Assembly (NCBI GenBank): GCA_023511795.1
Contig: JAIMAU010000003.1
Location: 124,001-188,000 of the forward strand
Length of the DNA stretch: 64,000 bases
Direction of reading: 5' to 3'
Origin: Armatimonadota bacterium
GTDB lineage: Bacteria; Armatimonadota; UBA5829; DTJY01
Shown: positions 1-64,000 of the stretch, one piece after another
Layout: every line of letters starts with the position of its first letter
How positions within the stretch are numbered: the stretch's first letter is position 1
The notes under the pieces: model-generated
The model's input: only the letters and a program-made list of their open reading frames with translations
Database searches by the model: none
Told to the model about the DNA's origin: nothing
Position numbers and translations under genes: made by a program

Positions 1-1417
1 CGTGAGCATTCGCCGCCTTTGCAGCTTCGATGATCTCCGAATCTGTCGCTCCTATTCGTCCGTACGCTATGTTTTCTTTCACACTGGAGCTGAAAAGAAC
101 AGTATCCTGCGGGACAATGCCTATCTGTTTTCTAAGGGAGCTTGCTTTCACATCACGCACATCAATACCATCTATGAGCACAGCGCCGCTCGTGACGTCG
201 TAGAATCGGAGGATGAGACTAGCAACCGTTGATTTTCCTGCGCCGCTTGGGCCTACGAGCGCAACGTGCTGGCCGGGCTCGATGGTGAACGATATGTTTT
301 TAAGAACAGTCTCTCCAGTTTGGTAAGAAAAGCAAACATCTTTAAATTCAACCAATCCCTTGATTGGTGGCATGTCAATTGCATCGGGCTTGTCTTGAAC
401 TTCTGGAATTTCATCTAGTATGTCAAAAATCCTTTGCGCTCCAGCCATGGTTTGGTGATATGTGACGCTTATCCTGCCAACATCCTTTGCCGCCACGCTG
501 ATTCGCTCCAAGGCAACTAGGAAGCCAAACAGCGCACCAACTGTAAATTGTGGGAACTCCGGGCTGCCTACCATGCTACCACCATACCACAAGACAAATG
601 CTATGCCAGATACTCCTATGAGCTCAAGAGTCGGCGCCATCGCCGCACTTCGCCTTACGGCCAACATCGCAGCCCCATAGGTCCGCCGGTTTTCATCCTT
701 GAATCTTGACTTTTCGTAGTCCTCCATGCTGAATGACTTCACAATTGCTATTGCAGACAACGTCTCTTGGACAATTGCCGCTATGTCGGCAAGCTTTACT
801 TGCAAAACCTCGGTGAGACTTCTCATGCCTCTGCTGATTTTGATGACCACATAGTACATAAGCGGCAGAAGGATAAGCGAGATTAATGCTAGTTTCCAGT
901 TCATCATGAAAACCTTGCCTGTAAGAACCAAGATGGTAAGTGGAGCAGAGACAACTTGTATAATGCTATGCGAGGAGTTCTGCACAAGGCTTATGTCATT
1001 CGTCATTCGCGAAAGCAAGTGTCCAGTTTTTGTCCGCTCGAAAAAGCCCAATGAAAGGTTCTGGAGATGTGAAAAAAGATCATTCCTCAAACGTACTGCA
1101 ATCTTGGTAGTAGCCGACGAGATTAAGAAAACTTGGCCATACGTCAGGAACCATTTCAATATGTGGATTCCAACTATTTGTAGCGAAGCAAGTGCAACGA
1201 GCCGCGAATTTCGCAGGGCGGCAGCATTAACTACATCGGTTATCAATTCAATAAACCAATATTGGATGCCAGCAATTGCGGCAGTACATACCAACCCCAA
1301 CCCGAATAGATGCCAATGTGCCGTATAGTACCTTAACAGGCGCTTTTCGGGAGAAAGCTCGCCTATATTCTTCTGTTCCTCGAATTTATCCTCTTTGATT
1401 TTATCTAGTTTTTTCAT
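1..1417 (-). CDS. msbA: MsbA-like lipid A/LPS ABC exporter (partial, C-terminus off the window)
   Basis: This is a fused membrane-ATPase half transporter, likely flipping lipid A across the inner membrane. I translated the minus strand by eye from the ATG at 1417, which has AAGGA just upstream and overlaps the end of lpxB by 17 nt. About 472 codons are present. The first 300 or so residues are hydrophobic membrane segments; a Walker A motif GPSGAGKST lies near residue 387, followed by a Q-loop region (GIVPQDTVLF). The signature and Walker B motifs lie beyond the left edge. Coupling to lpxB in a lipid A operon favours MsbA over a drug exporter, but the ABC fold alone does not separate them. 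Confidence 0.88.
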   Translation of the reverse strand, partial: MKKLDKIKEDKFEEQKNIGELSPEKRLLRYYTAHWHLFGLGLVCTAAIAGIQYWFIELITDVVNAAALRNSRLVALASLQIVGIHILKWFLTYGQVFLISSATTKIAVRLRNDLFSHLQNLSLGFFERTKTGHLLSRMTNDISLVQNSSHSIIQVVSAPLTILVLTGKVFMMNWKLALISLILLPLMYYVVIKISRGMRSLTEVLQVKLADIAAIVQETLSAIAIVKSFSMEDYEKSRFKDENRRTYGAAMLAVRRSAAMAPTLELIGVSGIAFVLWYGGSMVGSPEFPQFTVGALFGFLVALERISVAAKDVGRISVTYHQTMAGAQRIFDILDEIPEVQDKPDAIDMPPIKGLVEFKDVCFSYQTGETVLKNISFTIEPGQHVALVGPSGAGKSTVASLILRFYDVTSGAVLIDGIDVRDVKASSLRKQIGIVPQDTVLFSSSVKENIAYGRIGATDSEIIEAAKAANAH

Positions 1418-2570
1418 GTTCCTTGTTATTTAGCAACTCAATTACCAAATCAGCAGTCTTCTCAACTGCCCCAGGGCTTCCCAAAAGTGCCTTGACCTCC
1501 GCAAGATCACCTATCATCTTTTCACGCTCGGGTGTCTGGGAAATGAGCTTAGCCATTAATTCTGAAATTCTTTCTGGTGATGCCTCTTCTTGAATAAGTT
1601 CGGGACATGCTAAGCGATCTAAGATGATATTAGGCATTCCGATGAACTTTATAGCCCTCCTGCGCATTTTGTATTCGAGCGCAAGAAGTTTCGAGCCTTT
1701 GTAAATTATCACCATAGGGCACCCAAGTATCGCTGCCTCGATTGTTGCTGTTCCTGATGCAATCACCGCCGCTCGGGAATACACCAATGTTTCATATGTA
1801 ATATCCGTTGCCATAAAGAACTTTGTTCCCTTATATCGAGACAATTTCTCATTAATTTCCTCTGGATTTATCGACTGTGCTAACGGGATAACAAATTGCA
1901 CCTTCGAAAACTTCTTACTTATTTTTTCCGCGGCACCTAATAATGCCGGAAGATTATATCTTACCTCGTGCGCTCTGCTACCGGGCAGAAGCCCGACTAT
2001 CTCGCTTTCTGAATCCAAACCCAAGTACTCGCAAAACTCTTTTCTTGTCAGCCTTGGCCGAACGATATCAAGAAGTGGGTGGCCAAAGAATTTGGCGCAA
2101 AAGCCTTGCTCTTGAAGCACCTCTGCTGACCATGAGAACGGCGTAACAATTACGTCAGCAACGCCCTTGAGCTTTTGATAACTGGCATTTCGACGCCACG
2201 AACCTGGTGGAAAATAGTAAAGTACTTTTGTGCGCTCCAACCGCAAGCTTTTAGCCAGCCTGACATTAAAAAAACCGAAATCTATAAGTATCAATACGTT
2301 CGGGGTGTCGTTCCTAAGGCGTATTTTTAGCTCATAGAAAGTGCGCAAAAGGCGAGGACCTACTTTGATTCCTTCTGCTATGCCAATGGCGCTCCAGGTC
2401 GAGCTGTCATAAAGCAACTCGACGCCTGCCTCAGCCATTCTCCGGCCCCCAACGCCCCAGATCCTGGCAGCTGGCAGCCTCCTTTTGATCTCGACAGCCA
2501 AGTGTGCACCATTGAGGTCGCCCGATGCTTCTCCGGCAATCAAGACTATAGATGGGGCGGCGCTGCTCAT
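1401..2570 (-). CDS. lpxB: lipid-A-disaccharide synthase LpxB
   Basis: LpxB is a family 19 glycosyltransferase that joins UDP-diacylglucosamine to lipid X to give the tetra-acylated disaccharide-1-phosphate, at the inner face of the inner membrane. The 389-residue protein has the usual length and the diagnostic N-terminal stretch IVLIAGEASGDLNGA, the GVGGRRM segment, LLPGSRAHEV near the middle and the donor-site region GTATIEAAILGCPMVI. Its ATG directly abuts the lpxA stop codon, so the two are surely translated together. It lies between lpxA and an msbA-like gene, the natural order of the pathway. Confidence 0.97.
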   Translation of the reverse strand: MSSAAPSIVLIAGEASGDLNGAHLAVEIKRRLPAARIWGVGGRRMAEAGVELLYDSSTWSAIGIAEGIKVGPRLLRTFYELKIRLRNDTPNVLILIDFGFFNVRLAKSLRLERTKVLYYFPPGSWRRNASYQKLKGVADVIVTPFSWSAEVLQEQGFCAKFFGHPLLDIVRPRLTRKEFCEYLGLDSESEIVGLLPGSRAHEVRYNLPALLGAAEKISKKFSKVQFVIPLAQSINPEEINEKLSRYKGTKFFMATDITYETLVYSRAAVIASGTATIEAAILGCPMVIIYKGSKLLALEYKMRRRAIKFIGMPNIILDRLACPELIQEEASPERISELMAKLISQTPEREKMIGDLAEVKALLGSPGAVEKTADLVIELLNNKEHEKTR

Positions 2571-3425
2571 CTAATGCCGATGCTCTAGTTGCCTGCCTGC
2601 AAAGCCAAACTTGATGTTCCGAACGAAATCAAGGAGGTAATCTCGCTCCGGGCTTGGCTCGATATCTGCAACTATCGTCTCAATTGCTTGTGATAAATTA
2701 AGGTTCGAGCGGTAGAGCAGTTTATAGGCTTGTCTAAGCTCTGCGCGCACCTTGGGTGGCACGCCACTTCGCCTTAAGCCAATTACGTTGAGCTCGCATA
2801 CACGCGCCGGGCGACCATCTGCCATCATAAACGGCGGAACATCTTGTACTATCTTTGAGTGTCCACCAATCATCGCTAGCTTGCCTATCCGAACATATTG
2901 ATGCACACCCGCCATTCCGCCAAAAACTGCTTTGTCCTCGATGACGACGTGGCCACTAATGCCAACAGTGTTTGCCATCATGATGCCGCTGCCAATATTG
3001 CAATTATGCCCAATATGGCAGTAAGCCATTAACATGTTGTCGTTGCCAACCACGGTAGCGTTGTCTTCGCCAGTCGCTCGATGAATCGTCACGTACTCAC
3101 GTATGATGTTCCGGTCACCTATCTTTAGAAAGCTTCGTTCGCCTTTAAATTTGTGGTCTTGGGGCTCTCCTCCAAGGACAACACCAGTGCATATGCGACA
3201 ATTGGCTCCGATGGTGGTCCAAGGTTCTATAACCACATGCGATTCGATTATTGTGCCGTCGCCGATGACTGTGTTAGGACCAATAACGCAATATGGGCCA
3301 ACCTGTACGCCTACACCGAGTTCGGCATCGGGGTGAACAATAGCAGTTTCATGAATTGCTGTTTCCAAGGCCTTGCTCTCATTTGGCAACGAGAGTCCGG
3401 TCGGGCTCCTCTGCCAGGGCTTCAT
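2571..3425 (-). CDS. lpxA: acyl-ACP--UDP-N-acetylglucosamine O-acyltransferase LpxA
   Basis: LpxA carries out the first step of lipid A synthesis, moving a 3-hydroxyacyl chain from ACP to UDP-GlcNAc. The protein (284 residues) is built of left-handed beta-helix hexapeptide repeats. The AYCHIGHN segment holds the expected catalytic histidine, and the region around IGLRR is typical of LpxA rather than LpxD. The start at 3425 has a strong SD (GGGGAGGA, about 6 nt upstream) lying inside fabZ, giving a 47-nt overlap with fabZ. The first roughly 20 residues precede the usual family start, so a later TTG start is the alternative. Confidence 0.95.
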
Positions 3426-3876
3426 CTTTTTCCTCCCCAGTTTTCAAATCACGGTTGACTAGTGCAAAGGTGAATTCACCCTCGGCAACGACATCTCGAT
3501 TTACACGACCAACCACTTTAACTTTGCCTACTCCTCCGCGATTTTTAATTAGCTCCACCTCGGTAATTAGAGCATCGCCTGGTCGAACGGTCTTTCTAAA
3601 GCGCACTTTGTCCATTCCACCGAAATAGGCAAGCTTGCCTTCGTTTCCGGTCATGCTTAGGAGTAGCACGCCACCAACCTGAGCCATTGCTTCCAATACT
3701 AATACTCCAGGCATAACTGCATGACCGGGGAAGTGTCCTTCGAAGAACCCTTCATTGATAGTTACATTCTTTAGGCCAACTGCGCGCTTCCCAGGTTCTA
3801 GTTCAAGTATTTTGTCTACAAGCAGAAATGGGTAGCGATGCGGGAGTATTGAACGGATATCCTCGACATCTAACAT
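3379..3876 (-). CDS. fabZ: 3-hydroxyacyl-ACP dehydratase FabZ
   Basis: FabZ dehydrates 3-hydroxyacyl-ACP in fatty acid elongation and so competes with LpxA and LpxD for the same substrate. This 165-residue hot-dog protein shows the family signature [14 protein letters not shown] and the catalytic region [20 protein letters not shown] with its His and Glu. I place the start at 3876 (MLDVEDI), where AAGGAGG sits at good spacing and only 4 nt separate it from the lpxC stop; a longer frame upstream would overlap lpxC. In some phyla LpxC and FabZ are fused; here they are separate but adjacent. Confidence 0.96.
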
Positions 3877-3880
3877 AATA

Positions 3881-4711
3881 TCACCCTCCTTGCCGCCGCC
3901 TTGCCCACGATTGTCTAATTCTGCCAGCCAGGGCGGCATGCAAAGCATGGCCGGCTTTGATGGTTATGACGTGAGCGGCCAACCTGCCTCCAACAAGATA
4001 CAGGTCGCCGATTAAATCCAACACTTTATGTCTTACAAACTCATCTCGAAAACGAAGAGAAGTAGAATACTCTTTCTCTTTTACTATTACTACATTTGCC
4101 AATGTCCCACCTCTCCCCAAACCGCTACAAAGTATTGCCTCAATCTCTTCTTCGGTGCAGAATGTCCTAGCTGGAGCCACCTCTCGCTTGAAAATTTCTG
4201 GTTCGACTTGTAAATCTATCGTTTGCTCGCCAATCATGGGGTGGGAAAAGGAAATAACCCCGGTTACCCTATAATTAGCATTTTGAAGTGCAATCACGTG
4301 TGTATTTTCTTTTCCAATCCACACCGTATCTTCTACTCGGATTGGCATCACCTCAGCAGATTGCGGCTCGATGCCTGCACGTTCGATAAGCTCAACAAAT
4401 GGTAGAGCGCTGCCATCAACAGAAGGAACCTCTGGCCCGCCTACCTGAACGATGGCATTATCTATCTGCATTCCTGCGAAAGCCGAAAGTAAATGCTCGA
4501 CCGTATGAACCTGAGCTGTCCCCTTCCGGAGAGTCGTTCCTCTATTTGTTGATTCAACGTTCTCCGCAACTGCGGCAACCTCTCCATTGGGGGTCACAAA
4601 TATAATACCAGTGTTTGCCGGTGCAGGAAATATGGTCAGCTGGCATGGTTCGCCGGTATGAAGACCAATTCCTTCGATTCCAACACTGGTTTTCAAAGTT
4701 GATTGGTGCAT
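3881..4711 (-). CDS. lpxC: UDP-3-O-acyl-N-acetylglucosamine deacetylase LpxC
   Basis: LpxC is the zinc deacetylase that commits UDP-acyl-GlcNAc to lipid A. The 276 residues contain the zinc-ligand segments [13 protein letters not shown] and [16 protein letters not shown] (HxxxD pattern), and a C-terminal [12 protein letters not shown] carrying the general acid His. It starts [17 protein letters not shown], the standard N-terminus. It is somewhat short at its C-terminus relative to the E. coli enzyme. It sits 8 nt after lpxD and 4 nt before fabZ in the same operon. Confidence 0.97.
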
Positions 4712-4719
4712 CCCGGCCC

Positions 4720-5763
4720 CTATTTAGATTCTTCTTCAAGCGCCTTTATTCGCTTCTCAAGCTCTTGAACCAATTTTGCAAGCTCGGGAAGCTTTTGAGT
4801 AGCCGCAGCTATCCGTAACTGCTCTTTGTGGGACCGCGCCGGATAGCCAGAAACAAATGCCCCCGGGGGAATATCTCCGATGACACCTGAACGAGCGCAT
4901 ATAATTGCATCATCGCCAATTGTTATGTGGTCCTTTAAACCTGCTTGCCCTGCAAGGATTACGCGGTTGCCAACAGTAATGCTTCCAGATAGTCCAACCT
5001 GAGCCACTATAATGCAATTTTCCCCGATGCTACAGTTGTGCCCTATCTGCACCAGATTATCTATTTTCGTGCCGCGACCTATTTCTGTCTTGCCAGTTCT
5101 AGCCCTGTCAATCGTAACATTTGCGCCAATCTCGACATCGTCGCAGATAATGACAGTTCCGATTTGTGGGATTTTGTAGTGTGTATCGCCGACTCTTGTA
5201 TAGCCAAACCCATCAGCGCCAATCACGGAGCCTGAATGAATAATCACTCTATTACCAATTGTTATGCCGTCATAGATTGCAACAAATGGATGAATTGTGC
5301 ATCCGTCGCCAATGTTAACAGAATTCCCTACATAGGCGAACGGACGAATTGTGACGTCATTCCCTAAAACAACGTCATTTCCTATATAAGCATTGAAGCC
5401 AATAGATACCCTTTCGCCAATTGTAACATTCTGCCCAATATAAGCAGAAGGATGAACGCCAATCTCACGCTCCACTACTGGAGAAAATGCCTCTAGAACG
5501 CAAGCGAAAGCATATCTAGGATTTTGTACTCTGATTACTGGCTTTGAATCGCCAGAGATTCCAAAGCTTGTTATTATTGCTGATGCTGCAGATTTCTCAG
5601 CCTCGACCATTAGCTTAGGACTCTCCGCAAAGACAATATCACCTTCCACAGCATCGGAGATGTCCGCTGCACCAGTAATAATGGTATTAAGGTCGCCGCT
5701 TGTCTCGCCGCCAACCAGCTCGGCAAGCTCTTTTAGAGTTTTGGTAACCATGCTGTTTCCCAT
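4720..5763 (-). CDS. lpxD: UDP-3-O-(3-hydroxyacyl)glucosamine N-acyltransferase LpxD
   Basis: LpxD adds the second 3-hydroxyacyl chain to the product of LpxC. The protein (347 residues) has an N-terminal uridine-binding domain, a long run of hexapeptide repeats (IGxxxxIG), an HNCSIGENC segment with the expected catalytic His, and a charged C-terminal helix ending in KRIKALEEESK. Start choice is open between 5763 and an in-frame ATG at 5751; neither has a strong SD. It follows the lipoprotein gene after 41 nt and is the first lpx gene of the run. Confidence 0.96.
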   Translation of the reverse strand: MGNSMVTKTLKELAELVGGETSGDLNTIITGAADISDAVEGDIVFAESPKLMVEAEKSAASAIITSFGISGDSKPVIRVQNPRYAFACVLEAFSPVVEREIGVHPSAYIGQNVTIGERVSIGFNAYIGNDVVLGNDVTIRPFAYVGNSVNIGDGCTIHPFVAIYDGITIGNRVIIHSGSVIGADGFGYTRVGDTHYKIPQIGTVIICDDVEIGANVTIDRARTGKTEIGRGTKIDNLVQIGHNCSIGENCIIVAQVGLSGSITVGNRVILAGQAGLKDHITIGDDAIICARSGVIGDIPPGAFVSGYPARSHKEQLRIAAATQKLPELAKLVQELEKRIKALEEESK

Positions 5764-5804
5764 GGTTCCGATTCACCATTGCCCCTATGCAACATGGATG
5801 CATG

Positions 5805-6455
5805 TTATCTGACTGATACCGGCGTTGCGTTACCAATCGTGCTTTGGCTATTCCGTTCGTCTCCCATCACTAATGCTTCGTACCCACTATTTCTCTGTGA
5901 TGCACCCAAAACAGTCTCCAGCTGGGATTCTGCTTCCTTTAATTTTCGGCGAAGCATCGACTCTGTGAGGGGATTTGCATCAGCTAACTGCGCTTTCAGA
6001 ACCCTTATTCGAATGTAGCAATTGAGAACTTCTGCCGTATATCTTTGCTGTCCAGCAAGAATCGAATTAGAGAACGGCTTGTCTACACAGTTCAATTCTG
6101 CTTCGCCGCCCTTTGGAACCGTCGTAGAGGCTAAACCGGCAACCACCACTTTTTTGCTATCATACCTTACAGACTCCATGGCTTCGATTCGCCTCATGAT
6201 ATCGTCTGATACGCTGTAATTTGGTTTTGCCCATGAAAAATCGCCGATATCCACGCCAGCAGGCATACCAATCGGGGATACACATCGCCGACGTGGTAGC
6301 AAATGCTCAATGCCTGGCCCCTCTGGTAATTTTCCTGCTGACAGTTGAGCTGTGTGCTTTTCTTGGTTCAATCCAGCCTCCCGTGGACAAATCCCGCACC
6401 CACCGCATGACAACAAGATGGGAAATAGGAGACTAATTGCCATAAATGCTCGCAT
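5805..6455 (-). CDS. predicted lipoprotein of unknown function in the outer-membrane operon
   Basis: I do not recognise this 216-residue protein. It begins with a hydrophobic export signal (MRAFMAISLLFPILLSCGGC) with cysteines suitable for lipidation, so it is probably anchored in the outer or inner membrane. The C-terminal third is helical and charged and could form a coiled coil (RVLKAQLADANPLTESMLRR). It starts 4 nt after the skp stop and is followed by lpxD, which suggests a role in outer-membrane assembly or as a partner of the Skp-like chaperone. That role is inferred from position only. Confidence 0.75.
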   Translation of the reverse strand: MRAFMAISLLFPILLSCGGCGICPREAGLNQEKHTAQLSAGKLPEGPGIEHLLPRRRCVSPIGMPAGVDIGDFSWAKPNYSVSDDIMRRIEAMESVRYDSKKVVVAGLASTTVPKGGEAELNCVDKPFSNSILAGQQRYTAEVLNCYIRIRVLKAQLADANPLTESMLRRKLKEAESQLETVLGASQRNSGYEALVMGDERNSQSTIGNATPVSVR

Positions 6456-6459
6456 TGTT

Positions 6460-7116
6460 TTACTTCTTGTTTAGCTTCTTAATCACGTCGTCGGTGATAT
6501 CTACAGCAGAATAGATTATGAAATCCGCCAACCCAATACTTCGGTTGAATACTATTGAGATACCCTTTTCCTTCGCCACAGTAGCGACGGCATCTACAAT
6601 ATCTTTCTTCGCCGCGCTAAGTAGCTCATTTTCTTTGTTGGTAAGCTCTTTCTGCAAAGTTTCAAATGATTTCTTGTAGGCCTCTTCCGAATTCTTACGC
6701 TGTTCGATAAGCTGCTGGAGCCTTGCCTTCTCTGCATCCGATGCGTCCTGTTTCTGCTCAAGCATCTGCATCTCTTGGTCGCGCTTCTTGGAGGCATCTA
6801 GGAGAGTGTTTATTCTTGCCTTGTCGGCTTCGGTCTGCTTGTCTTTTGTACTCAGCTCCACCAACTCAGCAATCTCTTCTGAAGTGAGAAGCTTGTTGGC
6901 TTTCATCAGGTCGAGTTTAAGATTTGCTTTATCATAAGCTGCTTTGAGCTCATCTTTGATTTGGGCACTCTTTTGGTAACCAGCGTAAGCTTTCTCGATA
7001 TCCACTGTGCCGAACTGCATTGCGGCTTTCGCATCTGCAGCGATTGCCACAGTCATAGCACAAATAATAAGGCTCGCTGCAATGGCGATTGTTGTAATAT
7101 TGCGTAACGTTGACAT
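6460..7116 (-). CDS. skp: OmpH/Skp-family periplasmic chaperone
   Basis: Skp holds unfolded outer-membrane proteins in the periplasm before delivery to BamA. The 218 residues start with a signal peptide of about 27 residues ending in AIAADA, then FGTVDIEKAYAGYQKSAQIK, the typical N-terminal strand of the family, a long lysine/glutamate-rich coiled coil, and a C-terminal strand pair (ISIVFNRSIGLADFIIYSAVDITDDVIKKL is spread over the last 35 residues). The start has AAGGAG at good spacing. A promoter (7190-7219) lies about 70 nt upstream, so this gene may also be expressed apart from bamA. Confidence 0.92.
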   Translation of the reverse strand: MSTLRNITTIAIAASLIICAMTVAIAADAKAAMQFGTVDIEKAYAGYQKSAQIKDELKAAYDKANLKLDLMKANKLLTSEEIAELVELSTKDKQTEADKARINTLLDASKKRDQEMQMLEQKQDASDAEKARLQQLIEQRKNSEEAYKKSFETLQKELTNKENELLSAAKKDIVDAVATVAKEKGISIVFNRSIGLADFIIYSAVDITDDVIKKLNKK

Positions 7117-7189
7117 TTGAATACTCCTTCTAAATGAATTTCGACTCTACCCCTGAAGGGCTTTTTCATTGTAATCCAAGGGCGTTGAG

Positions 7190-7219
7190 ATTATAACAGA
7201 CGCCCAACAATACCGACAA
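7190..7219 (-). promoter_or_regulatory. sigma-70-type promoter upstream of skp-lpx genes
   Basis: On the minus strand TTGTCG (7219-7214) and TATAAT (7195-7190) are 18 bp apart, giving a predicted start near 7183 and a leader of about 65 nt before skp. It lies in the 203-bp gap after bamA. Its presence suggests that the lipid A genes have a supply of transcript independent of the tamB-bamA part of the run. Confidence 0.65.
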
Positions 7220-7319
7220 CCTAAAAGTAAAAATCCTTTGAAGGTAATAATTAATTGTGTACTTCAGTCGGCTATAACATACAGCGCTTCCCTTGCCTCG
7301 ACTTTTTAGTCCCAGCCGA

Positions 7320-9119
7320 TTAAAAAGCATGTCCTATACTGAAGTGCGCCCGCGAGCCTTCGTCGCTAAATCCATAGTCCAAACGGAGTAGTCCTATCGG
7401 AGTAACTACTCGGATACCTACACCATAGCCTACTTTGGGAGAAAAATCCTTATGCTGGGCAAATTCAGTGCCAAAAAGATTTATATTTAAGAACTGTTCG
7501 TCTGCGCCCCACGCGTCGCCGTAGTCCACAAAAGCCACTCCTTTAAGACTTGGAGCAAGCGGGAACCTATACTCAGTGCTTAGGAGAAACATATTTTTCC
7601 CCCAAAACCTGTCCTCTCTGTATCCGCGGAGTGTTTCTGCTCCACCTACAAAGTACTGTTCGAAGAATGGCACATCTCCGCTTAGACTGCCAGCCATCAA
7701 TCTAATGGCTAACACCCTGCGCTGTTCTGAAACGTCGGTTCGGGGACCTCCTTTGCTAATATAGCGCCTGAAATCGATGCTATACTTCGCGAACGTCGAG
7801 TTGCTTGCCAACAAAGGTGGAACAGCGGACGCGACAGCATCTAGGTCTGCCTTTCCAAGTTCAACTGCGTAAGAAATGTAATTTCCAGTGAAAGGCTCGA
7901 TAACAGAGTCTCGATAATCATTCGTTAGACGCAACGTGCCGCTTGTCACCGTTCCGTCTCGGAACACAGCAGCAGGAAGTGTTGAAAACTCGGGGATATC
8001 TACGGATTCGCTTCTTAATGTAACAAATCCTCTGCTGACTTCGCTTAGTGGCCTGCTAAGGGTAACGCTTCCTCCTTTCCGACGTTCGTCATATTCATCA
8101 TCACCATTGACACCAAAAACGTTGGATGAAAATCTGTAGAGGAATTTGCTGTAAACATTCACCCCTAAAGAAGTGTGTTTGACATCAAGCCAGGGTTCGT
8201 AGAAACTTACCTCGTAGCTATTCCCGTTGTCGCTCCCACCGATTTCGCCAAGTATGCTTACAGCTTGCCCGCGTCCCCTGAAATTACTCTCCGATACTCT
8301 TGCCTGGCCAACGAGACCTGTTTTCGAACTATAGCCCACGCCAAGCGAAACCTCTCCTGTTTTAAGTTCTTTGACGGGGATTATAACAACAACTTTATCT
8401 ACATCAGACCCAGCTTCAAGCCTATAAGGCTCTGGGCTTTCGCGATCAAATATCCCAAGGTCGTAAATCCGCATGATGTCCTTGGCGAGAACGTCGCCAT
8501 TGAAAACATCGCCAGGCTTGAGCTTCATTTCACGCAGGATAACGTATGTTTTTGTTTTCTTATTGCCGACAATTTTGATTGCTTCCACCCGGGCTTCCTG
8601 AATTGGAATGGTCAGCACCCCGGTGGCTGGATCTATACCCACTTGTTCCGTTACCGTCGCGATGTAACGCTTCTCGGTGTAATACTTCCTAATAGCTTCA
8701 ATATCCTGTTCGAGTGTATTGATATTAAGCACGCTGCCGACTGAGGTCCTCATAAGGCTGAGAATCTTCTCCGTTGGAATAGCGGTGTTGCCAGTGATTT
8801 TGATTTCCTTGACGACAGGATTTTCGACAACGCTGAATATAACCTTGACCCCGCTATCTACAGATTCTGTGCCAACAGTCACACGCTCGAAGTAACCCAT
8901 GTTCTGAATAGCATCCCTTGCAGCCTGTACTTCACTTTCGGAGAAAGCCATGCCTGGCTTTAAGCTTATAGCGGCAAGAATCGCATCCTTGGATATGCGA
9001 TCGTTTCCGGTAACTACAATTTCCGTTATCTGCTTCTCCTGAGCAAATGCAATCTGGGGGATGAACATGCAAGCGATTAGCAATATTAAAACTTTTTGGA
9101 GCCACATTTTCAGAAACAT
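7320..9119 (-). CDS. bamA: outer membrane protein assembly factor BamA
   Basis: BamA is the Omp85-family barrel that inserts beta-barrel proteins into the outer membrane. The 599 residues comprise a signal peptide (cleavage after AFA), about three POTRA domains (residues roughly 30-265, instead of the five of proteobacterial BamA), and a 16-strand-type barrel ending in phenylalanine (SIGHAF). The LRGY sequence in the GGAETLRGYRE segment matches the conserved loop-6 (V/I)RG(F/Y) motif. The start has a strong SD (GGAGGAGG). It is followed by skp, its functional partner. A short POTRA number is usual outside proteobacteria. Confidence 0.95.
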   Translation of the reverse strand: MFLKMWLQKVLILLIACMFIPQIAFAQEKQITEIVVTGNDRISKDAILAAISLKPGMAFSESEVQAARDAIQNMGYFERVTVGTESVDSGVKVIFSVVENPVVKEIKITGNTAIPTEKILSLMRTSVGSVLNINTLEQDIEAIRKYYTEKRYIATVTEQVGIDPATGVLTIPIQEARVEAIKIVGNKKTKTYVILREMKLKPGDVFNGDVLAKDIMRIYDLGIFDRESPEPYRLEAGSDVDKVVVIIPVKELKTGEVSLGVGYSSKTGLVGQARVSESNFRGRGQAVSILGEIGGSDNGNSYEVSFYEPWLDVKHTSLGVNVYSKFLYRFSSNVFGVNGDDEYDERRKGGSVTLSRPLSEVSRGFVTLRSESVDIPEFSTLPAAVFRDGTVTSGTLRLTNDYRDSVIEPFTGNYISYAVELGKADLDAVASAVPPLLASNSTFAKYSIDFRRYISKGGPRTDVSEQRRVLAIRLMAGSLSGDVPFFEQYFVGGAETLRGYREDRFWGKNMFLLSTEYRFPLAPSLKGVAFVDYGDAWGADEQFLNINLFGTEFAQHKDFSPKVGYGVGIRVVTPIGLLRLDYGFSDEGSRAHFSIGHAF

Positions 9120-9191
9120 GTTGAATTTATCCTCCTCCTACTGCGTTCGCTTTAAAACTGGCAAAACATGTCCCAATAATCTGCCAACCTA

Positions 9192-9230
9192 AGAGTTTTT
9201 GCATTTGCAAATACTCTTCTAAAATACTCT
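9192..9230. repeat. inverted/direct repeat cluster upstream of bamA (operator candidate)
   Basis: An inverted repeat with 12-nt arms and one mismatch (AGAGTTTTTGCA at 9192-9203, TGCAAATACTCT at 9206-9217) is followed by a direct copy of the right half, AAATACTCT, at 9222-9230. Three related half-sites in 39 bp, in a gap between an ECF sigma gene and bamA, suggest a protein-binding site. I see no T-run, so it is unlikely to be a simple terminator. Confidence 0.45.
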
Positions 9231-9310
9231 AAAAGCTGAGTTTTCTGCAAGCAGCTTGTAAAGCAAAATAAGCTTGGGAATGATAAAAATTAAAGAATCA
9301 CTACCTGCAA

Positions 9311-9991
9311 TTAAAGGTACGGCGCCAACCGTCTCCTAATGATTTCACGTGCTCTGAAAAGCCTCACTTTTACCAATTCCACGCTTATCCCCGCTGCGTC
9401 TGCGACCTCTTGATAGCTCAGTCCATGCATATCCCGCAAAACTACAACGGTGCGATATTCGGGCGGGAGCTGTTGTATTGATTCCTGGACTTTCTTCTCA
9501 AGCTCCCGCTTTTCTATAACCTTCGACGGGTCGCCAGCACTGTCCTCGATTTCTGAAAAAACTTGCTCTTCCTCTATGCTCACCGGCTCATCGAGCGAGC
9601 GCCATTCATATCTCTCTCGGCGGTTTATTTCCCGAAATTTATTTTTGCAGCTGTTAACGCTTATCTGGCAAAGCCACGGGAAAACTGCTTCAGCTGGACC
9701 TCGAAACTTTGGATAAGCCCGATACGCCTTGACGAATGTTTCCTGTGTGAGGTCCGAAGCTTCTTCCATATCTCCAACCAAACGGTATATCAGACTAAAA
9801 ACCTTCTTATGATATAATCTCAGCACAGTTTCAAAATCGGGGAGACCTTTGCTAGCTAAAGTATCCTGCTGGGATGAAGGCTCAGGTTCATTGGCTTCTT
9901 GATTATGCCTTAAAAGCGTCAAAAACCTGAACGATTCATCCTGTAATTCCAGCACTGAGGATGCATATAACGGTTTTATTCTCCCTTTCAA
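9311..9991 (-). CDS. ECF (RpoE-like) RNA polymerase sigma factor
   Basis: This 226-residue protein is an extracytoplasmic-function sigma factor. Region 2 lies at about residues 50-115 (LYHKKVFSLIYRLVGDMEEA, LTQETFVKAYRAYPKF) and region 4 at about 160-225 (LPPEYRTVVVLRDMHGLSYQ, then a helix-turn-helix ending VKVRLFRAREIIRRRL). An acidic linker separates them. About 45 residues precede region 2. The annotated start is TTG at 9991 and the true start is uncertain. No anti-sigma gene is adjacent. Its place between tamB and bamA suggests control of envelope genes, by analogy with sigma-E; that is inference. Confidence 0.92.
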   Translation of the reverse strand: MKGRIKPLYASSVLELQDESFRFLTLLRHNQEANEPEPSSQQDTLASKGLPDFETVLRLYHKKVFSLIYRLVGDMEEASDLTQETFVKAYRAYPKFRGPAEAVFPWLCQISVNSCKNKFREINRRERYEWRSLDEPVSIEEEQVFSEIEDSAGDPSKVIEKRELEKKVQESIQQLPPEYRTVVVLRDMHGLSYQEVADAAGISVELVKVRLFRAREIIRRRLAPYL

Positions 9992-10041
9992 CCCTCTTAG
10001 AATAACTGTTTCTCCTTACCGATGAATTATCCTCTTTGTTA

Positions 10042-13000
10042 TCAGAACTTCATCTTTCCTTCTATGGTGATTTCAGACTGCTTGCGCTCGTTTGTTGACA
10101 ACCCCAATTCAACGCCTTTCGGCAGCCGATAAGAAAGTTTAAATTGGTATTGGCTATCGGCATAATCAGGCCTCGCGCCCAAAGTAGACGAGTAGTTTAG
10201 GTAAAGACCATCCAGAAGTTGTTCGCTAATGCTAAGTTGCAGTGGCTCTTTATAACCCATTTCAAGCGTAAATTCCTCAAACCCTAAAGCCTCGCCAACG
10301 ACGTCGCCAATAGAGCCCAATACTGTTGGCATCATTGCCGCCGAGAATAATCCTGACAGCTGCTCACCTATGTTCCGCCGCTGACCATCGCCAAAAATCT
10401 GCTCTATGCTCTGTTGTCCCGTGACCATTGCAAGTATTCTCTGTTCCGATAAATCCGGCGGTGATGCAGTAAATCTCGGCTGAAGATTGTCCCACGGGCC
10501 ACTTACTTCCATAGTTACCGTATATCGCTTTCGTCTGCCAAGCCCTGTTAGTGCCATCAGCCGCGTTTGTGCTCGTACATCAATCATAACACTCGGGGGC
10601 TCACTAGGATGAATCCGCAATCTCATAGTGCTGCCAGGCAGAATTTTAAACGTATGCATAGGGAACATAATAATTCCATCTGTGAGGTTGGCCTGACCAT
10701 CGACTGATGGCTTTGACAACGAACCAGCAATGTTTAAGCGGCCCACAAGTGGCGTTTTTACACGGCTACTCCTAAGCTCAACACTCTTCGATATATCGAC
10801 CACAACGGAGAATGTAGGATCAACTGATTGCTTCCTTTTGCCCTTTGATTTTTCCGCCTTCCCGGCAATATCAATTGAGCCGTCTTTAACAGCTATGTCG
10901 CCAGCTACAAGCGGTTTTCGCCAATCACCCATTATTTTTAGCGTCGAATCAAGCCTGCATCGAATGCTTTCTCCATATTCATTGGATAAGTTTTTCTCAG
11001 ATAAACCTAGCGAGCTTGTATGCACAAGCAAATCAAGCGTAGGATTGAGCTCAGTAAATTTAATGCTTCCACCAATATCAAAGCCTCCGCCTTTGGCAGA
11101 AATGCCAGTACATTTTTCGATAATAAGCTCATCGCCTTTTAAAACACAATGCATATCAATGTCTTGAAAAGAAGTATCTAGCTGTGAAAACCGAATTGTT
11201 CCCTTTGTCCAAGTCAAATCGCCCTGGAGAGTAGGTGTTTTTAGTTTACCTCCACCTGCAGGTACATTGATAAGCACTGACCCAGCAAGAATTCCTCCCA
11301 TGCTATTCTTTGCGATGGAACTCACAAAGCCGGGTAGGAGATCAAGTCCTGCATTATCAAAAACCAATTTGAGAGAGAGTGCATTATCCTCCAGAATGCT
11401 CAGCGGTCGCCAGCTTACCGGGATAAAACCGGATGCCGTAACTTCCTTTTGATCAAGAACAAGGGTTAGCTCGTCTATGTTAACTTGTTGTGCTGGCATA
11501 TTGTGTTCCCCTGTTGACAAACGAAGCCTCAATTGGTCAAATTTCGCATTTCCAATTATGGGATTTATGATATCCACAGACGCCTGCCCTACCGGTTGAG
11601 AGGTAGTTCCACCTGCAACTATTGTTACGTCTGCGGTGCCTGAAATGTTATGCGGAAGTTTAAGCCAATGGGAGAGGTCGGTCAAATTCAAACCGTGTGC
11701 ATCAAGGTTAAGATGCAGTGAGTCAGCTGGTCCAACACTTGCTTTGCCGGAGATAACGGCCTCGTCGCTAACTGCTTCAAACTCGTTAACAGCTACTATG
11801 TTATCAGTGCATGACCCCTTAAGGTATACAGCATGAATTTGTCCTGCTTCGGCCTTGGGGTTTGAATTTGAAAATGTACCCTCACAATGCAAGTTTGGCT
11901 TAAGGCCTCCAACAAGTTTTAGATTCCCCTCTACCCGCCCTGTAACGAGGCCTGGCGTGTTGCTCGAGAACTTGTATATTAGTTGGTTTATTCTTCCTTT
12001 GGGGTCATAGATAGCAAGATTTCTTTTGGTTATTGAAAGAAATTTCGAAAAAGGTATATCTTCTATAACCGCATCCACTTGCAGTGAGCCCTCATCACGC
12101 CGGTATTCTAGGACTGGGAATTTGACTGACGAGTTGGCGTCGGTTAGCATTAGGTTGGTTGCCGATAACTTGCCTTCTGATATTTTCACATTGCCCGCGA
12201 ACTGCTTAAAGGGCTCGCCGTCTATTTTAATGTCGCTCCCGTTCAAGGCCAGGTCAAGCCAAGGTTGCTCAATTGTCCCATTAGCAGTACCTTGGAAGTT
12301 CACTAAACCAGAAACACTTGGATACTTACTGGATGACTTAATGATATCAGCTAGCTGAAAACCTTCGCCACTAAATGTAGCTCTAATGCCCCCATTGCTT
12401 GTATAACTTGCGTCTGCTTTTAGCGAAGCCTTGCCCGAATGGATACTGACTTCTTTAAGCGCAAGTGTATCGCCGGCGTAATATATTTTTGCACGTGCCA
12501 AATCAAGAATATGGTTATGAATCCGCCCATTCTCAATCCATACGTCCCCGGCAAATGCTGGCGCAGAGCCAAGGATTGTAATAGAAACATCAGCAGAAAG
12601 TAGACCGCTCACCTCGCCCAATTTACTTGAAGGATGCACCAGTTGCCGAATGTCTAATGAGTCAGCCTTTGCTATGAGATTTAATGACCGCGTTCTTTCT
12701 AAGGGCTGAACTACCGAGCCAGAAATAGTTATCCTTCCTGGCCATTGATGAATCACTAAGTCATGCAAGCTCAATAGGTAGCGCCCAGCAGTTACTTGGG
12801 CTTCCATGCGTTCGGCCTGATAGCCAGACACCGCCACTGGTTGTGCAACTACCCTGCCTTCATACAATGGGTTTTCCACCGTGCCGGTGAGCCTGCCCAT
12901 GAGATACATTCGCCCCACAGTTGGCTTCCGCCAGTACTTTCGTCCAAATTTGGCAAGGTCTATGTCAGCAGATGAAACACTAAGGTTGAGCGTGCCGTCC

Positions 13001-14568
13001 CCCCCTATCTTTCCAGAAACGCTCACAAGTCCACCCATAACGCGAGCGCTGACCTCGTTAATCTCAAATTGACCATTCTTATACCTAATTGAAGCAGCCC
13101 CATCGTCAAAATGGAAGCCTCGGAAGCTCCCAGAACCAAGAGAACCTTGATAGTCAATCTGAACAAAATCGGAAGTCCAATGTGCTTTAAAGTGGCCATT
13201 AGATGAGGCCGCCAATCCACGGTCTTGGATCGATGGGATTTGTGCTAGCTCAACACCTGTTGCCTTGCCTACCAAGCTAACTGATGGCTTACTGGAGGTA
13301 TAGATATGCCCTCGAGCAATCAACTTTCCCCCATATGCCTTGCCCTCTGCCTTGGCAAGGTTAATGTGTCCGCCCTTGTAAACCCCAATCACATGAAAAT
13401 CGGTGGCGCGCCACTGCCTGTAACCTAAATATGGGGTGTTTACTTCAAAGCTTATTTCAGGATTACGAGCGGGTCCAATTGCAACCAAATGGCAAATGCC
13501 ACTAGAAGGGATGTTGAATTTGGAGAGCATATTAGAGTTTTTCAAGAAATGCGAGAATTCTCGGAGATTGGCACAATCTGAGCGAAAATCGAGAGAAAGT
13601 CTAGGATGCTTGAAGCCAATCACACTGCCGAAAACGGCAAAACGCGTAGCCCCAATTCTAGAGTTCAAATCCATATCAACTGTGTCATTTTCAATTAAGA
13701 GCCTGCCGTTTATTTTTTCTATAGATTTTTTGATTTTTGAAAAATTGACTTTTCCATCTTTGAGGTCCAGCACTACTTGATAGTTCAGTGGTTGGTCTTT
13801 CTTCCGATTGAGAAATAAAAAAGCATTAACCGAACCTGAAAGAACCTTCATGAATTTCAGGCGTTTTGGATAAGAAGACCAAAATTTTGCATTTAAGTTC
13901 ACGGCATCAAGCTCGGCTTTGAATGAACGATTGCCTAAATCATACTTGCCCTCCAGGTGTATCTTTCCAGCGCGGTCGCCTTCGCCAACAGCAGAAGCGA
14001 CAAATGCAGCCACCGGATGGTTCGAAAAATCAACGACTGCATTGATGGAGCGGAGCTTATTCACATAAGCTACATTTGGATCGTGTGCTAGGTCTTGGAT
14101 GGTTAGGCGACCTGATTGCACTTTTATTATTCCCTCAAATGGAGCAGTCGGCTTGGTAGGTTTCAAGAGATTCGCAATATTCCAGCGCCCGTCTTTTCCT
14201 CGCCGCAAATATAAGCGTGGGGATATAACATGGACAGACTGAATGCTTTTTATGGGGTTAACTCGGCGGAAAGCAAAATCCAAGAGCCTGAATTTAAAAA
14301 TTACGCGGCTCGCACTTAGGATGGGCAGGCTATCCTCTGGACCAAGGATTTTCACGTCCTCTAGAAGTATCTTGCCAGTCGGAGAGACATGGAAACTACC
14401 GATAGTTACCCTTGCATTTATATGCTGTGAAGCAATGGCAACAACTGCCTGTCTGACAATCTCCGAGGCAAAATATGGGCGGCTTACGAAAAATGCCGCA
14501 AAAACTGCGGCCATCAGAATAACCGGCGCAATTATTACTAATAAGCTGATACGTTTAATCCTGCCCAT
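10042..14568 (-). CDS. tamB: TamB-family (AsmA-like) translocation and assembly module protein
   Basis: TamB/AsmA-like proteins are very long periplasmic beta-taco proteins, anchored in the inner membrane, that move phospholipids or help outer-membrane protein insertion. The 1508 residues start with a single membrane anchor (residues about 8-28), continue as amphipathic beta repeats, and end with the DUF490/TamB domain: VSGPWDNLQPRFTASPPDLS, EQRILAMVTGQQ, and a barrel-like C-terminus (LYLNYSSTLGARP, YRLPKGVELGLS). There is no TamA here other than BamA, which fits the idea that BamA serves as partner in non-proteobacteria. No strong SD is visible at the start. Confidence 0.93.
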   Translation of the reverse strand: MGRIKRISLLVIIAPVILMAAVFAAFFVSRPYFASEIVRQAVVAIASQHINARVTIGSFHVSPTGKILLEDVKILGPEDSLPILSASRVIFKFRLLDFAFRRVNPIKSIQSVHVISPRLYLRRGKDGRWNIANLLKPTKPTAPFEGIIKVQSGRLTIQDLAHDPNVAYVNKLRSINAVVDFSNHPVAAFVASAVGEGDRAGKIHLEGKYDLGNRSFKAELDAVNLNAKFWSSYPKRLKFMKVLSGSVNAFLFLNRKKDQPLNYQVVLDLKDGKVNFSKIKKSIEKINGRLLIENDTVDMDLNSRIGATRFAVFGSVIGFKHPRLSLDFRSDCANLREFSHFLKNSNMLSKFNIPSSGICHLVAIGPARNPEISFEVNTPYLGYRQWRATDFHVIGVYKGGHINLAKAEGKAYGGKLIARGHIYTSSKPSVSLVGKATGVELAQIPSIQDRGLAASSNGHFKAHWTSDFVQIDYQGSLGSGSFRGFHFDDGAASIRYKNGQFEINEVSARVMGGLVSVSGKIGGDGTLNLSVSSADIDLAKFGRKYWRKPTVGRMYLMGRLTGTVENPLYEGRVVAQPVAVSGYQAERMEAQVTAGRYLLSLHDLVIHQWPGRITISGSVVQPLERTRSLNLIAKADSLDIRQLVHPSSKLGEVSGLLSADVSITILGSAPAFAGDVWIENGRIHNHILDLARAKIYYAGDTLALKEVSIHSGKASLKADASYTSNGGIRATFSGEGFQLADIIKSSSKYPSVSGLVNFQGTANGTIEQPWLDLALNGSDIKIDGEPFKQFAGNVKISEGKLSATNLMLTDANSSVKFPVLEYRRDEGSLQVDAVIEDIPFSKFLSITKRNLAIYDPKGRINQLIYKFSSNTPGLVTGRVEGNLKLVGGLKPNLHCEGTFSNSNPKAEAGQIHAVYLKGSCTDNIVAVNEFEAVSDEAVISGKASVGPADSLHLNLDAHGLNLTDLSHWLKLPHNISGTADVTIVAGGTTSQPVGQASVDIINPIIGNAKFDQLRLRLSTGEHNMPAQQVNIDELTLVLDQKEVTASGFIPVSWRPLSILEDNALSLKLVFDNAGLDLLPGFVSSIAKNSMGGILAGSVLINVPAGGGKLKTPTLQGDLTWTKGTIRFSQLDTSFQDIDMHCVLKGDELIIEKCTGISAKGGGFDIGGSIKFTELNPTLDLLVHTSSLGLSEKNLSNEYGESIRCRLDSTLKIMGDWRKPLVAGDIAVKDGSIDIAGKAEKSKGKRKQSVDPTFSVVVDISKSVELRSSRVKTPLVGRLNIAGSLSKPSVDGQANLTDGIIMFPMHTFKILPGSTMRLRIHPSEPPSVMIDVRAQTRLMALTGLGRRKRYTVTMEVSGPWDNLQPRFTASPPDLSEQRILAMVTGQQSIEQIFGDGQRRNIGEQLSGLFSAAMMPTVLGSIGDVVGEALGFEEFTLEMGYKEPLQLSISEQLLDGLYLNYSSTLGARPDYADSQYQFKLSYRLPKGVELGLSTNERKQSEITIEGKMKF

Positions 14569-14650
14569 GAACTCGAAAAGCTATCCTTTATTTAAGCACC
14601 TAATCAACCTCTCGGCATCGCGAGAGGTTATGACTGGCGACTGCTTTCAC

Positions 14651-15511
14651 TTAGCATGTAGCATGCGAGAAAAGGTCCGCAGCATGGTAGGAACTTCGAA
14701 CAAACGGCCCTGCGGCGACATACCGGAAGCCCATGCTTTCTCCGATTGCTTTATATTCCTCAAATTTCGCAGGATGGACGTATTCTACAACCGGAAGATT
14801 TTTCTTCGATGGCCTGAGATACTGACCAATGGTCACAAAGTCACAACCTACGTCACGAAGGTCTTTAAGCAAATCAATGATCTCAGCTTCCGATTCCCCA
14901 AGGCCTACCATAAAGCCGGATTTCTTATATATAGACGAACTGAACTTCCCAGCGGTTTCAAGAAGTTTAAGCGACCGCTTGTAATCTGCCTGAGGACGAA
15001 CAGTAGGATACAAACGCGGAACAGTTTCGACATTGTGATTAATCACGAGTGGGCCTGCATCAAGCACATGAGCCAATGCTTCTTCATCGCCCTTAAAATC
15101 AGGTATGAGCACCTCGACTTTCGCCCGTGGGACGGCTGACTTGATTTGCCGGATGGTTTCAGCAAAATGCGAAGCACCTCCGTCTCTCAAGTCGTCGCGC
15201 GTAACCGAAGTAACAACTACATATGCCAATCCCAGGCCTGCCGCTGCTTTTGCAATTCGTTTTGGCTCATCTGGGTCTACAAGACTTGGCACACCGCTTT
15301 GTACGCCGCAAAACCCACAATTTCGCGTGCAGATATTGCCAAGAATCATAAATGTCGCTGTGCGCCTTGTAAAACAATCACCAATATTTGGGCAACCCGC
15401 ACTTTGGCAAACTGTATGAATGCCAAGGGATTTCAGGTACTCGACCATATCCTCAAAAACACCCATATCTGGTGATCTTACGGTGAGCCATTCAGGAAGC
15501 CCACTGCTCAT
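14651..15511 (-). CDS. lipA: lipoyl synthase LipA
   Basis: LipA is a radical SAM enzyme that inserts two sulfurs into protein-bound octanoyl groups. From the start at 15511 (MSSGLPEWL, chosen because GAGGAG lies 7 nt upstream; the ATG at 15517 is too close to it) the protein has 286 residues. The auxiliary cluster cysteines are C35, C40 and C46 (CQSAGCPNIGDC) and the radical SAM cysteines C61, C65 and C68 (CTRNCGFC). The C-terminal RSSY segment holds the serine that ligates the auxiliary cluster. It overlaps lipB by 20 nt. Confidence 0.97.
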   Translation of the reverse strand: MSSGLPEWLTVRSPDMGVFEDMVEYLKSLGIHTVCQSAGCPNIGDCFTRRTATFMILGNICTRNCGFCGVQSGVPSLVDPDEPKRIAKAAAGLGLAYVVVTSVTRDDLRDGGASHFAETIRQIKSAVPRAKVEVLIPDFKGDEEALAHVLDAGPLVINHNVETVPRLYPTVRPQADYKRSLKLLETAGKFSSSIYKKSGFMVGLGESEAEIIDLLKDLRDVGCDFVTIGQYLRPSKKNLPVVEYVHPAKFEEYKAIGESMGFRYVAAGPFVRSSYHAADLFSHATC

Positions 15512-16205
15512 ATTCATGCTCCTCAGCTGCAATTCTATCAAATAGCGTTTTTTTATCTATCTGCACAGGCTTTATACCAAAAACTTGTGCAAACCTACTC
15601 ACAATAACATCTTTCACTGATTGCATGCTTATAGGTTTACCGAGCAAACGTTCGATAGACGTTACCCTTCGGCCGACGAGCCCACAAGGATGAAGCAGAG
15701 CCCAATGGTCAAAGTTAGGATTTACATTTAAAGCAAAACCATGGTAGCTAACCCATCTACGAACTGCAATCCCTATCGAGCATATTTTTTCATCGCCGAC
15801 CCACACGCCGGTATATCCGGGAACAGCTTGCGAAGAAATGCCAAAATCCGAAAGACAATCCATAACCGAGCGTTCAATATTGCGAAGAAATAAGTGAACA
15901 TCCTTGCCATGTTGTCCTAAACTAAAGATCGGATAGCCGACAAGTTGGCCAGGACCATGGTAGGTAGCGTCGCCTCCACGGTCGGTATAAAATATCTCGA
16001 TTCCAGCTTCTTTGATTTTTTCTATCGGAACAAGAAGGCTTTCTTCCCCGCCTGATCTTCCGAATGTGATAACGGGCTCATGTTCCAGCAAGAGAAGCGT
16101 ATCTTCTATCAAGCCTTCAGCCCTGAGTTTGGCAAGCTTGTACTGTATTGATAAACATGGAGAATAGCCAATCTGACCGAGATCTACGCACCATAATTCA
16201 GACAT
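15492..16205 (-). CDS. lipB: octanoyl-[ACP]:protein N-octanoyltransferase LipB
   Basis: LipB moves octanoate from ACP onto lipoyl domains, giving LipA its substrate. I favour the start at 16205 (MSELWCVDLG), which puts GAGG 8 nt upstream; an ATG at 16211 is nearly on top of the SD. The protein of 237 residues shows the substrate-pocket motif DRGGDATYHGPGQLVGYPI, the Lys of GDEKICSIGIAVRRW and the Cys of LHPCGLVGRRVTSIERLLG, the two residues of the catalytic dyad. The pair lipB-lipA serves lipoyl-dependent complexes such as the 2-oxoacid dehydrogenase whose E1 lies at 52273. Confidence 0.96.
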   Translation of the reverse strand: MSELWCVDLGQIGYSPCLSIQYKLAKLRAEGLIEDTLLLLEHEPVITFGRSGGEESLLVPIEKIKEAGIEIFYTDRGGDATYHGPGQLVGYPIFSLGQHGKDVHLFLRNIERSVMDCLSDFGISSQAVPGYTGVWVGDEKICSIGIAVRRWVSYHGFALNVNPNFDHWALLHPCGLVGRRVTSIERLLGKPISMQSVKDVIVSRFAQVFGIKPVQIDKKTLFDRIAAEEHEYEQWAS

Positions 16206-16350
16206 TTGCATTGCCTCGCAGGTTCTTCTCCCATCTTACGACCAGTATAGGCTAGGGCCAGTATGTGCGTCAAGGAAAACCAAGATTAGAGAAAAAGATG
16301 TTAGGGGAGCACGGAGAATGATGGCAGAGGGTAATCATTAATTACCTTAT

Positions 16351-16443
16351 CTAGAAAAAGTAACCAGCAACAAAATAAATGGCTACAATAATTAGCCAAG
16401 TTGCCGCTGCTAGTTCAACTAGGTATTGCTTAAGATTGTTCAT
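16351..16443 (-). CDS. 30-residue single-span membrane micro-ORF coupled to aroB
   Basis: This ORF overlaps the aroB stop codon in an ATGA arrangement (ATG at 16443-16441, aroB TGA at 16442-16440) and ends at a TAG at 16353-16351. It encodes a short polar head (MNNLKQYLVELAAAT) and a hydrophobic helix (WLIIVAIYFVAGYFF), the pattern of a single-pass small membrane protein. The translation is my own reading of the sequence. It occupies nearly half of the 234-bp gap between aroB and lipB. I do not recognise a family. The coupled start and clean membrane segment support it; the short length keeps it uncertain. Confidence 0.5.
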   Translation of the reverse strand: MNNLKQYLVELAAATWLIIVAIYFVAGYFF

Positions 16444-17594
16444 TTTTTTCTTAAACTCGAGCACTCAGCAGAAAGCCTCTTTTGTTCTTCGAGTGCATCC
16501 ATCAATACTTTTGGCGTTACCTCATCCGAGACAAAAGCAGATCCAATGCCTTTGATAAGCACAAATCTTAGTCGCTCTTGGATAACCTTCTTGTCAAGTT
16601 TCATTACCTCTAAAAGATTCAAACTGCTGATTTCATCCTTTGGTTTTATTGGCAAACCTGCTTTTTGAATTACTTTTGAAATCGCCTCAACTACTTGCTT
16701 GTCAATAAGACCCATCTTCGCAGAGATAATAGTTGCCGTAACCATCCCAATAGCGACGGCCTCGCCGTGTCTATATGTCTTATAGCCAGTAATTGCTTCT
16801 AAAGCATGACCGACCGTATGGCCAAAGTTAAGTATTGCTCGCAAGCCGAATTCACGCTCATCTTGCTCGACAACACGAGCTTTGATCTGGCACGAACCAG
16901 CTACCGCGCGCATAATTGACTCTGGCTCCAGACGCTTGATCATAGGCAGTTCAGCTTCGACAAAAGAAAAATAACCACTATCAAGAATTATCCCATGTTT
17001 GATTATTTCGGCCAGGCCAGTGCGGAGCTCTCTTGGCGGAAGGGTAGATAAGGTTGCTGTATCAATGACGACTATTTTCGGTTGGTAGAATGCTCCAACA
17101 AGGTTCTTGCCCCGGGGTAGATCAACGCCAACCTTTCCACCAACGCTAGCATCTACCTGTGCAAGCAGTGAGGTCGGCACCTGAACAAAATCTACGCCTC
17201 GGAGGTATGTTGCGGCTATGAAACCCGCAAGATCTCCAATAACCCCGCCCCCAAGGCCAATAACCATACCAGTGCGGTCAATTCGGCAGTCGAGCAAGCG
17301 GTTATAAACTCTCTGGACAGTGTTTAGGTTCTTATAGCGCTCGCCAGCAGGAATGGCGATTATATGAGACTCAACGCCTGCCCTGCTGAGACTATATGCT
17401 AGGCAATCAGCATATAGGCTGCCAACTTTAGGATTTGTAATGATTGCCGCTTTTTTGCCTTTGCAAACGGAGGCGATTAGCTCTCCAGCCTTATCGAGAA
17501 GACCGTAGGAGATATGTATATCATAGCTCCGTTCGCCTAGCTTAATTTGCAACTTAATCGCATCAGCCATTTCAATCAAAAAATCCTTCGTCAT
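16440..17594 (-). CDS. aroB: 3-dehydroquinate synthase AroB
   Basis: AroB converts DAHP to 3-dehydroquinate, the second step of the shikimate pathway, using NAD and a divalent metal. The 384-residue frame shows IGLGGGVIGDLAGFIAATYL, the substrate region QVPTSLLAQVDASVGGKVGV and the metal-binding segments LAEIIKHGII and NFGHTVGHALE. An in-frame ATG at 17570 (MADAIKLQI) falls 1 nt after the stop of the upstream epimerase gene and is an equally good start; the longer form overlaps that gene by 23 nt. I see no sign that it is one of the valiolone-type sugar phosphate cyclases. Confidence 0.95.
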   Translation of the reverse strand: MTKDFLIEMADAIKLQIKLGERSYDIHISYGLLDKAGELIASVCKGKKAAIITNPKVGSLYADCLAYSLSRAGVESHIIAIPAGERYKNLNTVQRVYNRLLDCRIDRTGMVIGLGGGVIGDLAGFIAATYLRGVDFVQVPTSLLAQVDASVGGKVGVDLPRGKNLVGAFYQPKIVVIDTATLSTLPPRELRTGLAEIIKHGIILDSGYFSFVEAELPMIKRLEPESIMRAVAGSCQIKARVVEQDEREFGLRAILNFGHTVGHALEAITGYKTYRHGEAVAIGMVTATIISAKMGLIDKQVVEAISKVIQKAGLPIKPKDEISSLNLLEVMKLDKKVIQERLRFVLIKGIGSAFVSDEVTPKVLMDALEEQKRLSAECSSLRKK

Positions 17595-18507
17595 TCATCC
17601 ACTTGACTGCCCGTTCCATTGTTTCTTCCGGCGTATATAATGGTTCATATCCCAGTCTAGAAGATATCTTCGAGATATCAGGGCACATGTGTTCGAGGAA
17701 ATGAAAATTTGCACTGATATTGGGCGATATTTCCCTAGCGTATATCTCAGGGCTTACGTACTCGATAGGGATAGTCGTCTTATAAATTTCTTCATAGGTT
17801 TTTACGAACTTCTCCGCCGTCAGAGCATAAGCAGAACCCACATTAAATATCTCAAATGCTGCCGCTCTTCTATTTTCCACAGCGCATAAGAAACCCTGGG
17901 CGACATCTTCTGCATCGCAGGGCCCAATAAGATTTGTGCCTGGAAAAGGCAAGATTACTGGTTCACCGCGCCGATGGGCTTTGTGGACTTCGATTGAGCG
18001 GCCGCCACTGCACTCCAGTGGCACTTTTCCTGGCCCACAAATATTCGGTGGCATTATTGCCGTTACAGGTATGCCATCCTGTCGAGCTACTTCAATGGTG
18101 GCAAGCAACTCGGCATATCGCTGACGATAACCCTCAAACAGACACTCGGTTTGCGCTACTTCCGGAGTTGGCACGACTTTTGGCCGTCCATACATCCAAA
18201 CCGAACCGCAAGCAATCAGATGCTCAACTTTGGTGCTCAGGCAATCGGCATATACTCGCTGAATGTCACCCTGCAAGATGTCAATAACTACCTCGATATG
18301 TTGGTCAGCTAGGAGAGACGCAAAGGTTCCATCTGCCAACATATCCTGATACCGCAAAGTAACAACGAGCGACTTCTCTGCAATTACCGGATCACAAACA
18401 GACGTCCTTCCTGAATGAATAATAACAACCTCATGACCATTTTTCAGGAGCATGCCGCACAAGAACCGCCCGATATGCCCAGTTCCGCCTATTACTGCTA
18501 TCCTCAT
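17572..18507 (-). CDS. NAD-dependent epimerase/dehydratase family protein
   Basis: This is an extended short-chain dehydrogenase with an N-terminal Rossmann motif GGTGHIG (residues about 6-12). The usual YxxxK triad of sugar epimerases is not obvious: YRQRYAELLATIEVA near residue 127 may be the equivalent, with K replaced. The start at 18507 has AAGG 7 nt upstream; a GTG at 18513 is the alternative. It lies between aroC and aroB with short gaps, so it is co-transcribed with aromatic synthesis genes, but I cannot tell its substrate from sequence. About 311 residues. Confidence 0.85.
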   Translation of the reverse strand: MRIAVIGGTGHIGRFLCGMLLKNGHEVVIIHSGRTSVCDPVIAEKSLVVTLRYQDMLADGTFASLLADQHIEVVIDILQGDIQRVYADCLSTKVEHLIACGSVWMYGRPKVVPTPEVAQTECLFEGYRQRYAELLATIEVARQDGIPVTAIMPPNICGPGKVPLECSGGRSIEVHKAHRRGEPVILPFPGTNLIGPCDAEDVAQGFLCAVENRRAAAFEIFNVGSAYALTAEKFVKTYEEIYKTTIPIEYVSPEIYAREISPNISANFHFLEHMCPDISKISSRLGYEPLYTPEETMERAVKWMNDEGFFD

Positions 18508-18557
18508 GAGCACGCCTTGCCGGATTGTGATATCCTACAGCGCAATGATATTAACCT

Positions 18558-19685
18558 TTATTTCCATTTATGCTCGAACTTCTGGAGGCTATCATAGCCA
18601 CGCCACATCATCAGATGGTCGACCAACGTAATTGCCATCATAGCCTCGGCGACTGGAATAATGCGCGATAGAAGCGTCGGGTCTCGCCGCGTTATCGCCC
18701 CAAGAGTTGTTTCCTCCATTTTCTCCATATCAATTGAGGGCTGGGCAACTGATACAGTGGGCGTTGGTTTCACCGCAAGGCGTGCAACGATATCCTCGCC
18801 ATTCGAAATGCCGCCAAGCATTCCGCCTGCATTGTTTGTTCGGAAGCGAACCCGGCCATTTTCGTCAAGATATGGGAAATCATTGCACTCTGAGCCTTTC
18901 ATCTCAGCAACTTTGAACCCTGCTCCAAACTCCAAACCCTTAATTGCACCAATGCTCATAAGGGCATGGGCAAGACATGCACTAAGCTTGTCGAATACAG
19001 GCTCCCCAAGACCAGGCGGCACCCCGCGCGCAATAACTTCAATGATTCCCCCAGCGGTCTCGCCTTCCTCTTTAATCTCCAATACTTGGGCAATCATTTT
19101 CTCAGCAGCCTCTTGGTCAGGGCAGACGATTATATTCTTCCGCGCCTCTTCTTCAATCTTCTCAAAAGGCGGAATGTTCTTCGCCTCTATCCCCATGCAT
19201 GCCTTTGTGTAGCCAACAACCTTGATGCCTTCAGTTGCGAGAATCTTTTTTGCCAAGGCGCCTGCTGCCACCCTCATGCAAGTCTCTCTGCCGCTCGCAC
19301 GCCCTGCGCCACACCAATCGGCGTACTCCCCGTACTTAATAAAATAGGTATATTCGGCATGACCTGGTCGAATAAGATTCTTTACATCGCGATACTGCTG
19401 AACATGTATGGGCTGGCGATCAACGTTGTAAATAATCATGCCCACTGGGGCACCTGTGGTTTTGCCTTCAAGCAAGCCAGCGACAATCTTGACTTGGTCA
19501 GTTTCCTTGCGTGGAGAATCAATAGGCGACTGGCCGGGGCGACGGCGGTCGAGCTCCTTTTGAATATCGGAGTCACTCAATTCCATTCCAGCTGGGACGC
19601 CGTCAACAATACAGAGTAGCGCGTCTCCATAGGATTCTCCGCACGCTGTTACTCTGAAGAGCCTTCCAAACGTATTTCCTACCAA
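18558..19685 (-). CDS. aroC: chorismate synthase AroC, with unusual active-site residues
   Basis: Chorismate synthase makes chorismate from EPSP with reduced FMN. The 375-residue protein aligns with the family: FGRLFRVTACGESYG at the N-terminus, GQSPIDSPRKETD, RPGHAEYTYFIKYGEYADW, RETCMRVAAGALAKKI, FRTNNAGGMLGGISNGEDI. Two normally conserved histidines differ: the GESHG motif reads GESYG (Tyr19), and the usual RHDP reads RRDP (Arg333-Arg334). The histidine of RPGH is kept. The start is TTG at 19685 with GGGAGG 8 nt upstream. It sits 13 nt after aroA. It may be a lineage variant or a diverged paralogue. Confidence 0.9.
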   Translation of the reverse strand: MVGNTFGRLFRVTACGESYGDALLCIVDGVPAGMELSDSDIQKELDRRRPGQSPIDSPRKETDQVKIVAGLLEGKTTGAPVGMIIYNVDRQPIHVQQYRDVKNLIRPGHAEYTYFIKYGEYADWCGAGRASGRETCMRVAAGALAKKILATEGIKVVGYTKACMGIEAKNIPPFEKIEEEARKNIIVCPDQEAAEKMIAQVLEIKEEGETAGGIIEVIARGVPPGLGEPVFDKLSACLAHALMSIGAIKGLEFGAGFKVAEMKGSECNDFPYLDENGRVRFRTNNAGGMLGGISNGEDIVARLAVKPTPTVSVAQPSIDMEKMEETTLGAITRRDPTLLSRIIPVAEAMMAITLVDHLMMWRGYDSLQKFEHKWK

Positions 19686-19698
19686 TATAGATACCTCC

Positions 19699-20961
19699 CT
19701 ATTTCATGTTTGCGCCTACGGCCCGCATCAATTCCGCAAAATTTGGAAATGTGACGCTGACAGCCTCAGCAGTGTCAACTTCTGTTCGCCCTTCCGTGGC
19801 AAGTCCGGCAACCGCAAGTGCCATTACGACTCTATGGTCACTATGCCCATGAACAGCCGCACCATGGAGCGGCCTACCAACAATCTCAAGGCCATCAGGC
19901 AATTCTTTTATTTCCGCACCCATTTTGCTAAGCTCTTTGCACATCACCCTAATTCGGTCGGTTTCCTTGTGCCGTGCCTGAGAAACATTCACCAATCTTG
20001 TCGTACCATGTGCGAAGCATGCAGTCACCGCCATTGCCGGGAGTAAATCAGGAGTTGCATTTAAGTCGAACTCTTTGCCTTGAAGATCACCTCCACGAAT
20101 ACAAATTCCCTCCTGGACAACTTGGACCTCAGCACCCATTTTACTAAGCATATCTAAGATTGCCTTATCTCCCTGGGAATCATTTATGTCAAGTCCCAGG
20201 AGGGTAAGCTCAGAACTGGTTATTGCTGCAGCACATAGGAAAAACGCCGCAGAGGAAAAATCGCCAGGGATACCTTTCTCAAAAGCACGATACTCTTGCC
20301 CACCTCGTATACGGAATTGTTCAAAGCCTTCACGCTCATAGCTTATCCCCTGCTCGTCTAGCCAACCAAGCGTCATTTCGATATATGGCGTTTCAACAGC
20401 ATTACTAACAAAAATTTCCGTATCTGACGCCACAAGCGGACAGTTAATCAAGAGGCTGGTAAGATATTGGGAGCTCTTGCTCCCATCTAGATTAACCTTG
20501 CCTCCCTGCATCCGTCCTCTTATCACCACAGGGGGACAACCATTTCCGCGCGTCGAAAATGCCTGGGCACCAAGTTGATTAAGTGCATCAACTAACGGAC
20601 CAGACGGCCTACTTCTTATTTGTGAGTCGCCAGTGAATACACTATAGCCATCAATTAACGCCGCGGTGCCCATTGATATGTGAAGCGTTGTGCCCGAATT
20701 AGCCACATTGAGAATATCTTCGGGTATGTTAAGCTTTGCACCTGTCCCTTTTACAATCCACTCATTACCTGTGGTGATATCAGCTCCAAGCCTGCGATAA
20801 ACATCTACGGCCGCAAGCGTGTCTGAGGAAGACAGGGGATTTCGCAAAAAACTAGTTCCATGTGCAAGCGAGGCAATAGCTACAGCTCGGATAGTATGCG
20901 ACTTCGAGGCTGGGATAAGTACTTGGCCTCCAAGCTTTGATTTTTCGATAACTAGCTTCAA
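19699..20961 (-). CDS. aroA: 3-phosphoshikimate 1-carboxyvinyltransferase AroA (EPSP synthase), divergent
   Basis: EPSP synthase joins PEP to shikimate-3-phosphate. The 420 residues keep the phosphate-binding PASKSHTIR (Lys20, Ser21, Arg25), IRSRPSGPLVDAL, GDFSSAAFFLCAA and RHKETDRI with its Glu/Asp pair. The usual N-S-G-T-x-x-R motif reads NSGTTLH, so the Arg is replaced by His94. Start is TTG at 20961, supported by GGAG 9 nt upstream; the ATG just before it runs into a stop after two codons. It is the first gene of the long minus-strand run, behind a near-consensus promoter (21009-21037). Confidence 0.92.
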   Translation of the reverse strand: MKLVIEKSKLGGQVLIPASKSHTIRAVAIASLAHGTSFLRNPLSSSDTLAAVDVYRRLGADITTGNEWIVKGTGAKLNIPEDILNVANSGTTLHISMGTAALIDGYSVFTGDSQIRSRPSGPLVDALNQLGAQAFSTRGNGCPPVVIRGRMQGGKVNLDGSKSSQYLTSLLINCPLVASDTEIFVSNAVETPYIEMTLGWLDEQGISYEREGFEQFRIRGGQEYRAFEKGIPGDFSSAAFFLCAAAITSSELTLLGLDINDSQGDKAILDMLSKMGAEVQVVQEGICIRGGDLQGKEFDLNATPDLLPAMAVTACFAHGTTRLVNVSQARHKETDRIRVMCKELSKMGAEIKELPDGLEIVGRPLHGAAVHGHSDHRVVMALAVAGLATEGRTEVDTAEAVSVTFPNFAELMRAVGANMK

Positions 20962-21008
20962 AGCATGGTGCTCCGCAATTCAATTCCTCTTGTTTTAATT
21001 GGACACTA

Positions 21009-21037
21009 AGTATAACAAAGCAGAGGTGCAATGTCAA
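21009..21037 (-). promoter_or_regulatory. consensus-like sigma-70 promoter for aroA run
   Basis: On the minus strand TTGACA (21037-21032), a 17-bp spacer and TATACT (21014-21009) predict a start near 21002, about 40 nt before the aroA TTG. This is one of the best promoters in the window and could feed the whole aro-lip-tam segment. Confidence 0.8.
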
Positions 21038-21481
21038 TACTTGCTATGAAATATTTATACTTTTTCACCCCTCGTCACATAAAAGCCACTGCTCATCGCT
21101 GGAAACATCTATTCGAGAAATACCTTGAGACCTAAGCAACAATAACAGCCATTAGGAGCAATTTTCTCAAATTGAAAACATGAAGAGTAGGTGCAATAAG
21201 TTTGTATGGGCCATTATGCATATTGCCGCCGAAATAAGCTTCTACAGGGGTAGCTACAATATGTGGTGGTAGGCATCCGACCGATTTAGCAAACGCTTGC
21301 AATTCGCGATTGCGTTCGGGAATCGTATCTAACTTGACATTATCACGAGATACCTTGCGATTAGAGTACATTCCAAATATACTAAAAGATGAAAAGCCCT
21401 TATAAAATTCGCTGAAATGGTCCAAAAGTTCGCCTTAAGCGCCAATTAAACCAAAAGCCAGAGAAGCTGATAACCACAAGC
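21038..21481. other. intergenic region between aroA and the UroD-like gene
   Basis: Apart from the two divergent promoters I see no convincing gene. A 97-codon minus-strand frame (21132-21425, TTG start) has no SD and covers the plus-strand promoter at 21355-21383, so I treat it as chance or as a decayed fragment. The leader from about 21390 to 21481 contains a short GC-rich inverted repeat around CGCCTTAAGCG but no clear riboswitch signature. Confidence 0.5.
21355..21383 (+). promoter_or_regulatory. sigma-70-type promoter for UroD-like gene
   Basis: TTGCGA (21355-21360), 17 bp, TATACT (21378-21383). The predicted start is near 21390, leaving a leader of about 90 nt before the ATG at 21482. 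Confidence 0.65.
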
Positions 21482-22621
21482 ATGAAAATGGCTCAAAGTG
21501 CACAACTTGCGCTCGACACAATCCTACAAAAGCCGACGAAAGGCATCCCAAGCTGGATGCTTCATATTATGGAGCACTCCCATATCGAACGCCTTGCTGG
21601 TGTTGAATCTGGCGAGTATATGGCGAATCCCGAAGAAACCTACCTTGCCATGCAGCGAAATATTGGTACTTGCCTACTTGACCAATACCTTTGGGACAAT
21701 CCTCTCACCATGGGCAATAAAGGCTATGAGAATCGCAATCACGGTGCAACGACTGGAGCGCAAGAAGTGATTGTTGACGGGATGGTGATTGACTCTGCGG
21801 AAGCCGTGGTCGAGCACATGGAAAAATTTGTCTTCCCCAAACTTCAAGCGGCCGTGGCAAGTTTTGACGAAGATGCACGTTCGAAGCAAATTATTGAAAG
21901 AGAACATGCGATTCAAAAGCGCCTCGGTCCCACCATACTTAAGAGTGGCCATGGGTTTGTAAGCTTTCCAACCTTGGCATACGGAACCTACGGTTATGTG
22001 CACTACTTTTCTGCCTATGGCTTATATCCAGAGATAATGGAAAAACACTTTTCGCTGCAGGCAGACCTCGCACTACTCAACAATAAAGCAGCAGCAAGAG
22101 CTTATGCTGAGGGTAATCTGCCCCCACTTTACCGCATGGACCATGATATGGCGGATTCACGTGGCACGCTTGTTCGTATTGAAACCCTGGATAGGCTTTG
22201 GTTTCCGCATTTCGCCCGCTGTCTGGAGCCTTTAATTAAGGTTGGTGTTCGCCTCATTTGGCACTGTGATGGCAATCTTATGGAGATGGTGCCTCGCTTG
22301 CTTGATGTTGGTCTTCGCGGCTTCCAAGGATTCCAGTATGAGGACGGAATGGACTACGAGCGTATATGCCGCATGAAGGCGCGCGATGGCTCAGACCTCA
22401 TAATAATCGCTGGAGTTTCAGTAACAAAGACACTGCCGTTCGGAAAGCCATCAGACATTAAACGAGAAATCTCGTGGCTAGTCGAAAAAGGACCGAAGAC
22501 CGGCCTTTTCCTCGGAGCATCCAGCTCTATTGTTCCTGGAACTCCATGGGAAAATATCAAAACTCTGGTAGAAGGCCTTAGGTACTATCGGACTCACGGG
22601 CGATCCCAAATCCTGGCATAA
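21482..22621 (+). CDS. uroporphyrinogen decarboxylase-like (corrinoid methyltransferase-type) protein
   Basis: This 379-residue protein belongs to the UroD superfamily of TIM-barrel proteins, near the MtaA/CmuA-type methyltransferases rather than HemE. The N-terminal arginine motif of true UroD (RQAGRY-type) is missing. A characteristic strand with WHCDGN (near residue 260) lies at the barrel site where methyltransferase relatives bind zinc through His and Cys. GVSVTKTLPFG and the C-terminal SSIVPGTPWENI segment are also family-like. No corrinoid protein is adjacent, so the substrate is unknown. No strong SD is seen at the ATG. Confidence 0.82.
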   Translation: MKMAQSAQLALDTILQKPTKGIPSWMLHIMEHSHIERLAGVESGEYMANPEETYLAMQRNIGTCLLDQYLWDNPLTMGNKGYENRNHGATTGAQEVIVDGMVIDSAEAVVEHMEKFVFPKLQAAVASFDEDARSKQIIEREHAIQKRLGPTILKSGHGFVSFPTLAYGTYGYVHYFSAYGLYPEIMEKHFSLQADLALLNNKAAARAYAEGNLPPLYRMDHDMADSRGTLVRIETLDRLWFPHFARCLEPLIKVGVRLIWHCDGNLMEMVPRLLDVGLRGFQGFQYEDGMDYERICRMKARDGSDLIIIAGVSVTKTLPFGKPSDIKREISWLVEKGPKTGLFLGASSSIVPGTPWENIKTLVEGLRYYRTHGRSQILA

Positions 22622-22712
22622 GCAGTGAGAATATGCCAACTTGCTGTTGAAGGCCGCCTTCGCTTACAATGGCTTGTGAAGTTGCCCTTTATGGCTGGAA
22701 AGGAACGTAGTC

Positions 22713-23483
22713 GTGCATCTCGAACCTTGGCAGTGGATTTTTGGAGCAGTTGCAGCTTTACTAGTTGGGATATCGAAAACCGGCATTCCTGGAATAGGAA
22801 TTCTAGTTGTCCCGATGCTTGCACAAGCATTCGGTTCGCGCCCTTCAATAGGGATAATGCTCCCGATGCTCATAATGGGCGACGTCTTCGCAGTCATCTG
22901 GTATAAGAAACATACACAGTGGGACAAGCTAGTTGGACTTCTGCCATGGGTCGTAGCTGGCGTAGGTGTTGGGGCAATTGCCCTCTGGCAGTTTGCTTTG
23001 CTAAAGACCAACCGCGATATTCTCGACATTGTCATCGGAAGCCTAATACTAATAATGCTCTCACTTCATTTTGCACAGCGATTTCTAGGCGAGCAATTGA
23101 CTCCAAAGTCGCCGATTGGAGTGGCTTCCACCGGAATATCAGCGGGCTTTGCGACAACAGTTTCAAATGCGGCCGGGCCCATCATGCAGATCTACTTGAT
23201 GGCACACAAGCTCCCCAAGGAGCAATTCATGGGCACAATTGCCTGGTACTTCTTCATTATTAATGTAGGAAAACTCCCGATTTACTTTTTGCTGACTGCC
23301 ATCAATCCAAAAAAACCAATTGTTACCGGCAGCTCACTTTTGTTCAATATTGCCCTTTTTCCGGCCGTTTTAGCTGGCGTTCTCATCGGCAAATGGCTAC
23401 TTCCTAGAATGTCTCAGAGAACTTTTAACACTGCTATCCTTGTGTTGGCGGGCATCGCAGCACTAAGATTAATAGTAGGTTAG
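22713..23483 (+). CDS. TauE/SafE-family membrane permease
   Basis: The 256 residues form about eight hydrophobic helices in two repeats, each with a glycine/proline-rich motif typical of TSUP permeases (KTGIPGIGILVVPML near residue 22 and ISAGFATTVSNAAGPIMQIYL near 145). Such proteins export sulfite, sulfoacetate or related organic anions. Start is GTG at 22713, with AAGGA upstream. It lies about 90 nt after the UroD-like gene and may share its transcript. The substrate cannot be read from sequence. Confidence 0.88.
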   Translation: MHLEPWQWIFGAVAALLVGISKTGIPGIGILVVPMLAQAFGSRPSIGIMLPMLIMGDVFAVIWYKKHTQWDKLVGLLPWVVAGVGVGAIALWQFALLKTNRDILDIVIGSLILIMLSLHFAQRFLGEQLTPKSPIGVASTGISAGFATTVSNAAGPIMQIYLMAHKLPKEQFMGTIAWYFFIINVGKLPIYFLLTAINPKKPIVTGSSLLFNIALFPAVLAGVLIGKWLLPRMSQRTFNTAILVLAGIAALRLIVG

Positions 23484-23620
23484 ATAAAGAAGCGAAAAAA
23501 CAAATGGGTAAAAAACACCAGGTGCTAACTAAAACAAACGTAATTTGTATATTCTATAAGGGAAACGAAATATCCCAGCGAAAGTTCCGGTTGCCTACAG
23601 ACAACAAAGGAGGGAAAACT

Positions 23621-24094
23621 ATGAAATCAATTCTTGAAGTTGCAAAACAATTAATAAGAAATCAAGCCGAAACACTGATCAAAGACTCTGGTTACATCCC
23701 CGCAGAAAAGCTCTTTTGGTGTGCGCTAGGTTGCGCAAAAACTGCCGCCGATATTCTCAAGGAAATCGCGTGCTCAAACATTCAGATGGCTGCTTCAATC
23801 AGAGGTGAAACACCAGGCAAATTTGAAGAAGAGTTTGTAGACCGCGTTGGAAAGGCATCAACACTGACTGAGCTTGGGCAGTTGGTGAAGGACAGCGCCG
23901 ACATTGTCTGCCGGGCAATTGACAACCACTCGGAGGCTGATCTAGAAAAGCAGATAACAATGCCATGGGGAGCAGTTTTTCCGCTTTATGAAGCAATTTT
24001 CTTGCCTGCAAACCATATGACTTACCATGATGGGCAGATTAATTACATTCAGCTCTTACTGGGCGATTCAAAGTTCCACTGGGCAGAAAGTTAA
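23621..24094 (+). CDS. DinB-like superfamily protein
   Basis: This 157-residue protein looks like a DinB/YfiT four-helix-bundle protein, a family of metal-dependent thiol transferases and stress proteins. The start at 23621 (MKSILEVAKQL) is fixed by AAAGGAGG 8 nt upstream; a longer frame from 23504 lacks an SD. Possible metal ligands are the C-terminal histidines in NHMTYHDGQINYIQLLLG, which matches the H-x-x-x-H helix of the family. It is followed by a terminator shared with the convergent gene. Confidence 0.8.
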   Translation: MKSILEVAKQLIRNQAETLIKDSGYIPAEKLFWCALGCAKTAADILKEIACSNIQMAASIRGETPGKFEEEFVDRVGKASTLTELGQLVKDSADIVCRAIDNHSEADLEKQITMPWGAVFPLYEAIFLPANHMTYHDGQINYIQLLLGDSKFHWAES

Positions 24095-24126
24095 AACCCA
24101 ATTCGACGTTAAAGCAAATAAAAATA

Positions 24127-24188
24127 GTTAGAAAAGGGAGTGGCTAATTGGTGAAATAAAATCGTTCCAGCCACTCCCTTTTTCTAAC
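24127..24188. terminator. bidirectional intrinsic terminator
   Basis: A nearly perfect stem joins GTTAGAAAAGGGAGTGGCT (24127-24145) with AGCCACTCCCTTTTTCTAAC (24169-24188), with one bulged base. A/T runs flank the GC core on both strands, so it can end both the DinB-like gene and the convergent oxidoreductase. Confidence 0.88.
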
Positions 24189-25336
24189 TACTTGAACGAA
24201 GTAGTAATATCTTCTTCTGCTTTCTCCAGCGTTTTCTTTACATAGCGCGAAGTTGCAATTCGCTCCTTCAGCGCCGCCTCATACGCCGTCGAATCGAGAG
24301 GAAGCTCGACCGTTGAGTTGGTCCATGTCGAATAAAGCATGCAATTCGCAATCTCAACCGAATTGATGCCTTCAGCCGCCGGAGCAATCAGCGGCGTGCC
24401 AGTCAGTATTGCATCAACAAAGTTCTGCGTGATTACTTTGTGCCCACCACGCTCTCCACTAAATGGTATCTCTACATTCCAAATAGGTGGTTTTGCAAAT
24501 GCCATTGGCGAAGTGCGGAGGAATTCGGATGCAAGAACTTCGTTCCTGGCAAAAGATATCTTTCCGTTTTCATAGACGAGCTTACCCCTATCGCCGGCAA
24601 CCTCCAGCCTATTTGTTCCTGGTGCTTCGCCCGTGCTTGTTATGAACACGCCAGTTGCACCATTGGGATACTCCAAGTAGGCACTGACTTGATCTTCGAC
24701 TTCGATGTCATGGAAAGCTCCAAACCTGCAGAACGCCCGAATTCTGGATGGCATGCCAAATATCCACTGCAGAAGATCTAAGTTGTGCGGGCATTGGTTA
24801 AGTAGCACCCCACCACCTTCGCCGCGCCACGTCGCACGCCATCCACCGCTAGCGTAGTATGCCTCTGTTCGGAACCAATCAGTTACAATCCAGTTTATCC
24901 GAACAATTGCGCCCAGCTCGCCGTTGTCCACCAGCTGCTTAATCTTTTTCCACAGCGGCTCCGTTCGCATTTGGAACATTGCTGCGAAGACAACGTTTTT
25001 TGCCTTTTGCGCCTCAATCATCCGCTCAGCATCGGCTTTGTGCACAGCAATTGGCTTCTCGGTGAGAACGTGAATGCCCAACTGCATGGCACCAATGCCA
25101 ATGGTCGTATGATCATAATGCGGTGTGGCAATTAGCACCGCATCAACTAGCCCAGAGCGAATCAGCTCTTTGCTATCTTTAAAAGTCGGCAAGTCTGACC
25201 ACTTAGTCAGCTTGCTTTCGTCAATATCGCATACAGCTGTAAGCTCTGCCCCTTTGACTTCGCCAGCTCTCAGGTAGTTTGCGTGATATGCTCCCATCCC
25301 GCCGACGCCTATTACTGCCATTCTAACTTTTTCCAT
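24188..25336 (-). CDS. Gfo/Idh/MocA-family NAD(P)-dependent oxidoreductase
   Basis: The 382-residue protein has an N-terminal Rossmann fold (VIGVGGMGAYHANYL, near residue 9) and the conserved EKPIAV motif (about residue 98) with its catalytic Lys, followed by the GFO/IDH/MocA C-terminal domain (GGGVLLNQCPHNLDLLQWIF contains the expected D-x-x-x-W pattern). Such enzymes oxidise sugars or inositols and often serve polysaccharide degradation. The secreted glycosidase-like gene at 25544 is divergent from it, 207 bp away, so a joint role in sugar use is plausible. AAGGGA precedes the start. Confidence 0.92.
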   Translation of the reverse strand: MEKVRMAVIGVGGMGAYHANYLRAGEVKGAELTAVCDIDESKLTKWSDLPTFKDSKELIRSGLVDAVLIATPHYDHTTIGIGAMQLGIHVLTEKPIAVHKADAERMIEAQKAKNVVFAAMFQMRTEPLWKKIKQLVDNGELGAIVRINWIVTDWFRTEAYYASGGWRATWRGEGGGVLLNQCPHNLDLLQWIFGMPSRIRAFCRFGAFHDIEVEDQVSAYLEYPNGATGVFITSTGEAPGTNRLEVAGDRGKLVYENGKISFARNEVLASEFLRTSPMAFAKPPIWNVEIPFSGERGGHKVITQNFVDAILTGTPLIAPAAEGINSVEIANCMLYSTWTNSTVELPLDSTAYEAALKERIATSRYVKKTLEKAEEDITTSFK

Positions 25337-25477
25337 AGTTCCATCCCTTCGCTTTAAAGTAGCAGCTTTACCATTTAAGGTGATTAGTCGAATTCTTAGT
25401 TAATCCTTCAGCACCTTATTACTCATTAAGAAAACATCTTTGCTTAGCTTGATTAGAAATATCGGAAAAGTCCAGGA

Positions 25478-25506
25478 TTGCTGAGACTGCACCCTTCTGT
25501 TAAACT
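25478..25506 (+). promoter_or_regulatory. possible sigma-70 promoter for GH123-like gene
   Basis: TTGCTG (25478-25483), 17 bp, TAAACT (25501-25506), about 38 nt before the start codon. Weaker match than the other promoters listed. Confidence 0.45.
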
Positions 25507-25543
25507 AAATCAGGCTAACAGCAAAAACTCAAGGAGGTGGCCG

Positions 25544-28327
25544 ATGTTTCGCCGTGCCCTAATACCTATTTTTGCTCTAATTGCGATATCTGCCTCAGCG
25601 GAAAAGGTAATTTCACCATTAGTCACTGTGCGCATGATATCCGAACCAAAAGCAGTAGCGCACATAATGCAAAATGGCAAATCTCCTAATAATAACGTTG
25701 CGCTGGATTTTATGCGAAACTTTCCCGCTTCAATATCGGGTTTTGTTGGGTTTAGGAGCAAAAGCTTGCCTACTATGCAAACCGAGGTTCGTCTTGCTTA
25801 TGATAATGCCAACCTGTACATTGCCTTTCGATGCTTTGACCCAAATGCCCAGAACCTTGGCTCCAAAGTTTTGGAAAGAGATGGCCCAGCATGGAGAGAC
25901 GACTCGGTCGAGGTTTTTCTTGATCCCAAATGCGATAGCAAGACATTCTTTCACTTGGTCGCAAACTGCGCAGGAACAAGGTACGACTCTAGAGGACAAT
26001 CAACCGATGGAAAATCCTGGGACGGCAATTGGTCGGTAGTCACAAATACCGAAAAAGACGCATGGACGGCTACTTTCATAATTCCATTCGATTCATTGGA
26101 GGTGTCGGCGCCAAAGCCAGGCGAAGTATGGAAAGCAAACTTTGCTAGGCACCAGATATCAAGACAAGAGTTCAGCACGTGGTCTCCTGTTGAAGTAGAA
26201 TTTAACGAACCAGCTAACTTTGGGCGCATAGTATTCCAGGGTAACAACGTGCTTATCGCATGCATAAGCCCTACTCAAATTCTCCTCCCGAAGAAACATC
26301 AGTTCAAAATTAAAATTTCAAATCCCACGGAGAAGATGGTATCCATTCATGCAGAAGCCCTGCTTGACGAAAAGTTGATTTCTTTGGGAAGCAGTAAGGT
26401 ACTTCCAGGAGATTCGGAATTGAATGTTTCGGTTAGTGTTCCAGAGGGCAAGCACAAATTAAGCCTCGCAGTATTGAAAAGTCCGACAGAGCATGAAATC
26501 GCCAGAAGTGCACCGGTTTCTATCAATATCGCTCCAAATCGTGCCCGTTTGGAAAAATACCGCGCAATCGTGCGGGGTTGTACGGCCAGAACTCCAGAGA
26601 TTTCAAAAGCTATCAGCCAACTAAAATCGAAACTTGATGAGATACTCTCTTTCTCGCTAACGGCAAATACAAGCACTGAAAAGTGGGCCAAATTTACAGA
26701 GAAACTGGATGCCATAGAAAGTGACGTCGCACGCGCACGATATGCTTGCGCCGACAAAGAAAGCAAGGGATACTTGCTCGCGCCAGAGGTTTCTCTAAAT
26801 AAGGTATTCCGAGAAAAGCTTTTTGAAGGTGAGATTGGGGCTCCCTTAAAGCTAAGTTTAGCTCGCAATGAGTATGAATCAGGCCAGGTACTCATACTAC
26901 CATACGCTCGTGCACTCAAAGACGTCAAGGTAGCCATTTCGCCGCTTAACGGGCCTGGTGGCGCCGTCATACCGGCAGATAGAATTAAGCTCGAATTAGT
27001 GGATTATGTAAAAACTAGAAAGCCTAGATACGACGTAGAATATGTCGGCTGGTGGCCTGACCCGCTTCTCGAAATGAAGACATTCGACGTCACGCCCGAT
27101 TTCATCCAGCCCATCTGGCTGACTGTGCATTCGCCTGCAGATATTCCGGCAGGAGTCTACAAAGGGGCAATCACCGTCAAGCCAGCCAACGCCCCGGAAT
27201 CCTCACTGCCAATCGAGGTCAAGGTTTGGAATTTTTCGCTCCCAACCACATTACATTTAAAGACAGCCTTTGCATTGTTTCCCCATGAAATTTCTGCTTG
27301 GTATGGCGGCATGACAGAAGAAATTAAGCTCAGGTATTACGAATTCATGCTTGAGCATCGCCTCAATCCAACCAATATTTACACTAACACACCTGCCCCA
27401 AGTAAAGAGGACCTGCCATTTTGCATCCAGCGTGGCCTGAATGCCTTTTGCCTTGCCTACACACACAATAGGGATAAAAATGGCCGGTCTGAATTGGCCA
27501 AAATGATTAAGGAATATGAGGCTTTTCTCAAAGAAAGAGGTTGGTGGGACAAAGCATACCTATATGGCTTTGATGAAATCAAACCCGATAAATATGCTGA
27601 GCTTCGCGACATGTACGGTTGGGTGAAAAAAGAGTTCCCAGACTTGCCTCGGATGTGCACTGTTGCTCCAAATAAAGAATTGAAAGGCTATGTTGATATT
27701 TGGGTGCCGCTAACTTCCAACTGGCAGCAGAATGACGCCGAGGAATATACAAAAGCAGGTGATGAAGTCTGGTGGTATGTTTGCTGTGTGCCAGCACATC
27801 CATATCCAAATTTCTTCATTGATTACCCAGCAATAGACCCGCGGGTCATCTTTTGGATGAATTGGAAGTACCGCATACCCGGATTTCTCTATTATGCCGT
27901 GAATAACTGGACCACAAACCGAGTAGCAGCTGGCTTACCTGAAGAACATCGGGCGCATGAAGACCCAAAAGCCTTAGAAGCCATAAGAGAAGGAAAGCGC
28001 TGGCCTGATGTGCCTTGGAACACATTTACTTTCGACGACTATAACGGCGACGGCCACCTTATTTACCCAGGTCCGGGTGGGAAGCCTTTTAGCTCAATTA
28101 GGTTGGAATGCATCCGTGACGGCATTGAGGACTATGAATATTTCTATTTGTTAAACAAATTAGCCTGGAAGGCTGATTCCAATTCTAAAAGCAAAATTCA
28201 AAAGATTCTCGCAGTTAGCGACACAGTAGTACGTTCACCTAGGGAATATACTCTCGATCCGCACGTTTTATTGAAAGCAAGAGAAGAGGTCGCAGAACTT
28301 ATTGAAAAGCTATCTGCAAAGAACTAA
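25544..28327 (+). CDS. secreted CBM9-like/GH123 (DUF4091)-type glycoside hydrolase
   Basis: The start at 25544 (MFRRALIPIF) is set by GGAGGTGG and begins a signal peptide cut after SASA; the protein has 927 residues. An N-terminal domain resembles the family-9-like carbohydrate-binding domain (YDNANLYIAFRCFDPNAQ, DDSVEVFLDP). After a linker, the C-terminal half resembles GH123/DUF4091: DIPAGVYKGAI, YLYGFDEIKPDKYAEL with an Asp-Glu pair as in the substrate-assisted GH123 site, DIWVPLTSNW, and the hallmark IRDGIEDYEYFYLL. GH123 enzymes act on N-acetylgalactosaminides; the exact substrate here is unknown. It is likely exported to the periplasm or surface. Confidence 0.87.
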   Translation: MFRRALIPIFALIAISASAEKVISPLVTVRMISEPKAVAHIMQNGKSPNNNVALDFMRNFPASISGFVGFRSKSLPTMQTEVRLAYDNANLYIAFRCFDPNAQNLGSKVLERDGPAWRDDSVEVFLDPKCDSKTFFHLVANCAGTRYDSRGQSTDGKSWDGNWSVVTNTEKDAWTATFIIPFDSLEVSAPKPGEVWKANFARHQISRQEFSTWSPVEVEFNEPANFGRIVFQGNNVLIACISPTQILLPKKHQFKIKISNPTEKMVSIHAEALLDEKLISLGSSKVLPGDSELNVSVSVPEGKHKLSLAVLKSPTEHEIARSAPVSINIAPNRARLEKYRAIVRGCTARTPEISKAISQLKSKLDEILSFSLTANTSTEKWAKFTEKLDAIESDVARARYACADKESKGYLLAPEVSLNKVFREKLFEGEIGAPLKLSLARNEYESGQVLILPYARALKDVKVAISPLNGPGGAVIPADRIKLELVDYVKTRKPRYDVEYVGWWPDPLLEMKTFDVTPDFIQPIWLTVHSPADIPAGVYKGAITVKPANAPESSLPIEVKVWNFSLPTTLHLKTAFALFPHEISAWYGGMTEEIKLRYYEFMLEHRLNPTNIYTNTPAPSKEDLPFCIQRGLNAFCLAYTHNRDKNGRSELAKMIKEYEAFLKERGWWDKAYLYGFDEIKPDKYAELRDMYGWVKKEFPDLPRMCTVAPNKELKGYVDIWVPLTSNWQQNDAEEYTKAGDEVWWYVCCVPAHPYPNFFIDYPAIDPRVIFWMNWKYRIPGFLYYAVNNWTTNRVAAGLPEEHRAHEDPKALEAIREGKRWPDVPWNTFTFDDYNGDGHLIYPGPGGKPFSSIRLECIRDGIEDYEYFYLLNKLAWKADSNSKSKIQKILAVSDTVVRSPREYTLDPHVLLKAREEVAELIEKLSAKN

Positions 28328-28337
28328 AAAAGGAAAC

Positions 28338-28365
28338 CGGGGCGGACTCCCGGGAATCCGCCCCG
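28338..28365. terminator. GC-rich near-perfect hairpin after the GH123-like gene
   Basis: The palindrome joins GGGGCGGACTCCC (28339-28351) and GGGAATCCGCCCC (28352-28364), with one C-A mismatch and an extra flanking C-G pair. No T-run follows on the plus strand, so it may be a transcript-stabilising or factor-dependent end rather than a classical terminator. It lies between convergent genes. Confidence 0.6.
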
Positions 28366-28395
28366 ATGCCGGAGGAGTGGAGGTACGGAGGTTGA

Positions 28396-28701
28396 TTAAA
28401 AAAGATTAACGGCAAGCAGTACGCCAAAATATAGACTAATATACCCTGTGATTCCAACGCGTAGAGCTTTCCGCACGAAAACTGGGTTATAGTTCCTATA
28501 CCACTCAGCAAGCACTACAAGCGGAATAACAACACCAATCTTAACTAAACAGAAATGCCAAAAGCCCCGGCGAATGCATTCAGCCATTAATGGGTTTGCC
28601 TCCACTGCTTTGCCCATTGCAATAACTACAATGGTGAACAGCATATCGGCTAGGCATATTGCAATCAGTACAATACTCTCTTTGCTAAAAGTAATATGCA
28701 T
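28396..28701 (-). CDS. small DUF5658-like three- or four-helix membrane protein
   Basis: The 101-residue protein consists of about three hydrophobic helices with the pattern LADMLFTIVVIAMGKAVEAN, NPLM and WHFCLVKIGVVIPLVVLAEW, which resembles the DUF5658 family (role unknown). The ATG at 28701 is preferred, with AGGTGG 8 nt upstream; a GTG at 28713 overlaps that SD. It stands alone, convergent to the GH123-like gene. No function can be given. Confidence 0.7.
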   Translation of the reverse strand: MHITFSKESIVLIAICLADMLFTIVVIAMGKAVEANPLMAECIRRGFWHFCLVKIGVVIPLVVLAEWYRNYNPVFVRKALRVGITGYISLYFGVLLAVNLF

Positions 28702-28806
28702 TCCGCTTACCACCTGTTACATTTCTTTATTGAAGGTCTATTCTTTTGGTCTCACTAAATCAAGCTTCAATATCCATGCCAAACTACACTCGTATTCCTA
28801 CCAGAT

Positions 28807-28835
28807 TTGACGAGAAGAACTACTAACGTTATACT
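28807..28835 (+). promoter_or_regulatory. consensus-like sigma-70 promoter for ahbA-ahbB
   Basis: TTGACG (28807-28812), 17 bp, TATACT (28830-28835). The predicted start is near 28842, giving a short leader of about 24 nt before the GTG start at 28866. No regulator site is obvious. Confidence 0.78.
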
Positions 28836-28865
28836 TGTGAAAGGCTATGCCGTGGAGAACGTGCG

Positions 28866-29312
28866 GTGGACTACCTGGATAGACAGATTTTGAACATTAT
28901 TCAAACAGACTTCCCTCTTGAATCTCGGCCGTTTCAAACAATTGCAGAGCGCTTGGGGACTACTGAATCAGAAATCCTCTTACGTGTTAGACAACTTATC
29001 GAATCCGGTGTTATTCGAAAGATTGGACCAGTGTTTGATTCTCGTAAGCTTGGCTATGAAAGCACCCTCATAGCAATGAAAGTTCCAGAAAATCGCCTTT
29101 TGGAAGTTGCAACCATTGTGAACGAGTTTCCACAGGTGACACACAATTATGGCAGAAGACACAAATATAATCTGTGGTTTACATTGGTATGCCAAAATTC
29201 GTCTGAAATAGACAATATCGTATCCCAAATTAGAGCCAAAACAGGCATCTCGGACATATATTTGCTACCAGCTGAGCGAATGTTCAAAATAGACGTGAAC
29301 TTTAGGTTCTAA
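28866..29312 (+). CDS. ahbA: siroheme decarboxylase subunit AhbA (Lrp/AsnC-like)
   Basis: AhbA and AhbB together remove two carboxyl groups from siroheme to give 12,18-didecarboxysiroheme, an intermediate of the alternative heme pathway and of heme d1. The 148 residues have an N-terminal winged-helix (LDRQILNIIQTDFPLESRPF) and a C-terminal RAM-like domain, as in Lrp relatives, but the PVFDSRKLGYESTLIAMKVP and THNYGRRHKYNLWFTL segments are typical of the AhbA/NirD-type proteins. Start is GTG with GGAG 8 nt upstream. Its last base is the first base of the ahbB ATG, so translation is coupled. Confidence 0.88.
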   Translation: MDYLDRQILNIIQTDFPLESRPFQTIAERLGTTESEILLRVRQLIESGVIRKIGPVFDSRKLGYESTLIAMKVPENRLLEVATIVNEFPQVTHNYGRRHKYNLWFTLVCQNSSEIDNIVSQIRAKTGISDIYLLPAERMFKIDVNFRF

Positions 29313-29788
29313 TGAACGAGAAACAAAAAAGCATAATACGTGTCTTTAATAATGGCTTGCCGGTTGAGAAAGAACCATTCAAAGCGGTATCAGAAGCCAT
29401 TGGCATCGCCGAAGAGGAACTCCTTTCTCAGCTTAAAGCATGGAAATCCGACGGGACTATTCGCCGCTTTGGCGCCTTGGTCAGACATCATCAGGCAGGC
29501 TTCCAAGCTAATGCAATGGGCGTGTGGAACGTACCAGATACTTTAATAGAAAGCTTTGCGGGTATTGCAACGAGGTATCGTGAGATAAGCCACTGCTACC
29601 AACGCCCTAGGCTTCATGATTTTCCCTACAACATATATACTATGATTCACGGGCGAACAGAGGTAGATTGCGAGAAGATTGCACAAGCCGTTTCCGAGGA
29701 AACTGGAGTGGAAGACTACATATTGCTTTACACAATCGCTGAGTTCAAGAAGTCAAGCCCCTTGTTTTTCCTGGAAAATAGGAGATAA
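29312..29788 (+). CDS. ahbB: siroheme decarboxylase subunit AhbB (Lrp/AsnC-like)
   Basis: This is the partner of AhbA in the siroheme decarboxylase. The 158 residues repeat the same two-domain plan; the GFQANAMGVWNVPD and SHCYQRPRLHDFPYNIYTMIHG segments are characteristic of AhbB/NirH-type proteins and separate it from true Lrp regulators. The later radical SAM enzymes AhbC and AhbD (or NirJ) are not in the window. A 1-nt overlap with ahbA and a 2-nt gap to the next gene indicate one operon. Confidence 0.9.
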   Translation: MNEKQKSIIRVFNNGLPVEKEPFKAVSEAIGIAEEELLSQLKAWKSDGTIRRFGALVRHHQAGFQANAMGVWNVPDTLIESFAGIATRYREISHCYQRPRLHDFPYNIYTMIHGRTEVDCEKIAQAVSEETGVEDYILLYTIAEFKKSSPLFFLENRR

Positions 29789-29790
29789 GA

Positions 29791-30717
29791 ATGAAGCGCA
29801 TTGTCAGCGTGAGCCTAGGCTCGCCGAAAGGAGATAAAACAGTTAGGGCTACTCTTCTGGGCGAAGAGTTCGAGATAGCCAGGATTGGGACAAATGGCGA
29901 CTTCAAACGATTTGCCGAGTTAATGCGCGAATTAGACGGGAAAGTAGACGCAATCGGACTTGGTGGCATAGACCGATATCTTTATGCTGGGAAACGACGG
30001 TATACAATCCGAGACGCAGATAAATTAGCACGCTTAGCCATTAAAACCCCAGTTGTTGATGGTAGTGGCATCAAAAACACACTTGAACGCGAGACCATCG
30101 AATGGCTTCAGCGCGAGGGAATCGTGGACTTCCAAACCAAGAAAGTCTTGCTAGTTTGCGGGGTGGACCGCTTCGGCATGGCAGAATCACTTTGGCGATT
30201 AACACGACCCAAAGGCCGAGTTATCTATGGCGATTTGCTGTTCAATGTTGGCGTGCCGATACCAATAACCTCATGGGGCATGCTAAAAATACTTGGACTG
30301 ATTTTCCTGCCGCTAATCTGCAGGCTGCCGTTCAAATGGCTCTATCCAATCGGCGAGCAACAGGAGAAGAATACGCCTAGACACGAGAAGTACTTCCGCT
30401 GGGCAGATGTCGTGGCAGGCGACTACAAAATAATAAAGAGGTTTATGCCCATGCCCGAGTCCGAAGCTATGGCTGGTAAGGTAATTATTACAAATACGCT
30501 TACCCAATCTGACATTGACAACATGAAAGCCTGCAAAGTCAAAATGCTGGTTACATCTACTCGGGAGTTCGATGGAAGAACATTTGCAACAAATGTAGTC
30601 GAGGGAATCCTTGTAGCACTATCAGGTAAGCGACCAGAAGAAATGACGGAACAAGACTATATTGAACTTCTGAGAAAACTTGACTGGCAACCAACGGTGA
30701 GAATACTCAATGATTAA
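29791..30717 (+). CDS. conserved protein of unknown function in the ahb operon
   Basis: The 308-residue protein resembles a conserved family that some databases call quinate 5-dehydrogenase, a label I consider unsupported. Visible traits are an N-terminal SVSLGSPKGDKTV strand region, GLGGIDRYLYAG, TPVVDGSGIKNTLER, a Rossmann-like KVLLVCGVDRFGMAESLW and a late KVIITNTLTQSDIDNMK segment, with a short hydrophobic stretch near residue 165 (GLIFLPLICRLPF). It begins 2 nt after ahbB, so a role in modified tetrapyrrole or heme metabolism is the best contextual guess. I have no reaction to propose. Confidence 0.8.
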   Translation: MKRIVSVSLGSPKGDKTVRATLLGEEFEIARIGTNGDFKRFAELMRELDGKVDAIGLGGIDRYLYAGKRRYTIRDADKLARLAIKTPVVDGSGIKNTLERETIEWLQREGIVDFQTKKVLLVCGVDRFGMAESLWRLTRPKGRVIYGDLLFNVGVPIPITSWGMLKILGLIFLPLICRLPFKWLYPIGEQQEKNTPRHEKYFRWADVVAGDYKIIKRFMPMPESEAMAGKVIITNTLTQSDIDNMKACKVKMLVTSTREFDGRTFATNVVEGILVALSGKRPEEMTEQDYIELLRKLDWQPTVRILND

Positions 30718-30800
30718 GCTCTTACCTAATAAACTAACTTAATGTCCTCCTTACTTCATCGTCTGAGAATATGAACTAATAAGTAACTAGGGTGCTAAAA

Positions 30801-32186
30801 ATGCGCAAATCCATATTACATAAATTACAAGAGATATCAGGATCTAAGTATGTGCTTACTGCTCCAGAGGACTTGGTTTGCTATGGCTATGATGCTCAAC
30901 ACGTTGAGTATTGCCCAGAAGCTATCGTAAGAGCTGGCAGTGCCGAGGAAGTCTGTGCAATCCTTCGCTTGGCAAACGAGGAAGGTTTGCATGTTACACC
31001 CCGTGGTGCTGGCACTGGGTTAAGCGGCGGCTCTGTTCCTGCTGCTGGGGGGCTTGTACTTGATCTAGGACGCATGAACCGAATTATTGAGATTGACCAA
31101 TCAAATCTGCTCGCGACGGTTGAGCCTGGCGTTATCACCGCCGACCTCGCATCCGCAGTCGAGGCAGTTGGTCTCATGTACCCACCTGACCCAGGAAGCA
31201 TCAAGGTTTCGACTTTGGGTGGCAACGTAGCTGAGAATGCGGGTGGTCTTCGAGCAATTAAATATGGAGTAACAGCAGACTATATTAAGGCGATTGAAGG
31301 GGCAACCCCAACAGGTGAGTTTTTCAAAGCTGGAGCAGTCACCATGAAATCAGTAGCTGGTTATGATTTAGTGCATCTCTTATGTGGCTCTGAAGGTACA
31401 CTGGCGGTGTTCACAAAACTTACCTTCAAGCTCCTTCCTTTACCAAAGGCACGCCGTTCCATGGTTGGTCTTTTCCCACAGCTAACACAAGCAGCAGAAA
31501 CGGTATCAGCTATTATTAGCGCAGGCATTATGCCTGCCACGCTGGAGATAATGGACAATGTGACCATTCGCACTGTAGAGGAGTTCAAGAAAATTGGACT
31601 TCCGATTGACGCAGGCGCTATGCTTTTGCTGGAAGTTGACGGCGCATCTGCCCAAGTTGTCGAGGAAGCAGACAAGGCAGCCCGCATAATGACATCGCAT
31701 AACGCTTCAGAAGTTCAAATAGCCTCAACCCATGAGGAGCGGGACAAGGTTTGGGAAGCAAGGCGTTCGGCCCTTGCCGCATTGGCTCGAGTTCGCCCTA
31801 CCGCTATTCTTGAAGATGCCACTGTGCCGCGAAATCAACTCGCCGACATGGTTAGCGAAATTAATCGTATTGCAAACAAATATTCTCTTACGATTGGAAC
31901 ATTTGGACATGCAGGAGATGGCAACCTTCATCCAACAATCCTGACTGACCAGCGAGATAAAGAGGAAATGGCGCGTGTCGAGAAAGCCATCGACGAGATA
32001 TTCAATGCGGCTCTGCAGCTTGGCGGAACTGTCTCTGGCGAGCACGGAATCGGATTTGCTAAATCAAGATACCTAGCTTGCGAAGTCGGCCCAGGTGCTT
32101 TAGGTATGATGCGCACCATTAAATCTGCCCTAGACCCAAAAGGGATTCTGAACCCCGGAAAGATATTTACTGACCAAACGACATGA
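30801..32186 (+). CDS. glcD: GlcD-type FAD-linked 2-hydroxyacid dehydrogenase
   Basis: This 461-residue VAO-family flavoprotein has the FAD-binding PCMH domain (VTPRGAGTGLSGGSVPAAGG, PPDPGSIKVSTLGGNVAENA) and the C-terminal FAD-oxidase domain with GTFGHAGDGNLHPTI and SGEHGIGFAKS. It resembles the glycolate/D-lactate dehydrogenase catalytic subunit. The ATG at 30801 is preferred because AGGGTG overlaps the GTG at 30792. It lies 4 nt before the iron-sulfur subunit gene. A separate GlcE is absent, so this is a two-subunit type. Confidence 0.92.
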   Translation: MRKSILHKLQEISGSKYVLTAPEDLVCYGYDAQHVEYCPEAIVRAGSAEEVCAILRLANEEGLHVTPRGAGTGLSGGSVPAAGGLVLDLGRMNRIIEIDQSNLLATVEPGVITADLASAVEAVGLMYPPDPGSIKVSTLGGNVAENAGGLRAIKYGVTADYIKAIEGATPTGEFFKAGAVTMKSVAGYDLVHLLCGSEGTLAVFTKLTFKLLPLPKARRSMVGLFPQLTQAAETVSAIISAGIMPATLEIMDNVTIRTVEEFKKIGLPIDAGAMLLLEVDGASAQVVEEADKAARIMTSHNASEVQIASTHEERDKVWEARRSALAALARVRPTAILEDATVPRNQLADMVSEINRIANKYSLTIGTFGHAGDGNLHPTILTDQRDKEEMARVEKAIDEIFNAALQLGGTVSGEHGIGFAKSRYLACEVGPGALGMMRTIKSALDPKGILNPGKIFTDQTT

Positions 32187-32190
32187 GCTT

Positions 32191-33447
32191 ATGTTAAATG
32201 AACTCGACCGCCTGACTTTTAATTGCATAAAGTGTGGTTATTGCAAAGCAGCATGCCCCGTTTATAAGGAAATTGGCGAAGAAGCTGCTTCACCTAGAGG
32301 ACGCGTTCGCCTGATTCGGGGAGTATATGCCGGCGATGTCTCGCTTAGTCAAAGATATCGCAAACTCATCGAATTATGCATAAGCTGTCGTGCATGCACA
32401 GCAGAGTGCCCAAGCGGCGTCAGCCCCAATCAGGCGGTACTCAATGCACGACATCATCTTGCGATTGAATGCGGCATCCCCCTAATAAAGCGCCTGATAT
32501 TCCGTCGTGCAATGACTGCTAGAAGGATGTTCCCCGCAAGTGCCAAACTTCTCGGTTTCCTTCAGCGAGCAATCATCCTACAAAGCAGATACAGTCCAGC
32601 CAGGCTAATCCTACCCATCCTTGGCCTTCCATTTGACAAAGCAATTCCTTACTTTCAGCTCAAAACCTTTCGCGACCGCATGCCGGAGGTCATACCAACA
32701 ACAAATAGAAAGTACCGCGTAGCATACTTTGTGGGGTGTGGGGCAAACCTGATTTACCCGGAGATTGGAGAAGCAGTCGTCAATCTATTAACTTACTTTG
32801 GAGTCGAAGTCGTCATCCCACGCAAGCAAATGTGCTGTGGGACACCAGTATTCACCTCAGGTGATTTTGAAGGTGCAACACATCTAGCAAGACAAAACCT
32901 TAAAGTCTTGAGCAACTTGGATGTTGACGCAATTATCACCGCTTGTGGGTCCTGCGGCACAACGATAAAGCATGAATGGCACGATCTCCTAGGAATTGAA
33001 GTCCCAAGTGAGCTAACGTCAAAAGTCTATGATATTACTGAATTTCTCACCGATTGTTTGGCAGTTTCTCTTAGTGCACATATACCAAAGGCAAAGACTA
33101 TCACGTATCATGACCCATGCCACCTCGTCAGAGGTATGGGGGTACAAAATCAACCCAGAAAACTGCTCTCATCGTTGGCTGACACAAGGTATGTCGAGCT
33201 CGCAAGCGCAGACACATGCTGTGGAGGCGGTGGTGCATACAGCATCTACCATCCAGACATGTCACGAAAGATAGGCGCAAGAAAGGTAGATAATGTTTTG
33301 AAGACCGAGGCGGACCTAGTTGCGACCGGTTGCCCTGTGTGCATTCTCCAACTGCGAGAAATGTTTTCAATTGCCAGAATTCTGCGCCAGGTCGAACACA
33401 CTGCAGTTGTACTCAACCGTGCATTGAAGGAAAAATCGCAGAACTAG
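32191..33447 (+). CDS. glcF: GlcF/LutA-type iron-sulfur (CCG-domain) subunit
   Basis: The 418-residue partner of the flavoprotein has two ferredoxin-type clusters near the N-terminus (CIKCGYCKAACP, then CISCRACTAECPSG) and two Cys-rich CCG domains (MCCGTPV ... ACGSCG; DPCHLVRG ... TCCGGGG ... TGCPVC) that bind a further iron-sulfur centre. It would pass electrons from the 2-hydroxyacid to a membrane quinone or another acceptor. The glcD-like and glcF-like genes are separated by 4 nt. Confidence 0.92.
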   Translation: MLNELDRLTFNCIKCGYCKAACPVYKEIGEEAASPRGRVRLIRGVYAGDVSLSQRYRKLIELCISCRACTAECPSGVSPNQAVLNARHHLAIECGIPLIKRLIFRRAMTARRMFPASAKLLGFLQRAIILQSRYSPARLILPILGLPFDKAIPYFQLKTFRDRMPEVIPTTNRKYRVAYFVGCGANLIYPEIGEAVVNLLTYFGVEVVIPRKQMCCGTPVFTSGDFEGATHLARQNLKVLSNLDVDAIITACGSCGTTIKHEWHDLLGIEVPSELTSKVYDITEFLTDCLAVSLSAHIPKAKTITYHDPCHLVRGMGVQNQPRKLLSSLADTRYVELASADTCCGGGGAYSIYHPDMSRKIGARKVDNVLKTEADLVATGCPVCILQLREMFSIARILRQVEHTAVVLNRALKEKSQN

Positions 33448-33471
33448 CCCTTCCGTCCATTATGCAAATTC

Positions 33472-33500
33472 TTGACTGCAACACAAAATGTTGATATAAT
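33472..33500 (+). promoter_or_regulatory. sigma-70 promoter of the CAU tRNA
   Basis: TTGACT (33472-33477), 17 bp, TATAAT (33495-33500). Predicted start near 33507, so the transcript has about 24 nt before the mature tRNA. Confidence 0.82.
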
Positions 33501-33530
33501 TTTGATGCTTGCTGCAAGATAGGAGCGCGC

Positions 33531-33605
33531 GGGCCCATAGCTCAGCGGTAGAGCGGCCGGCTCATAACCGGTTGGTCCTTGGTTCGAATCCGAGTGGGCC
33601 CACCA
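33531..33605 (+). tRNA. tRNA with CAU anticodon (elongator Met or lysidine-type Ile)
   Basis: The cloverleaf is complete: acceptor stem GGGCCCA (33531-33537) with TGGGCCC (33595-33601), discriminator A at 33602 and encoded CCA to 33605, D-arm GCTC/GAGC, anticodon loop CTCATAA with CAT at 33563-33565, and TTCGAAT T-loop. G1-C72 pairing and lack of three G-C pairs in the anticodon stem rule out initiator Met. Elongator Met and tRNA-Ile2 (modified by TilS) cannot be told apart from sequence with certainty. Confidence 0.95.
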
Positions 33606-33655
33606 AAATAAGAACTTGAATATTGGCACTTCGCAGTAGAAGGACTAAGCTTTAA

Positions 33656-33687
33656 GCCCTGATTTCCCACCAGGGCATTTAATTTTT
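33656..33687 (+). terminator. intrinsic terminator after the tRNA
   Basis: Stem GCCCTG (33656-33661) and CAGGGC (33671-33676) with a 9-nt loop, followed by ATTTAATTTTT. Confidence 0.75.
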
Positions 33688-33709
33688 AGGGAGCCAATCC
33701 AACTCGAGA

Positions 33710-34597
33710 TCAACATTTGAGACCTAAGATATCAGCTCCTGGGTCATGAGCTTCATAACTACGAATCGTAGCACGTTTATTTGAGTTTGCGTAGCAGTAT
33801 ACGCAACCATGGGGGCAGGTATCATATGTTCCAATATCCTTACTCTCATAGCACCCACATTCTTTCCTCGTGGGATGTTCGACTAAATTAGTCACTCTAT
33901 CAGGAAACAATTGCTTTAGGAGCTCTCCATCAACACAGTGCGCCTTCTTTATTTTGCTCCCAACAAGATAATCTCCACAACAAGAATACATCTCGATTCC
34001 ATGATTGGCCGCGATGTCCGCAAGGATATTGGCTAGCGTAATTCGCTCGGGTTGGGGCAAATCTATGCATTCGATTCCAGTTTTGATAGCATGAATCTTA
34101 GTATTTCGTAAGACTTTTTCATAATAGTAAACAAAGCTGAAATAACAGCGCTTCACTACTCCTTCTAATTGAGCACAAAGTTCACGAAACCGCCTAAAAT
34201 GGTATTCGCTATCTGTCGCAGTCGATATTAGGATGGGGTCATAACGCCACAGAACGCTCTCAGCACCATATCGCCCTGAAAGTATTCGGGCGCATTTTAC
34301 CATATCTGCCGTGTCTGGCACCCTTGGTTCGAACACCTTTGGCAATCCTGTAATTGTAAAATGAAAAACCATTTGATAACCACCAGCATCAAGTTCGTCG
34401 AGATAGGGCAAAAGAGGCAGGTAATTCTTCGACCAGAAGACAATCGCCAATACATCTTTTGGAAGTAGCGATACATCATATACTACATTTGAAAACGGAT
34501 TCATCCATCGAACGTAACCCTTTCGAATCCGGCTTATGAACCATTCTGAATAAAAAGCAGGGATATCTGTTCTTCTGCTAGCAGAAATAACATTCAT
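33710..34597 (-). CDS. DUF1848 family protein
   Basis: The start at 34597 gives MNVISASRRTDIPAFYSEW, the usual DUF1848 N-terminus; the frame extends 12 nt further upstream. The protein has about 295 residues. Cysteines cluster at the C-terminus in the order C-x-C, then CPHGCVYCYAN, reminiscent of the iron-sulfur binding CxxxCxxC style of spore photoproduct lyase relatives, and a WRYDPIL segment lies in the middle. Function is unknown; a radical-SAM-like or tRNA/nucleic-acid role is a guess. It is a lone gene divergent from the MFS gene. Confidence 0.82.
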   Translation of the reverse strand: MNVISASRRTDIPAFYSEWFISRIRKGYVRWMNPFSNVVYDVSLLPKDVLAIVFWSKNYLPLLPYLDELDAGGYQMVFHFTITGLPKVFEPRVPDTADMVKCARILSGRYGAESVLWRYDPILISTATDSEYHFRRFRELCAQLEGVVKRCYFSFVYYYEKVLRNTKIHAIKTGIECIDLPQPERITLANILADIAANHGIEMYSCCGDYLVGSKIKKAHCVDGELLKQLFPDRVTNLVEHPTRKECGCYESKDIGTYDTCPHGCVYCYANSNKRATIRSYEAHDPGADILGLKC

Positions 34598-34714
34598 AAA
34601 GCCATACACTTAGGTCAAATTTGGTACCAGCTAAAGTTTATTTTAGCAAAATTTCCCTTGAAAACTTTATTTAGAATATTAGATTGCAAAACCAAATCAA
34701 TTTGAGTTACATTT

Positions 34715-34740
34715 GCCTGTAAACCTGCAGGTTTACAGGC
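34715..34740. repeat. 26-bp perfect palindrome between divergent genes
   Basis: The first 13 bases are GCCTGTAAACCTG and the second 13 are their exact reverse complement, CAGGTTTACAGGC, meeting at a CTGCAG centre. It lies in the 234-bp gap between the DUF1848 gene and the MFS gene. No T-run follows on either strand, so a dimeric regulator site is more likely than a terminator. Confidence 0.7.
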
Positions 34741-34831
34741 AGTGGAGGAGAGACAATTCCATTGAACTAAAGGAAACAATGGAGGTGCCGGCCGCCGACG
34801 AGACAACTACAACAGCTGGCAGAAAACAAAA

Positions 34832-36049
34832 GTGTTCTTCGAAAAAGCCGTACCAAAAGAGGTAAGGAATGCATATCGCCGCGACGCATTGTCCGGATTG
34901 CTAGTTGGCGTATACAACGGTGCAATTTTTCCATTTATTGGGTTCATTGCAAGAGACGAGCTTCACTCCAGTACTTCGCTAATTGCTTTGATAACATCAG
35001 CTCCCTATGTGGGAAGCATGTTTGCATTGTTTTACGCAAACGCAATGGAAGGCAAGGCTAAAATGCCTTATGTAGTTTGGTCAGGTGTAATCGCGCGAGC
35101 ACTATTTCTACTTACTCTTTTCACGATGACCCCTCTTCGTTTCGCGCTAATTGCATCAGCCGCACAGCTCGTAGCCACAGTTTCCGGACCAGCCTATGCC
35201 GCAGTACTCAAAGAGATTTACCCTGATGAACATCGAGGCCGAATAATGGGCTATATCAGGGTTGGACTTGCGGCAACAAGCTTCTTTTCCACCTTAGCGG
35301 TTGGCCAACTGCTTAAAAGGCATATTCTCGATTTTAACTACATATTCCCAATTGGTGCTCTTTTCGGCATCACATCGTCCTTGGTTTTCGGAACCATAAG
35401 AACAGCTCCCATTGACCCAAAATCAAACAATTACAAACCATCAACAGTTCAGTTTTTGCAGAGCACGCTTGCCATCTTCAAAGAAGACCGCAACTATGCT
35501 TGGTTTGCGCTCTCGGTATTCACGTTCGGATTTGGAAATTTGATTGTGGCGCCACTCTATCCTGTATTTCAGGTAGACCAACTGCACATTACAGCAGCAC
35601 AAGTCGCCATGTTATCAAACATTACAACAGTTATTTGGATGTTCTCTTATCTATATTGGGGAAAATATGTGGATATGCAGAGCCCATTAAAAGCAGTGAT
35701 GGTAAATGTCTTGATGGTAAGCCTAGTGCCCTTTGCTTACTTCTTGGCAAACAATGTTTGGATGTTGATTCCAGCTGCGATAATCAATGGAATCACCATG
35801 GCTGGAATAGAGCTCAGCTACTTTAATAGTATTCTCTACTTTGCAAAAGAAGGCAGAGAATCACACTACCAGGCATTGCACTCATTCTTATTAGGCATCA
35901 GAGGAACGATAGCACCATTTATAGGAGCAGCGCTAGTTGCATTCTTTAGAACAAGCCATATCGATATCAGGTTTGTTTTCCTAATATCAATGCTACTTAT
36001 GCTGCTCGGCGCAGTACTTCAGCTGGTAGGAGTCAAATCAAGATATTAA
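34832..36049 (+). CDS. MFS-family transporter
   Basis: The 405-residue protein has about 12 hydrophobic segments in two halves and the loop between helices 4 and 5 with EHRGRIMGYIRVG, similar to the MFS signature. The nearest family is probably the broad sugar/drug permease group; the substrate is unknown. The start is GTG at 34832, but no SD is visible near it and the frame stays open upstream to about 34780 without a better start, so the N-terminus is uncertain. A terminator follows. Confidence 0.85.
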   Translation: MFFEKAVPKEVRNAYRRDALSGLLVGVYNGAIFPFIGFIARDELHSSTSLIALITSAPYVGSMFALFYANAMEGKAKMPYVVWSGVIARALFLLTLFTMTPLRFALIASAAQLVATVSGPAYAAVLKEIYPDEHRGRIMGYIRVGLAATSFFSTLAVGQLLKRHILDFNYIFPIGALFGITSSLVFGTIRTAPIDPKSNNYKPSTVQFLQSTLAIFKEDRNYAWFALSVFTFGFGNLIVAPLYPVFQVDQLHITAAQVAMLSNITTVIWMFSYLYWGKYVDMQSPLKAVMVNVLMVSLVPFAYFLANNVWMLIPAAIINGITMAGIELSYFNSILYFAKEGRESHYQALHSFLLGIRGTIAPFIGAALVAFFRTSHIDIRFVFLISMLLMLLGAVLQLVGVKSRY

Positions 36050-36061
36050 CAAGAAAAAAGC

Positions 36062-36142
36062 AAGAACAGGGGAAATGCAACCGTGATAAATGAGCCATTC
36101 CAGCCAATTTAGCAGTTTTTTGTATTTATTTCCCCTGTTCTT
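36062..36142. terminator. bidirectional terminator with 15-bp stem
   Basis: AAGAACAGGGGAAAT (36062-36076) and its exact reverse complement ATTTCCCCTGTTCTT (36128-36142) enclose a 51-nt loop. It lies between the MFS gene and the convergent YtxH gene. The loop is longer than usual, so it may be a stabilising stem rather than a strict Rho-independent terminator. Confidence 0.7.
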
Positions 36143-36176
36143 TCGTTTTACGGGTATTTCCAAATTATTACTATTC

Positions 36177-36539
36177 TTACTCACAAGGGGACTCGCGTTC
36201 TTTCTCCTCCATTTGAGCTTCGAGCTCTTTCCGCTTTTCTTCAGCGGCTTGACGTCCAGCCTCCACGGCTTCCTTGACTTTTGATTTAGTTGCTGCAACC
36301 ATTTCACGGCTCTTAACTGCCGCTTGGGAAATTTGTCCCTTTGCAGTTGATGCAAAGGTGGAAGCCTTCGCTTTCATCTCACCCCATGCTTCACCCGCTT
36401 TTCTTCCAGCCTCACGGGCTTTCTCGCCAATATCGCTTCGAAGCTCTTCACCCTTCTTGGGAGCGTAAAGCAAAGCGGTCATAGCTCCTGCGGCTGCACC
36501 AATAAGGATGCCGAGCCAAAAATTTCCCTTGCGTGCCAT
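36177..36539 (-). CDS. YtxH domain-containing protein
   Basis: The 120 residues begin with a short membrane anchor (WLGILIGAAAGAMTALLYAP, then KKGEELR), the standard YtxH N-terminus, and continue as an Ala/Lys/Glu-rich amphipathic helix. YtxH proteins are general-stress-associated membrane-anchored proteins of unknown mechanism. The gene follows a DUF948-like gene by 15 bp, a combination often seen in gram-positives and related lineages, so the two may act together at the membrane. Confidence 0.88.
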   Translation of the reverse strand: MARKGNFWLGILIGAAAGAMTALLYAPKKGEELRSDIGEKAREAGRKAGEAWGEMKAKASTFASTAKGQISQAAVKSREMVAATKSKVKEAVEAGRQAAEEKRKELEAQMEEKERESPCE

Positions 36540-36554
36540 TGCATACCCCTCCTT

Positions 36555-36914
36555 CTATTTTTGCACTGATGTCCGCTTATACTCGCTAATCGCACGCGAG
36601 ACACCCGCTATTATGCTTAGAATGCCAATAAGCGGTGACGAAACCGCGTGTTTGATAATATCAGTCGTCGCTACAATTTTGCTCGATACTTTCTTAGCAG
36701 TCTCCTCGCTAATTTCCATTACATGTTCTGCTCTGTTTTCTACTTTCTCAACAAAGCCATTGACCGACTTTATTGTCGACGTTACTTCAGCCATTGCTGG
36801 TTGAACTGACTTATTAATAAGTCCTCTAACCATTAATGCAAGATAAGCAACTGTGCCTAGCAGCAAAAGATTACATAAGGCAATGACGCCTACGAAAACA
36901 ATCAGCCATATCAT
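36555..36914 (-). CDS. DUF948/YoxC-like membrane-anchored protein
   Basis: The 119 residues comprise an N-terminal membrane helix (LIVFVGVIALCNLLLLGTV) and an amphipathic segment (TIKSVNGFVEKVENRAEHV) like that of DUF948 proteins, which resemble chemoreceptor signalling helices. It is the first gene of a pair with the YtxH protein. Function is unknown. Confidence 0.8.
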   Translation of the reverse strand: MIWLIVFVGVIALCNLLLLGTVAYLALMVRGLINKSVQPAMAEVTSTIKSVNGFVEKVENRAEHVMEISEETAKKVSSKIVATTDIIKHAVSSPLIGILSIIAGVSRAISEYKRTSVQK

Positions 36915-37060
36915 TGAACCCCACCACCAATGATTATCTCCAAACCCGCGAAAATAATCATAATTTGCTGTACCCTCTACTCAGCAAATCGAAACGTAGA
37001 ATGCTCGGAAATGCAATTGGCAAACAACCGATAGCAAATGACTAACTTAGCGCATTTGTC

Positions 37061-37089
37061 TTGCGGAATGGCTTTTATTGGCGTATAAT
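37061..37089 (+). promoter_or_regulatory. sigma-70 promoter of the 37134 gene
   Basis: TTGCGG (37061-37066), 17 bp, TATAAT (37084-37089). The predicted start near 37096 lies only 5 nt before the first ATG (37101), which supports using the GTG at 37134 as the start codon. Confidence 0.75.
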
Positions 37090-37133
37090 ATTTTTGAAAC
37101 ATGGTTAAAAATCACGGGCAAGGAGAAACGAGA

Positions 37134-37457
37134 GTGGCAGAAGATTACAAGCTTTCGAGAATAGTACGCACAGTATCTTCAGAAATCTATATAATTTGGC
37201 AAGGAGAACGACGAATCGGACAAGTCCATCTCCACTACGCCCACTATACCATATACCTCACACTGTTCTTTGAAGTAGATGTCTCACTACAACAAGAAGA
37301 GCAGTTGCTTGCTGAAATTGACGATCAAATAGTATCGTCCTATCTTCCCAGCTTTGAACGCGAGGAAATGCTAGTCACAATATTCCGCGGAGAAGAAATC
37401 AGCTCATTCAGCTATTGCCCCACAGAACTTGATGAGTTTGATGAGGAAGAGGAGTAA
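37134..37457 (+). CDS. small hypothetical protein with acidic C-terminus, upstream of nfo
   Basis: I do not recognise this 107-residue protein. The GTG start at 37134 has AAGGAG 8 nt upstream. It is compact and rich in aromatic and charged residues (IYIIWQGERRIGQVHLHYAH, TIYLTLFFEVDVSL), likely alpha-beta, with no signal peptide, and ends in a run of Glu/Asp. It lies 15 nt before the endonuclease IV gene and probably shares its transcript, so a link to DNA repair is possible but unproven. Confidence 0.7.
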   Translation: MAEDYKLSRIVRTVSSEIYIIWQGERRIGQVHLHYAHYTIYLTLFFEVDVSLQQEEQLLAEIDDQIVSSYLPSFEREEMLVTIFRGEEISSFSYCPTELDEFDEEEE

Positions 37458-37472
37458 CGCTGCGCACGCCCA

Positions 37473-38318
37473 ATGCGACTTGGCGTACACATGCGAATAA
37501 GCGAGGGTTTGGAAGCAGCGGCAAGGACAGCTGCGGAGATCGGATGTGAGACAATCCAGGTTTTCGCCGCCAATCCAAACGCTTGGAATTCGCCACCAAT
37601 CGAACCTGCCAACGGTGCACTCTTTAGAAAGCTCACAACCGATTTCGGCCTCCACCCGGTAGCTGTCCACACACCATACTTGCTTAATCTCGCATCGCCT
37701 GATTGGCGTATTTATTTGGCATCAGCTCACGTACTAGCAGACCATGTGCGCCGTGCTGAAGCAATTGGTGCCAATTTCGTCGTAACTCATATAGGGAGTC
37801 ACAAGGGCTCAGGAATTGAGCAGGGAATCAAACGCGTGGCCAGTGCCATTTCAAAAGCACTGAATCAATCAACTGGAAAGACGGCGCTCCTTCTTGAAAA
37901 TTCCGCCGGCTCTGGCGATTCAATCGGTTCGAAATTCGAGAACCTGCGGGCAATTCTTGACCAACTAAGCGATTGCGCAGTCAAGCTGGGGATATGCCTC
38001 GACACCGCTCATCTTTGGGGAGCGGGATACGATGTGTCAAATAAAGATGAGATTGAACGAACATTCGAGGCATTTGACTCGATTGTCGGAATGAAACATC
38101 TCAAGCTCTTACACCTAAACGACACCAAAGTTGAGCTTGGCTCGCGTGTTGACCGGCACGCAAATATAGGAGTGGGGAAAATTGGCGAGCAGGGCTTCCA
38201 TGCTTTACTGCATTACCAGCCACTTGCAAACCTTGCCGGCGTAATTGAAGTTCCCGCGAAGTCTATCGAGACAGATATCCATGATCTCGGGGTGTTAAAG
38301 AGGCTGCGCGAAAAGTAA
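37473..38318 (+). CDS. nfo: deoxyribonuclease IV (endonuclease IV), Nfo
   Basis: Nfo is a TIM-barrel AP endonuclease with three zinc ions that incises 5' to abasic sites. The 281 residues keep the metal-ligand segments AVHTPYLLNLAS, VVTHIGSHKG, LLENSAG, CLDTAHLWGAGYD, LHLNDTKVELGSRVDRHANIG and VIEVPAK, matching the expected His, Glu and Asp ligands. Length matches the E. coli enzyme. It is probably co-transcribed with the small protein before it. Confidence 0.94.
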   Translation: MRLGVHMRISEGLEAAARTAAEIGCETIQVFAANPNAWNSPPIEPANGALFRKLTTDFGLHPVAVHTPYLLNLASPDWRIYLASAHVLADHVRRAEAIGANFVVTHIGSHKGSGIEQGIKRVASAISKALNQSTGKTALLLENSAGSGDSIGSKFENLRAILDQLSDCAVKLGICLDTAHLWGAGYDVSNKDEIERTFEAFDSIVGMKHLKLLHLNDTKVELGSRVDRHANIGVGKIGEQGFHALLHYQPLANLAGVIEVPAKSIETDIHDLGVLKRLREK

Positions 38319-38385
38319 ACTCCTGCTGGACAAGCGATGTTGGTTTACAATTAGGAGCAATTTCATCTATCTATAAAAGCAAAAC

Positions 38386-38601
38386 CTAACTTGGCAGTCG
38401 AGATTTTGCCTGCTTAGCCAAGGCTTTCTCTAGCTGTTCCATTGTAATGTGGCCAGTTTTTATGAGCAGCCGCCCGATGGGAACAGGGTCAAGCCCTTTT
38501 TGATGAATCTCTGTTTGCATTTTAAGACATTCCATGATTACTTCCCGCGATGCAAAACCCATATCTATCATTATCTCACCAAGGAGTTTGTTTTCCGCCA
38601 T
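38386..38601 (-). CDS. stand-alone MshEN-like (GspE N-terminal-type) domain protein
   Basis: The start at 38601 (MAENKLLGEIMIDMG) has GGGAGGT 7 nt upstream; the 70 residues repeat a helix pattern LGE-x-x-(I/L)-x-x-x-G twice (LLGEIMIDMGFASREVIMEC and IGRLLIKTGHITMEQLEKAL). This is the pattern of the N-terminal domain of type II/IV secretion ATPases, which in MshE binds c-di-GMP. Here there is no ATPase domain, so the protein could be a c-di-GMP-binding or adaptor module. Ligand binding is inferred only from family knowledge. Confidence 0.78.
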   Translation of the reverse strand: MAENKLLGEIMIDMGFASREVIMECLKMQTEIHQKGLDPVPIGRLLIKTGHITMEQLEKALAKQAKSRLPS

Positions 38602-38730
38602 GCTTCTTACCTCCCAATACATTTTGCACCGAGCGCTATGTTGTGTCAATATTCGAAGGCAACATTATTATTAAAAAGGTACTAACTTTTTAATAGCAAA
38701 CAAAATCATTTCTTGCTAAAAAGAAAAAGT

Positions 38731-39594
38731 TCATGAAGGAAGACGTTCTTGGTACAGGCTCAACAACAGCTTGGTCATCCGGCCATAACCCATGTCTCCA
38801 AACTGTTTATTGCCAAGCGAGCGTACCGGCACAAGCTCTCTGGTCGAGCTGGTTAGAAAGACCTCCTCAGCTTTGAAAATGTCGTCTAGTGTGAAATAAC
38901 CTTCCTGCGTCTCAATTCCGACGGCATTTGCTATCTCAATAACAATTGCACGGGTAATTCCTGCAAGTATTCCGCAATCCAGCGCTGGCGTAAAGAGCTT
39001 TCCATCGCATACCCAAAATATGTTTGCGGCAGTGGCTTCAGAGACATGCCCTTTGGTGTTGAGCAAGAGAGCGTCATCCACTCCAGCACGCCTAGCCTCC
39101 GCCCGAGCCATAATCTTCCAGAGGATTCCAGTATGCTTTATACGACTAAGAGGGCTAAGCTCATCACTTCGGAAGCTTGACACCATCAAGCGTAACCCCT
39201 CACTGAATCTTTCTTGCACCATTGGCTTAGCCATAATCACCACAGTCAGACTGGAAGTATCAAGGTCATACCAAAGCAAACCGGTTGCTCCTCTAGTTGC
39301 CGTAATTCTCAAATAAGCATCGCTTAGACAATTTGCTGAGAGGGTCTCCTCAACCCAAAGCTTGACTTGTTCCATATTTGGAGTGGGCATCGAAATCACT
39401 GAGCAACCTTCCGCCATGCGTGCAAGGTGCGCATTGAGCATAAATGGTACTCCCTTATAGACTCGCATCGTTTCAAATATTCCATCTCCATACAAAAAGC
39501 CCCTATCAATAGCCGAAACTGTCGCTTCTTCTGCCGCGACAAGCTTTCCATTTATGCAAACTTTGCCCCATTCTTTGATGAGCTTTTCAGACAT
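38731..39594 (-). CDS. pabC: class IV aminotransferase, probably 4-amino-4-deoxychorismate lyase PabC
   Basis: The 287-residue PLP enzyme of fold type IV has the N-terminal CINGKLVAAEE motif, DRGFLYGDGIFETMRV (about residue 31-46), the likely PLP lysine in SRIKHTG (near residue 152) and GHVSEATAANIFWV. Since it follows pabB, PabC (making p-aminobenzoate for folate) is the best call; branched-chain or D-amino-acid aminotransferase is the alternative. GGAGG precedes the ATG and the frame overlaps pabB by 43 nt. Confidence 0.85.
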   Translation of the reverse strand: MSEKLIKEWGKVCINGKLVAAEEATVSAIDRGFLYGDGIFETMRVYKGVPFMLNAHLARMAEGCSVISMPTPNMEQVKLWVEETLSANCLSDAYLRITATRGATGLLWYDLDTSSLTVVIMAKPMVQERFSEGLRLMVSSFRSDELSPLSRIKHTGILWKIMARAEARRAGVDDALLLNTKGHVSEATAANIFWVCDGKLFTPALDCGILAGITRAIVIEIANAVGIETQEGYFTLDDIFKAEEVFLTSSTRELVPVRSLGNKQFGDMGYGRMTKLLLSLYQERLPS

Positions 39595-41003
39595 CCTAGA
39601 ACCTCCATGAATGCTCGACCCTTGTCAAGGGTCTCTTGGTACTCGGCATCTGGCTCGGAATCAGCAACAATGCCCCCACCAACATGGAAATAACACAAAT
39701 CACCCTTTGTTATTGCTGTCCTAATTACTACGTTCAAGTTAACCGAGCCGTCAAACCCAAGATAACCTATCGAGCCAGTATATACTCCGCGGCGAACCGG
39801 CTCGAGTTCGTTGATAATCTCCATCGAGCGTATTTTTGGTGCACCGGTAATAGAACCGCTAGGGAAACAAGCCGTCAGCAAATCCACTGCTCCTAGCCCT
39901 TGCCGCAAGCGACCCCTAACAGTCGTTACAAGGTGATGCACTGTCGAATGGCTTTCCACCTGCGCGAGAAGCGGCACATCTACCGAACCAAACTCACATA
40001 CCCTCCCAAGGTCGTTCCTTTCAAGGTCCACAATCATGATATTCTCTGCCATGTCTTTCTCACTTGCGGCAAGCTCTCTCGCAAACCTCTCATCCTCGCT
40101 TGGGGTTCTTCCACGTGGCCGAGTGCCTTTAATTGGTTTTGTAATCACAATTCGCGTGCCGGGGCAGTAGTTAAGGAAACATTCGGGTGAGGAACATACA
40201 ACTTGGAAACCGCCGCAGTTCAAATAGGCAGCATAGGGCGACGGGTTGACATCTCTCAATTTAAGATACATACTCCAGGGTGACATTGTAAGCGGCACTT
40301 TAAACCTTTGAGAAATGTTTACCTGGTAGATATCGCCAGCCGCAATGTACTCTTTGCACTTATTAACAACCGCGCAGTATTCATCCATTGTAAAGCTTGA
40401 GCAAGGCGCAATTATACGCCCGTCTGCTCTAGGCAAATGATGTTGATTGGCTTTGCCTTGCGCGTCAATAATCAATTTTTCTAGTGCCATGATTCCAGGC
40501 AATGGATCTGGTGCCCCATCTAGGGAGCATCCATTCAGAAATATTGCCTTCTCTGTATGGTCAAAGATTGCCAAGTGATTATAGAAGCCCAGAAAGCAGT
40601 CTGGCATGCCAATATCATCAGGTTGAGGCTCCGGTAGATTCTCAATTAAACCGCCCATTTCATATCCAAAGTATCCAACAATGGCACCCGCAAGTAGATT
40701 GGGCTCGGTTTGAAAACGAAAAAGCAAATCCCGAAGTATTTCAAATGGAGATAAATTTGTTTCCAATCTTTCACCGGGCATATTTAGAAAACTGCTGCGG
40801 CCAATTGTGCGGAGGGTCCCAAAGGGATTGGTGCAAATAATCGATAATCTTCCATAAAGTGCGCCTGGCTGGCTTTCAAGAAGCATCGAGCCAGACAGGC
40901 AGGCAATATGCTCGAAAACCTGCGCCGGCTCAACCCAGAACGGTAATTTCTGGGTCAACATAGAAGGGCTCTTGATTGCTAGATACGAAGCACGGCTACT
41001 CAA
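39552..41003 (-). CDS. pabB: aminodeoxychorismate synthase component I PabB
   Basis: PabB aminates chorismate to aminodeoxychorismate. The 483-residue protein has the chorismate-binding domain: KPIKGTRPRGRTPSEDERFA, where the Lys replaces the Ala of anthranilate synthase and marks PabB, MIVDLERNDLGRVCEFGSV, and GAPKIRSMEIINELEP. The start is TTG at 41003 with AAAGGA 8 nt upstream. No glutaminase subunit (PabA) is in the window. It lies 14 nt after the UDG gene. Confidence 0.93.
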   Translation of the reverse strand: MSSRASYLAIKSPSMLTQKLPFWVEPAQVFEHIACLSGSMLLESQPGALYGRLSIICTNPFGTLRTIGRSSFLNMPGERLETNLSPFEILRDLLFRFQTEPNLLAGAIVGYFGYEMGGLIENLPEPQPDDIGMPDCFLGFYNHLAIFDHTEKAIFLNGCSLDGAPDPLPGIMALEKLIIDAQGKANQHHLPRADGRIIAPCSSFTMDEYCAVVNKCKEYIAAGDIYQVNISQRFKVPLTMSPWSMYLKLRDVNPSPYAAYLNCGGFQVVCSSPECFLNYCPGTRIVITKPIKGTRPRGRTPSEDERFARELAASEKDMAENIMIVDLERNDLGRVCEFGSVDVPLLAQVESHSTVHHLVTTVRGRLRQGLGAVDLLTACFPSGSITGAPKIRSMEIINELEPVRRGVYTGSIGYLGFDGSVNLNVVIRTAITKGDLCYFHVGGGIVADSEPDAEYQETLDKGRAFMEVLGCLKSSSKNGAKFA

Positions 41004-41017
41004 AAGAAACGGTCCTT

Positions 41018-41647
41018 TCAGAACAAGCTGAGTTTAGGCTCCTTTTTCGCCTCAATAACCTTTAGGCGAGCAGCCGCAATGTCAGCCACCAGAGAAGCGC
41101 GAGCGCTTTCGAAAGCCTCGCCATGTTGGCGCAAAATGTAAGCCGGGTGTAGCGCTGCCGTAGCATATCTTGCATATGGAGTGGGAAACCATTGGCCCCG
41201 CTCCTTTGTCATTTGAAAACCCTTGTGAATGATTGTGTTTGCTGCAGGCGCGCCCAGACATAATATAACCAGCGGCTGAATAATCTCAATTTGCTTTTGG
41301 AGCCAGGGAAGACACATTGCAATCTCATTAGCATTAGGCGGCCGATTTCGCACAGAACCGTCTTCGACTGTGATTGCCCTGCATTTGAGAACATTGCAGA
41401 TATACACATGCTTTCGGGTGATGCCATTCTCCCTAAGTGCCTGATCAAGAAGCTGACCAGCCCTGCCGACGAATGGTCGCCCTGTAGCGTCCTCTGTTGC
41501 CCCTGGACCTTCTCCAATTATTACCAACGGTGTCTCGGGATTCCCTTCGCCAAAAACAACGTTCGTCCGAGTCTCACAAAGCTCACACCGCCGACATTCA
41601 AGAGCTTCCGCCTTCAGCCTTTCCATGCGTTCGACTACTTCAGACAT
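41018..41647 (-). CDS. udg: family 4 uracil-DNA glycosylase (4Fe-4S)
   Basis: This 209-residue enzyme removes uracil from DNA. It shows C18-x-x-C21 near the N-terminus, two further cysteines in VLKC and AMCLPW for the 4Fe-4S cluster, GEGPGATEDATGRPFVGRAG for uracil recognition, and HPAYILRQ with the catalytic-site His. It ends in KLSLF, like a sliding-clamp binding motif. The ATG starts 1 nt after the HIT gene stop. Confidence 0.95.
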   Translation of the reverse strand: MSEVVERMERLKAEALECRRCELCETRTNVVFGEGNPETPLVIIGEGPGATEDATGRPFVGRAGQLLDQALRENGITRKHVYICNVLKCRAITVEDGSVRNRPPNANEIAMCLPWLQKQIEIIQPLVILCLGAPAANTIIHKGFQMTKERGQWFPTPYARYATAALHPAYILRQHGEAFESARASLVADIAAARLKVIEAKKEPKLSLF

Positions 41648-41648
41648 G

Positions 41649-42140
41649 CTATGGCGCCCCCAAGTTTTCCATCTTCTTCTTTAGCTTCTCATAGGTTGCC
41701 TCGAGACTCTCGGGTAAAACCTTCGTCTCTCCGACTACAGGCATAAAGTTTGTATCGCCATTCCAACGCGGAACAACATGCCAGTGTAAATGGTCTTCGA
41801 TTCCCGCACCAGCTGGCCGACCAAGATTAACGCCCAAGTTGAAACCGTCGGGGTTCATCTCAGCGGTCAAAAGCCGCATTGAATACCTTAAAAGTTTACT
41901 AATCTCGAGAAGCTCGTCATCGCCTAGGTCATACATATCTGCCGTATGTTTAAACGGCGCAATCATTAAATGGCCAGGGTTATAGGGAAAGCTGTTCAGC
42001 ATTATGAACGCTGTTTTTCCACGCCAGAGAATCAGGTTTTCTTTATCTCTATTCTCTTTTGGCTTATCACAAAATATACAGCCCTCCATCTCGCCCTGTT
42101 GAATATACTTCATTCTCCATGGTGCCCACAAACGCTTCAT
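41649..42140 (-). CDS. HIT-family (Ap4A hydrolase/phosphorylase-like) protein
   Basis: The 163 residues contain the histidine triad DHLHWHVVPRW and a zinc-like CIFC near residue 22, typical of bacterial HIT proteins related to Ap4A phosphorylase and FHIT. Such proteins hydrolyse or transfer nucleotides from diadenosine polyphosphates or AMP-lysine-type substrates. It sits between DUF1844 and UDG genes with gaps of 3 and 1 nt, so it is in the same operon. Exact substrate unknown. Confidence 0.92.
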   Translation of the reverse strand: MKRLWAPWRMKYIQQGEMEGCIFCDKPKENRDKENLILWRGKTAFIMLNSFPYNPGHLMIAPFKHTADMYDLGDDELLEISKLLRYSMRLLTAEMNPDGFNLGVNLGRPAGAGIEDHLHWHVVPRWNGDTNFMPVVGETKVLPESLEATYEKLKKKMENLGAP

Positions 42141-42143
42141 CGG

Positions 42144-42567
42144 TTAACCCATTCCACTCTGGCGGACAAAATTCATCCGCAAATCGCTAAGCATTCCTTT
42201 CAATTCATTTATCTCTTCCGGCTGGAGATTGCTCTCAATGTGCCCAATCAAAAGCGCAAGCGCATCAATTGCAACTTTTGCCTGGCCAAGATCTTTTTCA
42301 ATCTTTCCAGTTAAAGGATTCTTTACCAATCCAAGCCACTGCCAGGCATGTGCTCCTAGTATACCGATGAAAGACTTAAGAAGTGAGTACACATCTGCCG
42401 GCTGCATTTGGTACTCTTCTTCTCCAGCCGCTTCTTCGGTTTTTGCTGAAGTTCCTTCCTCGTTTGGTTGTGGGGACTCATTAGTTTGGCGATTTGCGCC
42501 CTCGACTACTTCCACATCCCCGTCCTCATTAATCTTAATTTTGCGCTTATCAACAACCTCATATTCC

Positions 42568-42584
<17 letters not shown>
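42144..42584 (-). CDS. DUF1844 domain-containing protein
   Basis: The C-terminal part (SLLKSFIGILGAHAWQWLGL, GQAKVAIDALALLIGHIESN) is the DUF1844 domain, function unknown. An acidic, low-complexity linker precedes it. I place the start at a TTG at 42584, where GGAGGG lies 7 nt upstream; the longer frame to 42626 would overlap VanZ by 59 nt against 17 nt here. About 146 residues. Confidence 0.8.
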
Positions 42585-45122
<2,538 letters not shown>

Positions 45123-45219
45123 CTAAGTACTTCAGGAATAGGGCGGTAAGAAGATTAAGATGCGCAATTCCAAGCATTCAGCTCTTTTTCACTTCAACTT
45201 TATTTGGGCTCAATTGTAA

Positions 45220-45248
45220 AATTTAACACTGCACTGATTCGGTGTCAA
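45220..45248 (-). promoter_or_regulatory. sigma-70 promoter for ligA operon
   Basis: On the minus strand TTGACA (45248-45243), 17 bp and TAAATT (45225-45220) predict a start near 45213 and a leader of about 110 nt. Confidence 0.75.
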
Positions 45249-45324
45249 ACGTTAGGCGTGCATAAGCAACCAAGAAAGCCACTTCTCATGCTCGATTAAT
45301 CACAGGAGTTTACAAAATTGATGC

Positions 45325-46128
45325 TTGAGTAGCCCTAATGATATAATGCTCATAGCTGACGTGCCAGTAAACGCTGGCTACATGGATATTCTCCACATGA
45401 GCTCTTATACCTATTTTTACTATGGGCTAGCAATCTGTATTGTTATTGGGGTCCCAATCACATCGGCTCTCTGGATGCACCGGAAACTTCATGCCCCATT
45501 GAAATACCTCGCCTATGGGATTCTAACGTTCATTATCTCCCAAGTCTTACGCCTCCCCACGCTTGAAATAATTAGAAGGGCCACCGGTGAACAACATGAG
45601 TCTGCCACAATTCTTTGGTTGGCATCTCTTGCACTCACCGCAGGCTTTTTCGAAGAGGTAGCGCGATATATTGGCTTTTTATTTCTTTTTCGTGGCGAGC
45701 GCAATCCTCAGAATGCGGTAATGTACGGGCTAGGACACGGTGGGTTCGAAACATCACTCGTCGCCCTTCAGATGCTTTCGGTATTACGGATGCTTTCCGC
45801 CTATGAAAGATTAGACATTTCAGCTGTTCATCTCAACGCTCAGACCCTTGACGTTATTGAATTTGCTAAAACCGGATGGCTTCCCATGGCAGGCGCTTTC
45901 GAGCGCATTGCGACACTTCCCGTTCATGTTGCTCTCTCGCTGGTAGTTCTGCAGGCTTTTTCAAGGCAAGACAGGTCCTGGCTGGTTCTTGCAATAGGCA
46001 TCCATGCTGGAATCAACTTTTTTGCCATATTTGCATCAAGACACCTGGGTCTCTTCTGGACTGAAATTCTCATTGGTCTCTTTGCAATCGGAGCGATACT
46101 TTCGGTACGAAAGTTAATAAACGATTGA
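45325..46128 (+). CDS. YhfC-type intramembrane metalloprotease-like protein
   Basis: The 267 residues span about seven or eight membrane helices. Conserved motifs resemble YhfC/CAAX-protease-like (ABI) proteins: FFEEVARYIGFLF with two glutamates, GLGHGGFE with a histidine, and HAGINFFAI. These residues form the active site of the glutamic-type intramembrane proteases. The annotated start is a TTG at 45325; the next in-frame start, an ATG at 45346 (MLIADV), is possible too. No SD is clear at either. Confidence 0.8.
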   Translation: MSSPNDIMLIADVPVNAGYMDILHMSSYTYFYYGLAICIVIGVPITSALWMHRKLHAPLKYLAYGILTFIISQVLRLPTLEIIRRATGEQHESATILWLASLALTAGFFEEVARYIGFLFLFRGERNPQNAVMYGLGHGGFETSLVALQMLSVLRMLSAYERLDISAVHLNAQTLDVIEFAKTGWLPMAGAFERIATLPVHVALSLVVLQAFSRQDRSWLVLAIGIHAGINFFAIFASRHLGLFWTEILIGLFAIGAILSVRKLIND

Positions 46129-46208
46129 CATATGGACGCAAACGCAGTAGAGTTGAGTTAGCAAGAGAAAGTTCAGGCAGGATGCCATCATGAGCGGAGG
46201 GATTCACC

Positions 46209-46715
46209 GTGTCCGACCAAAACCAACTGAAGCAGGGTCTGGAGCTTCTGAAAGCTGGAAAAATAGATGAAGCAATCGGTCAACTCGAGCTAGCTTGTGA
46301 AATGGATCCGAGCGATTACAGAGCGTTCAACTATCTAGGAATTGCTTACGCACAGAAGAAGCTTTTCAACAGAGCCATAGGAGCATTCAACAAGACAATA
46401 CAAATTCGCCCGGATATCCCCAGCGTCCACTACAACCTTGGGCTCGCATACGACGCCGACGGCCTTCCCGAAAAGGCACGCGAGGAATTCGAAAAGGCAC
46501 TTGAGCTAGACCCGAACTACGAGAAAGCCAGGGAAGCCCTTAAACACGTAATGAAGGAAGAGGAAGAGCTAGACCAAGGGCAAGCTTGTGCTAGGCACAC
46601 CGATGAGCCAGCCGTTGGACATTGTTCTTTTTGCCACCTGCCTGTATGTAATGAATGCAAGACTATTATTGATGGAAAAATCTTCTGCAAGTTCTGCGCA
46701 GAAAAGCTTCGGTAG
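46209..46715 (+). CDS. TPR repeat protein with C-terminal B-box-like zinc finger
   Basis: The GTG start has GGAGGG upstream. Residues about 5-110 form three tetratricopeptide repeats (GLELLKAGKIDEAIGQLELA; AFNYLGIAYAQKKLFNRAIG; VHYNLGLAYDADGLPEKARE). After a Glu-rich linker, residues about 125-168 carry CARHTDEPAVGHC, CHLPVCNEC and CKFC, a B-box-type zinc-binding pattern. Such a fusion suggests a scaffolding or targeting role; no partner is evident. It lies 9 nt before the next gene. Confidence 0.85.
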   Translation: MSDQNQLKQGLELLKAGKIDEAIGQLELACEMDPSDYRAFNYLGIAYAQKKLFNRAIGAFNKTIQIRPDIPSVHYNLGLAYDADGLPEKAREEFEKALELDPNYEKAREALKHVMKEEEELDQGQACARHTDEPAVGHCSFCHLPVCNECKTIIDGKIFCKFCAEKLR

Positions 46716-46724
46716 GTGAAAAAA

Positions 46725-47603
46725 ATGGACGTAGGTTTCATTGGCCTCGGAACCATGGGGCGGCCCATGGTGCGAAATCTGCTGAAAAGTGGATTTAGGG
46801 TTAACATATATGGGCGGCGAAAGCCAATTATGGATGAGCTTGCAGCAGAAGGAGCAGTACCCGCAGGTTCACCAGCAGAGGTCGCCCGTCGCTCGGGAGT
46901 CGTTATCACCATGCTCCCCGATTCTCCTGATGTAAAGTTGGTCGTAACTGGTCCCTCGGGTGTATTAGAAGGTGCGCGGCCTGAATCGGTGATAATTGAT
47001 ATGAGCACAATCTCCCCAGCAGTTGCCAAAGAAATTGCCAAGGAAGCTGCTGAGAAGGGAATCTATTTCCTCGATGCTCCAGTTAGCGGAGGAGAGCCTG
47101 GCGCAATTGCCGCCAGCCTTTCAATAATGGTCGGCGGCGACAAAGCGGCATTCGACAAGTGCCTCCCCATTTTTCAGGCTCTTGGAAAAAACATAACATA
47201 CATGGGAGAAAGCGGAACTGGGCAGATGACGAAGCTCTGCAACCAGATTATCTGCGCACTGAACATCCTAGCGGTATGCGAAGGTCTCATGCTGGGTGAG
47301 AAAGCTGGGCTAAACATGGAAAAGCTTCTATCGGTTGTTTCAGCTGGAGCAGCGAACAGTTGGATGTTATCCAACCTTGCCCCAAAAATGCTTGCGGAAG
47401 ACTACGAACCTGGATTCAAAGTCATTCTCCAGCAAAAAGACCTCCGGCTCGCACTTGGAGCAGCCGAGGAGATGAAGCTACCTCTACCAGGAACAAGCCT
47501 CGTTCATCAACTATTCCGAGCAGTCGAAGCCGCAGGCATGGGCGAAAAAGGTACGCAAGCTCTTATTATTGCACTAAAGAAACTTGCGGCATCGCACGCA
47601 TAA
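46725..47603 (+). CDS. 3-hydroxyisobutyrate dehydrogenase-family oxidoreductase
   Basis: The 292-residue beta-hydroxyacid dehydrogenase has GFIGLGTMGRPMVRNLLKSG (NAD(P) site), the substrate loop DAPVSGGEPGAIAASLSIMV and the catalytic Lys in GTGQMTKLCNQ. It may act on 3-hydroxyisobutyrate, tartronate semialdehyde or a related acid. The ATG at 46725 follows GGTG; a GTG at 46716 is the alternative. It is convergent with the TIGR03790 gene, which ends 15 bp away. Confidence 0.92.
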   Translation: MDVGFIGLGTMGRPMVRNLLKSGFRVNIYGRRKPIMDELAAEGAVPAGSPAEVARRSGVVITMLPDSPDVKLVVTGPSGVLEGARPESVIIDMSTISPAVAKEIAKEAAEKGIYFLDAPVSGGEPGAIAASLSIMVGGDKAAFDKCLPIFQALGKNITYMGESGTGQMTKLCNQIICALNILAVCEGLMLGEKAGLNMEKLLSVVSAGAANSWMLSNLAPKMLAEDYEPGFKVILQQKDLRLALGAAEEMKLPLPGTSLVHQLFRAVEAAGMGEKGTQALIIALKKLAASHA

Positions 47604-47617
47604 AATAAGAATATCGC

Positions 47618-50212
47618 TTAACTTGGCTCAAATGGGATTATTAACGCAAGATTGGGATGATAGGTCTTAATCCAATAGCCACGCCAGGGCTCAAGTATGC
47701 AAATATTGCCAAAGCCAATATCTACTGCTCCATACTCTGAGTGGACGTTGTCCCAGAAATAAAGGCATGGTTCAATCCAACCATAGTCTGCTGCCGTCTC
47801 AACTGAAATAACGCTTTTGCCGTTAGAAACTAAACAGCTGTTCACATCAACAATATAGTTAAATGGATGCCCAATCATATGGTAACCGGTATTCGGCAAA
47901 CCAATCCAAAAATCTGCTCTTGGCTCATAATTCCCCAAACCTTCAAATACAATGGTATGATTCTGCGACGATAAAAGGCACAAACCCAAACCCAATCGAA
48001 TTACGGGAAAGGTATACGACTGATAACTATCATAAATAACGAATGATTTGGTAAAATTATCCCAGTGTGCTAGCAACCCGTCTATTGGTATTCCTGCAAA
48101 TACCTGCTCAGGCTTAGATGTCGCAGAAATTGCCGGAATGGAAATCAGATTGGCCCCTGGTATGACAGTGCCTTTTGGCGATGTGTAGACCTCCAAAGGT
48201 ATATCACAAACAATATCACTTGCGAATCTCGGGCGAATCTGAGGTTTTAGCTGCCCGGCTTCCAAAGCAAGCGTGCAAACACCTGTTACTGTAACATAGC
48301 TACCAACAGGCGGTTCAGGAATCGGGTTCCTCAGATTGGAAAGCGAAACGGTCAACTCGCTGGGTAATTTAGGCAAAGTCCCATCTGATATATTGAACCA
48401 CTCAGTTCCAACTTGAGTCACCTTGCCCCAAGTCTTGACTAGAAGACCCGCGTTTGAGAGTCCTTGCAATAAATCTTCATATAATGAACCCATCCCACTA
48501 CCGCGATTTCCAACGTACAAGTTGGGCGTCCCCAATGGAGGCGGAGCATTGTTGCTCCCACGACTTTCGAAAACATACGCATGTATAAGTTTCTGACCAC
48601 CAACGACCTGAACTTCGCCTGTTAGGGTTGCTAGCGAGCCTGTAAGTGCTTCACAATTACCATTGACCTGTATTCCAGCAGAACGGTCGCTTTCACATAT
48701 CCATATGCAGTCAGTGAAAGCATCGCTCCCTGCGATAACAGGCTTGTTGCTAAGTCGGACTAACCTGCCCTCCTGAAGCGAAGAGATGTCCCCAATAGTG
48801 GGGACATCTAAGACAGTATTAACCACTTGAACATTCAGCTTTGCCATGCCTTGTGTATATACGCTTGAATTCTCGTAAGCTATTGCCTCGATGACATGTG
48901 TGCCATCAGCAACCGCAGTAGTATCCCACATATACTGGTAAGGTGGAGATGTTTGGGTGGCAACTAGATTGTCATCTATATAGAATTCAACTTTGGCAAT
49001 GCCAGAGGCATCACTTGCTTCGACAGCAATTGCGACCAAACCATGCGCCACTTTTTCAGGGTTGGGGCTAGTTATGCTCACACTTGGCGGAGTTGCGTAA
49101 GGCGCCATAAGCGGGTCACCAGACACCACAGATTTCCAATAAATACAAGGTGTTGCCGCTAAAAAGCTCTCCGCCACATTATAGCCCTGAAGGTATCTAT
49201 CGAACAAAATTGTGGGATATGTCGCTACAGTAACGAACGGCTCGGAGACAAAACCATTAACGGCTGATGCTCCTTGGGCAATTAAATCAACTATTAGCGA
49301 TTGAGTACCCGGTGTCCACGGGTCGGTAAATGTCCTTCCACTGCTAGAAACTACTGTGTCAGCAATGGACCCAGGCGCAAAATAATTCGAAGTATATAAG
49401 GAATAGCTAAAACTCGCCTCTGCGCTTCCCCAACCAAAGTAACCCATTACACCCTGCTGGCCGCCGACAAACTCATTCATTCTTGAATCAAAAGTCACGT
49501 CATCATAGTAGGTCTGCCATCCAGCACTAAACAAAGCATGGTTTGCTGCCCGGATGCGATCGTTAACAAGCATGTATTGAGCATATCCACTACTCGCACC
49601 GTCCAGAATGAAGAGGCCGTTATTAGGCTGGGCTGCTAAAGAGTCATCAATCATTCGGCGAATATCAGCCTCCGTACGAGCATCAAGACGGGTTACGGCG
49701 TAGAAATGCTTACCATTGAAATCAAGTTTGTGAGTGAAGTACTGAACAGGAGCTGGCGGATTAGCAGTTGGACCATAAGGGTTTTGTATCACGTCCTTAA
49801 TACTTGGTTCTCCAACACAAGTCAGGATGCTGTTAACCGAGAGCGGGCCGCTGAAGGCAACATCATCGTAATGAGCCCCAAGAGGAATTCCTTTGGTTAG
49901 AACAATGTAATCAATGCGGTCGTGTAACCCTGGAGTGTTGTTTATGTAGTCGCGTATAGGCGCAACGATATTGTTCTCACAATCCGACTTGCTAGTATAT
50001 TCGGATGTTGAGCACCGAATGTGACAAACATTCTTTGCAGGGATACCGCGTCTCTGCTGATAATATGCGGCTATCGACTGTGAGATGGGGCTATTGTCAT
50101 TTACGACGAGAAGAACGTTTTTTGGTCCCCCACCGCCAATGCAAATGCTGGGCAAACAAATACTCGCCAAAGCTGCAAGCAGTACACCAATAAGCGGCCT
50201 ATTTCTAAACAT
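47618..50212 (-). CDS. TIGR03790-type exported protein with Ig-like domain
   Basis: The 864 residues start with a signal peptide and the TIGR03790 region (NVLLVVNDNSPISQSIAAYY, DYIVLTKGIPLGAHYD, and SGDPLMAPYATPP near residue 375). An immunoglobulin-like domain follows (about 380-470; GIAKVEFYIDDNLVA, TTAVADGTHVIEAIAY), then an OB-like and further C-terminal domains without a recognised family. Enzyme activity has not been shown for the family as far as I know. It is likely secreted. The gene lies behind the PEP-CTERM pair. Confidence 0.85.
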   Translation of the reverse strand: MFRNRPLIGVLLAALASICLPSICIGGGGPKNVLLVVNDNSPISQSIAAYYQQRRGIPAKNVCHIRCSTSEYTSKSDCENNIVAPIRDYINNTPGLHDRIDYIVLTKGIPLGAHYDDVAFSGPLSVNSILTCVGEPSIKDVIQNPYGPTANPPAPVQYFTHKLDFNGKHFYAVTRLDARTEADIRRMIDDSLAAQPNNGLFILDGASSGYAQYMLVNDRIRAANHALFSAGWQTYYDDVTFDSRMNEFVGGQQGVMGYFGWGSAEASFSYSLYTSNYFAPGSIADTVVSSSGRTFTDPWTPGTQSLIVDLIAQGASAVNGFVSEPFVTVATYPTILFDRYLQGYNVAESFLAATPCIYWKSVVSGDPLMAPYATPPSVSITSPNPEKVAHGLVAIAVEASDASGIAKVEFYIDDNLVATQTSPPYQYMWDTTAVADGTHVIEAIAYENSSVYTQGMAKLNVQVVNTVLDVPTIGDISSLQEGRLVRLSNKPVIAGSDAFTDCIWICESDRSAGIQVNGNCEALTGSLATLTGEVQVVGGQKLIHAYVFESRGSNNAPPPLGTPNLYVGNRGSGMGSLYEDLLQGLSNAGLLVKTWGKVTQVGTEWFNISDGTLPKLPSELTVSLSNLRNPIPEPPVGSYVTVTGVCTLALEAGQLKPQIRPRFASDIVCDIPLEVYTSPKGTVIPGANLISIPAISATSKPEQVFAGIPIDGLLAHWDNFTKSFVIYDSYQSYTFPVIRLGLGLCLLSSQNHTIVFEGLGNYEPRADFWIGLPNTGYHMIGHPFNYIVDVNSCLVSNGKSVISVETAADYGWIEPCLYFWDNVHSEYGAVDIGFGNICILEPWRGYWIKTYHPNLALIIPFEPS

Positions 50213-50332
50213 TGCTGGTCAACTCGCGGAAACATTTTTGTGTTAAAGTAATTGAAAAACACAAGGGCATCTGCTTAAAACACTTCTCAAATGTCGCACT
50301 CACACAAGTTTGTTTCTCCCTAAAGCGCAAAA

Positions 50333-50384
50333 ACGTCTGTCCTTCTGCCTTTTAAAATCGCCCGCCAGCACGAAGGACAGACGT
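50333..50384 (-). terminator. intrinsic terminator of the PEP-CTERM pair
   Basis: A perfect 13-bp stem, ACGTCTGTCCTTC (50333-50345) and GAAGGACAGACGT (50372-50384), encloses 26 nt; on the minus strand it is followed by TTTTG. It therefore ends the PEP-CTERM transcript before the TIGR03790 gene. The rest of the gap holds an imperfect TTGTGTT/AACACAA repeat at 50238-50264. Confidence 0.85.
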
Positions 50385-50452
50385 CTCAAATCGCTTTCTT
50401 CCTTACCAAGACCAACTGATTCACGAATTAAAAACTCGTGTTACTGGTTTTT

Positions 50453-51010
50453 CTATTTTCTCCTTCTAAGGATTGGGAGCAACCCGCCAGTGAGACCAAA
50501 CAACGCCAGCATCGAGCTCGGCTCCGGAATCAACATAGCTGGGCCGGGCACGTATACAGTCCATTCCGTGCCGGGGGCCATTCCGTCCATCGTCACTGCA
50601 ATTCCCTCGGTAAGGTAGCTATTGGGAACTATTAAGTGGAAGTAGCCCTCCCAAGCAGTGTGGTCTGGAATGACATCCTCCAAGCTATTCGCCGTCCAAA
50701 TTGCATTGTCTTTTCTCGGCACCCACTGTCGCGTTTGAATCCAGAAATTCCAAGTAACCTCCGGATGGTTCACAGGCCCAGAACCAACCCATGGCTTGTA
50801 AATGCCTGTGTTTGGCACCTCCGCACGGACTATCAGCTGGCCGAATGGTATCGTTTGGTTTTCATAGCATGTGACCTTGTAGACATACTCGTAAGTTTGC
50901 GGGTCAAAGCTTACAAACTCACAGCTGGGTGGAACAAATTCCTGAGCCCAAGCACCCCCGAAGCAAATTCCTGCAAGTGCGAGCATTGCAGCTAGCCGAA
51001 GGACCATTTT
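50453..51010 (-). CDS. PEP-CTERM sorting-domain protein (second of pair)
   Basis: A 185-residue exported protein with an N-terminal signal (MKMVLRLAAMLALAGICFGG) and the C-terminal PEP-CTERM signal: IPEPSSMLALFGLTGG followed by a hydrophobic stretch and RRRK. Exosortase enzymes remove this tail at the cell envelope, so an exosortase must exist elsewhere. The core is beta-rich, and its FDPQTYEYVYKVT matches FNPNTWTYTYKVT of the neighbour, showing the two are paralogues. I prefer the ATG at 51010; the GTG at 51025 lies inside the SD. Confidence 0.85.
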   Translation of the reverse strand, partial: KMVLRLAAMLALAGICFGGAWAQEFVPPSCEFVSFDPQTYEYVYKVTCYENQTIPFGQLIVRAEVPNTGIYKPWVGSGPVNHPEVTWNFWIQTRQWVPRKDNAIWTANSLEDVIPDHTAWEGYFHLIVPNSYLTEGIAVTMDGMAPGTEWTVYVPGPAMLIPEPSSMLALFGLTGGLLPILRRRK

Positions 51011-51069
51011 CATACTCCAACTCACCTCCTCAGCCCCTTAGAAGTATTTTAAAATTGCAAAGGGCCTGT

Positions 51070-51645
51070 TTATTTTCTACGCCCGCGCATGATGATAACG
51101 GGTATGCCCCCCACAAACATACCCGCTAATATTGCCAAACTTGACGGCTCGGGTATCATGCCAGGAACCATTAGGCTTGTTTCATTGCGGCTTTCCAGCA
51201 AACCACCGCCCATAGTTCCAATAATTCCCGGGACAGGTCGAGTGTTTGGTACGGTGAGGTAAAAGTAACCAACAAGTGGAGCATCAAGATATTGACCTGG
51301 CGGAACTGGGTCGCCCATTCCAGAATACCAAATGTAAAGAGAAACATCCCCAGAGCCAGGATTCCAATAAGTTAGCCGGTTACTCCACCCCCAGCTTTCA
51401 CCATCAACAATTATCCCTGACATTGAATAGGCAAAGTTTAAGGGAGTATAAGCTCTAACCTCAAAATGGTCAAAAGAGTAGATCGAATCAGGCACGTTCC
51501 ATTGGGTTACTTTGTAGGTATACGTCCACGTGTTCGGGTTAAAACCCAAATACTGGACTGTCGGGAAAGTAACAGCAAGTGCACCTGAGCTGGTGACGAA
51601 GGCAAGAAGCGCAATCACAACCACGAAGCGGAAAAATTTATACAC
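51070..51645 (-). CDS. PEP-CTERM sorting-domain protein (first of pair)
   Basis: The GTG at 51645 is the start chosen because AAGGAGGTGAG lies 7 nt upstream; the frame runs further upstream. It yields a signal peptide, MYKFFRFVVVIALLAFVTSS, and 191 residues ending in IPEPSSLAILAGMFVGG ... GRRK. The core is a paralogue of the gene 59 bp downstream. Both are likely surface-exposed or extracellular matrix proteins sorted by an exosortase. It is the first gene behind a promoter and an approximately 300-nt leader. Confidence 0.85.
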   Translation of the reverse strand: MYKFFRFVVVIALLAFVTSSGALAVTFPTVQYLGFNPNTWTYTYKVTQWNVPDSIYSFDHFEVRAYTPLNFAYSMSGIIVDGESWGWSNRLTYWNPGSGDVSLYIWYSGMGDPVPPGQYLDAPLVGYFYLTVPNTRPVPGIIGTMGGGLLESRNETSLMVPGMIPEPSSLAILAGMFVGGIPVIIMRGRRK

Positions 51646-51942
51646 GCTCTTGCTCACCTCCTTTTCGAAGGGCATCAAACCCTCCGGTGCCCCGGGCTAG
51701 GAATCGGAATCGCCGGCTGTACGAACAAAGATTTTCTTCAAACCAGAAAATGGTTTTGAAGGAGAATAGAGGTAATCAAGAGGTATGCTGGGAAACCATC
51801 AGCCTCTTTTTCTCCTGTCCCTTACACTGCAAAATTATTTTGCTTCCTAGGGGCTCGCCACATGCCATATTATTTTGCAGCGGCTGTGGGTCACCGCTCC
51901 CCGGAAACTATGTTGGTCGGTAAGTTTTCTACCGATACCAAC
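51646..51942 (-). ncRNA. approximately 300-nt structured 5' leader of the PEP-CTERM transcript (RNA element candidate)
   Basis: Downstream of the promoter the minus-strand leader can form (plus coordinates) a 13-bp stem at 51910-51944 (ATGTTGGT plus CGGTA with TACCG plus ACCAACAT), a closing stem of TTCC/GGGG at 51844-51853 with 51899-51906 that encloses a 5-bp hairpin AGCGG/CCGCT (51879-51898), and a further stem at 51736-51761. The decamer ATTATTTTGC occurs twice, at 51834 and 51869. No known riboswitch class matched my memory; it is a candidate regulatory RNA only. The plus strand holds no credible gene here. Confidence 0.5.
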
Positions 51943-51948
51943 ATGTGC

Positions 51949-51977
51949 AGTATAAACCCAATTGCCAAGGTTGTCAA
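51949..51977 (-). promoter_or_regulatory. near-consensus sigma-70 promoter of the PEP-CTERM pair
   Basis: On the minus strand TTGACA (51977-51972), exactly 17 bp, TATACT (51954-51949). Transcription should start near 51942, at the foot of the first hairpin. Confidence 0.85.
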
Positions 51978-52159
51978 GGTGATTTTTCTGATATTTTTAA
52001 AAACAGGTAATTTTACCAGTTATTTAACGTCTTAGCCCAGTAGTTTTCACACCAAAGTATTTAAAACAAAGCATTAATGACATAGTTTGCCCTAATTTCC
52101 AAAAAAACATTCTACAGAGCCATCGAAAAGGTAATTAAGTCAGTGGATTCGTGGTTGTG

Positions 52160-52188
52160 TTGACGAACACGGGCGTAGAGTTTAAAAT
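52160..52188 (+). promoter_or_regulatory. sigma-70 promoter of the E1 fusion gene
   Basis: TTGACG (52160-52165), 17 bp, TAAAAT (52183-52188). Start near 52195, leader of about 78 nt. It faces away from the PEP-CTERM promoter; the rest of 51978-52159 shows no clear element. Confidence 0.75.
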
Positions 52189-52272
52189 AAGTTTGGCCTG
52201 CCAAGAAAGCTTATAGGTGGGAATATATGAAACAGTTTATTAGTGTCTTCTGAAATAAAAAGGAGCTCTACG

Positions 52273-54510
52273 ATGGCAAAGACTGAAAAAGAAACCCCGG
52301 TTATAGAAACAAATCTTGGACTGCCTCGTGAACAGCTTGCCGATTTCCTTCGGCAGATGTATGAGATACGATTTTTCGAAGAGAAAGTCGCCGAATTGCT
52401 CAAGATGGGAATCATCAAAGGGGCCTCGCACTTATACGCTGGCGAGGAAGCCGTGGCAGTAGGTGCAATTTCCGCAATTACAGAAAACGATGTCATTGCC
52501 AGCACTCACCGCGGCCATGGCCACTGTGGCGCCATTGGCGTGAAACATGCACACACAGAAGCCGAACGCCAAGAGCATTGGAATAAAATGATGGCTGAGC
52601 TTATGGGCAAAGCCGCGGGATACTGCAAGGGCCGTGGGGGTTCCATGCACATTGCCGACGTCGCGAAGGGAAATCTTGGGTCCACGGGCATAGTTGGCGG
52701 TAATATTCCAATTGGCACCGGTGCAGCGCTTGCAGAAAAACTAAAGGGAACAAAAAACGTCGTACTGTGCTTCTTTGGTGATGGCGCAAGCAACACGGGC
52801 GCTTTCCACGAATCGCTAAACATGGGGGCATCACTTCTTGGTGGGCTGCCGGTGGTTTATATATGTGAAAACAATCTTTATGGCATGTCGGTTGCCTTTC
52901 ATAAAAAATCGGTAGAGGATGCGGGACGGGCATCGAAGATTGAGAATGTCGCTGACCGAGCTTCAGCCTACGGCATACCAGGTTACATAGTAAATGGCAT
53001 GGATGTCTTGGCAGTCCGAGATGTTGTTCTTCGCGCTGTTGAGCGTGCGCGCCAAGGTGAGGGCCCAACGCTAATAGAAGCCAAAACATATCGCTGGTTT
53101 GGCCACTCAATCTCAGACCAGCGCATCTACCGCACAAAGGAAGAGGAAGCAGAATGGAAGAGCAAATGCCCAATTGAGAACTTCCGCATCAGGCTACAAA
53201 AAGAAGCTGGCTTCACCGAAGAAGAGTTAAATAAGATACGCGATACGGCATTTGAAACCATCGAGAAAGCAACCGAGTTCGCTATGAACAGCCCCTACCC
53301 TGACGTTAGCGAACTCTATGACGACGTTTACGTCCCGCTTGACATCGAGCGGTGGGAGGCAGAAAAAGCTCGTGAAAAACCGCTTTCGGAGAAAATAAAG
53401 GCTATCGAGGCTGAAATCCGCGCCTTCACCCGCCAGCAGTCTGGCGGTGTCCCAAAAGCAGCTTTACCCAAATTGAACAAAGAGGCTGTCGCTCAATTCG
53501 AAGAGAAATACGGCATTCCAATCATAACATATGGCCAAGCAATCGTTGATGCCCAACGCGAAGAAATGAAGCGGGACGAACGCGTTTTTATCATGGGCGA
53601 AGATGTTGGGCTTTATGGCGGTGCATACGCGGCCACTCGAGGCTTATATGCAGAGTTTGGCCCAAAGCGAGTTATTGATACGGCAATCTCAGAAGCGGCA
53701 ATTGCAGGAGCGGCGGCAGCAGCGGCGATGCGTGGAATGCGGCCAATCGCTGAAATAATGTACATTGACTTCGCTACGATTGCCTCTGACCAGATAGTGC
53801 ACAATATGGCTTACAACCGCTATATGTTCGGCGGGAAAACCAAAGTGCCGTGTGTACTTCGCACCGAAGGAGGAGTAGGCCGATGTATTGCAGCCCACCA
53901 TTCCGAGAGCTTGGAAGCCTGGTTTGTGCATATTCCTGGTCTATATGTCGTAATGCCATCCACGCCTTACGACGCAAAGGGGTTGCTAAAAGCATCCATC
54001 CGCGATGACAACCCGGTTATTTTCATTGAGCACAAGGTACTCTACAGCGGCGTGATGGGCCCCGTGCCTTCGGAAGATTACATCATTCCGCTTGGAGTTG
54101 CGGATATTAAGCGAGAGGGAACGGATGCAACAGTTGTGGCATACTCCCGAATGCTACACTTCGCCCTTGACGCAGCTTGCGAACTGGAAAAAGAAGGAAT
54201 AAGCATCGAGGTGGTTGATCCTCGGACACTCAAACCACTAGATGTAGAGACAATTGCAAACTCAGTACGCAAAACCGGTCGGTTGATTACTGTATCAGAG
54301 GGTTATCCAGCATGCGGCGTTGGCGAAACTATTGTGCGCCAGGTAAGTGAATTCAGATTCGCTGATGGCACTCTCTGCTTTGACTATCTCGATGCGCCGC
54401 CAGTCGTCCTCGCTGGCAAGGATGTGCCAATCCCAATGAGCGAGCCTTTGGAGGATGCAGTCGTCCCAAGTAGAGATGATATTGTTCGCGCAGTGAAGTC
54501 AATCGTGTAG
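52273..54510 (+). CDS. 2-oxoacid (pyruvate/acetoin-type) dehydrogenase E1, alpha-beta fusion
   Basis: This 745-residue protein fuses the E1 alpha (about residues 1-340) and beta (about 400-745) subunits that use thiamine diphosphate to decarboxylate a 2-oxoacid and acylate a lipoyl domain. Alpha shows THRGHGHCGAIG and the ThDP motif GDGASNTGAFHE ... CENNLYGMS. Beta shows GEDVGLYGG, TAISEAAIAGAA and PVIFIEHKVLY. A linker of about 50 residues separates them. Start at 52273 follows AAAAAGGAG; a longer frame lacks an SD. The branch from pyruvate to acetoin cannot be settled. No E2 or E3 gene is nearby. Confidence 0.93.
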   Translation: MAKTEKETPVIETNLGLPREQLADFLRQMYEIRFFEEKVAELLKMGIIKGASHLYAGEEAVAVGAISAITENDVIASTHRGHGHCGAIGVKHAHTEAERQEHWNKMMAELMGKAAGYCKGRGGSMHIADVAKGNLGSTGIVGGNIPIGTGAALAEKLKGTKNVVLCFFGDGASNTGAFHESLNMGASLLGGLPVVYICENNLYGMSVAFHKKSVEDAGRASKIENVADRASAYGIPGYIVNGMDVLAVRDVVLRAVERARQGEGPTLIEAKTYRWFGHSISDQRIYRTKEEEAEWKSKCPIENFRIRLQKEAGFTEEELNKIRDTAFETIEKATEFAMNSPYPDVSELYDDVYVPLDIERWEAEKAREKPLSEKIKAIEAEIRAFTRQQSGGVPKAALPKLNKEAVAQFEEKYGIPIITYGQAIVDAQREEMKRDERVFIMGEDVGLYGGAYAATRGLYAEFGPKRVIDTAISEAAIAGAAAAAAMRGMRPIAEIMYIDFATIASDQIVHNMAYNRYMFGGKTKVPCVLRTEGGVGRCIAAHHSESLEAWFVHIPGLYVVMPSTPYDAKGLLKASIRDDNPVIFIEHKVLYSGVMGPVPSEDYIIPLGVADIKREGTDATVVAYSRMLHFALDAACELEKEGISIEVVDPRTLKPLDVETIANSVRKTGRLITVSEGYPACGVGETIVRQVSEFRFADGTLCFDYLDAPPVVLAGKDVPIPMSEPLEDAVVPSRDDIVRAVKSIV

Positions 54511-54619
54511 ATAAAACACAAAGGGTCCCTTTCATTTGGCGTACGGGTTTAAAAACTAGCCATCAAAGAATATAGAGTGGAGGGGAGCCTTATTCGCTGG
54601 AGGACTGACGTCTGATTAA

Positions 54620-55837
54620 ATGCACAATTCACCGGCGCACCTCAGCTCCGCAATCAAGTCTTATGCCCTCGAACTTGGCTTTCACGCAGTGGGAATCACC
54701 AGTGCGGAGCCATTTGACGAAGCTGAGCACGCCCTCATCGAGCGCTTTGAACGAGGATTTCTTAACGGAACTAGCTTTAACCCCGAAACAATAAGGTTAT
54801 ACACTCACCCGCGCGAGTCGTTCCCAATGGCCCAGTCAATTATCTCAGTCGCTCTCTCCTATCTAACTAGCGAAACCGAACGCCAGTCTCTGCGTACTGA
54901 CGTACCTCGCGGGTTTATCGCAAGGTTCGCCCGAGGACGCGACTATCATCTTGTTCTGCAAGAAAGACTAGCATTACTCGCAAAGGTGATAAAAAGCAAA
55001 GTACAAACCTCGGTTCAAATTTACTCAATTGTGGATACGGGTCCGCTCCTGGACCGTTCGGTCGCAATTCGAGCGGGTATTGGCTCGCGTGGAAAAAATA
55101 CGTGCGTCTATGTTGGAGAATACAAATCATGGGTTGTGCTTGGCGAGCTTGTCACAAATCTTGAGCTAATGCCAGACAAACCTGGCTTGCTTGATATTTG
55201 CGGAGAATGTGATGCATGTATGAAAGCATGTCCTACAAATGCAATACGCGCTCCGTTTAAAGTGGATGTGCGAATTTGCCTCTCATATATCACGCAAATG
55301 AAGGGATTTATTCCGTTTCCTCTTCGCGAGAAACTCGGTAATAGAATATATGGATGCGATACTTGCCAAACCGCTTGCCCATTAAATAAAAATGCAAAAA
55401 TAGTAAATGTTGTCGATTTCCAAACGCCGCCGTCCTCATCCAAGACCTCTTCAGTCGCTCTGGCGCACGAGGAAAGAGATACTTCCGAGTCTTATCTAGC
55501 ATCCTCAGGATTTGGCGCCCACCCAGAGCTGATTCCTCTGCTGAACATTTCACCTGCGGAGTTTAAGAGACAGATTGGTCCAACAACAGTAGGGTGGATT
55601 GGGCGTACGCGATTCCGTCGTAACATAGCAGTAGCACTTGGAAACATTGGTGACGAAGCGGCAGTTCCCAGCCTCATCGAAGCCCTCTCAGACCCTAAGC
55701 CAGTGATACGAGCTCACGCCGCCTGGGCACTTGGCAAAATTGGCACTTTGCCTGCAAAGAACGCTCTTGAATCTGCGCTATACCGGGAAACCGATGCAAT
55801 GGTCTCGACTGAGATTCGTTCCGCCTTAGACTATTAA
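54620..55837 (+). CDS. queG: epoxyqueuosine reductase QueG with C-terminal HEAT repeats
   Basis: QueG reduces epoxyqueuosine in tRNA to queuosine with cobalamin and two 4Fe-4S clusters. The 405 residues show [24 protein letters not shown] (with the catalytic Asp), [28 protein letters not shown] and, after about residue 320, HEAT/PBS-lyase-like repeats ([32 protein letters not shown]). The gene stands between the E1 fusion and a convergent symporter gene. Confidence 0.93.
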
Positions 55838-55883
55838 ATAAAAACCTCTAATCAGGTTAATAAATCAGAAATTAAGGGCATCG

Positions 55884-57743
55884 CTAAGCAAACTTTTCTT
55901 CGGAAAGCCGGCGCGATAGAAGGAAACCACCAATGACCGACACGGCAAGGAGCGCCAGCCCAACACTCCAGGGACCCAGAATCAACCGGCCGATGCCAAA
56001 TAACGCGCTATACACTGACACTATGCCAATTATGTAGCTCACAAGGTTTTTCTTTATACTCCCAATCGGATAAGGTGCATCATTTTCCATGAGCTTCCTG
56101 ATTCGATTCCAACCTGGCCCGGGGGGACGCACTCGTTTATAGAATTCTATTAAAGTTGCATCATCAACTGGTTTAGTGAGAAACGTAACAAGCAACCAGA
56201 CAATCGTGCAAACTGGCACCAGCACGAGTAGGGTAGTCGGGAACACCATCGTATGAAGGAACTTGAGCGTTGAGCCAAGCCATTGTGGCATAGAAGCCAG
56301 CTTCTCGACCGTGAGATATTTTGCGGCGAACCATGGGCTGGCAAAGATTTTAAGAATGATGGCGGTTACAAAGGATGTCGCAAGTGCCGAAAGTTCAGAC
56401 CAAGCATTCACGCGCCACCAATACCAGCGGAGAATATAAACGACACCAATTCCGGCGACGATTTGAGTGAGCAACTCCCATCCGCTGACGATTGACTGCA
56501 TCAGGAAGGTAACGATAGCGCCAAACAATGCAATAATCACAGTTGCAACCACAGATGCCAAAACATAATGTTTCTCTTGTTTATTCCTCGCGATGAACCG
56601 CTTGTAGAAATCATTAATCAAATACGAGGCACCCCAGTTCATCTGGGTATCAACGGTTGACATATACGCTGCAAAAAACGCAGCTAATGCTAGTCCTAAA
56701 ATTCCAACTGGCAGAACGTTCACCATAACCTTAATATAGCCTTGTTCAGGGTCAGGTACTAGAGCGCCTGTCGCATCAGGCCGGCATGGGAACATTACGG
56801 CGGCCACCAGACCAACGACAATCCATGGCCAAGGGCGAAGGCAGAAATGCGCTATGTTATACCACAAATACCCTAGCATTGCATGTTTCTCATTCTTTGC
56901 AGAAATCAAACGCTGAGCGGCATACCCACCGCCGTCGGTATTTCCACTTGTCCACCATTGAAGGCCAACATAGATTAAGAAGAAACCAATGGGCATCATC
57001 GCACCTTCAACTGTGGTTGGTATGATAGACGTCATCGAATTGGCTTGTGAATGACCATATATTTCACCAATTTTTTGGAGAACAACATCCATTCCGCCAA
57101 TCCGTATAACAGCTAGCACAGCTATTAGCACGGACGTAAACATTGCCAGGATAAACTGCATGAAATCGGTAAGCATGACGCCTGTGATTCCTGCAAGGGC
57201 TGTATAGACAAGCGTTAAAAAGAAGCAAAAAGTTACTGCCCAGAACTTTGTTTCGGGCGTATCGGGTAACCCTAGCGTAACAGTAATAATTTTCGCCATC
57301 GCTAGATTAACCCAGCCCATGATTATACAGTTGTATGGCAAGCCAAAATATAAAGCACGGAAACCGCGGAGTACAGCCGCTGATTTGCCACTATAGCGAA
57401 GCTCGGCAAGCTCTGTGTCCGTCAAGACATTCGCTCTCCGCCAAAACCGCGAAAAGAAAAAGACGGCAAACATGCCCATCAGTGCACCATTCCACCAATA
57501 CCAATTGCCTGCTATTCCGCGCCGAACGACAAGGCCGCTCACTGCGAGTGGGGTATCTGCAGCAAAGGTAGTGGCGACGATTGATGTGCCAAGTATCCAC
57601 CACGGTGCGTCCTGCCCCGACGCGAAATATTCCTTAATAGATTCTTTGGCTTTTCTCGAATGATAAAGCCCCAGTCCAATGGCGAATGCAATATATCCAA
57701 CAATGAAAATCCAATCTATGACATGAAGATGACCAGTAACCAC
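55884..57743 (-). CDS. sodium:solute symporter (SSS) family transporter
   Basis: The 619-residue protein has about 13-14 hydrophobic helices. The N-terminal half resembles SSS members (GLGLYHSRKAKESIKEYFAS, TLVYTALAGITGVMLTDFMQ, GLALAAFFAAYMSTVDTQMN); the last pattern contains the Na-site serine/threonine-rich helix. The substrate could be a sugar, amino acid or organic acid. Start GTG with AAAGGAGG upstream. It follows the UroD-like gene 115 bp downstream but has its own promoter. Confidence 0.9.
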   Translation of the reverse strand: MVTGHLHVIDWIFIVGYIAFAIGLGLYHSRKAKESIKEYFASGQDAPWWILGTSIVATTFAADTPLAVSGLVVRRGIAGNWYWWNGALMGMFAVFFFSRFWRRANVLTDTELAELRYSGKSAAVLRGFRALYFGLPYNCIIMGWVNLAMAKIITVTLGLPDTPETKFWAVTFCFFLTLVYTALAGITGVMLTDFMQFILAMFTSVLIAVLAVIRIGGMDVVLQKIGEIYGHSQANSMTSIIPTTVEGAMMPIGFFLIYVGLQWWTSGNTDGGGYAAQRLISAKNEKHAMLGYLWYNIAHFCLRPWPWIVVGLVAAVMFPCRPDATGALVPDPEQGYIKVMVNVLPVGILGLALAAFFAAYMSTVDTQMNWGASYLINDFYKRFIARNKQEKHYVLASVVATVIIALFGAIVTFLMQSIVSGWELLTQIVAGIGVVYILRWYWWRVNAWSELSALATSFVTAIILKIFASPWFAAKYLTVEKLASMPQWLGSTLKFLHTMVFPTTLLVLVPVCTIVWLLVTFLTKPVDDATLIEFYKRVRPPGPGWNRIRKLMENDAPYPIGSIKKNLVSYIIGIVSVYSALFGIGRLILGPWSVGLALLAVSVIGGFLLSRRLSEEKFA

Positions 57744-57783
57744 AAAGCCCTCCTTTAGCCAACAAACAATTTCTATCCACCCG

Positions 57784-57812
57784 ATAGTAGGTCAATAATG
57801 AAGCTTTGTCAA
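57784..57812 (-). promoter_or_regulatory. sigma-70 promoter of the symporter gene
   Basis: On the minus strand TTGACA (57812-57807), 17 bp, TACTAT (57789-57784), about 40 nt before the GTG start. Confidence 0.7.
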
Positions 57813-57857
57813 CCTACTTAGTATACTATAAGAGCGTTTCAAATTGTTGTTGGCCCA

Positions 57858-58811
57858 CTACTCACAGCATTTTCTATAGGTTCCAAGCCGCTTTCTTACA
57901 TCAAGCATTGCTAGGTAATTTTCAAGAGGCATTCCTACAAAGGGGGTGTTGCTTGTACAGAAGAAGAAGCCCCCGCCAGGCATTCCATCACGAAGAGCAC
58001 GCTCGGAATCACGAATCACATCCTCAACCGTGCCCGTCTGGAGAATTGCACAACTTACATTCCCGCAGAGAGCAACCTTATCGCCAACGAGATTCTTGAC
58101 CTTTTTAAGGTCAACGCCAGCTTGCGGATCAATTGAGTGGATTGCATGCGGCCGGCATTCGACAAGTTGGTCAAGTATCGGCATGATATTGCCATCAGTA
58201 TGCTTTATCGTATACGCGCCCATTTCACGCATTGCGGCAATGATATAAGCAAGGTAAGGGGTCACGAACTCGCGAAACATGCGTGGCGAAAGAAATGGTC
58301 CATCGTTAAAACAGTAATCTGCGCACATAGCAAAACATTCTGCGCCAGCGTCAACAAGCTTCTTTGCATATTCGATTGTCGAATCAGCATTCCTCCGAAG
58401 CTCCTCATGCACTTCGTCAGCTTTTTCGGCAAGCCTAATAGCCACATCCATCATATTCTGGCCATTTGGGATTGCCATAGTCCCATCGGCATGCGCTGTA
58501 ATCATATACTTATTGCCAGCAAGCCTGCGTAGTATCTTTATAGTTTCAATTAAATCTTCAAATTTTCTCGGTCCCATGGATACGTTAATCAGTGAATAAT
58601 CCAGCCGTTCAGCCTCTTCCAAGTAAAGCTCTGCATTTTCATGGAGGAGCCTATCTCGTTCAGCGCCGGAAGCCATGTCGAGCTCCTCTTGTGAAATATG
58701 CTTCTTTCCTAGCAACCACTCAGCAAGTTGAAATTGGAGCTCAAACGTCGGAACAATGTCGTCCGGCTCATGAAGTTCAAAAGCTGCGACTGCTCGTTCT
58801 CGTGGCGTCAA
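57858..58811 (-). CDS. second uroporphyrinogen decarboxylase-like protein
   Basis: The protein (317 residues from a TTG at 58811, which has AGGGTG 6 nt upstream; longer frames lack an SD) is a UroD-superfamily TIM-barrel protein. It starts LTPRERAVAAFELHEPD and contains IKHTDGNIMPILDQLVE, the barrel motif of the corrinoid methyltransferase-like branch; the Cys of the first copy (WHCDGN) is a Thr here. The UroD-specific N-terminal arginine motif is absent. It precedes a symporter gene, hinting at use of an imported methylated compound. Confidence 0.82.
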   Translation of the reverse strand: MTPRERAVAAFELHEPDDIVPTFELQFQLAEWLLGKKHISQEELDMASGAERDRLLHENAELYLEEAERLDYSLINVSMGPRKFEDLIETIKILRRLAGNKYMITAHADGTMAIPNGQNMMDVAIRLAEKADEVHEELRRNADSTIEYAKKLVDAGAECFAMCADYCFNDGPFLSPRMFREFVTPYLAYIIAAMREMGAYTIKHTDGNIMPILDQLVECRPHAIHSIDPQAGVDLKKVKNLVGDKVALCGNVSCAILQTGTVEDVIRDSERALRDGMPGGGFFFCTSNTPFVGMPLENYLAMLDVRKRLGTYRKCCE

Positions 58812-58903
58812 GAAAATCACCCTTTTAAAAAGATTTTTATTCACAATCAAATTAAGTATTATTCGGTTGCCACTATAAACCTTCAATTATCAATGGTGGT
58901 TGG

Positions 58904-58932
58904 TTGCAAAGGTACATTTGTTATGGTACACT
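58904..58932 (+). promoter_or_regulatory. sigma-70 promoter of the lpt operon
   Basis: TTGCAA (58904-58909), 17 bp, TACACT (58927-58932); predicted start near 58939, about 38 nt before lptC. Confidence 0.65.
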
Positions 58933-58976
58933 CGTGATGATTCCCTATTCGTGGCTGTAGCGCGGAAAAACACCAA

Positions 58977-59543
58977 ATGAATCGCCATCTAGCCTGGAAA
59001 GTTTTCCAACTTTTGCTTGTTGCCTTGGTAGCGACAGTTCTATGCTTTGGGTGCGGTCGTCAGAAACCCAAAGGGGGAAAGACTCCAGCAGCGACTGAAC
59101 GACCTGCGAAGTTGAAAATTGAAGCTCAATTCAAAGGGGCAAAAATTATCTGGAACGACGAGCAAGGCCGAACGCTATGGGAGGCTGAGTTCAAGGAGGC
59201 AAAAGCCTTTCGGGGAGATGAGACACAAGTGAAACTCCTGGGCGTCAAGGCTAATTTATATCAAGATGGCAAAATTGCAAGCACCTTAATTGCCCCTGAC
59301 ATAGCTGCTGACAGCCGAACAAAAGAGGTTAGAGCTATTGGTGGCGTGAAGATTATCTCAGCCATCGCAAAGACGTCGGCAAACGTTAGTCAAATCATTT
59401 GGAAGGCACGTGAAGGCAAAATTATTGGCATTGGCGAGGTAAAAGTATATCGCGGTAACCTTCGAGCTTATGCAAAATCTTTCAATGCCGATACTGGGCT
59501 CACGAAGCTGGTTCTCCAGAGCGCTGAGGTAAGCCTGGAGTAG
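58977..59543 (+). CDS. lptC: LPS export protein LptC-like
   Basis: LptC links the inner-membrane LptBFG complex to LptA. The 188-residue protein has an N-terminal hydrophobic segment ending VLCFGCG; with Cys26 it may be a lipoprotein rather than the usual single-span anchor. The rest is a beta-jellyroll-like sequence (GRTLWEAEFKEAKAFRG, LIAPDIAADSRTKEVRAIGG) typical of LptC and YrbK-type proteins. Its place just before lptA and lptB strongly supports the call. Confidence 0.85.
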   Translation: MNRHLAWKVFQLLLVALVATVLCFGCGRQKPKGGKTPAATERPAKLKIEAQFKGAKIIWNDEQGRTLWEAEFKEAKAFRGDETQVKLLGVKANLYQDGKIASTLIAPDIAADSRTKEVRAIGGVKIISAIAKTSANVSQIIWKAREGKIIGIGEVKVYRGNLRAYAKSFNADTGLTKLVLQSAEVSLE

Positions 59544-59607
59544 AAAAAAGAGAAGTTGGCGCTTGTTCATTATTTTTTCATTGAAAGATTCCTAAAAGGA
59601 GACAACG

Positions 59608-60150
59608 ATGAGAAAGTCGGCAGTCCTTGTAATCCCAGCTATCATTTTAATATTGTATGCAGGACTAATCGGCGCGGAAAGCTTAGCCATTGGCAATATC
59701 AAGCTTTCAGCCGCCGTTATAACCATCGAAAAGGACCTAGTTTTAGCTACTGGCGAACCAAAGCTTCAGATGCCGGACGCACTGGTAACTGCAAAAACAA
59801 TCAAGATTTCGCTGGTGAAGGGCAAAGATGGGAAGCTTACCATTGGCAAAGCAATCGCATCAGGCAACGTTATAATACATGCACGGCAAACCGACAAAAA
59901 AACCAATATGTCAAGAGTAGTGGATGCCAATGCCCAAAATGCAGAGGCCACAGGTGATGACCGCATAATCCTAAGCGGCAATGCTCGCGTCAAGATTAGC
60001 GATCCAGATCTCGCCGAGCCTGCGTCGCTCAGCGGGGAAACCATTACTGTCTTCCTTAAAACAAGCAAGATTGAAGCTCAGCAGGGCGCTGGCAAACAGG
60101 CGGAGCTGAACCTTACTCCAAAGGCAAATAAACAAAGCGAAAAGAAGTAG
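59608..60150 (+). CDS. lptA: LPS transport periplasmic protein LptA (OstA-like)
   Basis: LptA forms the periplasmic bridge that carries LPS to the outer membrane. The 180 residues start with a signal peptide ([12 protein letters not shown]) and contain the OstA-like beta-jellyroll ([52 protein letters not shown]). GGAG precedes the ATG by 6 nt. The C-terminus is charged. It lies 64 nt after lptC and 7 nt before lptB. Confidence 0.88.
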
Positions 60151-60157
60151 ACCGAAA

Positions 60158-60877
60158 TTGGAGATTATCACTGACAATCTAGTAAAAACTTACAGGGGAA
60201 GAAATGTAGTTAACGGTGTCTCATTGCACATCCAGCAAGGAGAGATCGTCGGCCTTTTGGGTCCAAATGGTGCCGGCAAAACCACGACATTCTATATGAT
60301 TGTGGGCCTAGTCAAACCTACTTCAGGCAAAGTTTACCTTGAGGGCAAGGATATTACAGACCTCCCGATGTACATGCGTGCACGACGAGGAATTGGCTAC
60401 CTTGCACAAGAACCATCGGTATTCCGCAAGCTTACAGTCACAGAAAATATCCAGCTTGTGCTCGAAATGCACGGCATACCCAAGAAGACTCGGGCCGCCC
60501 GTATAAAGGAACTCCTTTCCGAGCTTAAACTTGAGCAGGTGAAGGACTACAAAGGCTACATGCTTTCAGGGGGAGAGAGGAGGCGTGTCGAAATTGCTCG
60601 AGCACTAGCAGTATCTCCCAAGTTCCTCCTCTTAGATGAACCTTTCACCGGGGTTGACCCAATTTCAATTGGCGATATCCAAGACATTATCGCCGATTTA
60701 CGAAAGAAAGACATCGGCATTATCATAACAGACCACAATGTCCGAGAGACGCTTGCCATAACCGACCGTGCGTATATTATTTCCGATGGCAAAATAATGA
60801 CATCGGGTTCGTCAAGTGAATTGCCGAACGATCCGATCGCCAGGCAATACTACCTAGGCGAGAGGTACGTTATTTGA
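60158..60877 (+). CDS. lptB: LPS export ABC transporter ATP-binding protein LptB
   Basis: LptB powers LPS extraction from the inner membrane. The 239-residue ATPase shows Walker [13 protein letters not shown], the LptB-typical [18 protein letters not shown], signature [15 protein letters not shown], Walker [13 protein letters not shown] and the H-loop [19 protein letters not shown]. The start is TTG at 60158; no strong SD is visible, but coupling to lptA is likely. Confidence 0.96.
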
Positions 60878-60960
60878 CTAAAATGAATAAAGACTAACAA
60901 AAAGAATAAAGCGCTAGCCCTGCCAGCATTAAAAAATTCCCAATTCCACAAAATTCAATA

Positions 60961-62052
60961 ATGAAAACGTTAGACAAATATATACTATTAGAGCTGATTG
61001 GGCCGTTCTTTTTCGGAGTTGCCGCTTTTACCAGCTTGATGTTTGCAGGTAAGGAGCTCTTTAAAATAACTGAGCTTCTTGCCGAATACCACGCTCCGCT
61101 CCTCAAAGCGGCACAGCTCGTTATGCTTCATCTGCCGTCGCTAGTGGTAATGACGCTCCCAATGGCAATGCTACTTGCGGCACTTCTAGGCTTTGGTCGG
61201 CTATCGAGCGACAGCGAGACCGTGGCACTCTTTGCTGGCGGCATAAGCTTATATCGAATAGCAATACCAGTTATCGCAATGTCCTTATTTGTAACTGCAG
61301 GAAGTTTTGTGCTAAATGAAATGGTTGTCCCCGTTTCAAATGCCCAGCACGAAGCAATCCGGCGCAAACTGACAAACGAACCGCTTACCAGCGACAAACC
61401 TTTTTGGGTAATCTCGGCCAATAACGGAATCACAAATATGGTTTTTTATGTCCAGAAAGGATTTAATGCATCAACAGGCACCTTACGCAACGTAGCAATA
61501 ATCCAATATTGGAATAACAAGCCAGCAATATTCATCTACGCCAATGAGGCCATCTGGAAAGGCGATAATGAATGGATTCTAAAAAACGGATACTCACAAA
61601 ACCTTGGCTCTGGCACAACGGTAATAGTGCCTTTTCGAGAATCAAAGACACGAGAAATCAAGATTGACAAGACACCGGAACAACTGGCTCTTTACCAGCA
61701 TAAATATGATGAGCTTAGTTTCTCGCAGCTTAGGGACTATATTCGCATGCTCCAGGAACAGGGAGCGGACGTCAGCGAATACAGGGTCCGACTTTATCAA
61801 AAAATCGCTGTACCTCTTGCAAGCCTGGTATTTGCCTTAATTGGAACGCCACTTGGCTTGCGGCCCCATCGAAGCAGTTCAGCGATGGGTTTGGGTCTAT
61901 CAATAGTTATCATATTTGCATATTGGGTGTTTACCCATTACATGTTCATTTTGGGACGAAATGGGACTATCTCACCCGCCGCAGCTAGCTTCTTTCCCAC
62001 GCTAGTAGGGGTGGTTGCCGGCATAGCGCTTATTGTGCGTGCCGCAAAATAG
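60961..62052 (+). CDS. lptF: LptF/LptG-family LPS export permease
   Basis: The 363-residue YjgP/YjgQ-family membrane protein has six hydrophobic helices arranged three at each end, separated by a periplasmic beta-jellyroll domain (GFNASTGTLRNVAIIQYW). N-terminal motif LDKYILLELIGPFFFGVAA and VPLASLVFALIGTPLGLRPH are typical. Only one such gene lies here, while E. coli needs both LptF and LptG; a homodimer or a distant second gene is required. No clear SD precedes the ATG. Confidence 0.9.
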   Translation: MKTLDKYILLELIGPFFFGVAAFTSLMFAGKELFKITELLAEYHAPLLKAAQLVMLHLPSLVVMTLPMAMLLAALLGFGRLSSDSETVALFAGGISLYRIAIPVIAMSLFVTAGSFVLNEMVVPVSNAQHEAIRRKLTNEPLTSDKPFWVISANNGITNMVFYVQKGFNASTGTLRNVAIIQYWNNKPAIFIYANEAIWKGDNEWILKNGYSQNLGSGTTVIVPFRESKTREIKIDKTPEQLALYQHKYDELSFSQLRDYIRMLQEQGADVSEYRVRLYQKIAVPLASLVFALIGTPLGLRPHRSSSAMGLGLSIVIIFAYWVFTHYMFILGRNGTISPAAASFFPTLVGVVAGIALIVRAAK

Positions 62053-62088
62053 CATTTAGGCTTTATAAAACTACAAATAAGAGTAATT

Positions 62089-63408
62089 ATGACGTGGCGA
62101 ACAATTGTTGCAATCGCCGTATTCGTAGGAGTATGCGGCTTCATAGCGTATTGGGGAGATATGCTGGGAAGACGATTAGGCAAGCGTCGGCTCAGCCTTT
62201 TCGGAATGCGCCCCAGATATACAGCCATCGTCACCACCACAATCACTGGCATGATTATTGCCATCCTAACCATCAGCTTCATGATGATAGCAAGCGAACA
62301 AGCGCGAATTCTTATCCTACAAGGCGAAAAGCTAATTAGACAAAATAAAGTTTACCGAAAAGAATACATCGCAGCAAAGGAAGCCATAGAGCGGGCAACG
62401 AAAGAACTAACCCGCCAGCAAGAGTTTGTAGCTGAGGCACGGCGAAAAGCAGAAGACGCAGTGAAACAACGAGACAAGTTGGTGGCAGAAATTGCTAGCC
62501 TCAGAAAAGATTTGAAGACACTCAAATCAGACCTTTCCCGCAATCGCGCTGAGCTAGAGCAAAGAAAAGCAGAGCTTGCACACTCCAACGAACAACTTCG
62601 TCAAGCGAAAGCCGAGCTGGCGGCCAGGCTGATCGAGGTTGAGAAGCGCAAAAAAGAAGTTGCTGAGCTTGCAAAGCGAGCCGAAGCATATTGGGGAAGC
62701 TTGGAAGCAAAAGGCAGGCAGTATGCAGCCATGCGCCAAAAAACTGTTATATTCAGATCCAACCAAGAAATTGTCAGAAAAGTAGTTAATTGTGCCGATT
62801 CAAAAGCAAACATCCGGTCTCAACTAGTAAGCTTGCTTAACGAGGCTAGCCAACGTGCAGAAACATTAGGAGCCAAAGTGGGCGAAAATGGACGCGCTGT
62901 CGAAATATATCCAAAAGAGATTGTGAGTAGCAACTCAGGGCAGAGACGGTTCGCAACCGAGGCTGAGAACATCGATGCCGTGGTAGACGAAATCTCCGAA
63001 GGCATTGGCACGGTGGTTGTAAGACTAATTTCAGCCGACAACGCAATCGAAGGCGAAACTACGCTGGTAGACTTTGTGCTGAACTACAACCGCCTAATAT
63101 ACGCACCTGGGGACGAAGTTGCAAGCACAATTATCAATGGGAATGCTTCTCGTGGCGAAATCCTCGGACAATTGATTAGCTTTCTCAAGGGCGAAGTTCG
63201 CTCAGCAGCAATCGGGAAAGGCGTTATTCCTACGTATGATGAAGATGGTCAGATGTCCGTCGTAGAAATACCAGGTGAGCAACTATTGGAGACAGTCGAC
63301 AAAATCAAATCTACTGGAAAGCCTGTAGAAGTAAGGGCAATAGCCAAGACTCAGATATGGTCAGCAGACCCCGTTACCCTCAATTTCATAATCGGTGAGC
63401 CTTCATGA
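62089..63408 (+). CDS. DUF3084 domain-containing membrane coiled-coil protein
   Basis: The 439 residues show two N-terminal membrane helices (AVFVGVCGFIAYWGDMLG; ITGMIIAILTISFMMIA), a coiled coil of about residues 90-210 rich in Lys/Glu/Gln/Arg, and a C-terminal domain matching DUF3084 (FRSNQEIVRKVV, YNRLIYAPGDEVAST). Function is unknown. Location right after lptF/G suggests a link with LPS transport or the envelope. Its TGA stop overlaps the ATG of the next gene (ATGA). Confidence 0.85.
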   Translation: MTWRTIVAIAVFVGVCGFIAYWGDMLGRRLGKRRLSLFGMRPRYTAIVTTTITGMIIAILTISFMMIASEQARILILQGEKLIRQNKVYRKEYIAAKEAIERATKELTRQQEFVAEARRKAEDAVKQRDKLVAEIASLRKDLKTLKSDLSRNRAELEQRKAELAHSNEQLRQAKAELAARLIEVEKRKKEVAELAKRAEAYWGSLEAKGRQYAAMRQKTVIFRSNQEIVRKVVNCADSKANIRSQLVSLLNEASQRAETLGAKVGENGRAVEIYPKEIVSSNSGQRRFATEAENIDAVVDEISEGIGTVVVRLISADNAIEGETTLVDFVLNYNRLIYAPGDEVASTIINGNASRGEILGQLISFLKGEVRSAAIGKGVIPTYDEDGQMSVVEIPGEQLLETVDKIKSTGKPVEVRAIAKTQIWSADPVTLNFIIGEPS

Positions 63409-63794
63409 GAATAGTACTCTCCATTGACCCTGGGCACGAAAAAAGTGGTTTGGCTGTGGTGAGCGAAGCAGGCACTCTTCACAAAGAGGTGGCACAGACA
63501 ACTGAGATACCAAGCAAAGTAGGCGCTCTTCTGCAAAAGTATGGCGTCACTTGCATCATTATAGGTTCTGGAACAGGCAGTGCAACTCTACTCAAAAACA
63601 TTCAAAGCAAAACAAATCTTCCAATTGAACTCGTTAATGAGGAGAATTCTACGCTTCGAGCGCGAGTGCGTTTTTTCAAAGAGAATCCCCCAAAAGGTCT
63701 CTTGCGTCTAATACCAAGAGGCATGCTTACACCAAACCGCCCATACGATGACTATGTTGCTGTAATCCTCGCAGAGGATTACATAAACCGGTAA
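63405..63794 (+). CDS. YqgF/RuvC-like RNase H-fold protein
   Basis: The 129 residues resemble the YqgF/RuvC-like superfamily of RNase H-fold nucleases: SIDPGHEKSGLAVV at the N-terminus (first Asp), VNEENST near residue 75 (acidic) and DDYVAVILAEDY at the C-terminus (last Asp pair). YqgF-type proteins process 16S rRNA 5' ends or resolve junctions. Coupling by ATGA to the DUF3084 gene is striking. It is shorter and more divergent than YqgF proper. The 206-bp tail after it shows nothing certain. Confidence 0.75.
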   Translation: MRIVLSIDPGHEKSGLAVVSEAGTLHKEVAQTTEIPSKVGALLQKYGVTCIIIGSGTGSATLLKNIQSKTNLPIELVNEENSTLRARVRFFKENPPKGLLRLIPRGMLTPNRPYDDYVAVILAEDYINR

Positions 63795-64000
63795 CTAGCT
63801 TCAAAACACACCCCCTCCTCCCAAACCCACGTCAAAAATCTAAAATGTTTAGCCAAAATACTTGATGGGTAGTCAAAATAAGAGAAACTCAGCATTTATT
63901 AAGAAGCGCTAGGTTTATGCGATTGAATGTTTCTCAAAAAGGACATTATACAAATCGGGCTAATCTGTAAAAATTACCTAGCCGATAATACTTAATCGAG

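Follow-up and report, generated by a model that had tools for sequence, protein, structure and literature searches.

A palindromic operator in helical phase with sigma-70 promoters, the probable activator site of an exosortase-substrate regulon in Armatimonadota

The DNA upstream of a pair of PEP-CTERM genes in the 64-kb window (the whole stretch of Armatimonadota DNA that was analysed) is probably a sigma-70 promoter which is controlled by an activator and belongs to a regulon of exosortase substrates in this phylum. The main control element is a lineage-specific operator-promoter unit lying upstream of the mRNA leader (Table 1), and its operator, which precedes the promoter, was overlooked by the original prediction; the leader fold, on which that prediction was centred, is not the central feature. 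The promoter is genuine and one of a group of Armatimonadota promoters, not described before, which have a palindromic DNA site in common and drive genes for exosortase-sorted surface proteins.

Table 1. Features of the PEP-CTERM operon and its upstream region (positions are those of the window)
Feature	Positions	Strand	Remarks
PEP-CTERM-like protein 1	51070..51645	-	Signal peptide, IPEPSS, TM segment, RGRRK; no family-library match
PEP-CTERM protein 2	50453..51013	-	PF07589 and TIGR02595, both just under cut-off
TIGR03790-family secreted protein	47618..50212	-	Third gene of the conserved set; E-value 2.5e-50
mRNA leader, ~297 nt	51646..51942	-	Extent inferred from promoter; 98.0% identical to G001; fold z -2.3 to -3.1
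5′ hairpin, 14 pairs, two helices	51910..51944	-	MFE fold; absent in G003
Long-range stem around inner hairpin	51842..51908	-	MFE fold; no match in other leaders
GCAAAATAATTTTGC, local 6-bp hairpin or repeat copy	51829..51843	-	From sequence
GGAGAA...UUCUCC element	51761..51815	-	3′ strand (51783-51763) can alternatively pair with Shine-Dalgarno; candidate two-state switch
Shine-Dalgarno GGAGG, first gene	51657..51661	-	Predicted paired; unpaired probability ~0.02
-35 element TTGACA	51972..51977	-	33 bp from TTACC half-site; TTGACA also in G001, G003 and G007
-10 element TATACT	51949..51954	-	G003 has TAGACTGCACATG at equivalent position; start predicted near 51942
Operator palindrome CTGGTAAAATTACCTG (consensus CTGGTANNATTACCAG)	52004..52019	-	Weight matrix 31.3/37.2; 95% identical to G001
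T-run TTTTT, promoter side of operator	51999..52003	-	Fixed in search patterns

The operon comprises the PEP-CTERM pair followed by a TIGR03790 gene, a set found, among the genomes compared, only in the window's own genome (G000), a congener (G001), a member of the same family (G003) and a member of the same class (G007), with the same gene order in all four. The tails of both window PEP-CTERM proteins, read by eye, have the form IPEPSS...TM...RRK; each combines a signal peptide with the PEP-TM-RRR tail of an exosortase substrate, and PEP-CTERM protein 2 was recovered with its neighbours at 16.2 bits in the genome search. The GTG at 51645, taken as the end of the leader in the original prediction, is supported as the start codon by its Shine-Dalgarno sequence and by the G003 orthologue, which begins with ATG at the same place after GGAGGTGAG. 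A second TIGR03790 copy lies on contig 16 of the window's own genome, and a YhfC-family intramembrane metalloprotease gene (45325-46128) is located near the operon.

The near-consensus minus-strand promoter reported earlier was confirmed. Its two elements are separated by a 17-bp spacer and match the consensus at 11 of 12 positions; it is identical in the congener and was found again in two further genera (G003, G007). The consensus score taken by itself is modest, with five sites of at least 9/12 found in 3.5 kb against 3.7 expected.

The window palindrome with its T-run is one of approximately 70 copies of the operator CTGGTANNATTACCAGTTTTT in the window's Armatimonadota class. When 291 genomes of the phylum were searched for the pattern GTANNNTTACCNGTTTTT, the matches proved to be concentrated in the 28 genomes of this class (72 sites examined), with few in the reversed-pattern control. 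A near-consensus sigma-70 promoter of TTGAC type is present at 39 of these 72 sites and a PEP-CTERM ORF lies downstream of 27, compared with 0/16 for both features at the sites in the rest of the phylum; about half of the class sites have no recognisable promoter or PEP-CTERM gene. The window and 38 other operator sites have promoters of the TTGACA/TATAAT type, and the left-half bases left free by the pattern complete the palindrome, with C in 34/39 and G in 28/39. Using a weight matrix constructed without the window's genus, reversed sequence gave 0 hits per Mb at a score of at least 12, and the window operator, scored as a 23-mer, is the only site of such strength within the window. In the 84,980 species genomes scanned, the strict form of the site occurs at 26 places, 17 in Armatimonadota and nine in others, of which 15/17 and 0/9, respectively, have a phased TTGAC promoter (p 2e-5), although many of the 17 strict-form genomes also belong to the class set, making the scan a test of specificity more than an independent replication.

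Operator and promoter are kept in all four orthologous operons, the distances from TTACC to the -35 element being 32, 33, 33 and 45 bp; in G007 the operator is weaker (17.6/37.2) and lies exactly 45 bp away. In the comparison with the congener, the 21-bp spacer between operator and -35 element is only about 60% identical, well below the operator itself. Several regulon members that are not PEP-CTERM genes encode large secreted proteins which extend past the DNA stretch examined, with no PEP-CTERM tail within that stretch. A strong operator was found upstream of only four of the 12 PEP-CTERM matches in the window's own genome, which shows that other controls exist. One PEP-CTERM gene of this genome (C7:121k, at G000:C7 ~120.5 kb) is preceded by two tandem operator-promoter units 144 bp apart (L170:1500-1704), both with TTGACA-17-TATACT.

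Across the sites, the distance from TTACC to the -35 element falls at 22–23, 32–35, 42–46, 56 and 66 bp, with one site at 27 bp. The distances have a period of approximately 11 bp (R 0.86), and 0/20,000 random sets were as periodic, also when the first cluster was omitted; the promoters used were picked by score and not by distance. A dyad thus placed upstream of the -35 element in helical phase, as in class-I activation, is arranged as expected for an activator located on the same DNA face as RNA polymerase. The operator, its symmetry, this phasing, the association with PEP-CTERM genes, the conservation and the restriction to one lineage can all be read from the sequences compared. We propose that a dimeric DNA-binding protein would recognise CTGGTANNATTACCAG on the same helix face as RNA polymerase, with the operator centred at about -60, -70 or -81 at most sites, and that the bound protein would stimulate transcription of genes whose products are PEP-CTERM proteins or other secreted surface proteins, in this case the PEP-CTERM pair and the TIGR03790 gene. 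Binding, activation and the identity of the protein are inferred at this point.

The preference for activation over repression is based on position and phasing, which suggest it at the level of sequence. Near-consensus promoters are often a companion of repression, and a repressor could be envisaged at the operator; however, the sites lie at or beyond about -60 in helical register and none overlaps the promoter, making a repressor unlikely. Class-I activators such as CRP bind at about -60 and beyond, in helical register.

The exosortase (EpsH) gene of the window's own genome is present in a single copy (G000:C13:27428-28192, E-value 6e-61) beside DUF3485 and EPS genes, in a locus (L286:6871-15091) which encodes a Wzz/ParA kinase, SLBB exporter, sugar transferase, epimerase, DUF3485 protein and O-antigen ligase. 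No regulator gene was found at this locus, a DNA-binding domain being present in 0/10 of the gene products examined, and it has no operator. A strong palindrome (GCTGGTAGAATTACCGG) in another genome (G009:C384, L243) precedes a response-regulator gene and lacks a clear promoter; this gene is a candidate for the regulator, or the site may be a chance occurrence.

The leader, whose extent is taken from the promoter, is structured much as originally described. The 5′ hairpin, the UUCCGGGG/CCCCUAGGAA stem and the hairpin at 51761-51736 are all present in the MFE fold, GCAAAATAAT does occur twice, and the fold of the leader is more stable than those of dinucleotide shuffles in three runs (z -2.26, -2.65, and -3.08). 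It is more similar between the window's genome and the congener (Table 1) than the DNA upstream of the promoter (81.6%) or the genes (~95%; 95.5%). While about 12% of fourfold sites (range 10–15%) and ~17% of the upstream DNA have diverged, only 2.0% of the leader has changed (p 9e-9 against fourfold sites, p 5e-9 against upstream DNA), and the leader is therefore considered to be under strong purifying selection; against the whole of gene 1 the difference reaches only p 0.07. G003 retains the promoter, a GCACATG just past the -10 element and the ribosome-binding site, without the 5′ hairpin. A short ORF in the leader (MVSQHTS) was dismissed, having no counterpart in G003. In the set compared, leaders exceed coding segments in folding (p 0.002), with no such excess over upstream segments (p 0.25). 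The leader is probably functional in the window's genus; it is a structured 5′ UTR on which selection in this genus is strong, most likely acting on the stability or translation control of this particular transcript.

Such translation control could take the form of a two-state switch, in which the GGAGAA...UUCUCC element and the Shine-Dalgarno sequence compete for 51783-51763 and an RNA-binding protein, small RNA or temperature acts as the gate. The Shine-Dalgarno region is complementary to 51783-51763 over 14 bp (duplex -20.4 kcal/mol, p 0.03 in G000) and is predicted to be almost entirely paired, and the best anti-Shine-Dalgarno of G003 has the corresponding location, within a similar GGAGA/UCUCC helix. 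However, complementarity in G003 is at chance level (p 0.43), the switch helix of G000 by itself is not unusual (p 0.09), and occlusion of the Shine-Dalgarno was not general among the leaders compared, a regulon-wide occlusion rule having been discarded on these grounds; we regard a switch as decidedly unlikely. A broader scheme is equally speculative, and doubtful to a similar degree: Armatimonadota would have a dedicated activator acting on CTGGTANNATTACCAG at sigma-70 promoters, with a second layer at the window operon and at C7:121k, where conserved structured leaders would occlude the start until an export or matrix-building signal is received.

A riboswitch, or a recurring structured RNA motif controlling exosortase substrates, as suggested originally, is an improbable reading of the leader. 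Structure and selection speak for it, the leader being conserved above the coding regions within the genus. The leader of the C7:121k gene (302 nt; L170:1711-2013 compared with L282) is also in line with it, being 98.3% conserved against 92.9% for its gene and having a strong fold (z -3.3 to -4.6), but it is unlike the window leader by covariance model. The searches gave a riboswitch or recurring motif no support. No Rfam family matched the leader, with nothing credible even at E-values up to 10, and over the whole window a tRNA was the sole Rfam match. Covariance models of the two leader halves (R1 and R2) matched only their two source sequences among 76 loci, these being the orthologous leaders, including those of G003 and G007, and 72 other loci; built on two near-identical sequences, such models are weak detectors of distant relatives. 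Substitutions between G000 and G001 are not biased toward preserving structure (P 0.53 and 0.24, no better than random), with too few changes to test covariation. An apparently covarying hairpin of G000 and G003 (GGAGA...UCUCC) was set aside as evidence, as it involves two sequences and pairs easily by chance.

No paralogous leaders were identified in the window's own genome, where a third PEP-CTERM leader shows no raised conservation (93.8%), and a protein scan of the genome contigs gave no matches. Searched against 100 relatives, the leader DNA has a full-length match only in the congener, the remaining matches being short and chance-like. The leaders of other regulon members are from 9 to ~470 nt in length and differ in sequence, and given this variable length and lack of a common element, the proposed leader motif common to exosortase substrates is unlikely. 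Even less credible, and indeed hardly to be entertained, is the palindrome with its T-run as an intrinsic terminator for transcription coming from upstream: the hairpin and the TTTTT behind it do have a terminator-like form, that of a weak one, but the stem is short and A+T-rich, the upstream neighbour is divergent (starting at 52243 on the plus strand), leaving no same-strand gene to terminate, and neither the phasing to the promoter nor the PEP-CTERM link is expected of terminators.

The operator-promoter unit, with its dyad upstream of the -35 element at steps of one helical turn, resembles CRP-type class-I promoters, and the helical phasing leads to a direct prediction on mechanism. The site itself, CTGGTA-N4-TACCAG, is not known to be a CRP or FNR site. 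Its ACTGGT...ACCAGT half-sites presumably resemble those of the DasR site and other GntR/HutC-type operators, a likeness which serves as a lead only, with a CTGGT-ACCAG spacing of 6 in the window-type operator against 4 in DasR-type sites. Regulators of the GntR/HutC type are mostly known as repressors. The leader, being long and structured with an occludable Shine-Dalgarno, is similar to translational riboswitches and stabilising structured 5′ UTRs, although unlike translational riboswitches it has no known aptamer, covariation or recurrence.

No PEP-CTERM operator of Armatimonadota was found in the literature searched, which covered papers available without subscription. Among PEP-CTERM genes, Haft et al. 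(2006; PMC1569441) reported a regulatory site for those of Proteobacteria only; this motif, 17 nt long with TTTACA at its end, is found at about 63 nt from a sigma-54 -24/-12 box and is linked to PrsK/PrsR. The authors expected more regulators and DNA motifs to be discovered, as many PEP-CTERM genes inside and outside Proteobacteria do not have that site (Haft et al., 2006), and the operator described here is one such motif, in a largely uncultured phylum. It offers a way in, through sequence, to the regulator and to the membership of the exosortase matrix programme, including the large secreted proteins. In both systems a shared upstream DNA site marks many PEP-CTERM genes of one lineage and the upstream non-coding regions are long; the proteobacterial box is tied to sigma-54, whereas the Armatimonadota site is a 16-bp palindrome with a T5 run, 22–66 bp from a sigma-70 promoter.
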